Source: a virus. Taken from it: 37,314 nt of DNA. Below, piece by piece: positions 1 through 37,314 of the stretch (positions are counted from its first letter, which is position 1; the number at the start of each line of letters is the position of its first letter). The notes under the pieces are model-generated. The model had not been told where the DNA came from, did no database searches, and was given only the letters and a program-made list of their open reading frames with translations. Where the stretch lies: IMG/VR virus record IMGVR_UViG_3300027793_000159, positions 1-37,314 of that record. One strand, given 5' to 3'. Made by a program: the position numbers and the translations under genes.

Positions 1-1929
1 CATCATGCCTCCAATCGACCATGCAATCGAACTTGGATCGGATAGATCGGGGAATACTTTCCTAAAGACTGGGTTGGATTCTGTTCGGCTTACTTGATAG
101 CCAATCTCCGACGGTTCCATCATTCCAGCGTCTATGGAAGCTCCTGGATTCATCGCTTCCTGCTGTTGAAGCCCTGGCTGTGGTGCTTGGCCTGTCATCA
201 TCCCGGTCAGCGATCCAACTATCTGACGCATCGTTTGCGGAGGTAGCATTGAGGCAAATGCTGCATTTGATGTCATTGCCCCAAGTGCCTGTGCTATACC
301 TACCCGCAATTGCCCTTGTGCATTCTCCATCATAACGCTTAACTGCTTGGCTTCATTTTCAGCCTTTATCTGAAGCAGTTTCTGGCTAGCTTCTGATTCT
401 TTGATTTGCCCTTCGGCCAGCATTTTGTTGACTTCGGTTTCTTGCTGTCTCGCCTCGTTGTCCATTTCTTTCAGTTTAAGCTGTGTTTCTCTGTCAGTGT
501 TGATTTTGAGTTTGTTCGTTTCGGTTTGCATCCTTGCTACGTCGCGTTGTGCTTGATTCAAGTCCTTTTGGGCCATGAACTGCATCCCGGCTTCCGGGGC
601 CGCTCCCATCGCAGCGCGAAGCGATAGCTCCTCGGTGGGTGCCATGCCGTACCGATCCATTGCAATCCGAGCGTACTTAATGTCCTCGAACTGCTTCATG
701 CGTTCTCGCATACGCTGGCGATCTTCGGCTCGTTCTGCTGCCTTTCGCTGCTGGTACGGAGATTCACGTTGACCGAACTTCTCAAGGTTCATTGCGGCGT
801 TGGCTTCTCGGCGAGATTGCTCAAGTGCTCGAAACTCCTCGCTGGTTGGTTTATTTGCTCGCCACTCGGCACCACGCTGCTTCATCGCCTGCCGCTCGGT
901 TTCCATTTCCGCCCGGCGATCCATTTCTGCCATCAGGTTGATCGGTGCGATCCCGGTGCGATTATCTCGGCTGAGCGACCTGGGGTCGGTCAGTGCCCGT
1001 CGCGTAATGGATTCGTCTACGATCTGGTTGGCGATGTCGCGGCCCTGGTTCTGCATCTGCACCACGGACATAGGAGCCCCGGTCAGTCGATCGAGCCCGA
1101 TGGTTCCGCTGTCGTTGACCCCGGCCCGAACGTCTTCGAGAAGGTTGGCTACGGTCGGCGTTGCCCCTGGCTTGAGGATTCCCCTGGTTGGCGTCGGCGG
1201 TGCTGGTGGTGCTCCCTGTTGTGCTCGCTTCATGGCGTTGTCGGTGCCACGGACTTGCGGCGTAGGCTGTCGCATTGCCTGCCCTGGAGTCTGCGGAGTA
1301 GGCGAGACGGGTGAAGGTCGATTGAACTGTCGCACTGGTGGAACCGGGGGTCCACTGGTCATATCCGGTGCCCGTAGTGGTGGAACCGGGGGTCCGCTGG
1401 TCATGTCCGGTGCATTGACCGGGACTGGACGCATCGGCCTTGCTGCAACAGGACGGGGCCCCATTTCTGGCAATGCGTTTGAAGTCCCCGACCCAAGTAT
1501 TGGCGATGTAGTCATCCAGGGCTGGTCTGCCGAAAGCAGGGAGTTCACTCGCCCTTGCATCCCCCCAAGAAATGTTGGTAGAGTTTTCTCTAAAGGCTCT
1601 GTGCTCATAAGAGGCTGCGTTAGGATCGGCTTGTCGAGGCCCATCCGCTGTGCGATCGTCGGAGGTGCAGTCGGTTTTGGCGCAGCAGGGGGGCGGGCCA
1701 GCCTTGATCGGGACTGGGCTCGCATTTCGACTGTTCCGCCTTGAAATGCTGGAGATCCCGGAAGCAATTCAGATCCCGCTGACTGGTACGGCTGTGGCAT
1801 GTATTCGCCGCCCGGTGCTGGGCTTGCCGCCTGCGGATTCCTCAGAACATAGGACAAAAGCTGTCTGTTCATGGCCTGCGGTTTTGGCTGGCCTTGCATG
1901 GAGTACGCGCCGAATCCACCGTAAGACAT
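1..1929 (-). CDS. coiled-coil/low-complexity virion protein (partial)
   Basis: This reading frame stays open from an ATG at 1929 to the left edge (643 codons with no stop), so the C-terminus is missing. The start has AGGTGA five bases upstream and lies just after the stop of the 123-residue gene. The N-terminal third is rich in Pro, Gln, Gly and Met and contains a 14-residue tandem duplication based on APDMTSGPPVPP (DNA about 1336-1420). The middle (DNA about 900-300) is highly charged helix, rich in Glu, Lys, Gln and Arg, with the look of a long coiled coil. The tail is Gln/Met/Pro-rich. Its place as the last gene of the virion operon suggests a tail, internal-virion or tape-measure-like protein, but no family was recognised. 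Long plus-strand ORFs here are shadows. Confidence 0.75.
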   Translation of the reverse strand, partial: MSYGGFGAYSMQGQPKPQAMNRQLLSYVLRNPQAASPAPGGEYMPQPYQSAGSELLPGSPAFQGGTVEMRAQSRSRLARPPAAPKPTAPPTIAQRMGLDKPILTQPLMSTEPLEKTLPTFLGGMQGRVNSLLSADQPWMTTSPILGSGTSNALPEMGPRPVAARPMRPVPVNAPDMTSGPPVPPLRAPDMTSGPPVPPVRQFNRPSPVSPTPQTPGQAMRQPTPQVRGTDNAMKRAQQGAPPAPPTPTRGILKPGATPTVANLLEDVRAGVNDSGTIGLDRLTGAPMSVVQMQNQGRDIANQIVDESITRRALTDPRSLSRDNRTGIAPINLMAEMDRRAEMETERQAMKQRGAEWRANKPTSEEFRALEQSRREANAAMNLEKFGQRESPYQQRKAAERAEDRQRMRERMKQFEDIKYARIAMDRYGMAPTEELSLRAAMGAAPEAGMQFMAQKDLNQAQRDVARMQTETNKLKINTDRETQLKLKEMDNEARQQETEVNKMLAEGQIKESEASQKLLQIKAENEAKQLSVMMENAQGQLRVGIAQALGAMTSNAAFASMLPPQTMRQIVGSLTGMMTGQAPQPGLQQQEAMNPGASIDAGMMEPSEIGYQVSRTESNPVFRKVFPDLSDPSSIAWSIGGMM

Positions 1930-1936
1930 GATTCAC

Positions 1937-2308
1937 CTACTGCTGGAAGACTTGTCGAACAAGGTTCACTGCCGCCGCGCCGGTCGATTTGGCGTAAACA
2001 TTGAGCGTACTTAGCTTGGGAAGGAATGCGAACTTCTGCGGTGGAATCTCGAACAGCGGGTAGAACGTGGCCGAAACTTCCAGGCCAATCTGTACCGTGT
2101 GAGTCGAGTCAGCGTTGAACAGTCTGGTCACGCCGCCATTGCTCAGGCCCGACAACTCAAGGATTTCGTAGGTCGTCCCGATGTTCTGAGAGCCGTCAAC
2201 AAACAGAGAACTTCCGGTGTCGAATTGGTACTGAGTGTTCGGAACCTCTGTCTTCACTCCCGATCGGCTGGCCCTTAGTCCGAAGTCCACTGTGATTTCG
2301 TTGGCCAT
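1937..2308 (-). CDS. small beta-rich probable virion protein
   Basis: This 123-residue protein starts MANEITVDFGLRASRSG. It has no recognised family, signal peptide or membrane segment. The composition (many short Val/Thr/Ser/Gly strands, few charges) suggests a beta-sandwich or barrel. GGAAGGTG lies about six bases before the ATG, inside the end of the methyltransferase gene. It lies between the methyltransferase and the coiled-coil protein at the distal end of the virion operon, so a small structural or decoration role is likely. This is inference from context only. Confidence 0.6.
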   Translation of the reverse strand: MANEITVDFGLRASRSGVKTEVPNTQYQFDTGSSLFVDGSQNIGTTYEILELSGLSNGGVTRLFNADSTHTVQIGLEVSATFYPLFEIPPQKFAFLPKLSTLNVYAKSTGAAAVNLVRQVFQQ

Positions 2309-2309
2309 T

Positions 2310-2867
2310 TCACACCTTCCGAAAGCAGAGATTATCCCATCGGTTCATGCCGGATCTTGCCGTGAACCCTTGCTGAACTACCGCCCAAAGGTACTCGTTC
2401 CGAACGTCCTCAATGATATACCATTTCCTGGCGATCGGCAGCAAAAAACGCTGGGTCATAAGCATGTCGCCAAGCTCATGCGACCCGTCGTCGATGATGA
2501 TGTCAAACTCAAATCCAGAATCTACCATAGAGGATAGGCAGTCTGGTGATGATTGATCGAACAAAAACGTGGAAATTCTGTCTTCCTGAAACAGAACCTC
2601 TGGGCGAATGTCGAGCCCTGTGATCTGAGCGTTTGGGAAATACTCAGCCCACATTCGCAGGCTAGCCCCAGGCTTGTAGGATTCCCCGACAATCGGCACC
2701 ATCAATTCGGGGTGTCCAATTCCTATCTCAAGGATTCTCACTGGTTCTTGGCGGATTGGCTCAAACTGCTGGTGATACCAGGGGGTGTAGGAGTGCCCGT
2801 ACTGCTGGCACTTGTCGGCGCCGTACTTCAAGGCCAGTTCGCAGAGGGGCGTTAGCGTGTCAGCCAT
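2310..2867 (-). CDS. class I SAM-dependent methyltransferase
   Basis: The 185-residue protein has the Rossmann methyltransferase pattern. Motif I is ILEIGIG (residues 45-51), followed by the acidic strand end GLDI at about 84 and then DIIIDDGSHE at about 122-131. The order GADK, SYTPWY, LEIGIG, SLRMW, IIDDGSH recalls sugar or macrocin-type O-methyltransferases. I chose the ATG at 2867 (MADTLTPL); a longer frame exists but would sit deep inside the upstream gene. The chosen start overlaps the end of the DAD-motif glycosyltransferase by 16 bases. As the last of a run of three glycosyltransferase genes, it probably methylates a sugar those enzymes add. The acceptor is unknown. Confidence 0.75.
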   Translation of the reverse strand: MADTLTPLCELALKYGADKCQQYGHSYTPWYHQQFEPIRQEPVRILEIGIGHPELMVPIVGESYKPGASLRMWAEYFPNAQITGLDIRPEVLFQEDRISTFLFDQSSPDCLSSMVDSGFEFDIIIDDGSHELGDMLMTQRFLLPIARKWYIIEDVRNEYLWAVVQQGFTARSGMNRWDNLCFRKV

Positions 2868-3430
2868 TCCATGATCCCGTCGTAGGCTAGGGTTGGTCGT
2901 CCATGCCAAGCGACGATCTTTGGATTGTCGGCTCGGAGGTGAGGGAAAGGCTGTACGCTATTCCATTCGGCCCCGATGGGACAGGCCAGTTCCGGCTTTT
3001 GGCGAATCAGCATGTTCATTGGGTGCTGCTCCCACCACTTATGCCCGCCGTCTTCAGACGCAATCCATTCGTCAATGAATGATGACAACTTGTCACCAAC
3101 TTGAAGAACCATGACGCCAGCGTTGTAGTGATCGTACTCGTCGCCCTGGTGCCACGCCATTCCTAGCGGTGCCGTCTGCCCCGTCTCGATGGGATCGCCA
3201 AGCCAAAGAGTGTCGGCGTCGAGCCACACAATCCGTTCGTAGCCCTGCCGGATCGCGTCCCGGAACATATAGACCTTCTCCCAGGAAACGTGCCTCTCTG
3301 GGTTTCGGTGCTGGTGCGTGAACAGGATCGAGTAGTTGAGCCTCGCCGCATGGCGATAGTGGTGCTCTGCCGTCAACAGCAAGAGCCTCTTGTACCCTTC
3401 AGTTGCGTTTTGTAGGACGATCGTTTTCAT
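2852..3430 (-). CDS. GT-A fold glycosyltransferase (GT34/GT8-like)
   Basis: This 192-residue protein carries a DxD-type motif, IVWLDADTLWLGDP (about residues 67-80), where the two Asp of DAD would bind the metal and nucleotide sugar. Further on, HYNAGVMVL (about 105-113) is a typical acceptor-side segment of GT8/GT34-like galactosyl- or mannosyltransferases. The start is the ATG at 3430 (MKTIVLQNATEGYKRL), which overlaps the upstream stop as ATGA; the longer frame is discarded. The length is short for the family and suggests a bare catalytic domain. It is co-translated with two other glycosyltransferases and a methyltransferase. Confidence 0.75.
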   Translation of the reverse strand: MKTIVLQNATEGYKRLLLLTAEHHYRHAARLNYSILFTHQHRNPERHVSWEKVYMFRDAIRQGYERIVWLDADTLWLGDPIETGQTAPLGMAWHQGDEYDHYNAGVMVLQVGDKLSSFIDEWIASEDGGHKWWEQHPMNMLIRQKPELACPIGAEWNSVQPFPHLRADNPKIVAWHGRPTLAYDGIMEWLTR

Positions 3431-4125
3431 AGGTCGGGTAACTCTAGCTTTCCATCTACGCAGTAGACAACTCCCTTGCGACTGAATCGCAAGTACGGCT
3501 CTTGCTGTGCTGGCATTTCGAGAATCATGTTCGGGTGTTTCAGCCCTTCGGCTACGGCGGTCGCACAAGTTGGATTACCAATGTAAAGCTCGCAACCTGC
3601 AATGGCCTGAGCGACTTCCATGAAGTCGTCCGCAGGTATGAACGGAACGCTTTTCTTGTATGAGTCGCAGAAGTGCTGCCACTCACCGGGCAGGCCAATG
3701 AATCCGATCTGGCCATTGTACTTGTCGCAGATGGCTCCCCAGTCAAACCACGGCGTTATGTATCTGGTCGTGCGAGTGATTACTACCGGATATGTTTTTC
3801 TTGGTTCTGGGACTTTTAGCCAAGCGGTATTGCGGTGATACCAGTGATGTCCCATCGTTGCCAGATGCAAGTCGGCCAAGTTGTTGCAGCCGTGATCGCG
3901 GAAGCCGTTGATGTTCGTGTCGGTCGCGTGTTGATTGAATCCGAATGCGTGAATGTAGTCCTGGTACTCTAGCAGCCTCCGAAGTTTCTCCGCTCTCTCT
4001 GGAGTCATGGCGTGCGTAGTTCGTCCCGGCATGTTGAACAGCCATAGCTCCCCTCCCCCGCACACGCGAATCGTCGGCAGTGCGTAGATGATGTCCCCAA
4101 GGTCGCCAGCGTGACTAAAGTACAC
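3427..4125 (-). CDS. GT-B fold glycosyltransferase (GT9/heptosyltransferase-like)
   Basis: The 232-residue protein begins with GDLGDIIYALPTIR (residues 7-20), the glycine-rich first loop of heptosyltransferase-like GT-B enzymes. It has the C-terminal pattern of that fold: FIGLPGEWQHF, then FMEVAQAIAGCELYIGNPT and CATAVAEGLKHPN, which resembles the GT9 nucleotide-sugar site. It is shorter than cellular heptosyltransferases (about 320-350 residues), so it is a compact phage version. The start overlaps the end of the GT25 gene by 11 bases and the stop overlaps the next start as ATGA. Donor and acceptor are unknown. Confidence 0.7.
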   Translation of the reverse strand: MYFSHAGDLGDIIYALPTIRVCGGGELWLFNMPGRTTHAMTPERAEKLRRLLEYQDYIHAFGFNQHATDTNINGFRDHGCNNLADLHLATMGHHWYHRNTAWLKVPEPRKTYPVVITRTTRYITPWFDWGAICDKYNGQIGFIGLPGEWQHFCDSYKKSVPFIPADDFMEVAQAIAGCELYIGNPTCATAVAEGLKHPNMILEMPAQQEPYLRFSRKGVVYCVDGKLELPDL

Positions 4126-5125
4126 GGTTCCTCGACTCCTCTAGTTTGGCGATGGCTTCCTCAACTGTCTCGGCTTCGATCTTATGCCAGCGTGCAAACT
4201 GAAACTGACTCAGCAGTTCGTCAGTAATGGAGGGGTGGTACAGGCATGGAAGGACAAGGCCGTCGCGCACAACTTCTCGCTGAACCCATTCGTACCATCG
4301 CTGGATGTTTGCCGCTGGCTGGCTAGACCCAAGGGCCTGACACACTCCCCGATCCAATCCGTCCTCAGTTAGCCAGTTTCCTTGATGCCATCCGCGATGT
4401 CGCAACTCTGCCGCTACGGCAGGGGTGGCCTTTAGGAAGATCGCTTCCGGTCGCAAGTACAAGTCGTGATCCTTGGAGAACTTGCCTGGATTGTGCCAGA
4501 AGTGCGGCGGGTTTTCTTTTCCGCTGATGTTTGACCAGCCTCCGTCCTGGCCTACAAGCCACTCGTTCGGGACATAGACGTTGACTCCCTTTTCTTCATG
4601 TAGTCTTCCGAGGTGGTGGTCGATATGTTCACCCTGCTCGAATGGTACTTTGAACAGGTGCTTGTAAAGTTTGGCGTATCCTCGATTGTGGACGGCGAAG
4701 CAGTGAGTTCGGTTGACGTTGTACGGAATCAGCCATTCGTCGTTGATGCGATGGGGCGGGTGCTCGATTTCGTAGAGAAGCTGACCGCCAAGGTATGCCT
4801 GCTCCCAGTCTTCGGGGATCGTTTCCATGTACTTCGCTAGCTTTTCAGCGAAGTCCTCTACGAAAATCGCGTCGTCCTCAAACACTAAGTAGGACTGGAG
4901 CCCAGTGTTCCATGCGTGTTCGAGGATCTGAAGGTGCGATCGGTAACATCCCCATGCACCACGGCCAGCACTCCACCAGTACGGATGCTGAACCGTGTCG
5001 CCATGAACCGCTCGCCAAACCTGCACCTCTCCAAGCAAATCCTCTGGATAGGATTGCCTGAACTTTTCGAGGCGGTCTTGTTTGAATGGGAGATTGATGA
5101 CGAATGTTGCGTCAAACAGTTTCAT
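4115..5125 (-). CDS. GT25 family glycosyltransferase
   Basis: The 336-residue protein has the three hallmarks of glycosyltransferase family 25 (LPS/collagen galactosyltransferase type). These are FVINLPFKQDRLEKF near the N-terminus (8-22), GAWGCYRSHLQILEHA (56-71), and YLVFEDDAIF (79-88) with EDD as the metal-binding motif. The first about 220 residues are the catalytic domain; the remainder (to 336) is an extra region of unknown role. It overlaps the end of the Cys-rich gene by 14 bases and the start of the GT-B gene by 11. It probably transfers a hexose to a virion or envelope acceptor together with its neighbours. Confidence 0.8.
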   Translation of the reverse strand: MKLFDATFVINLPFKQDRLEKFRQSYPEDLLGEVQVWRAVHGDTVQHPYWWSAGRGAWGCYRSHLQILEHAWNTGLQSYLVFEDDAIFVEDFAEKLAKYMETIPEDWEQAYLGGQLLYEIEHPPHRINDEWLIPYNVNRTHCFAVHNRGYAKLYKHLFKVPFEQGEHIDHHLGRLHEEKGVNVYVPNEWLVGQDGGWSNISGKENPPHFWHNPGKFSKDHDLYLRPEAIFLKATPAVAAELRHRGWHQGNWLTEDGLDRGVCQALGSSQPAANIQRWYEWVQREVVRDGLVLPCLYHPSITDELLSQFQFARWHKIEAETVEEAIAKLEESRNRVL

Positions 5126-5627
5126 TCTTTCCGTGACCTGCTAGCTTGATGGCGTACTTGATTAGGGGGCGATAAGTCATTGGAAGCCAGTTGATCCCCC
5201 GACGCTTGGCCTCCGTCTCCAGCCACTTCTCGATTTCGTCTACTCTCTCAAGGCATCCCTGCACGCCCCACAAATCCATCATCTGCTTGTGGGCCTCGCA
5301 GTCGCACGCCCCGTCCGTCTTGAGCCATCCGATCAGGCTGTGAAGTCTAGTTCCCGGTCCATCCTTCGGGATGTTTCCGGCCAGCCCTTGTCGGAGATAG
5401 GCGTGTTCGCCGTCAAAGTTAAGACGATTTCTCTGATGCAGGTGCGAGATTGCGAGCGAATAGGTAACGTGATTGGGCGATCTGGGATTAGACAGCCCGT
5501 CGCAAAACAGACATGCCTCTGGAGTGACGACACACTGGTCCTGAGTCGTTTCGACTTTGGCCAACGCCGACGCAACTCGGCAGGTTGTCTTTTCCTGCGG
5601 CCAAGTTTCTTTGTATGGACAACTCAT
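5112..5627 (-). CDS. Cys-rich conserved hypothetical protein
   Basis: This 171-residue protein starts at the ATG at 5627 (MSCPYKETWP), which overlaps the upstream stop as ATGA. Cys residues at 3, 16, 32, 39 and 42 form an N-terminal cluster that could bind Zn or an Fe-S centre. A second group (C108, C110, C125) lies in a C-terminal segment around DGPGTRLHSLIGWL and MMDLWGVQGCLERVDEIEKW. I recall similar two-part proteins in planctomycete genomes and phages, often near glycosyltransferases, but cannot name a family. It sits between the Ser-rich protein and the glycosyltransferases, which hints at a role in the same modification pathway. Confidence 0.65.
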   Translation of the reverse strand: MSCPYKETWPQEKTTCRVASALAKVETTQDQCVVTPEACLFCDGLSNPRSPNHVTYSLAISHLHQRNRLNFDGEHAYLRQGLAGNIPKDGPGTRLHSLIGWLKTDGACDCEAHKQMMDLWGVQGCLERVDEIEKWLETEAKRRGINWLPMTYRPLIKYAIKLAGHGKNETV

Positions 5628-6322
5628 ATTGCACCGCAATCTGTAGTTACTACTTGGTTGGGAAAACTACCGTTAAACTGCGGTGGATTACAGGCACACT
5701 TAGGACCGCCAGGAAATGGTGCAGTACAGTTATCGCTGACAGGGCCCGCGCCCCATCCTGAGCCATCCCAGGTGAAAGTGCAAGTACCGCAAACTGAAGT
5801 CGTGTCGCTGCCCTGAGACGATGCCGAACTGGACGACAGGGACGAAGAACTCGAAGACGGTTTCGATCGACTGCTTTCCGATGGAGGCGGACTGGAGCTA
5901 GAAGGACTTGAACTGGATTCCGAAGGAGGTGAGCTTGAGGAGCTTGAGGAGCTTGAGGAGCTAGACAGACTTGAAGAACTCGATTGGCTAGGCGATGAAG
6001 AACTCGACGAACTAGATTCGGACGGCGGTGGTGGCGGCGGCGGGTTGCAGTCGCAGCAGCTTACTTCAAACACCGGCACAAATGAGGCGTTCGCTCCGAG
6101 GTATGTACCGGGATACTGGGTTCCTGGTTGCAGCGTATCGCATTCGCGAACGATGAATAGCGGCTCCCCAGATCCCGATGGACCTGCGTAAACCATCGCC
6201 CGTCTCGACATCAGCCGGTCGCCGCATCTTGCACCGAAGATTAGATTGCCAAGGTGAAGGGCCTTGTATCTTCGGCGAGTGAGCGAACATCCTCCACCGG
6301 ATGATGATGAATCGCTAATCAT
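5624..6322 (-). CDS. Ser-rich linker protein with Cys-rich ends, probable fibre/receptor-binding component
   Basis: This is a 232-residue protein starting at the ATG at 6322 (MISDSSSSGGG), joined to the upstream stop as ATGA. Residues 1-93 form an N-terminal domain ending CCDCN. Residues 94-100 are seven Pro. Residues 101 to about 177 are almost all Ser (about 50), broken by Pro, Glu, Gln and Leu. The last 55 residues form a small Cys/Trp domain with CGTCTFTWDGSGW and CACNPPQFNG. I recall this tail domain from planctomycete proteins. The DNA for the linker is made of 9-bp repeats and may be unstable. A flexible Ser tract beside three glycosyltransferases looks like a modification target. The function is inferred. 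Confidence 0.7.
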   Translation of the reverse strand: MISDSSSSGGGCSLTRRRYKALHLGNLIFGARCGDRLMSRRAMVYAGPSGSGEPLFIVRECDTLQPGTQYPGTYLGANASFVPVFEVSCCDCNPPPPPPPSESSSSSSSSPSQSSSSSLSSSSSSSSSSSSPPSESSSSPSSSSPPPSESSRSKPSSSSSSLSSSSASSQGSDTTSVCGTCTFTWDGSGWGAGPVSDNCTAPFPGGPKCACNPPQFNGSFPNQVVTTDCGAI

Positions 6323-7602
6323 GTATTCAGATCCTTCACCTTGCAGGCGTACAGATCCCGCCACGATCCATTCTCGAATCTCTGCACCATCCCATCGTAC
6401 AATCCACCTTCATCGGGCTGGCTGGAGGTGATTAGGACAACCTCCATGACAGAGTAGGCTCGCTGGATTGGCTTGGGCAAGTCGAACTCAAATGGCTCGA
6501 ATAGTTCAATGACTGTGTAGTCGCCCTTCTTCTTGGAGTCGTGGTAGTAGACTCGCGACAGTTGCTCTCCAGGCATAAGGTCGAACAGCAGTTGCGAATA
6601 GGCGGACTGGCCAGGGACCGAGTTTGCGGTAGCCTTTCCGTAGATCGTGTAAGACAAGTCAGTTGCGCGATTGTTTATCTGGCTTGAGTTGTAAACCTGA
6701 CCATCCAGCAAGATCGTGTACGAAGTATCGACAACGCTTACCTTAGTTCCTGGTATTGCCCCTGCTGCTCCTGTCGAAAACTCCACCACTTCTGGCTGAG
6801 CGTAGGAGGCCCAGGTAATTTTTGTGTGCAGGGCAGGGGGGAAAATGACGCTGATCTTTTCGGGTGCGTTTCTGCCGTTGACCGGGATGTCGCTAGTCCA
6901 CTTGAGAAAGTCAATGTATCCGGTGAGGAGTGCCGTAAGTCCGGTCTGGATGGAGTTGTGCGAGGCGAAGCGATACGTTCCCGTCATTAGGTCGTAGACT
7001 GGAAAATGCCCACACGCTTCGAGTGCTTGGCATATCGCGTGCCACACGCTGACGCCATCAAAGTTGAGGTTTTCCGGTACGCTTGCCGGTGCTCTGGCCA
7101 GGGTTGGGCAGACAGCCGAACCGCTCTTGGCTACTGCCGGAAGCTCTGACCATAGGGCGTTGAGAACTGCTTGCCATGTCTCTCCTGCGCTTACGTCGTA
7201 GTTGAAAACCTTGTCCGAAATGAGCCAGGAGTTGTCGATAAACTTCTGTTCGCCAGCGTATCGGGGGTCTTTGCACTGGACGTAGTACGTTCGTGCTGGG
7301 TCTGGGTTGGCTTGTGCTTCCTCGAACGCTTCGATTAGCGTGATCGTCCACCCAGAACTGACGAAGGTTGGTGCTCCGTCCTGCTCTACGGAAATCGTTA
7401 CGGTCGCTGGTGCTGCCGGAAGTTGATCGATGAACTGCCTATCAACTAGCAGGTGTGCGGTCGCTGCTCGCCTACCGCGAAAGTGCTCGATACTGTTGAC
7501 CTTGTTCCACCAACTGATCGGATACACCGACTCGCTTCTTGGTGCGTGAAGCAAGTCCGGGGAGGTGCATGGCAAGCCTTCGATCTTGAATTGCGTAGGC
7601 AT
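6319..7602 (-). CDS. probable tail hub/baseplate protein
   Basis: The 427-residue protein starts at the ATG at 7602 (MPTQFKIEGLP), which shares one base with the upstream stop (TGATG). It is beta-rich with segments such as RTYYVQCKDPRY, WQAVLNALWSELP and VWHAICQALEACGHFPVYD. Their order (cargo-like N-terminal strands, then a helix-rich low-complexity-free insertion, then strands) is reminiscent of gp27/late-control-D-like tail hubs. It lies downstream of the tail tube and tape-measure-position genes, where hubs and distal tail proteins normally are. No exact family was recognised. Confidence 0.6.
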   Translation of the reverse strand: MPTQFKIEGLPCTSPDLLHAPRSESVYPISWWNKVNSIEHFRGRRAATAHLLVDRQFIDQLPAAPATVTISVEQDGAPTFVSSGWTITLIEAFEEAQANPDPARTYYVQCKDPRYAGEQKFIDNSWLISDKVFNYDVSAGETWQAVLNALWSELPAVAKSGSAVCPTLARAPASVPENLNFDGVSVWHAICQALEACGHFPVYDLMTGTYRFASHNSIQTGLTALLTGYIDFLKWTSDIPVNGRNAPEKISVIFPPALHTKITWASYAQPEVVEFSTGAAGAIPGTKVSVVDTSYTILLDGQVYNSSQINNRATDLSYTIYGKATANSVPGQSAYSQLLFDLMPGEQLSRVYYHDSKKKGDYTVIELFEPFEFDLPKPIQRAYSVMEVVLITSSQPDEGGLYDGMVQRFENGSWRDLYACKVKDLNT

Positions 7603-8348
7603 CAGAGGATCACTGGTGCAAGGTTGTTGTTGTACGGGAAGGCATAGATATACTTCCAGGCAGTCCGATACATGGCATAACCTTGCCCCCACTTCTTAGG
7701 CGAAGTGTAAGCGATGGTCGTGAAGTGCTCCAGGTAATTCCAGCCAGAGGCTAGCGGCGATGGAGGAGTCGGATAGCCCAAGAGAGAAACAGCATAACCG
7801 CTGTGAACAACTTTTTGAACACTGTAGTAAGAAAGCAGTCTAGGCTGAGGATACTGCGTCGGATAGATCCGCCAGCTTTTGATCGGTCCTGCCGTACCGA
7901 TGCGTTGAATCGTGTCCTGGTAATCGACCACGTTTGAATACGCCGATACAAACTCGTTGAAGAACCCCGCCTGAAACGTCTTCTTAGAGCAAAACTCCGT
8001 GTCATCCCCTGGAGCCCAATTTAGATAAGTCAGCACGTTTCCGGTGAGGCTTGACGAATGTGCAGACTGGAGGAACATCGAGGTGACATCGCCGTCGTCT
8101 CGATAGAACCCGACATCCTGATAGTCTGCCGAGTACGCTGCTTCGAGAGCCAGCATTTTCGTGTTTAGATCGTCCTGCTTTTGCAGGTTCGTCGTGAGAT
8201 TTGACGCAGCCAGAAGTTCGCCGCGAACGTGAAACTCCACGCGAGTAGTCATTCGCCTGCCGCGAGGGGACCGTACCGGGCGGTAGTTGAAACTGGCGAC
8301 GGTGACGGTGTTGTCGTCGTGCTGGTAGCTGCCGACCTTGAAGTACAT
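7602..8348 (-). CDS. tail-region protein, possible distal tail protein
   Basis: A 248-residue protein starting MYFKVGSYQHDDNTVTVASFNYRPVR, with start and upstream stop overlapping as TGATG. It is rich in Tyr, Ser, Thr and aromatic residues, with no membrane segment or signal peptide. The position between a helical protein in the tape-measure slot and the hub-like protein fits a distal tail or baseplate component. No signature motif was found, so the role rests on gene order. Confidence 0.6.
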   Translation of the reverse strand: MYFKVGSYQHDDNTVTVASFNYRPVRSPRGRRMTTRVEFHVRGELLAASNLTTNLQKQDDLNTKMLALEAAYSADYQDVGFYRDDGDVTSMFLQSAHSSSLTGNVLTYLNWAPGDDTEFCSKKTFQAGFFNEFVSAYSNVVDYQDTIQRIGTAGPIKSWRIYPTQYPQPRLLSYYSVQKVVHSGYAVSLLGYPTPPSPLASGWNYLEHFTTIAYTSPKKWGQGYAMYRTAWKYIYAFPYNNNLAPVIL

Positions 8349-9325
8349 CAGTCTGCTCCAATGCGGTCTAGCAAGTCTTCGACTAGGCGAAGACGCATGG
8401 TTAGGTTCGCGACCTGCCCGGCCATTCTTTCGATTACATTGACGGCGTGTTCGTTGAAGGTGCCTGTCGAATCGCTCTGGTCCTCGAACGCCATGTCCTG
8501 TTGTGCGAGTTGCTGCCAGTCCTCAAAGTCTGCTCCGTCGGCCTGCTCGATTGCGACTCCACGCATACCTGCCATCTGCTGATTGAGCATGGCAAACGGA
8601 GTTGGGCCAATGTCTCCGGGCCTTGCCTTGGAAACTGGCTGCTGTTTGGCTCTCTTGGCTACTGCCTGACGAACTTCGCGAGCCTTGCGGTTAGCCGTTC
8701 CTCTGCGAGTTGCTTGCCTTCCCTTTTCCGTGGCGATCGACTGGGCTTGCTGCCCCATCTTCGTGAAGGCTTGGTAGCCTTCCGAGATTGCGTCGAGCCC
8801 CTTTTGCATAAGTGGCGTGATGTTTCCCGCATCTTGTGTCTGCCCTTCGGTGTAGTCTTTAGGCAGTTGCGATCGTTCGACTTTGGCTAGGACTGGGATC
8901 GGCTTGTCTTCTTCAGGTGTCGATCCTGAGACTGCCGACATCGCATACTGAGCACCCTGTTTGACAAGTTTGGTCACATCCTCCAGGGTGGGAGTGTACG
9001 AATCCACCATCATCTGCTGGTACTGCTTCTGCGTCGGCTCGTCGATCTGCTGAGTCGCCATCGCATAGGCGGTGCTGAGCCCCTTGCCGATCGTTCCTGC
9101 TGTGTCCAGAAACGAAGTGGCCATCATCGGGGCGGCATATTCGATCGACTTGGCTACCGATTCCATCGCCTTGAGTGGCGACGAAATGGGCTTTGCCTGC
9201 TTTGGTTCGGCAGGAAGCATTGGCCGGGAGCCGTAGAACGTCTTATCGTCGGCGAGGTTCTTCTGTGCTGCATCAGCGCGTTGCCGAAGCTGCGAAGGAG
9301 TCGCCTTGCTCTTTCTCTTTGCCAT
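8348..9325 (-). CDS. helical tail-assembly/short tape-measure-like protein
   Basis: A 325-residue, mainly helical protein rich in Ala, Gln, Lys and Met. It has a basic N-terminus (MAKRKSKATPSQLRQR), a hydrophobic Ala/Met stretch near 60-90, a basic helix at about 200-230 (EKGRQATRRG and KAREVRQAVAKRAKQQ), and a C-terminal coiled-coil-like end. It follows the tail tube gene, the usual tape-measure position. At 325 residues it would specify only a very short tail, so it could instead be an internal or assembly protein. The Shine-Dalgarno sequence is weak and the gene starts five bases after the tail tube stop. Confidence 0.6.
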   Translation of the reverse strand: MAKRKSKATPSQLRQRADAAQKNLADDKTFYGSRPMLPAEPKQAKPISSPLKAMESVAKSIEYAAPMMATSFLDTAGTIGKGLSTAYAMATQQIDEPTQKQYQQMMVDSYTPTLEDVTKLVKQGAQYAMSAVSGSTPEEDKPIPVLAKVERSQLPKDYTEGQTQDAGNITPLMQKGLDAISEGYQAFTKMGQQAQSIATEKGRQATRRGTANRKAREVRQAVAKRAKQQPVSKARPGDIGPTPFAMLNQQMAGMRGVAIEQADGADFEDWQQLAQQDMAFEDQSDSTGTFNEHAVNVIERMAGQVANLTMRLRLVEDLLDRIGAD

Positions 9326-9329
9326 TGGC

Positions 9330-10274
9330 CTAGCTGATGTTGGTTACGGAAAGCTCGTTGCCGGATGCCGTTGCCTGTGCTTCCATCGAGATTTGCAATG
9401 GAATCTCGCTGTGTCCCTGTACCACTGGTGGTTCTTGCGTTGCTCGCATGATCGGGAAATCAAACTGCAATGCCTCGTCGGATACGCCAGTTCCCGTCTC
9501 CCAACGTAGGCGAACGTCGTCGCCAGTGTTGTAGAGGGTCTGTGCTGCGGTCCAAAGGCCAGAAGTGAATGGCGACGTAACCTGAGCCCGGATCTTGCGG
9601 CGAGTTTTGTAGACGCAATTCGGCGTCAGGCTGTTCCTTGTCTTGGCCTGGATGCCGTTGTCGATCAGGATGTTCGCCTCCATGCAATCGTAGGCAGTCC
9701 CATTGATGGAGAACTTTAACTGGGGATGCGTGTACGGAGAATAGTCTTCACCGTCGGCGTGCGTCGGGATTGTTCCAGGCCAGGATTTCGTTAGGTCTTC
9801 TTCGCGTGCGACGATGCGAAGCTGAAGGTTAAGGATTTCTTCATCGTCCCCTCCGTCGGCAGACTTTGACTGGAACAGGGCTGCGGCCACTACGCAGTTG
9901 CGGTAATAGAAAGTCCCGTTGTCCCTGTAAATCATCATGTCGAACAGCTTGACCGTCTCAGACAGTGCAAAGACGTTTGACGCTTCGTCAGTCCCAAGGA
10001 TTCTCGGTAGCCATTTATCTAGCTCCGATGGGCCAAGCTGGAGGCCGATTGATCCGACTGGGATGTAGCTGGCTTTCGTAACCCTTGCGGCGTACTGCGA
10101 CCCAGAGCCAGTAATCAGATTGGACGAAACGATTTTGCGAGAAGCCTTCATCGTTTCATACACGAACGGGTAGATTTCGCTGCTTGCGTTGAACGTCGGG
10201 TCGGCATCGCCGACTGCGGATCTTGGCATCACAAGGATATTGGCGAAACTTCCGACTGCTGCGCACCCAGTCAT
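9330..10274 (-). CDS. major tail tube protein
   Basis: The 314-residue protein looks like a siphovirus/myovirus tail tube protein: mixed beta structure and a C-terminal segment EIPLQISMEAQATASGNELS, with a conserved-looking NSLTPNCVYKTRRKIRAQ before it. The spacing (AAGGGG eight bases before the ATG) supports the start. It lies after a likely tail-completion gene and before the helical protein, the classical order. It would polymerise into the tail tube. Assignment is by recall of family pattern and synteny, not by search. Confidence 0.6.
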   Translation of the reverse strand: MTGCAAVGSFANILVMPRSAVGDADPTFNASSEIYPFVYETMKASRKIVSSNLITGSGSQYAARVTKASYIPVGSIGLQLGPSELDKWLPRILGTDEASNVFALSETVKLFDMMIYRDNGTFYYRNCVVAAALFQSKSADGGDDEEILNLQLRIVAREEDLTKSWPGTIPTHADGEDYSPYTHPQLKFSINGTAYDCMEANILIDNGIQAKTRNSLTPNCVYKTRRKIRAQVTSPFTSGLWTAAQTLYNTGDDVRLRWETGTGVSDEALQFDFPIMRATQEPPVVQGHSEIPLQISMEAQATASGNELSVTNIS

Positions 10275-10284
10275 GGCAAACCCC

Positions 10285-10734
10285 TTAGTACAGTTCCCGT
10301 ATCAGTGTAGTGACTTCGATTGCCGAAATGTCCAGGTTGCGTTTCCTCCATTCTTCGGGGAATCGCATGGTGCTCGGCTTAATCTTGGTGATAATCTCGC
10401 AGGAACCATCAGTCATAATTCTCTGCTCATGCAGTGCCGATCTAGTCAGGTTGCGAAACCTGCTTCGATAATTCAGTCCTGCTCGTTGATGCGTGTCAGT
10501 TGGCATGACACGAACGACCATGACTCGGTATCGCACATCGGTCTTTTGTGCTACTCCGTTTCCAAACTGCTCCTCCATTGGGATAACGTGAATGCCGCGC
10601 GATGGGGCCATTGACGTAAACAAATCTTCTCGGCGGTTTATCTCGTCGGACTTAATCCCGTCGGGCCAAGTGATACCCTGAAGGACTGCGACAACGCGAT
10701 CGGCATGGGTTAGGTGACGGTCTTCCGCTGCCAT
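10285..10734 (-). CDS. probable tail completion/terminator protein
   Basis: A 149-residue protein starting at the ATG at 10734 (MAAEDRHLTHADRVVAVLQ), overlapping the upstream stop as TGATG. A GTG one codon upstream is possible. The N-terminal helix ADRVVAVLQGITWPDG followed by strands with YRVMVVRVMPTDTHQ and IEVTTLIRELY resembles the alpha-beta fold of tail terminator proteins of the lambda gpU/HK97 gp10 type. The location between the adaptor-containing fusion protein and the tail tube is where such a protein is expected. The family match is suggestive only. Confidence 0.55.
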   Translation of the reverse strand: MAAEDRHLTHADRVVAVLQGITWPDGIKSDEINRREDLFTSMAPSRGIHVIPMEEQFGNGVAQKTDVRYRVMVVRVMPTDTHQRAGLNYRSRFRNLTRSALHEQRIMTDGSCEIITKIKPSTMRFPEEWRKRNLDISAIEVTTLIRELY

Positions 10735-13289
10735 CACTGACCTCCCATTACATCCACGTTCGGCTCGAAGTCCTCAAAGGTATCAACGTCGTAGTTGATC
10801 GCGCTTTCCGGCTGATTGGTGTCTGCCGAATCTGCTGCGATCCCCCGGTCAAACTCCTCTTTCGCCAGGACACGAGCGGCGGAAAGGGCCTCCGCTGGCA
10901 TGTCGATGTTGAGGCAATACTTCTCCCACGCCAGGGCGTCCAAAGCCGCGAGCATGGAAGTCGGATCGATGTCTGCCGGGTCGGATACAGTGTAGCCTTT
11001 TCCGCTTGCCGTTGCAGTAAAAGGTAGGGAAACCTTCACCTCAGTCGCCGACACAACTTCGGTGATGAATGCCTGAACTGCGAAATCCACACGGCTTTCG
11101 TCGAAAACCGTCGGCCCCTTGGGTAGTGTTGCAGTGGCGGAAATTCTCAGAATACACCCAACATGGGTGGCTGAAAACGCTGCCGTCGCACTGGTGAAGG
11201 TCTGGGTTCCGGTGGTGTATGCTCCGTCTACCCCCGTCAGTTCGTAGGTCTTGAATGGCCTGGGCCGAACGATCAAGGCAATCTCGAACCGGGTGGCCTG
11301 TGCTGGGACCGGGGAGAACTCAATCTCCTTCAGGCCCATGTAATTCTCGCTGGACCGGAGGGTGTAGCGTAGCGTCTGCCCGGTTGTCCTAGCCAGTTTC
11401 CGGTGGCGTACTGCATCCGCTGGGCTCATGTACTCCAGTGGTCGGTATGCGTCCTCGTCGATGACGCTGCGGATCTGACGGAACATTACCGGCAAAGCGT
11501 AGCTTGCCTGCATCCAGGTAACGGCCTTGTTGGTGAAGCTGGCTTGTGGTGCGGTGAGCGATGACAGAAGTAGCTCGGTGTCGCTGATTCGAGAGGCTAC
11601 CTTGTATCGCTGGTTATCAAAGACAACTTCGCCGTACTGGGCATCGGTCGGCCAAGTTCCGGTCGCAATGCTCAGGATGTCGGTTGCTGTGTCGAACGAT
11701 GCGGTCTTCTGAACAACAGCCTTTGTGGTTACTGCTACCCTGCGGTTGTAGTGCCTCCAGGTGGATCGTCCAGCGAGTTCGGTCAACGCATCCTGAACTG
11801 CTACCTTGAGTGCGTGCATCTGGCGAGCACTGCCCTCCAGTCCACGCTTGTCCCGTAAACGCTGAACGATGTCGGCGTAGGTAAATAGGTCGCTGGTCAT
11901 GTAGACAGCAAGAGGATATGGAGGAACCTGGAGGGACGGATATGTACCGGCCCCGCTTCCTCCACCTCCGCCACCGCCACCGCTTCCAGTAATCCACGCT
12001 GCATCACCACGGTCACGAATCGCCTGGGTCGAATCCGTGGTGTGAGTGTAAGTGCCGCCAACGTCGCTTGGAGTCGTAATGCTTGCATCGCTCCGAAGCA
12101 ATGCCCGGAAGAACCCAAGGATTGTGTTGACTCCAGTTCCAGTAAATGCTCCGATTCGTGCAAGGATCGACTGCGAAGACGCTTCAAGGGCAAGTCCATT
12201 CTGGACCTCCGTGATCGCGTCGGCGGCTAGTGCGTTGGCGTCGATCGCACCCGGGGCGAAGTGGGTGTTGTCGATCACTGCGGGCTGAAGTTCGTGGATG
12301 TCTGCGGCCACATGATTCGATCCGGTCACCGCAACAGTTCGCTGGTTATAGTTTGCGGAGATCAAAACGCCATCGAGGTAGCCGGCTCGGGTCGAAGTCC
12401 AATGGGTCGCAAGTGCCGCTCCGTCGGTCCCCCGCATGTCGGTGTTAGTGGTCGTCGTATCGACAAGAACAACCCGCGAAACGTGGCCGCTCGAGTTGAT
12501 ACCAAGGGCAGCAAAGTTGGTCGGGAACGTGACGCCAGAAATCGAGCCAACGGAACCAGTGACGTTCCCGCCGACGTTGCCCGTCACACTGCCAACTGAT
12601 CCCGACAGATTGCCGGTGATGTTGCCGGTGATCCCAACAGCCCACGAAGTGACAAGCGAAAGGCCATCGGAGGCTAGCTTGTAGTTTGTTTTGTCGCCAA
12701 CGACTTCCGCGATGGATCGCATCCGGCCATCGACCAAGCCGGATGGAAGCCGGTTCTGGATGTCCTGCGTGTCCGTCTCGATGTCCGTCGCCGTCTTGAT
12801 CGTGGTGCCGCTCAGGTTCAGCGTCGTCGATGGAGAGCCAACGTTGGCAAGGTCGATGCCAGCCTCGCCGCCAGCGGAAACGTCGAGCGTTCGACCAGCC
12901 GTAGTTGGCTTGAGGGCGCCGAATGCGTCGGTTTGGTAATCAACAGTGTCAAGTTCAATGTAGACATTCACCGGCACCATGTTAGCCGCGCCGCGAAGCT
13001 GGATCGCAACTTCATTGCCACCATCGAGGGCACCGTTTGGAATCCCGAACTCATACCACCCAGGCATGTTCGTGTTATCGACTGCCACAAACCCGCCATC
13101 GGTGTAGCTTCCAAGCGTTGCACTAGCGAGCGGAATCGAGACTTCGTTTGAGAGGTCGCCAGCAAAATAGTATGCCACCAGCCCGCTAGTGTTGTGCAGG
13201 AGGTTGGCCAATCCTGCACCGGTAGTGCTCGACGAATCGCCAACGAAAATCAGCCGACGAATTGAGGTTGAACCACGCTTGAGTTTCAC
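10734..13289 (-). CDS. fusion of fibre-like domain and head-tail adaptor-like domain
   Basis: The 851-residue protein uses a GTG start at 13289, overlapping the upstream stop as GTGA. Residues 1 to about 130 form a beta domain (FVGDSSSTTGAGLANLLHNT onwards) that I recall from many environmental phage tail or neck proteins. Residues about 225-260 are a Gly/Ser/Val/Thr repeat (GNITGNLSGSVGSV, GNVGGNVTGSVGSI). Helical and strand spacers follow, then a poly-Gly linker at about 432-446. The C-terminal about 400 residues begin YADIVQRLRDKRGL and include LTELAGRSTWRHYNRR, and look like a head-tail connector/adaptor. In other phages these halves are usually separate proteins. The position before the tail completion gene fits the C-terminal half. 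Confidence 0.65.
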   Translation of the reverse strand: MKLKRGSTSIRRLIFVGDSSSTTGAGLANLLHNTSGLVAYYFAGDLSNEVSIPLASATLGSYTDGGFVAVDNTNMPGWYEFGIPNGALDGGNEVAIQLRGAANMVPVNVYIELDTVDYQTDAFGALKPTTAGRTLDVSAGGEAGIDLANVGSPSTTLNLSGTTIKTATDIETDTQDIQNRLPSGLVDGRMRSIAEVVGDKTNYKLASDGLSLVTSWAVGITGNITGNLSGSVGSVTGNVGGNVTGSVGSISGVTFPTNFAALGINSSGHVSRVVLVDTTTTNTDMRGTDGAALATHWTSTRAGYLDGVLISANYNQRTVAVTGSNHVAADIHELQPAVIDNTHFAPGAIDANALAADAITEVQNGLALEASSQSILARIGAFTGTGVNTILGFFRALLRSDASITTPSDVGGTYTHTTDSTQAIRDRGDAAWITGSGGGGGGGGSGAGTYPSLQVPPYPLAVYMTSDLFTYADIVQRLRDKRGLEGSARQMHALKVAVQDALTELAGRSTWRHYNRRVAVTTKAVVQKTASFDTATDILSIATGTWPTDAQYGEVVFDNQRYKVASRISDTELLLSSLTAPQASFTNKAVTWMQASYALPVMFRQIRSVIDEDAYRPLEYMSPADAVRHRKLARTTGQTLRYTLRSSENYMGLKEIEFSPVPAQATRFEIALIVRPRPFKTYELTGVDGAYTTGTQTFTSATAAFSATHVGCILRISATATLPKGPTVFDESRVDFAVQAFITEVVSATEVKVSLPFTATASGKGYTVSDPADIDPTSMLAALDALAWEKYCLNIDMPAEALSAARVLAKEEFDRGIAADSADTNQPESAINYDVDTFEDFEPNVDVMGGQ

Positions 13290-13939
13290 TGGTCGGCCCC
13301 TCCTCTGATGTTCACTTGTCGGGCGGATGCTGAACCGCCACCGGTTGGGTAGGTCTGCTCGTAAACGGTAAATACAACCGTTCGCCATGCTGCGGACGTT
13401 ACGACTGTTGTGCTCGCCGTAGCGAATGAGTTCGCGTCTGCGTTGCTGTCGTGCGCCACCATCTCCCAGCCAGTTCCGGTCAGGCTGGTTACGTTCGTGA
13501 GTCCAGTTGGTGCAGTCTCTAGTGCGTTAGTGTCGTTGCGCTGCGAGCCGAACCCAATCATCCATTGATCTGCATTCTCACGGTTAAAAGACGAGCCGAA
13601 TGCGGTATAGCTAACCGACGTCGAGGTGCCAGCGTTAAAGCCGGCAAGCGTAGGAATTGCAAGCCCAACATCGGATCGATAAACCACCGCAATCAATCCG
13701 TCCGCATTCGTCCAAGTCCCGCTGGTTTCACTTGACGACTGGGCAACCTTGAACCCGATCCTGGTGCCGCTGGTGCTTCCGGTCGCATTGTTGATGTTTA
13801 GCCAGCCAGTCGGGAGCGATGGTGCGGTGTTGGCACCGTCGTTATAAGCAAAAATCAAGATCAAGTCACCGCTGGCGTGCGTGCCAATCGTGATCGTGTC
13901 GCCTGCGTTAGTGGCGGAACTGATGCGGGAGATTGTCAA
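13286..13939 (-). CDS. beta-rich virion protein
   Basis: A 217-residue protein with a TTG start at 13939 (TTGA overlap with the upstream stop) and GGAG about 11 bases before it; no ATG is available nearby. It is almost free of charge in long stretches, rich in Ser, Thr, Ala and Gly, with SLPTGWLNINNATGS and SGTWTNADGLIAVVYRSD. The pattern resembles a jelly-roll or Ig-like surface domain found in environmental phages. It probably forms a fibre or head decoration. There is no family name. Confidence 0.55.
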   Translation of the reverse strand: MTISRISSATNAGDTITIGTHASGDLILIFAYNDGANTAPSLPTGWLNINNATGSTSGTRIGFKVAQSSSETSGTWTNADGLIAVVYRSDVGLAIPTLAGFNAGTSTSVSYTAFGSSFNRENADQWMIGFGSQRNDTNALETAPTGLTNVTSLTGTGWEMVAHDSNADANSFATASTTVVTSAAWRTVVFTVYEQTYPTGGGSASARQVNIRGGADQ

Positions 13940-14433
13940 AGGACTGGCTCCGTAGCAGGGTCACCATCCCACGCTTCGATTGCGGCCATGTAGGAATTGT
14001 ATCGCCCCGAAGCAGTCCTACGCTTCTCGGCCAATGTCTTTTCCAGTTTCATGTTTTGCCACGCAGCGACAATCTGGGCATCCACCTCGGGCAACTTGTT
14101 CAATTCGCAGAGCGATACAAGCCGCCGACCGACGGCGGCAATTGCTTGGCAAGACGGGTGGGGAATCGCCAAGAGCTTCGCGTTGAATTGCGGATCTCCG
14201 ATCGATAGGCCAGCACCTCCAGCCTGGAACTTTATCCAGCCGTATCCGATTGTTTCAAGGAAATCAATCAGTGGCCCAACACTTGCGTCACCGATAATTC
14301 CGGCGATTCCCTCCAGCGTGTATCGCTGACGATCCACCAACAGATGGATTGGGTCTTTGGCGTTGAAAAGAATCTGCGCTAAAGTCAGGTCTTCCCAGCC
14401 GTCGATGGACTCAATGACTTTTCGATAGCTCAT
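13936..14433 (-). CDS. hypothetical phage protein
   Basis: A 165-residue protein starting MSYRKVIESIDGWEDLTLAQ. It contains a winged-helix-like stretch (YTLEGIAGIIGDASVGPLIDFLE) followed by GYGWIKFQAGGAGLSIGDPQ and a helical C-terminus. I recall similar openings in phage genes near the neck region but know no function. It is the first gene after a 43-bp gap and its stop overlaps the next start, so it is translated with the adaptor genes. Confidence 0.55.
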   Translation of the reverse strand: MSYRKVIESIDGWEDLTLAQILFNAKDPIHLLVDRQRYTLEGIAGIIGDASVGPLIDFLETIGYGWIKFQAGGAGLSIGDPQFNAKLLAIPHPSCQAIAAVGRRLVSLCELNKLPEVDAQIVAAWQNMKLEKTLAEKRRTASGRYNSYMAAIEAWDGDPATEPVL

Positions 14434-14476
14434 GGCGTAGCCTCGCTCGACTCGGCTGAAAAAGATTGGTGAAACA

Positions 14477-14743
14477 TTACGAGAGTCGTTCTTGTATTCC
14501 CTTGATCTGACCTCGAAGGCTTCCGACTTCTTCAGTCAAAACCAAAAGACGATCGTTGGCTTTCTGGTGCTCGCCTTCGCACTTGGTCACTGCTTCAGTA
14601 AGTTGCGTGATCCTCTTTGCGTTCTCGCCTTCTCGGATCTTGAACAGCGCGGCAAGAGCCATTGAAAGAGTCGATATGATGATCGCGGCCCCCCACTGGA
14701 TGTACTGATGTGGCTCGCTTGGTGGTGGTGTTGGCACTTCCAT
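14477..14743 (-). CDS. single-pass membrane protein with coiled coil, holin/spanin-like
   Basis: An 88-residue protein with a Pro-rich N-terminus (MEVPTPPPSEP), one transmembrane helix at about 14-36 (WGAAIIISTLSMALAALFKI), and a charged helical tail (about 40-88) with heptad-like Leu/Ile spacing. GGGGGAG precedes the ATG. The layout matches small phage lysis-associated proteins (holin class III or i-spanin-like), but no endolysin was found nearby, so a lysis role is only a possibility. Confidence 0.55.
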   Translation of the reverse strand: MEVPTPPPSEPHQYIQWGAAIIISTLSMALAALFKIREGENAKRITQLTEAVTKCEGEHQKANDRLLVLTEEVGSLRGQIKGIQERLS

Positions 14744-14770
14744 AACTCCCCCTGATCCTACTATGCAAAC

Positions 14771-14791
14771 TTACTGACAACTTGTCAGTAA
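14771..14791. promoter_or_regulatory. 21-bp perfect palindrome, operator-like
   Basis: The intergenic sequence TTACTGACAA-C-TTGTCAGTAA is a perfect inverted repeat with a single central base. It lies between the stop of the three-repeat protein and the ribosome site of the membrane protein. The 13-bp core TGACAACTTGTCA recurs exactly at 3083-3095 and 36917-36929. It could be an operator or, on RNA, a hairpin. There is no T-run after it, so it is not a standard terminator. Confidence 0.5.
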
Positions 14792-15085
14792 TTATGCGAT
14801 TGCATTGATGGCCGTCACAATCTCGTTGGCAACTCCGCGATTTCCGATGGCGATGGCCAGGGCGTTCCGGCAGTTGGCAGGGACCGCCGCCCCGGAGGTG
14901 CAGCAGTCGGCGATGATCTTGGCTTCGTTGGCGTGCCCAATGGCAACAGCCAGGGCTTTTCGGGCGTAGGCAGGTACGGCCGTACCTGTAACACCGGCGT
15001 CAGCGATGTCGCAAATCTTGTCAGCCGCCGCAGCGTTGGCGATTCCCTGGGCGAAAACCCGACGGGCTCTTGTCGAGATAGGCAT
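14792..15085 (-). CDS. small three-repeat Ala-rich protein
   Basis: A 97-residue protein made of three related units: residues 7-40, 41-71 and 72-97. Each has the form AR/CR-x-AL-A-IG/IA followed by an A-x-x-I helix end and, in the first two, a GAAVPA/GTAVPA turn. Two adjacent Cys (61-62) and single Cys at 25 and 72 mark the units. AGGAGG lies six bases before the ATG. There is no known family. The repeat and the location between portal-linked and membrane-protein genes suggest a small virion or assembly protein. Confidence 0.5.
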   Translation of the reverse strand: MPISTRARRVFAQGIANAAAADKICDIADAGVTGTAVPAYARKALAVAIGHANEAKIIADCCTSGAAVPANCRNALAIAIGNRGVANEIVTAINAIA

Positions 15086-15093
15086 GATTCCTC

Positions 15094-15804
15094 CTAGTGG
15101 ATCTTGTGGGCGTGCTTTTCGATAACCATTTCCCGAAGTTCCCTACGATCCTTTTTCCGTAGGGACGGGTCAGTTTTCTGATACTCCGAGATTCGTCGGC
15201 GAATGATGTCTTCGCCTAGCGGCTTGCAGTTCTTTGGGGCCAGCGGATCGTCGCTTGGCTCGCAGGACTCAATGTTCGACAGGTTGGAGTTGCATCGGTA
15301 TCCCCGGCCCTCCAGTAGCTTGCGGATGTAGGCCCGGCCTTGAGCCCTCGATACCCACGCTTCGGGATCGCCTTTGAATCTGGCGAGCCCCGGCATGTAA
15401 ACGTCGTTCGGCGACGGTGTGTAGCCGTGTGCCTTTGCCGCCTTGAGAAATCTGTTCAGGTGCTTCTGGCTTTGGAACTGATTGTCGAGCGTTCCCATGC
15501 CTGCAAAAAACGTATCGTCGGTGGATAGTACCGGACCTGCTTGGGTCGCCACCATTTCTGAGAAGCGATGATCCTTCCCGGTTCTCCGCATCTTGACGTA
15601 CAGAGCCAGACACGGCAGACCGTAGCTTGTGAGTCGATCCTCGTAATCCTTCATCGAACTTCGTGCGGCCTCTGGAAACTCCTCGGCAATTTCGTCAAAG
15701 GTAGGCGGGACCACAAGGAGTTCGATAAACCCTTCCCAGTCTGGGAACCTTTGCACCAGTGCGTCGGCTTCTGCCTCGGCTTGTTGGAGCCATGCCGCTG
15801 TCAT
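15094..15804 (-). CDS. portal-linked conserved phage protein
   Basis: A 236-residue, mostly helical protein whose ATG overlaps the portal stop as ATGA. Segments VVPPTFDEIAEEFPEAARSS, YGLPCLALYVKMRRTGKDH and GYTPSPNDVYMPGLARF match a pattern I recall from phage genes next to portals and terminases in aquatic phages. The C-terminus is strongly basic/charged (EYQKTDPSLRKKDRRELREM). The function is unknown. Candidates are a head-assembly or ejection protein. Confidence 0.55.
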   Translation of the reverse strand: MTAAWLQQAEAEADALVQRFPDWEGFIELLVVPPTFDEIAEEFPEAARSSMKDYEDRLTSYGLPCLALYVKMRRTGKDHRFSEMVATQAGPVLSTDDTFFAGMGTLDNQFQSQKHLNRFLKAAKAHGYTPSPNDVYMPGLARFKGDPEAWVSRAQGRAYIRKLLEGRGYRCNSNLSNIESCEPSDDPLAPKNCKPLGEDIIRRRISEYQKTDPSLRKKDRRELREMVIEKHAHKIH

Positions 15805-17960
15805 TCGGATAGTGCCTTCTTGAGTAGGTCGATCGTGAACTTATCGCTGTCTTGAGTAGCCTTTTGGGTGAACTGCTGTGCCTGCTGGTCGAGCTTCAAC
15901 TGGTGCTCCTGAGCGGCCATCATCATCCGCATCTGCTGATCGGCAGTTGGGTCAACACTCGCCTGGACTGCCTGGGCCTGGGCTGCTGCCTGGGCCTGTG
16001 CCGCTTGTCCTTCGAGCTTGGCGACCTGGGCCGCTTCCTTAGCCATCGCAACCTGTTGCATCTGCTGCTGTTGCTGTGCCGACTCTGGGTCAGGCTCCTT
16101 GGGTGGCGGTAGCATGGCATCATCAAGGTCGGCGTCGTGGTAGTCGGCCCACTTCTTGAGCAGTGCATTGAGCGGAGTGTAGTCGCTGGTCGCGGCCCCG
16201 TACTGCTGGAGAATCGGCATCCAGATTCCCATTGCCTGCTGCAAGTTGATAACATCGCGGTCGCGGTTCGGGCGACGGATGCTGGATGCTTCGATGGTGT
16301 ACTCGTACTGGCGAGTGATCGCCTCCATGTCCTGACCTTCAACGTGCTGCTGCCAGAGGGTTGCCCCTAGCGGACCAAGCAATCCCGATACGTCGTTGGC
16401 TTTGACAAAAAGTTTGGTGACGAATGCCTCAAGTTGTGCGAACTGCGATTGCCACTGAGCTACCTGCTTCTGCATGTACTCAGGTCGAATCCCAATGGCT
16501 CGCTGCTTGGCGATAGTTTCTTCTGCCGTCCGGTTCTGAGCCCCGCCTTCGTTGCCGCCGTATGCTGTGGCCATCAATCCGGTTCGCTTGTCGAACTGCA
16601 TCGACACGAACTCGATGATCCTCAGTAGATCGCCCCTGGTTTCTGGCTGCTGGAGAATCCTGACGGCAGTGTTGGCGTCGGTTCCTGCCGGGATTGGGAG
16701 GATCGATTGGTCCTCACCCTTCAGGATATGCTCGCGATAGTCGTCGAGGTGCTGGCGAGGTACTGCCCAAAAGTCTCGCGATGAACTCCACACCCGGTTG
16801 CATAGCCAGGGGATCAGGAAGTTGAGTAGCTTCAGTTCGCCCATTGCAGGCTGGAGTGGAGGCATCGGCCAGGGAGAAGCGGGATCGGGATAGAAGTCCA
16901 GGACTTCCATCGGCCAGCGGTTGTCCTGCCATGTCGGGATCGGCCACTTAAAGGTTTCCCGAACTTGATCGTTGCTCATGCCCTTGCGGAGTTTTTCCGT
17001 CGGGCAGTTCAGCGGCCAGGGAACACTAGAGCAAATCGCTATGTATGCGTAGGGTCCGACTGTTTCCTCAAGCTGCTCCTGAATCGCCTTTGGCATGTCG
17101 CAGTTGCGGCAACCTGCACCCATCTTTGAAAGGATTTCAAACCAGACGATCAGGTCTTTACCCTGCCCTGCCTTGCGTGACGCTGTTCCCTTTCCGGTCT
17201 GAGCAAATGCTTCGCTGTATTGCCATAGACTTTCAAGCGTGGTCTTGTTCTTGAGTGAATCTTTCTCAAGCTCGAATCGCCGCTCTACTTCCCAGTACGG
17301 ATCAACGTGGCGAATGGCAATCCACTTTGCATCTTCGAGCGTGCGAGCGTCGGGATCGATTAGCAGGTCTTCGGGATCGAGAGAGAAACCCCCGGTCAGC
17401 ACCCGTCCAGATGACGGTGTGGTGTACGGTCGGGCGACGACGATACCCCGCCCCTTGATTAGTGCGTTGGTCGTGGCCTTCTCGCACTGCTTGACTAGCC
17501 CACCGCCTGGGGTTTCTCGAACGGTGTAGTTCAGCCAGGACTGCATCAGTTGCGATGTCAGCCTGTCCCTCAGCGAGAACTCGTCTTGGGCCTGCTGGAG
17601 TTGCTGGTATATCGGCCCCATTGCAGGGTCGCTAGCAAGTTCTTCCAGTGGAAAGACTGGCATCTTTCTCGGCACAACATTGCGGTGAGGGTTTTCCCAC
17701 AACAGCGAAGGGCCGAAGATCGCGACCAGTTCAAACGCCTTGTTGACGGTGATCCTGAATCGTGGAGCCTTGACATTCTTCCAGAACTTCTTGGAGTAGT
17801 CGTCGTTCCACATCGCAGCGGCAGAGCGACCGTAGAACATCAGGCATTCGTCGGCCACTTCCTTCCAGTCTTTGCGGCACTGTTCAGCACAGTCCAGCTT
17901 GGCAAGCCAAGCGGTGTGCATTGGACGCAAGAACTCGGACTCAAGTACCGACCGATCCAT
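15801..17960 (-). CDS. portal protein
   Basis: The 719-residue protein is the expected size and position for a portal, two genes after the large terminase. N-terminal helices include WKEVADECLMFYGRSAAAMW and FRITVNKAFELVAIFGPSLL. The core contains FSLDPEDLLIDPDARTLEDA and VLDFYPDPASPWP. A later segment, TAEETIAKQRAIGIRPEYMQ, belongs to the stem/wing helices of podovirus/P22-type portals. The C-terminal about 90 residues are Gln/Ala-rich (EPDPESAQQQQQMQQVAMA), a common portal tail. As a dodecamer it would form the DNA channel at the capsid vertex. Confidence 0.7.
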   Translation of the reverse strand: MDRSVLESEFLRPMHTAWLAKLDCAEQCRKDWKEVADECLMFYGRSAAAMWNDDYSKKFWKNVKAPRFRITVNKAFELVAIFGPSLLWENPHRNVVPRKMPVFPLEELASDPAMGPIYQQLQQAQDEFSLRDRLTSQLMQSWLNYTVRETPGGGLVKQCEKATTNALIKGRGIVVARPYTTPSSGRVLTGGFSLDPEDLLIDPDARTLEDAKWIAIRHVDPYWEVERRFELEKDSLKNKTTLESLWQYSEAFAQTGKGTASRKAGQGKDLIVWFEILSKMGAGCRNCDMPKAIQEQLEETVGPYAYIAICSSVPWPLNCPTEKLRKGMSNDQVRETFKWPIPTWQDNRWPMEVLDFYPDPASPWPMPPLQPAMGELKLLNFLIPWLCNRVWSSSRDFWAVPRQHLDDYREHILKGEDQSILPIPAGTDANTAVRILQQPETRGDLLRIIEFVSMQFDKRTGLMATAYGGNEGGAQNRTAEETIAKQRAIGIRPEYMQKQVAQWQSQFAQLEAFVTKLFVKANDVSGLLGPLGATLWQQHVEGQDMEAITRQYEYTIEASSIRRPNRDRDVINLQQAMGIWMPILQQYGAATSDYTPLNALLKKWADYHDADLDDAMLPPPKEPDPESAQQQQQMQQVAMAKEAAQVAKLEGQAAQAQAAAQAQAVQASVDPTADQQMRMMMAAQEHQLKLDQQAQQFTQKATQDSDKFTIDLLKKALSE

Positions 17961-17967
17961 TCTTCAC

Positions 17968-18405
17968 CTATGCCTTGACTGGCTCTTTCACTGGTTGAGA
18001 GAGCGTTTGAATCGACTGGTTGACTGCCTCAATCCTGCTGTTCAGTTGGGCAAGGTGGTACTCGAAATGCTCCTTCGGAATCTTTGAGTGCTTGGGATAA
18101 TCCCAGCATCCGTTTGTATGCGTCTGCGGATTGTGCTTCTGCTGGTGAACCGGGTTCTCGACATAGAGTACCCCGCCCTTGTGCAGCGGCATGGCATTCG
18201 GCTTCAGCACAACCACGCAAACCTTCCCGGCATCCTGAACCTTCGTGACGATTGCCGCGCATTCGGATTCCGGGTCGTCTTTGCGTCCGTGGTTATACCA
18301 CACAACCGGGGTGCCGATGGGAGGAGTTGGGTAAGGATTTTTCTGAGTCTCCTTCAGCATTTCAAGCTGCTGCCGGTAGGGTTGAAGGATATTCTGGTCA
18401 GCCAT
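17968..18405 (-). CDS. SH3-like small phage protein
   Basis: A 145-residue protein with a central beta segment (IGTPVVWYNHGR, ECAAIVTKVQDAGKVCVVVL, GVLYVENP) that resembles an SH3-like barrel domain I recall from environmental phages between terminase and portal. This is followed by a His-rich loop (HQQKHNPQTHTNGCW) and a C-terminal helix. AGGAGC lies eight bases before the ATG. The start overlaps the terminase end by eight bases. The role is unknown; a packaging or head factor is likely from position. Confidence 0.55.
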   Translation of the reverse strand: MADQNILQPYRQQLEMLKETQKNPYPTPPIGTPVVWYNHGRKDDPESECAAIVTKVQDAGKVCVVVLKPNAMPLHKGGVLYVENPVHQQKHNPQTHTNGCWDYPKHSKIPKEHFEYHLAQLNSRIEAVNQSIQTLSQPVKEPVKA

Positions 18406-20158
18406 CGTGCAAAGCTCCTGGTCCTAAGTGAACAAAATCCTCTTTTTCCTCGGCAAACTTGCGAAGTAAGTTTACCGCCTTCTGGTAGATCCTGCTACCA
18501 GTTGATCGCCCGATAGAGGGATCGATATACGCTGATCCCTGCATCATAAGTGGATACAGATAGGTGCATCCGTACTCAAGTGCAGCCATGCAGTCGTGGA
18601 TTCTGGGGTTGGCTGGCTGGTCTAGGATAACCTCGCCGTCCCTCTGTTCGAGCACTTTTTTCTTGTAGGTCGTGAACTCTTTCCTGGTTTCTGGGCAAGT
18701 CTCCTCGACCACAATCAGGGCAGGGCACTGGCTATCCGTCTGAATTGTCAGCATGTCGCGGACTGTTCGGTAGCGTTGACTAGGTACGTTGCAGCCTGGG
18801 ATGAAGCCGTGTCCGCTAGATCGTGCGTGAAGTTTCACCCGCCTGAACTCTTTCTCGTAAGCCTCAAACGCTGTGTCGTCGCGACCGATCGCAGTCTGCC
18901 GGCCTGCCTGCTGGTCCATGATGAACGCTTCGTAATGCTCTCCGCTGCACTTCCTGGCTAGCTCCTCGGCAAGCATCTTGGCAGAGAACTTCTTGACAAC
19001 CAGTTCCCATTCGACGATCGCCATGTTGCCGTAGAGGATCTTGTCTTCCTCGTTCGGTGGCACCACGAAACTGAGCACTGCCGTCCTGGTGTTGGAAGGG
19101 TCGATCGCAAGGTATCGCGTCCACGTTCGCGGCAGTCTGCCGGATGTCTTCCATAACTCGTACAGCTTGGCGAAGGTAGGTGAAAAGCTATCTGACTTCA
19201 CTGCCTTCTGCTGAATGTAGTGATTGTCGATGTTGATGGTATACATCGAATAGGTGTCGGTCATAAGATCGCCGTAGTTTCGTCGGGCGATTTCTTCGGC
19301 ACTCTCCATACGACCGAGAGATTCCTTCTTGCCTTTCTCGGTGATGTATGGGTTCTCCGTCATGGCCAAACGGAAGGCTCGGATCTGCGAGTTGTCGTCC
19401 TCCTGTGCAGCCTCGGCACGATCGAGCAGTTTGACCAGTGCGTCGTTCTGATTGTGCGGCCACACCGACCAGAGGAACCAGCCCTCCTCGTCAGTGAGTC
19501 GGTCCTGCCATTCTTTCAGGTGCCTGGGGAACCGGATGTCTTCGTCGATCCATATTCCGCTGATCGCATCCCCTTGCTTTGGATGCAATGCGCTCGACGG
19601 ATAGGCGCAGATAACCGCACCGTTCACAAGTCGAACCGTAGAGAAAACATTCTGCCTCTTGTCTTCCCATGCCCAAGAGTCTTCGACAATCATTCTCTTT
19701 GGAATGACTGGCTCGGTGGGTCGTGAGTCCTTGTATCTTGCGGCGTCCTTGGGATCGGCCCGGTTATACATTCGCCAATCACCAGTCACCTCGTCCTGGA
19801 TGCACCGCATCTGACCGCCCATGCCCGGCTCAAAGAGTAGGCGGTGAATCGTTTGCCCGATATGATCCGTCTCCCACCCGATGATCCAATAGATTCGCGG
19901 GTGGTTTGTGCTGGCGACCGGCCAGCGTGAAGGGATTTGGTTTCCGGTGCTGTCGAAGATTGGCAGACCCGTAACCCTGGAGCCGAAGATTGCAGCGGCA
20001 GCGACGGATTTCCCCGATCGCTTACCACCACGGATAACGATTTCCGAACAGTGTGTCCGGTGAATCTCTGCCTGCTGTGGGCTCGGCCTGTAGAGTCGGA
20101 GGAACTCGCGTTGCCGTCGATCAAGCTCAGCCTTCAGTTGTGTGATTCGTTCGGCCAC
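18398..20158 (-). CDS. terL: terminase large subunit
   Basis: The 586-residue packaging ATPase/nuclease uses a GTG start at 20158, with AAGGAGGAG about seven bases upstream supporting it. The ATPase domain shows Walker A RGGKRSGKS (43-51) and Walker B GIWIDED (201-207). The RNase H-like nuclease domain shows candidate metal ligands at D353 (RYLAIDPSNT), D415 (AFIMDQQAGR) and D522 (RIHDCMAALEYG). It would cut concatemeric DNA and pump it through the portal. It overlaps the preceding small-terminase candidate by 32 bases and the SH3-like gene by eight. Confidence 0.9.
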   Translation of the reverse strand: MAERITQLKAELDRRQREFLRLYRPSPQQAEIHRTHCSEIVIRGGKRSGKSVAAAAIFGSRVTGLPIFDSTGNQIPSRWPVASTNHPRIYWIIGWETDHIGQTIHRLLFEPGMGGQMRCIQDEVTGDWRMYNRADPKDAARYKDSRPTEPVIPKRMIVEDSWAWEDKRQNVFSTVRLVNGAVICAYPSSALHPKQGDAISGIWIDEDIRFPRHLKEWQDRLTDEEGWFLWSVWPHNQNDALVKLLDRAEAAQEDDNSQIRAFRLAMTENPYITEKGKKESLGRMESAEEIARRNYGDLMTDTYSMYTINIDNHYIQQKAVKSDSFSPTFAKLYELWKTSGRLPRTWTRYLAIDPSNTRTAVLSFVVPPNEEDKILYGNMAIVEWELVVKKFSAKMLAEELARKCSGEHYEAFIMDQQAGRQTAIGRDDTAFEAYEKEFRRVKLHARSSGHGFIPGCNVPSQRYRTVRDMLTIQTDSQCPALIVVEETCPETRKEFTTYKKKVLEQRDGEVILDQPANPRIHDCMAALEYGCTYLYPLMMQGSAYIDPSIGRSTGSRIYQKAVNLLRKFAEEKEDFVHLGPGALHDG

Positions 20159-20795
20159 TGCGTAGCTCCTCCTTGATTCGGGCGATAACTTCCTCTCGCG
20201 CGTTGTATGGTAGCTCGGCTTCAGTGTGAACGATCACAGAACTTGTATCTACTGGTAGTGCGTCGATGGCGATGCTGACTCCCTTGTCGGCCATCATCTG
20301 TTGAACGACCGCCGCCTTGGATGGGTCAGACAGAATCTCAACGATGGTCTTCATCTGCTCTCGTCGCATCTCTGCTTCGATCTGCTCGATGGTCATATCG
20401 TTGACTCGGACTTTCTCCTTGTGCTGTTCCTGGTGCAATTGCAATCGCATCAGGTTGGTCATAATCATAGCGGTTTGATAGGGCACCTTGTCTCTGGTCA
20501 ACTGATTGTCGATCACCTGCCAGATGGTTCGAGCGAATCCCTTGGCCCCGCCGAACTGCTCGTAGACTTCGGTGAGGACTTCCGAAAGTGCTGGCGTCTC
20601 TGCCTTCTCGGATAGCTCTCGAAGCAGTCTGGTGGCCTCGTCTTCGCTTAGCTTCCTCTGCTCAACAAGAGCCTGCTCCTGCTGGTCTGCCTGTCGGCAG
20701 GCATAGCAGGTATCCCCGTCAGGCTGTGGAGAAGGCCCGTCAAATAGGGCCGACTCCATTAGCTCGCTGCACTTCACGCAATAGCGTTTGGTCAT
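20127..20795 (-). CDS. probable terminase small subunit with zinc ribbon
   Basis: The 222-residue protein begins with a four-Cys motif (C6, C9, C30, C33) like a zinc ribbon, followed by long helices. The middle (EVYEQFGGAKGFARTIWQVI) and the stretch ending YNAREEVIARIKEELRSG fit a helical oligomeric DNA-recognition protein. It sits immediately before and overlaps the large terminase, the normal place of terS. The zinc ribbon is not standard for small terminases, so the call rests mainly on position. Confidence 0.55.
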   Translation of the reverse strand: MTKRYCVKCSELMESALFDGPSPQPDGDTCYACRQADQQEQALVEQRKLSEDEATRLLRELSEKAETPALSEVLTEVYEQFGGAKGFARTIWQVIDNQLTRDKVPYQTAMIMTNLMRLQLHQEQHKEKVRVNDMTIEQIEAEMRREQMKTIVEILSDPSKAAVVQQMMADKGVSIAIDALPVDTSSVIVHTEAELPYNAREEVIARIKEELRSGRTNHTTEG

Positions 20796-20798
20796 TGG

Positions 20799-22304
20799 TC
20801 ACACAATAATGCCGTAGTATCCGATGCCATCCTCGACCGCTTCAATCAGGTGCCCGAACTCGCCGCCGTTAGCGATATGCTCGAACTCCTCATGGTACTC
20901 AGCCCCAAGGACAAGCATACCTCCGGTCTTTACCTTAGACGCGAAGTACCGAATGACGTTCATTTCTGCCTTGCCCACAATCTGATGGACGATCAGGATG
21001 TCCAAGTCCTTGTCGGGCATTTCCTGAAACGCTTCAGCCACTCCGTTTGGCTCGTCAACCTTCACGGTGCGTATGGACTGCGACTTGGAAAGCAGATTGA
21101 CTGCCGCCTCTTGCGAGTTGGTTCGCATGGAGAAAGGCTCGATGTTCGTGAGCAACCGGCAAGCCTCGAAGAAGTCTCGGCCATCGTCGAAAGATAGCTC
21201 AAGAATCCTCAGCTTGTCCTGTCTCTGCGTCAGTGAACGATACTGCTCGATGCAGTACATCAATCGCTCACCCCCGTTGTCGGATTCGACTTCGGTAGAG
21301 TCTTTGGTTTCCAGTGAATCTTCACCGGAGAACTCAGCGTTGGCCTTGCCGTCAATCTCTGGATCGTAGAAGTCCAGCATCAGCGTCTCGTCGCCTGCTG
21401 AAATGTTGGCTTTCACCGCTTCGCGAAACACTTGGCTGATAGCTTCGACTGGAATGACGGTCGGCCTGCCTACCAGTTTTGGCTTGTAGTGTCCGGCCCA
21501 TGCGTCCCAGTTGCAGAACACGATTGGCTGCTTGTGCTTGACCAGTCCCGCCAGTTGGATTTCGCGGGTGTTCGTAACGTCTTCGGTGCTGGCCTTGCGT
21601 GTCTGCTCTGGATCGGTGTACTCGTAGAAGAACCACGACTCCAGGTTGATTAGCTCCTCGGCTCGGTCGAGAGATAGCTTGCCCTGCCGATACTCCTCCA
21701 GGATTTCGCGATTGTTCTGCTGCCTCACCGGCATCAGGTCGAAAGCTGAAGTCGAGTAAAGGATAACGCCAGTTGGTCCCGCTGCGATTGGCTTGATACC
21801 CCGCATGGTCGCAGCGTGGTCGCGAGAATAGGGAACGATCGCAGGTCGGATCTCTGCCCCCTGCTCGTTCGTCGAGAAGTAAAAGACGTAGACGTTTTCC
21901 TCGCCGCCCCGAACGGGATCGGGTGGAGGTCCGCAGTACGGGGCACACACAACCGTCGGAATCCCTTTGACCAGTCGATCGTACAGGAAGTCGAACGACG
22001 TTGACCAGAACGGCTTGGCATCTGGATCGCGTCCATAATAGAGGTCCGGTACGTTGTCTGAATCCAGCATCAGGATAACGTCGAAGCCTTCGGCCTTTGC
22101 GTCTTTGACGATGCGGTTTCGTTCCATCGACAAGGGAATGTCGCCGTACTGGCGAATGGAAATCTTTCCGATTCGCGGGTCGTGGCTCATGGCTCTGGTG
22201 ATTTTGGAGAGCCAAGTTGCGTGAGTGGGTAGGCACGTTGCCACCCCTCCATTGCCGCCGTATGTCAGGACTGCAACGAGAACATCAACCGTGGAGTGTT
22301 TCAC
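20799..22304 (-). CDS. GT-A glycosyltransferase fused to methyltransferase-like domain
   Basis: The 501-residue protein has a GTG start at 22304, overlapping the upstream stop as GTGA. Residues 1 to about 320 are a GT2-like GT-A domain with VLVAVLTYGG near the N-terminus, PLSMERNRIVKDAK (57-70) and the metal motif MLDSDN (79-84). After an acidic linker, residues about 365-501 look like a Rossmann methyltransferase (LRILELSFDDGRDFFEACRL, LDILIVHQIVGKAEMN, TGGMLVLG) related to the class that methylates sugars. It is placed between the head genes and terminase, away from the other glycosyltransferases. A role in modifying capsid or envelope sugars is inferred. Confidence 0.75.
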   Translation of the reverse strand: MKHSTVDVLVAVLTYGGNGGVATCLPTHATWLSKITRAMSHDPRIGKISIRQYGDIPLSMERNRIVKDAKAEGFDVILMLDSDNVPDLYYGRDPDAKPFWSTSFDFLYDRLVKGIPTVVCAPYCGPPPDPVRGGEENVYVFYFSTNEQGAEIRPAIVPYSRDHAATMRGIKPIAAGPTGVILYSTSAFDLMPVRQQNNREILEEYRQGKLSLDRAEELINLESWFFYEYTDPEQTRKASTEDVTNTREIQLAGLVKHKQPIVFCNWDAWAGHYKPKLVGRPTVIPVEAISQVFREAVKANISAGDETLMLDFYDPEIDGKANAEFSGEDSLETKDSTEVESDNGGERLMYCIEQYRSLTQRQDKLRILELSFDDGRDFFEACRLLTNIEPFSMRTNSQEAAVNLLSKSQSIRTVKVDEPNGVAEAFQEMPDKDLDILIVHQIVGKAEMNVIRYFASKVKTGGMLVLGAEYHEEFEHIANGGEFGHLIEAVEDGIGYYGIIV

Positions 22305-22528
22305 GATTTCCCTCTGATGATTAGATCGCTTGCCGTTTTTAGAGCGTTCCGAACTTCTCGGATCGCCGACGACTGATCGGCACAGGCGTCAGTGTTTGCT
22401 AGGATCGCTTCGGCAGCGAGCTTGCAGCTTGCTCGGACTCGCTCCAGTCGATTCTTCTGGTCGGGCGTGAGCTTGTCGTAGCCAACCTTTGAGAACCAGT
22501 GATCCAGTTTGTGATCGTTGATAGCCAA
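22301..22528 (-). CDS. Acb2/Tad1-like hairpin protein, candidate anti-CBASS/anti-Thoeris sponge
   Basis: I read a 75-residue protein from a TTG at 22528 (MAINDHKLDHWFSK), seven bases after GGGAG; the longer upstream frame passes through an intrinsic terminator and is discarded. It is a helical hairpin. DQKNRLERVRASCKLAAEAI (residues 23-42) is followed by a short turn with Pro-less NTDACADQSS, then AIREVRNALKTASDLII (55-71). The Q-x3-R-x3-(I/V)R-x7-A-x-I ... S-x2-I-x2-(V/L)-x2-A-x3-A pattern matches what I recall of the Acb2/Tad1 hairpin family (DUF7681). Members of that family sequester cyclic nucleotide signals of CBASS and Thoeris. The stop overlaps the next start as GTGA. The match is by eye. 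Confidence 0.55.
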   Translation of the reverse strand: MAINDHKLDHWFSKVGYDKLTPDQKNRLERVRASCKLAAEAILANTDACADQSSAIREVRNALKTASDLIIRGKS

Positions 22529-22542
22529 TGTTTGACTCCCAT

Positions 22543-22575
22543 AAAAAACCCTCCCCGATTGTCGCCGGGGAGGGT
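22543..22575 (-). terminator. intrinsic terminator after the head genes
   Basis: On the minus strand a perfect 10-bp GC-rich stem (ACCCTCCCCG with CGGGGAGGGT) and an 8-base loop are followed by a run of six T. It lies 24 bases after the stop of the head decoration candidate and just before the ribosome site of the Acb2-like gene. It should limit read-through from the heavily used capsid genes into the packaging genes. Confidence 0.85.
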
Positions 22576-22598
22576 AGTGATTATTCACCTGAGTTGCA

Positions 22599-23234
22599 TC
22601 AGGTGTCAAGCATCAGATCGACAAGAACGTCGCCGTTGGTGTTGCCGCTCGTGGCCGCGCTCATGGCACGCCCGATGCGGTTAATCAGTCGGCGGTTCTG
22701 GGTTCCGTCGGTCGTTTGGGTGACGGTCACGGTCAGCCCGGTCCAAGGTGCGACTCGACCAGCGGTCGTCGCGCCGGAGGTAACTGCCGTCAACGCAACC
22801 AGAACATCATCCATCGCAATGACGGATGCGGTGGTGTCGAGGGCAATCTTGGCGAGGCATGGACCGCCACGGAACAGCCAGAACAGATCGCCCTTCACCA
22901 CGCCAGACGAACCCAAGTCGGGATCGACGACGCCAGCGACCGCTTCGTCTGCGACGTTGCAGTACCCATCGACTCGACGCCCACGGAATCCGCTCTGCCA
23001 CTTCACGACACGCTTTGGTAGTAGCGTTACGTCAGCGGTCGAGCGAACCAGAATGCAGCGGCGGGTGCGGCCCGATCGCCGACCGTCAGCAGCTTGCCCG
23101 GTCGCAGTCACGTTATCCGCGAACTCCATCCGGGTGCCTTCAATCGCAGCAGACTGCCCGTAGGCAGTAGCCGAGGGAACCTGTCCCCCAAAAAAAGTTT
23201 GCCCCTGCTTGGGCAAAACCGTCACGTTGCTCAT
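22599..23234 (-). CDS. probable head decoration/cement protein
   Basis: A 211-residue protein immediately downstream of the major capsid gene and ended by a terminator. It is beta-rich and weakly charged, with GFRGRRVDGYCNVADEAVAG, GDLFWLFRGGPCLAKIAL and a C-terminal RLINRIGRAMSAATSGNTNG. The end, ALTAVTSGATTAGRVAP followed by a VGRA-like segment (INRIGRAM), resembles capsid decoration proteins that share one transcript with the capsid protein. GAGGACA precedes the ATG. A cement role is inferred from order and composition. Confidence 0.6.
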   Translation of the reverse strand: MSNVTVLPKQGQTFFGGQVPSATAYGQSAAIEGTRMEFADNVTATGQAADGRRSGRTRRCILVRSTADVTLLPKRVVKWQSGFRGRRVDGYCNVADEAVAGVVDPDLGSSGVVKGDLFWLFRGGPCLAKIALDTTASVIAMDDVLVALTAVTSGATTAGRVAPWTGLTVTVTQTTDGTQNRRLINRIGRAMSAATSGNTNGDVLVDLMLDT

Positions 23235-23292
23235 GTCTTTTGTCCTCGAAACTGGTGTGAATGATGATTGAACTTCGCCGAAACGCTAGGCG

Positions 23293-24405
23293 TCAGGCGT
23301 AGTTGAAAATCTTGGCGATATGCTTTGGCTCGTACTTCACGTTGCCGTAGAAGCCGACGCCCCAGAGGTACGACCACAGAGAACGTGCGTCTTTGTCTGG
23401 GCCTTCCATCCACAGCAGTTGTGGGCACAGACTGCAAATCGTGACGTAGGCAAGGTTCATTGCGTACCCGGTATTGACTGGACAGTCAAAGTCGGAGTAG
23501 ATCGCACACCCGTCCTGGTTCAAGGTCTGCCCGAACCCAAGATCGCTTGCTTCCTTGTGGGGAACCATGATGCGGGTCTTGGTTTCCTGGGCGTTCTTGT
23601 AACCCTGGAACAGATTGCTAGCCAAGCCGAAGTATTGCGGCATCCCGTCTTCGCCCCCGGTGGTGGTGAGCCAAGTTATCGTCTGGGAAACGACGCGCCA
23701 AGCGTTGTCCTCCCAAGCGGTCGAGCTTGTTCCCCACCCAGAAGACGACCAGTTCACCAACTTCGGTGAAAGATAATCGTACTCCGAGTCGCCCTGTCCA
23801 TCCGGCCAGTCCGTCGCCAATGCGGCGTTGGGCTTGGTCGAAAGGTTCGAGGACCATGAACCGCCTGCCGCACCGGGCTGGGTGCTCAGTGCAGTGAGCC
23901 CGTAGGTGTCGCTTGGCAGGGCGATTCGGTCGGCGGCAGTCGTGGTACCGGAACCCGAAAAGGTATCCATCCCGTGAATCGCCGACTCCCGGCCTGCTGC
24001 CTCGCCGTCTCGATACAGTTCGGCTCCGAAGGTGTTGGTGACTGCCTTTTGAAGTCGATTGTTCTTGGTCTGGAACAAGCTGATAAGAGCTTCGTCGCCC
24101 TTGTTCATTTCCTGCTGCTTACGCGACATGGTGTCGGTCGCGGAGTACCCACGCCAGTCGATCGCAAGCTGCTTGAAGGCATCGTGATTCGAGAAGTCCA
24201 CCACGCCACCATCAGCTTGAGTCTGAACGGGAGGCTGGGAATACTCCACTTGCCACCGCAATTCGGTACCGGAATGATTTGTCTCGATCCGGCCTCGCTT
24301 CTGAAGCATTGCAAGCAATAGTCGCTTGCGAATCGTCAGATCCGACGCGCCCTTCATAAATTTGGGGCGTGTCGAATTTACAATTCCAATCCATTCGTCA
24401 GCCAT
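23293..24405 (-). CDS. major capsid protein
   Basis: The 370-residue protein starts MADEWIGIVNSTRPKFMKGA, with AAGGAGC before the ATG. It follows a scaffold-like gene by two bases and precedes a decoration candidate. Segments such as TELRWQVEYSQPPVQTQADG, DEALISLFQTKNNRLQKAVT and a mid-protein MVPHKEASDLGFGQTLNQDG fit an HK97-fold capsid protein (N-arm, spine helix, P and A domains), though I cannot assign a Pfam family by eye. The likely isolated transcript ends at the terminator at 22.5 kb. Confidence 0.75.
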   Translation of the reverse strand: MADEWIGIVNSTRPKFMKGASDLTIRKRLLLAMLQKRGRIETNHSGTELRWQVEYSQPPVQTQADGGVVDFSNHDAFKQLAIDWRGYSATDTMSRKQQEMNKGDEALISLFQTKNNRLQKAVTNTFGAELYRDGEAAGRESAIHGMDTFSGSGTTTAADRIALPSDTYGLTALSTQPGAAGGSWSSNLSTKPNAALATDWPDGQGDSEYDYLSPKLVNWSSSGWGTSSTAWEDNAWRVVSQTITWLTTTGGEDGMPQYFGLASNLFQGYKNAQETKTRIMVPHKEASDLGFGQTLNQDGCAIYSDFDCPVNTGYAMNLAYVTICSLCPQLLWMEGPDKDARSLWSYLWGVGFYGNVKYEPKHIAKIFNYA

Positions 24406-24407
24406 AC

Positions 24408-25547
24408 CTAGCTCCTTGATCGTCTAAAGTCGTTGACGAACATATTGCTTAGTTCGCCGTCTGTCACCATAACGCTGCCCTCCGGGGGAACCTGAACCCC
24501 TGGTGCCTGGGCGTTTGGAGCATGGCTGGCTCTGGTCAGGGCGGAACCCAGAAAACTCTGGCCTCCCTGGCTGGCTGCGGGATTCGCAGCCTGTTGTGCT
24601 GGTGCTGCCTGCTGCACTGGTGGCGCAGCCTGGGCACCTGCTACTCTCGTTGCAAGTCCCGTCGAGCGAAGTGCAATGTTGAGCCTCGTCTGAGGATCTT
24701 GCACACCCGCTTGCTGTAGGGATTGCAGTTCTTGAAACAGTAGATTGCCTTCGTCGGACCACGATCGGTTGCCGAACGGGTCAGTCTTGTAGAGCCACCC
24801 TGAGTTCTGTGCCTCAAAGGTGTCGATCGCATTGGCGACCTTCTGTTGGCTGAACATTTGCTGAACTTCGCGGCGAACGTCTTCCTGCCACTGCCGACGT
24901 AGCGGTTCTTGCAAGGCAGAGTAGAAGTATTCGAGCGGGTTCTGCCGTCCGAGTTGCTGCCACTGAGAAAGCTGCGCAGCCCTGGCCTGATTCATCTGGG
25001 CGACGATAGAAGACGTAGCCACTTCGTAGCCGGGCGACGGCTGGTACAGTCCGGTGTCTGGGTCTTGCTGGACAACGCCACGCTGGATGGCCAAGTCCCA
25101 CTCGCTGCTCCAGTCTGGGGCTCCCCACTTTTTCTTGAGGTACTCGGTTGGGCTCCACTCGTCGGCCTGCTGCGGCTGTGCTTGCGGGGCCTGCTGGGCC
25201 TGCTGTTGCTGGGCTAGGTAGCTTTGGATTTCGTTGGCGTAGGGTGCGATCTGCCGGGCGTAATCGGCGTAGGGTCGCTGCCGCTGGAGTTCCTGGATGG
25301 CGGCTTCGGCGATCTGTTGCGGCGTGAGATTGCCGTCAACATTCATGCCGATCGATCGGGCCTGATCGTAGAGGCCAGAGTAGTCGGGCTCTGGCTGGAC
25401 AGAGGAGGCCGGAACCGCTGGTGCCGGGGGAGTAGGTTCGGATGGCGGCGTAGTTGGGATTGCATCCGTTCCCGCGCTGGCCATCGCGTCCGTGAACGCC
25501 GAGCCTACTTCCCCCTCGTCCAGTGAATCCTGATCGTCGATGCTCAT
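24408..25547 (-). CDS. head scaffolding protein
   Basis: A 379-residue acidic, Gln/Pro/Ala-rich protein just upstream of the capsid gene. The N-terminus is acidic (MSIDDQDSLDEGEVGS), then Pro-rich, then helical with a Gln-rich stretch (LAQQQQAQQAPQAQPQQ, about 111-127). Middle helices include LRRQWQEDVRREVQQMFSQQ. The C-terminus (GELSNMFVNDFRRSRS) is basic, as in scaffolds that bind coat protein. Composition and position are classical for scaffolding proteins. It is the first gene of the leftward virion operon. Confidence 0.65.
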   Translation of the reverse strand: MSIDDQDSLDEGEVGSAFTDAMASAGTDAIPTTPPSEPTPPAPAVPASSVQPEPDYSGLYDQARSIGMNVDGNLTPQQIAEAAIQELQRQRPYADYARQIAPYANEIQSYLAQQQQAQQAPQAQPQQADEWSPTEYLKKKWGAPDWSSEWDLAIQRGVVQQDPDTGLYQPSPGYEVATSSIVAQMNQARAAQLSQWQQLGRQNPLEYFYSALQEPLRRQWQEDVRREVQQMFSQQKVANAIDTFEAQNSGWLYKTDPFGNRSWSDEGNLLFQELQSLQQAGVQDPQTRLNIALRSTGLATRVAGAQAAPPVQQAAPAQQAANPAASQGGQSFLGSALTRASHAPNAQAPGVQVPPEGSVMVTDGELSNMFVNDFRRSRS

Positions 25548-25687
25548 GCCTTGCCCTCTTTGCGTGTCTGGTAAACCTTCACCGAAAAGAGTATCTGAAA
25601 ACGCAAGAGGAGGGGAGCTATTGACTGGCTACGGGATAGCGTGTAACGTGATAAGATAACATGAGATAGTCACACGGAGAGGCAAGC
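25548..25687. other. divergent intergenic control region
   Basis: These 140 bases separate the leftward virion genes from the rightward recombinase island. The plus strand has a sigma70-like promoter (separate entry) and a GGAGAGG ribosome site before 25688. For the leftward scaffold gene I see AGAGGG/AAGG ribosome sites but no convincing promoter. Phage operators or an attachment site could be here; none is identifiable by eye. Confidence 0.5.
25621..25649 (+). promoter_or_regulatory. sigma70-like promoter for the recombinase island
   Basis: TTGACT at 25621-25626 and TAACGT at 25644-25649 are separated by 17 bases. The start codon of the DUF1580-like gene lies 38 bases downstream of the -10 hexamer, with GGAGAGG in between. 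It is the only promoter-like sequence facing this island. Confidence 0.5.
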
Positions 25688-25924
25688 ATGGAATCGGACA
25701 GGCAGGGACAGGACGAACTTCTGTTGCTTTCGGATCTGGCAAAGAGGATTCCGTATCGTCCGAGTTACAAAACCGTGTGGCGTTGGGCATCGCATGGCAT
25801 GACCAGGAACGGAGTCACTGTCAAGTTGTCAGTGGTTACGCTCCCATCGGGCAAAGCCTCGACGATGGCGAAGTATCAGGAGTTTCTGGCGGAACTTAGT
25901 AGGGCAGAGGAGACAAGAGAATGA
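25688..25924 (+). CDS. DUF1580-like helix-turn-helix protein, candidate excisionase
   Basis: The 78-residue protein reads LLLLSDLAKRIPYRPSYKTV then WRWASHG, a winged HTH opening like MerR/excisionase proteins, followed by a basic strand region and YQEFLAEL. It resembles DUF1580, a family I recall as described in Rhodopirellula. It overlaps the serine recombinase start as ATGA, so the two are made together. A small HTH protein linked to an integrase is typically a recombination directionality factor or regulator. It holds an imperfect copy of the TGACAACTTGTCA palindrome at 25816-25834. Confidence 0.65.
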   Translation: MESDRQGQDELLLLSDLAKRIPYRPSYKTVWRWASHGMTRNGVTVKLSVVTLPSGKASTMAKYQEFLAELSRAEETRE

Positions 25925-26880
25925 GTACGGCATACGGGTACGCGCGTATCAGTCACCACGATGGGTTCAAGGAGGGTGACTCGATCAACTCGCAGAAGAT
26001 GCGAATTGAAGGCTACTACAAGATGATGCTGGAGGCATCTGGCGTCACGTTCGGAGGCGTCCACACCGACGGCAAGAACTGCTCGGCAAGTAAGGTGAAC
26101 TTTTACCAGCGTCCCGCTGGCAAGGCTCTCGTTGCAATCATGCAACCAGGGGATCACTTCATCATCGACAAGCTGGATCGACTCTGGCGTAGCCTCGAAG
26201 ACTTCTGCCGACTGATGCGGTGGTTTAAGTCGCAGAGAATCCAGGTGCATATCGTTGACATGCGGGGCTGCTCGGTGCAGATGGGCACCCCGATGGGTGA
26301 CTTCATGTTGCAGATGATGGTGTCGATCGCCCAGCTTGAAGCGTCGATGATTTCCTCGCGTACCAAGCAGGCACTCGAAGCGAAGCGAAAGGCAGGCGTC
26401 GAGCCCCAGGCGTTCCGTGGATGGGGGCCGTTCGGCATCGACGTTACCGGCAAGAAGGGCGATAGGAAACTGCACTGGAACTGGGAGAAGCGGAAGATCG
26501 CACGCGACCTAATAGACTGGTGGTTTTCAGACTATCGAACCGCCAAAGAGATTGACGATCGCTGCTTCCAGTATGTCCACCTGCTGGAGTCTCGGCAGCG
26601 TGGCATGTCCAAGTTTACCTTCGGCAATGGCTTCCGAAGATTGATGAAGCCTGAGCTAACTTTCCAGATCATGCGGATCGAAGACCCGAACCAACTCCGC
26701 AACCCGAAAGAGTACAACGATTTTATGACGATCGGCGAAGGCATGTCCTGTGCTCGGCCTGACCTTGCGAGGGCAATGCTACAATCGACAAGCCGCGAAG
26801 AAGCGTTGTTGATTGCGTCCCGTCGCAAGATCAAGCGTCGAGCAAAGAAGGCAGATGAACCGTCGCCGCTGGCGTTCTAG
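25921..26880 (+). CDS. serine recombinase (resolvase/integrase)
   Basis: The 319-residue protein has the serine recombinase catalytic domain. GYARIS (6-11) carries the nucleophile Ser11, QKMRIE lies at 25-30, and DKLDRLWRSLEDF (83-95) carries the catalytic Arg residues. MGDFMLQMMVSIAQLEASMISSRTK follows from about 125, leading into the E helix. The about 170 C-terminal residues have no clear Zn-ribbon/coiled-coil of large serine integrases, so this is a mid-sized enzyme. It may integrate the phage or resolve multimers. It is convergent with the DUF4942 gene, and the two stop codons overlap within CTAG. Confidence 0.85.
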   Translation: MSTAYGYARISHHDGFKEGDSINSQKMRIEGYYKMMLEASGVTFGGVHTDGKNCSASKVNFYQRPAGKALVAIMQPGDHFIIDKLDRLWRSLEDFCRLMRWFKSQRIQVHIVDMRGCSVQMGTPMGDFMLQMMVSIAQLEASMISSRTKQALEAKRKAGVEPQAFRGWGPFGIDVTGKKGDRKLHWNWEKRKIARDLIDWWFSDYRTAKEIDDRCFQYVHLLESRQRGMSKFTFGNGFRRLMKPELTFQIMRIEDPNQLRNPKEYNDFMTIGEGMSCARPDLARAMLQSTSREEALLIASRRKIKRRAKKADEPSPLAF

Positions 26881-27692
26881 CAGGTGGCACCTGCCAGCCT
26901 ATTCCTACCGCAGATGGCGTTGAACTTGTCGAGCAAGTCTTGACGCCGGAACGTCAGGTGCAGGTTGCCGTTGCCGAATCGCTTCCACTCAAAGTAGTCA
27001 GTCGTTCCGCAAGACTGATCGCGACGAACTGCATCGGATATTTCGCACCGATACCCCTTGCATACCCCTTTGCCGTCAAGCATCGACATGATGTTCGACA
27101 GTGCTACAAGGTGCCTTTCAATATCTGATGTCATCCAACTGTAGTTGCCAGAATACTTGATTAGCTTTCGCTCTAGCTTGCCAGAGTCAACAGACTTTTG
27201 GTTAGTCTTGTATGCCGATCTTCGATACGGCTTCCAGTAGTCGTACTCCTCCCGGATGGCCTCCTCTAAGAAGTCTTGCGTACTCTGTGCCATGCCTGCA
27301 ATCGTATCCATGATCGTCTCTGGCGTGATGTCGGGTAGCTGCGCCGCTGCCCACTCGTATTTGTCTGAGTACAATAGCGTGCTTAGTTCCTCCGATCGCT
27401 TGCTACTCATTACCTTGTGGATGTTCAGCTTGTCAATCAGTCCTGTCCACACTTGCAACTTGGCCCTAGCGACAAGGACATCGGTGTCCTTCGTGCCGAC
27501 TTTCCAGTAGCCGAAAACATAGTCAGGCGGATCAACCCTGATCGAAGTGTTTTCGATCTGCTTGTTCAGGTCAGCGTATGCCTGCTGCAATTCGTTTGCC
27601 GCACGCTCGATGCGTTCCTTCGCTGCCTGAAATGCCGTGGCAATCTGGCCTGCCGTGGTGTACTCAATGACGCCCGTTTCTTCAGTGACCAT
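26877..27692 (-). CDS. DUF4942 domain protein
   Basis: The 271-residue protein ends with YFEWKRFGNGNLHLTFRRQD then LLDKFN (about 236-261), the hallmark I recall for DUF4942. The rest is helical with charged segments. DUF4942 proteins are common on plasmids and phages and their function is unknown; some are linked to DNA methylation modules. The start at 27692 is preceded by the shared leader element (27699-27722). It is the last gene of the leftward accessory region. Confidence 0.65.
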   Translation of the reverse strand: MVTEETGVIEYTTAGQIATAFQAAKERIERAANELQQAYADLNKQIENTSIRVDPPDYVFGYWKVGTKDTDVLVARAKLQVWTGLIDKLNIHKVMSSKRSEELSTLLYSDKYEWAAAQLPDITPETIMDTIAGMAQSTQDFLEEAIREEYDYWKPYRRSAYKTNQKSVDSGKLERKLIKYSGNYSWMTSDIERHLVALSNIMSMLDGKGVCKGYRCEISDAVRRDQSCGTTDYFEWKRFGNGNLHLTFRRQDLLDKFNAICGRNRLAGATC

Positions 27693-27698
27693 ATCTGT

Positions 27699-27722
27699 TT
27701 CTCCGGTGAACGTAAACGAAAC
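27699..27722 (-). promoter_or_regulatory. shared 5' leader, copy 1
   Basis: On the minus strand the leader reads GTTTCGTTTACG, TTCACCGGAG and then AAAC before the ATG of the DUF4942 gene. GGAG is the ribosome site. GTTTC and GAAAC can pair, placing the GGA at the edge of a loop. See the leader-family finding. Confidence 0.75.
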
Positions 27723-27771
27723 TTGCCTGACTAAACTGCTTGACTATTCGTCTGGCGAAACGTCGGCCTCC

Positions 27772-27969
27772 TCACTTGGCGTTTTCCTTGGCCCACTCAA
27801 TGATCCTCCTCCTGGCCGACGCGCTCAAACAATTGCAATTCGTGAAGCAGCCTGCAACCCGATCCCACACCCTGATCTCGTTATCTGCCAGATCGACGCG
27901 GAACCTGTGATTTCGTGCGCTCTCACTGCTAAATGCCTTGGCTTTCACAACGACTTCGATTTTTGCCAT
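27772..27969 (-). CDS. small conserved hypothetical protein
   Basis: A 65-residue basic protein, MAKIEVVVKAKAFSSESARN onwards, with an alternating Val/Lys strand at the N-terminus, RFRVDLADNEIRVWD, a CxC-type pair near CFTNCNC, and a helical C-terminus. AGGAGA lies eight bases before the ATG at 27969; the longer frame is rejected. The fold could be a small beta-rich nucleic-acid-binding domain. It overlaps the end of the preceding gene by 41 bases and has no known function. Confidence 0.6.
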   Translation of the reverse strand: MAKIEVVVKAKAFSSESARNHRFRVDLADNEIRVWDRVAGCFTNCNCLSASARRRIIEWAKENAK

Positions 27970-28366
27970 GATCCGTTCTCCTGTTGTTCGTCGTAAACTG
28001 ATTGCCTGATCCTCGTTCACGCTCATAATCCCTTGCACAATAACTATGAATCGTTGCGAATTGCAACGCACCAAAACTATAGGGCTGCCAAGGGCAAAAC
28101 TCACACGCTAGCCAATCTCGGAACTTGTACAAATGCGACTTGTTGTCGCTTATCGCTTCGCGATAAATCGGAATAACTTTGATGATCTTAACTTCACGCT
28201 CTGTCACACCGTAGGCTCTGGACATCAACTTCTTGACGTACTTGGATGCTGCCTTGGCGTCTATGTATGGGCAACTGTCAAAAATTGCTCGCTCTCTTCC
28301 GCCAATCGAAAATCGAACGTCAACGCATCCAACAGTGCCTGCTTTTTCGTACCAATTGCCGCTCAT
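27929..28366 (-). CDS. hypothetical protein behind an SD-hairpin leader
   Basis: A 145-residue protein from the ATG at 28366 (MSGNWYEKAGTVGCVDVRFS). The N-terminal about 100 residues look like a real globular domain (IGGRERAIFDSCPYIDAKAA, KYVKKLMSRAYG, EVKIIKVIPIYRE). The C-terminal about 35 are basic and low in structure, and run through the ribosome site and first codons of the next gene. The ribosome site AAGGAG is separated from the ATG by a perfect hairpin (separate entry). Family and role are unknown. Confidence 0.55.
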   Translation of the reverse strand: MSGNWYEKAGTVGCVDVRFSIGGRERAIFDSCPYIDAKAASKYVKKLMSRAYGVTEREVKIIKVIPIYREAISDNKSHLYKFRDWLACEFCPWQPYSFGALQFATIHSYCARDYERERGSGNQFTTNNRRTDHGKNRSRCESQGI

Positions 28367-28398
28367 CACACAGCCGCCCCTTTCGGGGCGGCCTCCTT
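28364..28398 (-). promoter_or_regulatory. ribosome site split from start codon by a perfect hairpin
   Basis: Minus strand order: AAGGAG (28398-28393), an 8-bp perfect stem GCCGCCCC/GGGGCGGC with GAAA loop (28392-28373), TGTGTG, ATG (28366-28364). Linear spacing between GGAG and ATG is 26 bases, too long; with the hairpin folded it is six, which is optimal. Upstream GTTTACGTT resembles the shared leader family. Confidence 0.7.
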
Positions 28399-28407
28399 AA
28401 CGTAAAC

Positions 28408-28704
28408 TCAGGAACCGGGGCCAACAACCCATTCTGGAAAGACTTCTTCGTATGCCGTAAGCAAACCCATGTCGATCAAGTAGTCAGTGGCTAGCTCGAT
28501 CGCTTCGTCCCTGGTGACAGATCCGCCAAGGTAATCATTAACTGCGACGAACACTGGCCGGAAGTCGTAGCCCTCCAGCAATCGCCAGCCGATAAGCCAG
28601 GACAATTCGGTCGGCTTAGCGTACTGGTCCTTGCCAGTCTCCCTTCCGTTGAGAGCGTTGTCAACGACATGCTTGACGTTCAGCAATGCTTTGCTCCTAT
28701 CCAT
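28408..28704 (-). CDS. hypothetical protein
   Basis: A 98-residue acidic/helical protein, MDRSKALLNVKHVVDNALNG onwards, with a C-terminal DEAIELATDYLIDMGLLTAY. It has no membrane segment or known motif. Its start is preceded by a variant of the shared leader (TTCATCGGAG at about 28711-28720). Its stop is the TGA just before the split ribosome site of the next gene. The function is unknown. Confidence 0.6.
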   Translation of the reverse strand: MDRSKALLNVKHVVDNALNGRETGKDQYAKPTELSWLIGWRLLEGYDFRPVFVAVNDYLGGSVTRDEAIELATDYLIDMGLLTAYEEVFPEWVVGPGS

Positions 28705-28710
28705 AGCTAT

Positions 28711-28733
28711 TCTCCGATGAACTGTGGTGAACC
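28711..28733 (-). promoter_or_regulatory. shared 5' leader, copy 2 (variant)
   Basis: Minus strand GGTTCACCACAG and TTCATCGGAGA precede the ATG of the 98-residue gene. It is the same design as the other leaders, with one change inside the conserved TTCACCGGAGA block. Confidence 0.6.
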
Positions 28734-28746
28734 GTAACGGAACTGG

Positions 28747-29304
28747 CTAGACCATCGGGTAGCCCATCGGGTAGCCGGAGATTGCGGACAGCATACAGGC
28801 GAAGCGCTCGGCATGACTCTGAACATCAAAATGCCTAGCATTGTAAAGATCGTAAAAACTTGGTTTGCAATCCGACGAATGAACAAAGCCAACTCTCCAC
28901 ACTTCAGACTTTTTATCAATCTTTACAGACCATGTATCGCTATTGCGGTTGTACGCTTCAGTGGTAATCCACTCTGCGTAGTGCTTGGCGGCCTGCAATC
29001 CCCATGCGCTGTGAAAAACTACTTCAAACGTATCCATGATGATACCATCGGAAAAGCCGCCAGTCCGGTAGCCCCAATGCTTCACTACTGCTTTGGCAAT
29101 GTAGTCGATCAACTCGTCTTGATCGTCGGATACGTTGACATAGCAGTTGTCTTCAGTCAGTGAACACATTGCGCAGACAATCCCGTAGCGGTAGTTCTTC
29201 GACATCAGATACACGGCAATGTCATGCGGTGCTTGGCTTGGGCACTGGCTTACTAGCTCGGCAACCTCGGCACGAATTGCTTCGACTGTTGGCTTGGTGG
29301 ACAT
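28747..29304 (-). CDS. hypothetical protein
   Basis: A 185-residue protein, MSTKPTVEAIRAEVAELVSQ onwards. It has no recognised family. The middle contains WITTEAYNRNSDTWSVKIDK and EVWRVGFVHSSDCKPSFYDL, alternating strands and loops rich in aromatic residues. The C-terminus ends in a repeated GYPMGYPMV. The start follows a clear copy of the shared leader. An overlapping 70-residue frame at 28707-28919 is treated as spurious. Confidence 0.65.
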   Translation of the reverse strand: MSTKPTVEAIRAEVAELVSQCPSQAPHDIAVYLMSKNYRYGIVCAMCSLTEDNCYVNVSDDQDELIDYIAKAVVKHWGYRTGGFSDGIIMDTFEVVFHSAWGLQAAKHYAEWITTEAYNRNSDTWSVKIDKKSEVWRVGFVHSSDCKPSFYDLYNARHFDVQSHAERFACMLSAISGYPMGYPMV

Positions 29305-29312
29305 GGTTGTTT

Positions 29313-29335
29313 TCTCCGGTGAATGTAAACGAAAC
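29313..29335 (-). promoter_or_regulatory. shared 5' leader, copy 3
   Basis: Minus strand GTTTCGTTTACA and TTCACCGGAGA, then AAACAACC and the ATG at 29304. It is almost identical to the copies at 27699 and 29797. Confidence 0.75.
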
Positions 29336-29364
29336 TTGCCTGATGTCTGGGCTGGAATAAATAA

Positions 29365-29562
29365 TTACCAGCCCTCCGCAATCCATTCTGCGTAAGTTGT
29401 GTTGGCCTTGTCTTTGGTTTCTGCGATGCAGAACGCCGCATCGAAATGCGAAGATGCCAGCTTCATAGCAAGCTCAGCGTCGTGCCTGGATTCAAAGACA
29501 GCCAAGTCGAGCCCTGTATTTTCTGCCGTCGTTACCACCTTGTAGTTGCTTTTGCTTGCCAT
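29365..29562 (-). CDS. small hypothetical protein
   Basis: A 65-residue protein, MASKSNYKVVTTAENTGLDL onwards, starting at 29562 with AGGAGA seven bases upstream. It is a small alpha/beta protein with DLAVFESRHDAELAMKLASS, ending in a Trp-rich EWIAEGW. The upstream AACAGGAGA-x-CGG matches the sequence before the 27969 start. Function unknown. Confidence 0.6.
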   Translation of the reverse strand: MASKSNYKVVTTAENTGLDLAVFESRHDAELAMKLASSHFDAAFCIAETKDKANTTYAEWIAEGW

Positions 29563-29590
29563 CACCGCTCTCCTGTTGTATTGCAATCAA

Positions 29591-29788
29591 TCAAACAAGA
29601 TCGGCGAATACAAGCCCTTCCCACTCCTCAGCCGTCACCCAACGGAACCCTTCCGGTAGATTGTCCGGGTCGATGTCGCTCTTGCTGAATCCAGCGGGAC
29701 CAGCCACCGCCCACAACTCGCTGGACTGTGGATCAAGATCGTAAACGGTCAAACCGTCTTTGGTTGTCAATGCTGGCTTGTTAGGCAT
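29591..29788 (-). CDS. small hypothetical protein
   Basis: A 65-residue acidic protein (MPNKPALTTKDGLTVYDLDP onwards) ending EEWEGLVFADLV. The start at 29788 is preceded by a leader copy; a longer frame is rejected because it runs back through that leader. There is no known family. Confidence 0.6.
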   Translation of the reverse strand: MPNKPALTTKDGLTVYDLDPQSSELWAVAGPAGFSKSDIDPDNLPEGFRWVTAEEWEGLVFADLV

Positions 29789-29796
29789 GGTTGTTT

Positions 29797-29819
29797 TCTC
29801 CGGTGAACGTGAATGAAAC
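29797..29819 (-). promoter_or_regulatory. shared 5' leader, copy 4
   Basis: Minus strand GTTTCATTCACG and TTCACCGGAGA, then AAACAACC and the ATG at 29788. The nineteen bases nearest the ATG are the same as in copy 3. Confidence 0.75.
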
Positions 29820-29854
29820 TGAAAATGCTGTCGGTCTGGCGTCAACTGCTGACG

Positions 29855-30178
29855 CTAGACTTTTCTAGGCGATAGTTTTTCTAAGCGATAGGTAGCATCG
29901 CTGTTGAAGTAGCGATGGATGCAATGCTCAGGCCACCGGACTTCGTAAACATCGCGACCACGCTGGTAAATGTATTCGTCTGCAATCTCGTCAACTGTAC
30001 CGTAGGGATCTTCGTGGTCTTCTTCTTCAAGCACTTTGGCAGCAGCCATTGCGGTAGACATGCCGGGAATTTCTATGTCCATGATTTCCCACCACTGTTG
30101 CATGGTCACGCATTGAATTTGCATGAGGGATACGATGACTGACAGCGTGTGATATTCCGTCTGTGGTTTCTTCTTCAT
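29855..30178 (-). CDS. hypothetical protein
   Basis: A 107-residue acidic helical protein, MKKKPQTEYHTLSVIVSLMQ onwards, with AAKVLEEEDHEDPYGTVDEI in the middle and a C-terminal VYEVRWPEHCIHRYF. No family. It is preceded by leader copy 5 and, before that, by dispersed element R1, so it appears to begin a translational or transcriptional unit. Confidence 0.6.
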   Translation of the reverse strand: MKKKPQTEYHTLSVIVSLMQIQCVTMQQWWEIMDIEIPGMSTAMAAAKVLEEEDHEDPYGTVDEIADEYIYQRGRDVYEVRWPEHCIHRYFNSDATYRLEKLSPRKV

Positions 30179-30185
30179 CTGAAAA

Positions 30186-30210
30186 TCTCCGGTGAACTGC
30201 GAATCGAAAG
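30186..30210 (-). promoter_or_regulatory. shared 5' leader, copy 5
   Basis: Minus strand CTTTCGATTCGCAG and TTCACCGGAGA, then TTTTCAG and the ATG at 30178. It directly follows dispersed element R1. Confidence 0.7.
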
Positions 30211-30259
30211 CCCTCTCTAACCAATTCTCGGAACGACGGCGAACAAACGTCGCCCCTTA
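30211..30259 (-). repeat. dispersed element R, copy R1
   Basis: On the plus strand the core reads AATTCTCGGAACGACGGCG then AACAAACG. The minus-strand left end is the TAA stop of the 39-residue gene. A GGCGA/TCGCC stem is possible within it. See the finding on element R. Confidence 0.75.
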
Positions 30260-30376
30260 CTGTGCGATCCAAACGTACAGTGCAATGAGTAGCAAGACAC
30301 CTATTGGACCAAGGCAACCATACGCTGCTACTGCCCCGATGTCATCGTCGTCATTCATCCAGCTTTCATTCTTCAT
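30257..30376 (-). CDS. 39-residue membrane protein
   Basis: This ORF is short and easily missed. The start at 30376 has GGAGG nine bases upstream. The sequence is MKNESWMNDDDD followed by a hydrophobic segment (IGAVAAYGCLGPIGVLLLIA then LYVWIAQ) that fits one transmembrane helix (about 13-37). An acidic N-terminus before the helix suggests a tail-anchored orientation. It begins inside the end of the preceding gene and its stop abuts element R1. Function unknown. Confidence 0.55.
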   Translation of the reverse strand: MKNESWMNDDDDIGAVAAYGCLGPIGVLLLIALYVWIAQ

Positions 30377-30641
30377 CGTTGAATACCTCCGGTGTACCAG
30401 TAACCATGACTCCCATCTTGCAAAACAATTCGCCAAATGGAGTTTCCGTAGTGACGATTTCGGCGGTGCTCGTTGACGCAAGTACCGCCTGCAAGTTTTG
30501 TTCGGTTAGCAACCCAGTCTGGGTGTAGACCCACTTGGGATGCCGAATCCCCTTGCCCTGCATGACCTCGACAATCTCCATCGAGTCATGCCTGCGAATG
30601 AACATGCGAATGTCAGTCTTTGCCTTGCGTTTCTTCGTCAT
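30366..30641 (-). CDS. hypothetical protein
   Basis: A 91-residue protein from the ATG at 30641 (MTKKRKAKTDIRMFIRRHDS) with a basic N-terminus and a mixed C-terminus (AEIVTTETPFGELFCKMG). A weak AAAGGTG lies upstream. The start is within the end of the 59-residue membrane protein gene. No family. Confidence 0.55.
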   Translation of the reverse strand: MTKKRKAKTDIRMFIRRHDSMEIVEVMQGKGIRHPKWVYTQTGLLTEQNLQAVLASTSTAEIVTTETPFGELFCKMGVMVTGTPEVFNDEE

Positions 30642-30792
30642 CTGGGGGCACCTTTGTTGCCAGTGAAGCGAAGCAGTAGAACGCTTGACCGCCAAGCATC
30701 CCAAGCCCGAAGGCTTTGAACAGTTCCGAGTCGATGCCAATACCAAGTCCCAGCATCAGCATCCCACCAATCAGGCAGATGATTAGGGCCAT
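30613..30792 (-). CDS. 59-residue two-helix membrane protein
   Basis: Start at 30792 (MALIICLIGGMLMLGLGIGI), stop at 30613, overlapping the genes on both sides by 10 and 29 bases. Two hydrophobic helices (about 2-20 and 25-45, the second LFKAFGLGMLGGQAFYCFAS) are followed by a charged tail (PPDDEETQGKD). It fills an otherwise empty gap of 141 bases between two genes, which supports it being real. It could be a holin or superinfection-exclusion type protein. This is speculation. Confidence 0.5.
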   Translation of the reverse strand: MALIICLIGGMLMLGLGIGIDSELFKAFGLGMLGGQAFYCFASLATKVPPDDEETQGKD

Positions 30793-31139
30793 TCGACAAT
30801 CCCCAGTGGTTCAAGATCGTAGTAATTATTGACGCATCGCAAGCCGAAAAGGATCGGCTTGTTCTTGCGTATCGCGTCTTTGAACAGCTCTCTTTCGTGG
30901 ACTTTCGACGGCGCAACTGCAACGTCAATAACGTCCATCAACCCATCGTGCAGGTCGCTTCCGAAATTGCAGTCGGCTAGCGTGCCTTCGATATGGACAT
31001 CCAAGCATTCTGGAGGCAGGGACGGGTCGCGTCTGATAGACACAACCCGAACTCCCTGCTCGATAAGATACTTTGGCATACTACCGCTAGCTCTGGCTTC
31101 TTCTGGAATCGATTCGTCGTACCGAAGAAACTTTCCCAT
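30783..31139 (-). CDS. hypothetical protein
   Basis: A 118-residue protein, MGKFLRYDESIPEEARASGS onwards. Contains VRVVSIRRDPSLPPECLDVH, HDGLMDVIDVAVAPSKVHER and a C-terminal GLRCVNNYYDLEPLGIVEWP. Mixed alpha/beta, no family recognised. It follows the vWA gene by 12 bases with a weak AGGGGG ribosome site, so it is in the same transcript. Confidence 0.6.
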   Translation of the reverse strand: MGKFLRYDESIPEEARASGSMPKYLIEQGVRVVSIRRDPSLPPECLDVHIEGTLADCNFGSDLHDGLMDVIDVAVAPSKVHERELFKDAIRKNKPILFGLRCVNNYYDLEPLGIVEWP

Positions 31140-31151
31140 TGCTGCTGCCCC

Positions 31152-32519
31152 CTAGATACTGCTGAGGATTTCTTCAACTCCCTCGCCGCCATTGGCAAGG
31201 GAATTATACACCCACACCTGATCGGAAACCTTGGCCGCTTCGCCTTCTGCGTCATTGATAACGACAGTCAGTAGCTTGACCTGCTTGGCATGCTTCCATG
31301 CGGTGAAGCTGGCTTGCTGCTCTGGCTTGATCTTGCACTTGGCGTCAGTGATGCAGACTGCATCTGTCTTGCCGACCGGGCAACCGTAGCTATCCCACTG
31401 GGCAGGTAGCTTGTCGATCGGGATGCACAAGTCAGTAGCACCCCTGCCGAAGTGCTCGACCCACTCAAGCACTTGGTTCATGCGATCACTACCGGGCGGC
31501 ACGATCAGAGCGTTGAGCGTGTAGCCATCGTAACCGATCAGACAGCACCATCGTCGCTGCTGGGTAGCCACCCAGTACAGAGACAGGGCGAACGCCTTAG
31601 CGTGGTAGATATTGCCGTTCTGATTCATCGAACCAGTCTCGTCAACGATCACGACAATCGGACCCTTGCCTACCTGCTCGATGCCGTTGTACTCACGGCA
31701 CTGAGCGGTACGCTCGACGATCCGCAGCATTGCAGCATCGGCAAGCCGATCATCTGCAAGCTGGCACAACTCGGCAGGCATGAGACGGGATACGATACCG
31801 TCTTGAGTCACACCGACAGTCTCGTCAACACCGACAGGAACCTTGCGACGTTGAGCACTGGCGGCGACTCGGCGATAGCGACCGGCAAGAGCCATCACCT
31901 GCTTCAGCATGGTGCTATTGCGGACCTTGGCAAACAACTGGCCAAGCGTTTCCTGGCTGACGTTTGCAGGCTGGCCTGGATCGCCACCGAAACCCCGAAT
32001 CATATCGCTGCACTGGTCGTACTCCTCGACCTGCTGCTGTGCCTGCTGTGCAGCGCGGATCGCCTGGATACTGACGGCAAGCTGCCCCTTCTCGGTCTTC
32101 AAGTCATCTTCGTCAACCTTGTCGCAGGTTGCGACGAATCCCTTGCTGAACTGAGTAGCGGCAATCTCGCTAGCGTTTTCGTCGCCAACAGTAAGGCCGC
32201 GAAGCTGCTGGAACTCCTCGGTCTGCATCAACTCACTAACGTACTGGGCAAGTAGCGGGTTGGTGCATTGGTCATTGACTTGCGGATCGTGCTCGAAAGC
32301 ACTGGCACGAAAGTCGGTAGCCAACTGCTGGCCGTCGATGCGATTGGCAAGCACCTGCTGAAGCGGCTGGGAATCCTGAAACGTCTGCTCGCCACGACGT
32401 AGCGACCAGTCATCGTGACGGATCGCATGGGGCGTTGGTGCCGATGGCTGTCTGGTTGCAATCTCTGCAACTGGATCGTGGTCGGCGGCTCGATCGTTGA
32501 GAAGGTTGCGAATATCCAT
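31152..32519 (-). CDS. von Willebrand factor A domain protein (ViaA/MoxR-partner type)
   Basis: The 455-residue protein has a helical N-terminal half (about 1-285) and a C-terminal vWA domain. The MIDAS metal site is IVVIVDETGSMNQNG (D293, T295 or S297), with GRGATDLCIPID (about 352-363) and VCITDAKCK as the other ligands. vWA proteins of this kind act with MoxR/RavA AAA+ ATPases, and the gene upstream encodes one. It starts after a clear leader copy. The pair probably remodels or inserts cofactors into a protein complex. The target is unknown. A long plus-strand ORF here is a shadow. Confidence 0.8.
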   Translation of the reverse strand: MDIRNLLNDRAADHDPVAEIATRQPSAPTPHAIRHDDWSLRRGEQTFQDSQPLQQVLANRIDGQQLATDFRASAFEHDPQVNDQCTNPLLAQYVSELMQTEEFQQLRGLTVGDENASEIAATQFSKGFVATCDKVDEDDLKTEKGQLAVSIQAIRAAQQAQQQVEEYDQCSDMIRGFGGDPGQPANVSQETLGQLFAKVRNSTMLKQVMALAGRYRRVAASAQRRKVPVGVDETVGVTQDGIVSRLMPAELCQLADDRLADAAMLRIVERTAQCREYNGIEQVGKGPIVVIVDETGSMNQNGNIYHAKAFALSLYWVATQQRRWCCLIGYDGYTLNALIVPPGSDRMNQVLEWVEHFGRGATDLCIPIDKLPAQWDSYGCPVGKTDAVCITDAKCKIKPEQQASFTAWKHAKQVKLLTVVINDAEGEAAKVSDQVWVYNSLANGGEGVEEILSSI

Positions 32520-32526
32520 GAGTGAA

Positions 32527-32550
32527 TCTCCGGTGAATGGTGATGAAACT
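32527..32550 (-). promoter_or_regulatory. shared 5' leader, copy 6
   Basis: Minus strand GTTTCATCACCA and TTCACCGGAGA, then TTCACTC and the ATG at 32519 of the vWA gene. Confidence 0.7.
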
Positions 32551-32565
32551 TGACGCTGGCGGCGA

Positions 32566-33645
32566 CTAGATCATGCGGAGTTTGATTTCCTTGATCTTGT
32601 CGGTGACGTACTGCAAAGCGGCGGGTGCCTTGCTGCCCTTGGTAGTACGCAACTGCGACTGAATCTCGGTCAGTCGCTTGATAGCGACGGTCACGCTGGC
32701 AATCTGGGTGAAGTCGATTGCATCTGCCGTCTGTTCGCACTCCGACAGCAGCGACATGACAACCGCATTGGCTGGGTTGGCGATACCGGCGACAACCTTA
32801 GCGGCAACCTTCTCATGCTCTGGGTCTTCCCATAGGCAATGCTGGAGGATTTCTAGGTGGTCTGGCTCGACTTCGCTAGCACCCTCTAGCCAAGCGTAAG
32901 CTGCGGCGGCGTTGACCGACTTGCGAATACGGCGTGAACCCAATCGGATACCCTCGGTGCGAACCTGCTTGATACACTCAAGCAAAGCATCCTCCGCATC
33001 TGGCGACCACTGCATTGCACCTGCCAACTGGATAGCATGGGTGATTTCTTGCAGGGTGATCGTCTCGGTAATGGTCACGCCGACATTGCCGAAGCAAAGC
33101 CGACGCAAACTGGCCTCGTTGGTGATGGGCTTAACCGTCTTGCGAAACATGAAGCGATCGAACAGCGCACCAAGGCCGTCCTGTGGTGCTGGCCATTCGT
33201 TGCTGGCTGCAACGCAAAGCAACAGTGGACAATCCATCGTGTCCTTGCCGTTGCGGAATCGCCGCTCGTTGAGAATCTTCAGCGTGGTGTTGAGGATTGC
33301 CGACGATGCCTTGAAGATTTCGTCAAGGAACGCAAGGCTAGCCTCTGGCAACATGCCCTCAGTCACACGGCGGTATTCGTCAGACTTCAGACCGACCAGG
33401 GAAACCGGACCAGTCGTTTCCTCTGGCGTGGTGAACTTGTTGAGAAGCAGGTCGAACTTGGGCGCATTGGCCCAAGCCATGAGTGAATCGAGCAGCATAC
33501 TCTTGGCCTCGCCTGGACCGGAAACCAATATGGCGTGCTCCCTGCAAAGCAGGGCGGTCAGCACCATATTGACCTCAGCGTCTCGCTCGATCATGCCTGC
33601 AATCATGGCGTCTCGGAACGTGGTGAACTTGCTGTGAACGGACAT
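32566..33645 (-). CDS. MoxR/RavA-family AAA+ ATPase
   Basis: The 359-residue protein has Walker A SGPGEAKS (42-49). The Ala before the Lys is normal for MoxR/RavA (GPPGxAKS) and not a defect. Walker B is LAFLDEI (104-110), sensor I lies in AASNEWP, and a C-terminal lid follows. LNKFTTPEETTGPVSLVGL follows the region where RavA-type proteins bind the partner. It is sandwiched between a coiled-coil protein and a vWA protein, each with a copied leader. MoxR-vWA pairs work as chaperone-like remodellers and as cores of some conflict systems. The target is not visible here. Confidence 0.85.
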   Translation of the reverse strand: MSVHSKFTTFRDAMIAGMIERDAEVNMVLTALLCREHAILVSGPGEAKSMLLDSLMAWANAPKFDLLLNKFTTPEETTGPVSLVGLKSDEYRRVTEGMLPEASLAFLDEIFKASSAILNTTLKILNERRFRNGKDTMDCPLLLCVAASNEWPAPQDGLGALFDRFMFRKTVKPITNEASLRRLCFGNVGVTITETITLQEITHAIQLAGAMQWSPDAEDALLECIKQVRTEGIRLGSRRIRKSVNAAAAYAWLEGASEVEPDHLEILQHCLWEDPEHEKVAAKVVAGIANPANAVVMSLLSECEQTADAIDFTQIASVTVAIKRLTEIQSQLRTTKGSKAPAALQYVTDKIKEIKLRMI

Positions 33646-33652
33646 GGGAAAA

Positions 33653-33675
33653 TCTCCGGTGAAGTGTAGTGAAAC
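33653..33675 (-). promoter_or_regulatory. shared 5' leader, copy 7
   Basis: Minus strand GTTTCACTACAC and TTCACCGGAGA, then TTTTCCC and the ATG at 33645 of the MoxR gene. Confidence 0.7.
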
Positions 33676-33696
33676 GTAACCGAACTGGCTGAACTA

Positions 33697-34557
33697 CTAC
33701 GAAGCCGTTGCCTTCTTGGATCGCTTGGCCTCCTCCTGTGCAATCTCGATGCCGACAACCTTCTCGACATACTTTTCCTTGACCGACTCAAGCATCTGCT
33801 GGAGTCGTTCGTGTCCTTCGCTGATGCGGATGCTGTGGCCCTCGAAGGAAAGCACAAGCCGCTGATACTTCTCGAAAGCGTGCTGTCGAGTATCTGAGCG
33901 GGTGCTGTTGGTCATTTCCTCGATAGCCTGATTGAGTTCTCCGATGCGTCGTTCCATTTCTGCAAAGATGGCGTCGGAAACTTCCTGCGTTTCTCTGGCG
34001 TCTCCCTTGGGAACCAGGAATCGGTGAAGCCGACCTCCGACACACTGAAGGAACGTCTCGATCTTCTCAAGGAACCCAAGGTGCTGATCGGGAACGAAGT
34101 AGCAAACCCCCTTGTCTGGAATGATGGGAATGAGATCGGCGTGCTTGTCAAACAATCGCTGAATGATGCGGCTCAGGTCGGCTGCATTGCGGTGAACGAA
34201 AGCCTCGCTGAGCAGGTTGCTTGCAGTTGGCACGAAAGCAGGATTGTCGGGACACTCGATGCGACCATTGTTCGTATCGAGAAACACCGTCCACTCGTAA
34301 TCGAACTCGATACGATCGCCGGACATTGCCTTCTTGGTGAACTGAAAGGACATGACGCCTTTCTCGTCGATAACCTTGTCAATCAAACGGTCCTGCTTGA
34401 GCGACTTGATTGCCCTGCCCCATGCCTGCTTGGCATTGAGTTCACCTGCTTCACTGGCTGGAAGCTGGGCAGCATCGAGAGCAGAGCGAACCGCTGAAAC
34501 ATTAGTTCCCTTTGACTTGACACGCCAAAGAACGATGTAACCGTGAACGCTGGACAT
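33697..34557 (-). CDS. MoxR-vWA associated protein (DUF6744-like)
   Basis: A 286-residue protein from the ATG at 34557 (MSSVHGYIVLWRVKSKGTNV), preceded by GGAGG six bases upstream. The N-terminal about 180 residues are mixed alpha/beta (AWGRAIKSLKQDRLIDKV, FDYEWTVFLDTNNGRIEC, VCYFVPDQHLGFLEKIETFL). The rest is coiled coil with a basic end (EEAKRSKKATAS). Proteins with GVYFVP-type centres that lie beside MoxR and vWA genes are, as I recall, called DUF6744; this is not verified. It is the first gene of the three-gene unit and follows element R2. It may be the substrate adaptor. Confidence 0.6.
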   Translation of the reverse strand: MSSVHGYIVLWRVKSKGTNVSAVRSALDAAQLPASEAGELNAKQAWGRAIKSLKQDRLIDKVIDEKGVMSFQFTKKAMSGDRIEFDYEWTVFLDTNNGRIECPDNPAFVPTASNLLSEAFVHRNAADLSRIIQRLFDKHADLIPIIPDKGVCYFVPDQHLGFLEKIETFLQCVGGRLHRFLVPKGDARETQEVSDAIFAEMERRIGELNQAIEEMTNSTRSDTRQHAFEKYQRLVLSFEGHSIRISEGHERLQQMLESVKEKYVEKVVGIEIAQEEAKRSKKATAS

Positions 34558-34591
34558 AAAAACCTCCATCATGGATCGAAGAAAACCATCG

Positions 34592-34638
34592 CCCTCTACC
34601 CAATTCTCGGAACGGCGGCGAACAAACCCGCCGCTTTA
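34592..34638 (-). repeat. dispersed element R, copy R2
   Basis: Plus strand: CAATTCTCGGAACGGCGGCG then AACAAACCC, preceded by CCTCTACC. The arms GCGGCG and CGCCGC can pair (6 bp), a change on both sides relative to R1 that keeps pairing. It begins at the TAA of the CsrA-like gene and is followed by the leader of the 286-residue gene. Confidence 0.75.
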
Positions 34639-34842
34639 CTGCTTTGGTTCATGACCTGGATCTGGTGGCCACTTTCGACTGACATACAGTGTCTTTGGTG
34701 CAACAACCATAATATCGACAGTCTGACTACCTTCACGAATCCTACGGATCGTGACGATTGCATCGCCGATCCTGAAGGACTGGCCGATTTTGGTAGTCAT
34801 ACACAAACGACCATGCCCCTCTGGCTTGCTCTTGTCTGACAT
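34636..34842 (-). CDS. CsrA-like translational regulator
   Basis: A 68-residue protein from the ATG at 34842, with AGGAGG six bases upstream. After a short Lys-rich lead (MSDKSKPEGHGR), residues about 14-56 read like CsrA: MTTKIGQSFRIGDAIVTIRR, then REGSQTVDIMVVAPKTLYV and SRK. In E. coli CsrA the corresponding elements are the LTRRVGE strand, IGDEVTVTV, the VRIGVNAPKEV strand and the VHRE motif with the RNA-binding Arg44. Here Arg56 in VSRK is in that position. CsrA dimers bind GGA motifs near ribosome sites. The gene's own leader is a variant of the leader shared by its neighbours. Other small beta barrels are possible. Confidence 0.65.
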   Translation of the reverse strand: MSDKSKPEGHGRLCMTTKIGQSFRIGDAIVTIRRIREGSQTVDIMVVAPKTLYVSRKWPPDPGHEPKQ

Positions 34843-34880
34843 GATTTCCTCCTGAAGTTTGACAAACGAAAACCCAACTG
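34843..34880 (-). promoter_or_regulatory. leader of the CsrA-like gene (variant of the shared leader)
   Basis: Minus strand: GTTTTCGTTTG, TCAAAC, TTCAGGAGGAAATC, ATG. TTTCGTTT, TTCA and GGAG match the shared leader, while GTTTG and CAAAC make a short perfect inverted repeat. Its likely role is autoregulation. Confidence 0.5.
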
Positions 34881-34887
34881 CTAGACT
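34859..34887 (+). promoter_or_regulatory. sigma70-like promoter of a hidden plus-strand unit
   Basis: TTGACA (34859-34864), 17 bases, TAGACT (34882-34887). The -35 is a perfect consensus. It faces right, divergent from the CsrA-like gene, and precedes an 18-codon ORF and an intrinsic terminator. Confidence 0.65.
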
Positions 34888-34937
34888 TCCTCCGTGAAGA
34901 TTACCCGACAAGTATCTCACTACACGGAGCATTCGCT

Positions 34938-34994
34938 ATGCCGAAATGCGGAACGAAGAAAGGTGGCAAGGGTGGAAAGGGTGGCGGCTACTAG
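34938..34994 (+). CDS. 18-residue Gly/Lys micropeptide or short RNA
   Basis: The ORF encodes MPKCGTKKGGKGGKGGGY. CACGGAGC about ten bases upstream gives a ribosome site. With the promoter at 34859 and the terminator ending at about 35054 the transcript would be about 160 nt. The peptide is basic and Gly-rich with one Cys; no family is known. The unit could also act as RNA. It contains four GGA triplets, one in a CTACACGGAGC context resembling the CsrA site. Confidence 0.45.
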   Translation: MPKCGTKKGGKGGKGGGY

Positions 34995-35022
34995 CCGAAC
35001 CCCTCCAGCTTGCAAACCACGG

Positions 35023-35054
35023 ACGCCGTAGCCTTAACTGGCTGCGGCGTTTTC
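35023..35054 (+). terminator. intrinsic terminator of the hidden plus-strand unit
   Basis: ACGCCGTAGCC pairs with GGCTGCGGCGT (11 bp with one T-G wobble) across a six-base loop, followed by TTTCGTTT. It fits a plus-strand terminator 28 bases after the micropeptide stop. Confidence 0.7.
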
Positions 35055-35113
35055 GTTTCTAGTCACCCATACGCCCCATTGCTGGGGCGTTTCGCTAGAG
35101 TCTCACTAGCTCG

Positions 35114-35479
35114 TCAGTGGGCTTGCAACTGCTCTGCCACTGACTTGCCTTCTGGAATCAGCAGTTCCAGATTGTGCTGCTCGCAAACCTGCCGGATCAT
35201 CTGGCCAGTGATTGCCAAGTGCGGTGCAGCGTAACGCAACTCCTCAAGCCGCCCTCTGTTGAATCGTTCGCAGTCTTGCAGCTTGGCACGATAGCCGCTG
35301 AAGCATTCCATCGTTCTCGACACCCATACAGTGCCGTCTGCCCAAACCTCACGCTTGACAGTCTGAGGGTAGATCACCAACGTGTACTGCTTCAGTTCCT
35401 TGTGATGGTACACGCTGCAATGGATCACTCGCCCTGGCGTCGTCGTTGCGTAATCCCAACTCATTGAGCGATCGGACAT
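35114..35479 (-). CDS. hypothetical protein
   Basis: A 121-residue protein from the ATG at 35479 (MSDRSMSWDYATTTPGRVIH), with GGGAGA eight bases upstream in a leader variant (TTCAGGGAGATTTCTC). N-terminal strands (VIHCSVYHHKELKQYTLVIY) lead into a charged helical C-terminus (YRAKLQDCERFNRGRLEELR). No family. It precedes the CsrA-like gene. Confidence 0.6.
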   Translation of the reverse strand: MSDRSMSWDYATTTPGRVIHCSVYHHKELKQYTLVIYPQTVKREVWADGTVWVSRTMECFSGYRAKLQDCERFNRGRLEELRYAAPHLAITGQMIRQVCEQHNLELLIPEGKSVAEQLQAH

Positions 35480-35639
35480 GAGAAATCTCCCTGAAGAACC
35501 TATCTGAAGTAAGCCGATTGACAATGCGACTGACGTTACAACCACGAACGCCAGTCATCAAAACATCTTTCTTGCCGGTGAAACCGCACTCCCAGATGGA
35601 GTAAGTGCCGTCACCTTCACGCTGGGACGTAAACCCCAT
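35349..35639 (-). CDS. possible overlapping hypothetical protein
   Basis: A 96-residue frame, MGFTSQREGDGTYSIWECGF onwards, with AAGGAGG and GGAG before its start. The first about 50 residues look like protein (TGKKDVLMTGVRGCNVSRIV), fill a gap of 137 bases, and have good ribosome sites. The last 43 run out of frame inside the next gene, which is unusual. It may be a truncated or decayed gene, or a start and end that have been shifted. Confidence 0.35.
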   Translation of the reverse strand: MGFTSQREGDGTYSIWECGFTGKKDVLMTGVRGCNVSRIVNRLTSDRFFREISHVRSLNELGLRNDDARASDPLQRVPSQGTEAVHVGDLPSDCQA

Positions 35640-36048
35640 TGCTCCTGCCCTCCTTCTCCCATTGACGATTCACGCCGTCCGTATAATCCAGCCATAGAAT
35701 CAAAGCGCGGGACTGGCCAACCTCCTGCAATCTCTTGCCGTCGTAGTAAAGGGTCAGCAATGTTGACGAAGATCGGCAGCAGCCTTTTACACACGTTTGA
35801 ACGTCTTGAAGCATGTGCGATCTGTCGGCAGTACCGAACAGATACGGCACTCGCACTCCCTTCGGTGGGAATACTGCATCATCGGCAGGGTGCATGAGAA
35901 ACAGAAACGTGCCGGTGTTGCGGGTGAAGTGCAGGAACTTTCTGCCTGGATACATGGCAATCAACTCCTTGTCACTGACAAGCAGGTCATCCCTGTATGC
36001 CTCGACAAGTGGACTGCAACGCTTGACCAATTCATCGTAAACATTCAT
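35617..36048 (-). CDS. hypothetical protein
   Basis: A 143-residue protein from the ATG at 36048 (MNVYDELVKRCSPLVEAYRD). Contains YPGRKFLHFTRNTGTFLFLM and ILWLDYTDGVNRQWEKEGRS. Mixed alpha/beta, no family. GGAG lies ten bases upstream in a leader, CGATTCCATGATGGAGATAC, that closely matches the leader of the 286-residue gene (CGATCCATGATGGAGG), and element R3 lies just before it. Confidence 0.6.
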   Translation of the reverse strand: MNVYDELVKRCSPLVEAYRDDLLVSDKELIAMYPGRKFLHFTRNTGTFLFLMHPADDAVFPPKGVRVPYLFGTADRSHMLQDVQTCVKGCCRSSSTLLTLYYDGKRLQEVGQSRALILWLDYTDGVNRQWEKEGRSNGVYVPA

Positions 36049-36085
36049 CGAAGTATCTCCATCATGGAATCGAAACGTCGGAAAG

Positions 36086-36130
36086 CCTCCACCCAATTCT
36101 CGGAACGACGGCGAACATCCGGGTCGCTTA
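36086..36130 (-). repeat. dispersed element R, copy R3
   Basis: Plus strand: CCTCCACCCAATTCTCGG, AACGACGGCG, AACATCCGG. It begins at the TAA of the clamp-loader-like gene and is followed on the minus strand by the 143-residue gene's leader. GCGA/TCGC can pair. Confidence 0.75.
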
Positions 36131-36775
36131 TACAAACACACCAGAATCAATCTGCTGCAAGCACTGACGAAAGTTGCAGTTGTTTTGAGTGAACAGGTCA
36201 ACATAAGCATCAAGCTGTTGACCGTTCTCGATGCCTTCCAGCTTGGCAATCTCCATGAGCCGCTTGGCATAGGCAATGATCGTATCGCCGGTGAACTCCA
36301 TCTCGATCTGTACTGCTCTGCTTAGCAGGGGATGGGCGTCGAACTTGTCGTCAAACAGCCGCTTCTGCCCCTTGTCAGTGCAGGTGAAAACCCAGCAGGC
36401 ATTGCGAGCCGTCGAAGGCTCCTCCAGTACAGTCTGCAACTTGGAGACGGTCTTGGTATTCATGTTGTGCGCCTCGTTAATGAGGAAACACCACTGATTA
36501 CCAAACAAGGGCCTCTTGCGTGATCGTTCATCGAACTCACGAACCATGTCCAATGACAGGTCAATAGCGTCGATTTCCTCTGTAGCCAAAGGGTCAGATA
36601 CCAGACTGGCTACAATACGGGCAAGAGTAGTCTTGCCGGTCGCTGAAGGACCAGACAGCCACAGACAGCGCAGGGAATCCCTGCTCTGCAAGAACCTGAT
36701 CTTCCTAACAGCAGCGTCCTGCCCCACAACGCCGTCTAAAGTGCCTGGGCGGTACTTCTCATACAAAGCAGTCAT
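36128..36775 (-). CDS. clamp-loader-like AAA+ ATPase (RFC small subunit/DnaX-like)
   Basis: The 215-residue protein starts at the ATG at 36775 (MTALYEKYRPGTLDGVVGQD), the hallmark N-terminus of RFC/DnaX/RuvB proteins. Walker A is GPSATGKT (42-49). The Walker B line reads CFLINEAHNM (96-105), with Asn in the place of the usual Asp. HPLLSRAVQIEME holds an SRx Arg-finger motif. The protein is about 100 residues shorter than cellular subunits and lacks the C-terminal collar. It could load a clamp for replication or late transcription, but no polymerase or clamp is in the window. It follows element R4 and the leader GTTTCGGTTAC-ACCAGGAG. Confidence 0.75.
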   Translation of the reverse strand: MTALYEKYRPGTLDGVVGQDAAVRKIRFLQSRDSLRCLWLSGPSATGKTTLARIVASLVSDPLATEEIDAIDLSLDMVREFDERSRKRPLFGNQWCFLINEAHNMNTKTVSKLQTVLEEPSTARNACWVFTCTDKGQKRLFDDKFDAHPLLSRAVQIEMEFTGDTIIAYAKRLMEIAKLEGIENGQQLDAYVDLFTQNNCNFRQCLQQIDSGVFV

Positions 36776-36810
36776 TGCTTTTCTCCTGGTGTAACCGAAA
36801 CCGAATCTCC

Positions 36811-36856
36811 CCCTCCACCCAATTCTCGGAACGACGGCGAACAATCGGCACCGCTA
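36811..36856 (-). repeat. dispersed element R, copy R4
   Basis: Plus strand: CCTCCACCCAATTCTCGG, AACGACGGCG, AACAATCGG. Its left end on the minus strand is ACTGTAG, with no gene upstream, so the stop codon is a relic or part of the element. It is followed by the clamp-loader-like gene's leader. Confidence 0.75.
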
Positions 36857-36913
36857 CAGTTGCGTCATGGTTTACTGAACTAGATATTGCCACCAACAGG
36901 GGGTCGGTTTCAG

Positions 36914-36932
36914 TGGTGACAAGTTGTCACCA
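36914..36932. promoter_or_regulatory. 19-bp palindrome, same core as at 14.8 kb
   Basis: TGGTGACAAGTTGTCACCA is a perfect palindrome around one base. Its 13-bp core matches 14775-14787 and 3083-3095. It lies in the non-coding right end, upstream of the clamp-loader-like gene (on the minus strand). Confidence 0.5.
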
Positions 36933-37116
36933 GTTGCCATTACCAAGCAAATCGCACGCGCGCGTAGGGGTGGATTACAGGTCGGCGCGCACCGATCCTA
37001 CGGATTTCTGTCTGGCGGCACATGGTAGGGTAACACCACACCCACGCTCTGAAATTCCGGAATCCGATTGCGCCTATCGGGGGCGGAATGGCGCTTTCCC
37101 AAGGGAAAATCGGGTT

Positions 37117-37160
37117 CCTCTACCTAATTCTCGGAATTTTGGCGAACAATCGAGCGCTTA
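37117..37160 (-). repeat. dispersed element R, copy R5 (diverged)
   Basis: Plus strand: CCTCTACCTAATTCTCGG, AATTTTGGCG, AACAATCG. The inner arm has changed (AATTTT for AACGAC), so hairpin pairing is weaker. It starts at a TAA (37158-37160) preceded by a frame that is open to the right edge. Confidence 0.65.
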
Positions 37161-37314
37161 CAGTGTACGGGGGCGCGCTTCCTGGTGCTCGGCCTTCGAG
37201 CAGCCGACTGGACCTGGGATCGGCTGCTCAGCGTGAGTCGGCCTTCGAGCAGCCGACTGGACCTGGGATCGGCTGCTCAGCGTGAGTCGGCCTTCGAGCA
37301 GCCGACTGGACCTG
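37158..37314 (-). CDS. possible partial ORF at the right edge
   Basis: A frame open for 51 codons to the right edge ends AEHQEARPRTL and TAA. It runs through the 49-bp tandem repeat, whose length is not a multiple of three, so each copy is read in a new frame. This argues against a real gene, but its stop abuts element R5 exactly as real genes abut R1-R3, so it is listed. Confidence 0.2.
   Translation of the reverse strand, partial: RSSRLLEGRLTLSSRSQVQSAARRPTHAEQPIPGPVGCSKAEHQEARPRTL
37191..37314. repeat. 49-bp tandem repeat with internal inverted arms
   Basis: About 2.5 identical copies, starting GGCCTTCGAG at 37191, 37240 and 37289. In each unit GAGCAGCCGA and TCGGCTGCTC are perfect inverted arms (10 bp) around a 12-base loop (CTGGACCTGGGA), giving a strong hairpin per unit. 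The window ends inside it, so the true number of copies is unknown. Confidence 0.85.

What the first reader, a model, noticed from the sequence alone, without database searches (positions are those of the whole stretch)
34636..34880. Phage-encoded CsrA-like regulator whose own leader belongs to the family of leaders found on its neighbours
Seen: a 68-residue protein matching the CsrA layout (IGD strand, AxxAPK strand, Arg at the VHRE-like position). Its leader (TTTCGTTT ... TTCAGGAGG) has the same landmarks as leaders of at least seven other genes. Known: CsrA binds GGA motifs near ribosome sites. Inference: a phage-wide post-transcriptional switch.
Basis: partly seen in the sequence, partly recalled or inferred. 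Interest (0 to 1): 0.75.

Follow-up and report, generated by a model that had tools for sequence, protein, structure and literature searches.

The report
Phage CsrA relative and shared leaders
A bacterial virus, probably of planctomycetes, carries a very divergent copy of the RNA-binding regulator CsrA beside a set of non-structural genes that share one ribosome-binding leader; the gene and the leaders are both real, but that the protein controls the leaders is a testable guess, not shown.

Summary
The 68-residue ORF at 34636-34842 (-) is a genuine but divergent CsrA/RsmA relative. Pfam PF02599 gives E 1.2e-5, just under its cut-off. A leave-one-out profile picks it out of 18,209 ORFs, and it keeps the position just upstream of the same DUF gene in two related phages. 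The leader family is also real: seven non-structural genes carry TTCA(C/T)CGGAGA 6-8 nt before their ATG, and none of the structural genes does. csrA's own leader is only a variant: it shares TTTCGTTT with two of the seven but has TTCAGGAGG instead of TTCACCGGAGA. In the related phage G002 the leaders, csrA's included, read (T/C)TCATGGAG, so leaders differ between phages as a set.

The CsrA-switch reading is plausible but unproven. The seven core leaders lack the canonical ANGGA site, and a GGA in a predicted hairpin loop is not general. A relative without a detectable csrA (G089) has its own leader repeat, and several csrA-bearing phages show none. The leaders most resemble the start-associated sequences (SAS) of cluster K mycobacteriophages, whose trans-acting factor is unknown. 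Best reading: an SAS-like repeat, possibly read by the resident CsrA (about 0.4). Main rival: a passive translation cassette.

The parts
34636..34842 (-). divergent CsrA/RsmA-family gene, 68 aa
   Evidence: PF02599 E 1.2e-5, PHROG 9500, leave-one-out profile E 4.8e-5 among 18,209 ORFs, same place next to the DUF gene in G002 and G008
34843..34872 (-). csrA leader TTTTCGTTTGTCAAACTTCAGGAGGAAATC, variant of the leader family
33653..33674 (-). core leader of the MoxR AAA+ ATPase gene (start 33645)
   Evidence: matrix score 29.3
32527..32548 (-). core leader of the VWA-like gene (start 32519)
   Evidence: score 31.1
30186..30207 (-). core leader of gene starting 30178
   Evidence: score 22.0
29797..29818 (-). 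core leader of gene starting 29788
   Evidence: score 30.8
29313..29334 (-). core leader of gene starting 29304
   Evidence: score 30.1
28711..28732 (-). core leader (TTCATCGGAGA) of gene starting 28704
   Evidence: score 26.0
27700..27721 (-). core leader of the DUF4942 gene (start 27692)
   Evidence: score 30.7, Pfam
34558..34585 (-). looser leader (CCATGATGGAGG) of the DUF6744-like gene 33697-34557
35480..35505 (-). looser leader (TTCAGGGAG) of gene 35114-35479
36049..36075 (-). looser leader (CCATGATGGAG) of gene 35617-36048
36776..36805 (-). looser leader (ACACCAGGAG) of the clamp-loader gene 36128-36775
34598..34624 (-). promoter/operator-like repeat between csrA and the DUF gene (one of five copies)
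   Evidence: TGTTCGCCGCCGTTCCGAGAATTGGGT
30219..30245 (-). promoter/operator-like repeat, copy upstream of gene 30178
36091..36117 (-). promoter/operator-like repeat, copy upstream of gene 36048
36817..36843 (-). promoter/operator-like repeat, copy upstream of the clamp loader
37122..37148 (-). promoter/operator-like repeat, fifth copy

Best explanation
The locus encodes a divergent, phage-borne CsrA-family RNA-binding protein. Its own gene and about a dozen neighbouring non-structural genes are translated from related start-associated leaders (pyrimidine-rich stretch, then TTCA-n-GGAG, 6-8 nt, ATG). The repeat overlaps the Shine-Dalgarno sequence, so anything that binds it would compete with the ribosome. 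Most likely mechanism (inferred): the phage CsrA binds the GGA-containing leaders as a dimer, tunes translation of the non-structural module as a set and limits its own synthesis. Shown: the gene's family, its synteny, the leader family, its position and its absence from the structural genes. Inferred: RNA binding, target choice, direction of the effect and autoregulation.
For: Family. The R44 equivalent is invariant in 10 phage CsrAs. Synteny csrA then DUF6744-like gene in G000, G002 and G008. Leader family and displaced-mask control. In G002 most module leaders read (T/C)TCATGGAG or TTCACGGAG, i.e. C-A-N-GGA, csrA's own included. The more canonical CsrA of G008 has CUACAGGGAAG before its own ATG and GACAGGGA before another gene, matching ACA-R-GGA of the CsrA SELEX consensus RUACARGGAUGU (PMC7652899). 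Leaders differ between phages as a set: the core seven of the window are 74% alike among themselves, while six orthologous pairs between window and G002 are 16-68% alike (ungapped, anchored on GGA). CsrA autoregulation through a site overlapping the SD is known (PMC7652899).
Against: The seven core leaders of the window read CCGGA, not ANGGA; 3 of 12 window leaders have A at -2, which is the chance level. The GGA is in a predicted hairpin loop in 1 of 12 window leaders, and there is no common fold. The protein lacks the equivalents of E. coli R6 (Thr) and L4 (Met). G089, a relative without a detectable csrA, also has a repeated SD-overlapping word CTGGAGGTT, and most csrA-bearing distant relatives show no leader family. 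ANGGA at a Shine-Dalgarno sequence is partly expected anyway.
Confidence: 0.4

Rival explanations
1. The leaders are a passive, strong translation-initiation cassette (pyrimidine-rich S1-type enhancer plus Shine-Dalgarno) that spread among mobile non-structural genes by duplication and recombination. The neighbouring csrA acts on host mRNAs, or elsewhere, and only happens to be nearby.
For: Position and content are those of a ribosome site. Window core leaders are not ANGGA. A csrA-lacking relative has its own SD-overlapping repeat. Start-associated repeats are known in phages without any link to CsrA (PMC3203893).
Against: The conserved TTCACC upstream of GGAGA is not part of the usual SD pairing with 16S rRNA, so more than a good SD seems to be conserved. 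The set changes together between related phages, and csrA has a variant of it.
Confidence: 0.37
2. The leaders are a binding site for another trans-acting factor (phage or host protein, or an RNA), as proposed for SAS in cluster K mycobacteriophages, and CsrA is not the reader.
For: Close structural parallel with SAS and ESAS (PMC3203893, PMC12699233): non-structural genes only, one orientation, a few nt from ATG, and a second repeat upstream of a subset.
Against: CsrA is the only recognised RNA-binding regulator in the module, though no other RNA-binding candidate was searched for systematically.
Confidence: 0.18
3. The ORF is not a CsrA protein, or the leader similarity is chance.
For: The score is just below the Pfam gathering cut-off. 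The AlphaFold2 model is of modest confidence (pLDDT 71.7, pTM 0.50), and no Foldseek hit is significant by E-value.
Against: Leave-one-out E 4.8e-5; syntenic homologues in G002 and G008, one over the cut-off; RsmF has the highest match probability (0.80) among the 50 PDB rows listed; the leader word beats all displaced-mask controls.
Confidence: 0.05

Closest known systems
CsrA/RsmA/RsmE family (PF02599)
   Same: Core profile, IGD and APK landmarks, the Arg matching R44, small size; family members repress translation at GGA sites overlapping the SD and autoregulate (PMC7652899).
   Different: Just below the Pfam cut-off, L4 to Met and R6 to Thr, C-terminal helix region replaced by a Pro-rich tail; putative target leaders mostly lack ANGGA.
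Phage-borne csrA alleles
   Same: csrA genes are already reported in 30 of 2517 phage genomes (1.2%), with targets not established (PMC7366521).
   Different: This one is far more divergent, sits in a fixed place next to a DUF6744-like/MoxR/VWA module, and is accompanied by a repeated leader family.
Start-associated sequences (SAS) and ESAS of cluster K mycobacteriophages
   Same: Short asymmetric repeat containing the SD core, a few nt before ATG, one orientation, non-structural genes only, and a second repeated element upstream of a subset (PMC3203893).
   Different: Unrelated sequence (TTCACCGGAGA versus GGGATAGGAGCCC); the upstream element is not a 17-bp inverted-repeat pair on inspection; here the module also encodes a CsrA-family protein.

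Membership tests
CsrA/RsmA (PF02599) | Profile match | tested here: met
   E 1.2e-5 over positions 2-45 of 53; 25.6 bits against cut-off 27; leave-one-out with other phage CsrAs E 4.8e-5. Strictly just under Pfam's curated threshold.
CsrA/RsmA (PF02599) | Critical R44 equivalent | tested here: met
   R56 aligns with R44; invariant in 10 phage CsrAs.
CsrA/RsmA (PF02599) | L4 and basic R6/R7 of strand beta-1 | tested here: inconclusive
   Met15, Thr17, Lys18 at L4, R6, R7 (alignment A5; E. coli numbering from general knowledge). Conservative for L4 and R7, lost for R6.
CsrA/RsmA (PF02599) | Five-strand swapped-dimer fold | tested here: inconclusive
   Monomer model pLDDT 71.7, pTM 0.50, three strands; RsmF (4k59) prob 0.80, TM 0.49, E 1.5. 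The dimer was not modelled.
CsrA/RsmA (PF02599) | Sequence-specific RNA binding | not testable with these tools
   Needs protein and RNA.
CsrA target sites | ANGGA core | tested here: not met
   3 of 12 window leaders have A at -2 of GGA, and none of the seven core leaders; 9 of 15 listed G002 starts do.
CsrA target sites | GGA in a hairpin loop | tested here: not met
   1 of 12 in the window (-42 to +18 folded; true 5' ends unknown).
SAS | Asymmetric repeat containing the SD core, a few nt before ATG, one orientation, non-structural genes | tested here: met
SAS | Consensus GGGATAGGAGCCC | tested here: not met
   Different sequence, so it works like SAS but is not a member.
ESAS | Second repeat upstream of about half of the SAS, a 17-bp inverted-repeat pair | tested here: inconclusive
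   A 27-bp repeat sits upstream of 4 of about 12 leaders; an inverted-repeat structure was not seen on inspection and not tested formally.

The most novel reading that the evidence does not exclude
A phage-encoded CsrA-family protein is the trans-acting reader of SAS-type start-associated repeats: one small RNA-binding protein and about a dozen SD-overlapping leaders, its own included, form a phage-internal translational regulon whose site sequence drifts together with the protein between related phages.
Probability: 0.3. Interest if true: 0.78.

Novelty: new variant of a known kind. Interest (0 to 1): 0.5.

Why it matters
Phage csrA genes are known but their targets are not (PMC7366521), and start-associated repeats are known but their reader is not (PMC3203893). 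A phage module that has both in one place makes each question directly testable: does the phage CsrA bind the leaders? If yes, it would be a translational operon-by-repeat system in a virus.

Tried and rejected
No Rfam family in the window. Single-sequence searches with the CsrA and MoxR proteins found no relatives in IMG/VR, nor did the CsrA and capsid proteins in INPHARED phages; alignments and the terminase did. A conserved RNA hairpin for the leaders: rejected, predicted folds differ gene by gene. A general link between csrA and leader families: rejected as stated. Among csrA-bearing records G010, G014, G026, G097, G100 and G008 no upstream word beat the displaced controls clearly; G053 (csrA-bearing) and G016 (csrA-lacking) gave ordinary AGGAG-type words; csrA-lacking G089 did show a repeat. 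G095 (csrA-bearing) has a visible GGAGCTTA leader set including its clamp loader, but its best word did not beat the controls. The genome collection gave one terminase relative, a Planctomycetaceae MAG, used only as a weak host hint.

Full report
What is there. The window is a virus record, G000. It has phage packaging and head genes (terminase, portal, major head protein) and a non-structural module at about 26.9-37.3 kb read leftwards. The ORF at 34636-34842 (-) encodes MSDKSKPEGHGRLCMTTKIGQSFRIGDAIVTIRRIREGSQTVDIMVVAPKTLYVSRKWPPDPGHEPKQ. It matches PF02599 with E 1.2e-5, 25.6 bits against a cut-off of 27, PHROG 9500 'CsrA-like regulator' with E 5.7e-4, and solved CsrA chains weakly (best E 0.017).

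Relatives. No known phage in INPHARED is similar at the protein level used. Through the terminase I reached IMG/VR relatives and through the MoxR ATPase more distant ones. G001 is identical to window 1-30337. G002/G004 are about 70% identical at the nucleotide level and G008 more distant. PF02599 finds csrA in G002, G004 and G008, in G010, G013, G014, G026 and G053, and in G095, G097 and G100. In G000, G002 and G008 the csrA gene lies directly upstream of the same DUF6744-like gene, in the same orientation. A profile from the nine other phage CsrAs, without the window protein, finds the window ORF at E 4.8e-5 among 18,209 ORFs. The residue matching E. coli R44, essential for RNA binding (PMC7652899), is invariant in all ten; L4 and R6 are replaced by Met and Thr in the window. 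The AlphaFold2 model is modest (pLDDT 71.7, pTM 0.50); RsmF, a CsrA-family protein, has the highest Foldseek probability (0.80) among the 50 rows listed, but no hit is significant by E-value.

The leaders. A 22-nt pattern ending TTCA(C/T)CGGAGA precedes the genes starting at 27692, 28704, 29304, 29788, 30178, 32519 and 33645, 6-8 nt before the ATG, all on the - strand. Those seven score 22.0-31.1 on a matrix built from them; the next hit scores 15.2 and is not at a gene start. Of the 7 exact TTCACCGGAGA in the window, 6 are at starts. Among all 9-mers (one mismatch allowed) the best upstream word, TCACCGGAG, has p 5.9e-9, against a best of 1.7e-7 in 15 displaced controls. The upstream list of the structural genes shows no copy. 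The csrA leader has TTTCGTTT at about the same distance as 27692 and 29304 but TTCAGGAGG at the SD, which is unique to it. Genes 34557, 35479, 36048 and 36775 have looser relatives (the labels 36062 and 36776 in those outputs are the genes starting at 36048 and 36775).

Comparison with G002. There the module genes carry (T/C)TCATGGAG or TTCACGGAG: the clamp loader, 1467, 1902, 2281, csrA, DUF, MoxR and 8292; the VWA gene has CTCAGGAG. The upstream TTTCGTTCACGTTCAC stretch is recognisably shared in some of them. Thus leaders differ between two related phages as a set. G008, whose CsrA is more canonical, has no leader family that beats controls, but its csrA is preceded by CUACAGGGAAG and another gene by GACAGGGA, close to the SELEX consensus ACA-R-GGA (PMC7652899).

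Does CsrA read the leaders? For: GGA at the SD, a related leader on csrA itself, the G002 fit to C-A-N-GGA, concerted change, and the known autoregulatory habit of CsrA. Against: the seven core leaders of the window read CCGGA; no common hairpin; csrA and leader families do not co-occur cleanly across relatives. I therefore put the CsrA-reader mechanism at 0.4, a passive translation cassette at 0.37 and another factor at 0.18.

Comparison with the known. Phage csrA genes were surveyed in PMC7366521 (30 of 2517 phages). SAS of cluster K mycobacteriophages (PMC3203893) match the window leaders in position, orientation, SD content and restriction to non-structural genes, but not in sequence; their authors left open whether they bind a host or phage product. 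ESAS, the second element there, has a counterpart here: a 27-bp repeat upstream of four leader genes, with a different version in G002 and another in G008. These repeats look like promoters or operators; I have no functional evidence.

Limits. Most records are fragments and gene starts are inferred. The gene calls behind the enrichment test are crude (greedy ORFs). The matrix was built from the sites it reports, so the independent support is the displaced-mask test. Orthologous leader identity is ungapped and so underestimates similarity where spacing differs, as at csrA.

Noticed in passing
window 37122-37148, 36817-36843, 36091-36117, 34598-34624, 30219-30245 (-): Five copies of a promoter/operator-like repeat TGTTCGCCGTCGTTCCGAGAATTGGGT. 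G002 has three copies of a different but alignable element and G008 eight copies of TGTCACCCCTGCCGGATAACTG, several upstream of the same genes.
   Followed up: partly
window 34938-34994 (+): An 18-codon ORF MPKCGTKKGGKGGKGGGY, divergent from csrA and followed by a strong hairpin with a T-rich tail (z -5.0). G002/G004 have a similar Lys/Gly-rich peptide in the same place, and G088/G089 a longer one.
   Followed up: partly
window 37189-37314: A 49-bp unit repeated head to tail without mismatches up to the end of the record, perhaps a terminal or assembly repeat.
   Followed up: no
window 31152-34557: VWA-like, bpMoxR-type ATPase and DUF6744-like genes form a module kept together or near each other in many phages.
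   Followed up: partly
G088 and G089: Palindrome GCGACCCCGGGGTCGC repeated (its 13-mers are counted 8-10 times over both strands), and in G089 a repeated CTGGAGGTT at starts, without a detectable csrA.
   Followed up: partly
G095 about 61-66 kb (-): Seven genes, the clamp loader among them, share a GGAGCTTA leader, most with TTACC or ACC before it; csrA at 43.4 kb is not among them.
   Followed up: partly
L201 (JAAYDI010000075.1): A Planctomycetaceae MAG contig with a 49% identical terminase and related capsid and portal genes, a hint at the host phylum.
   Followed up: partly
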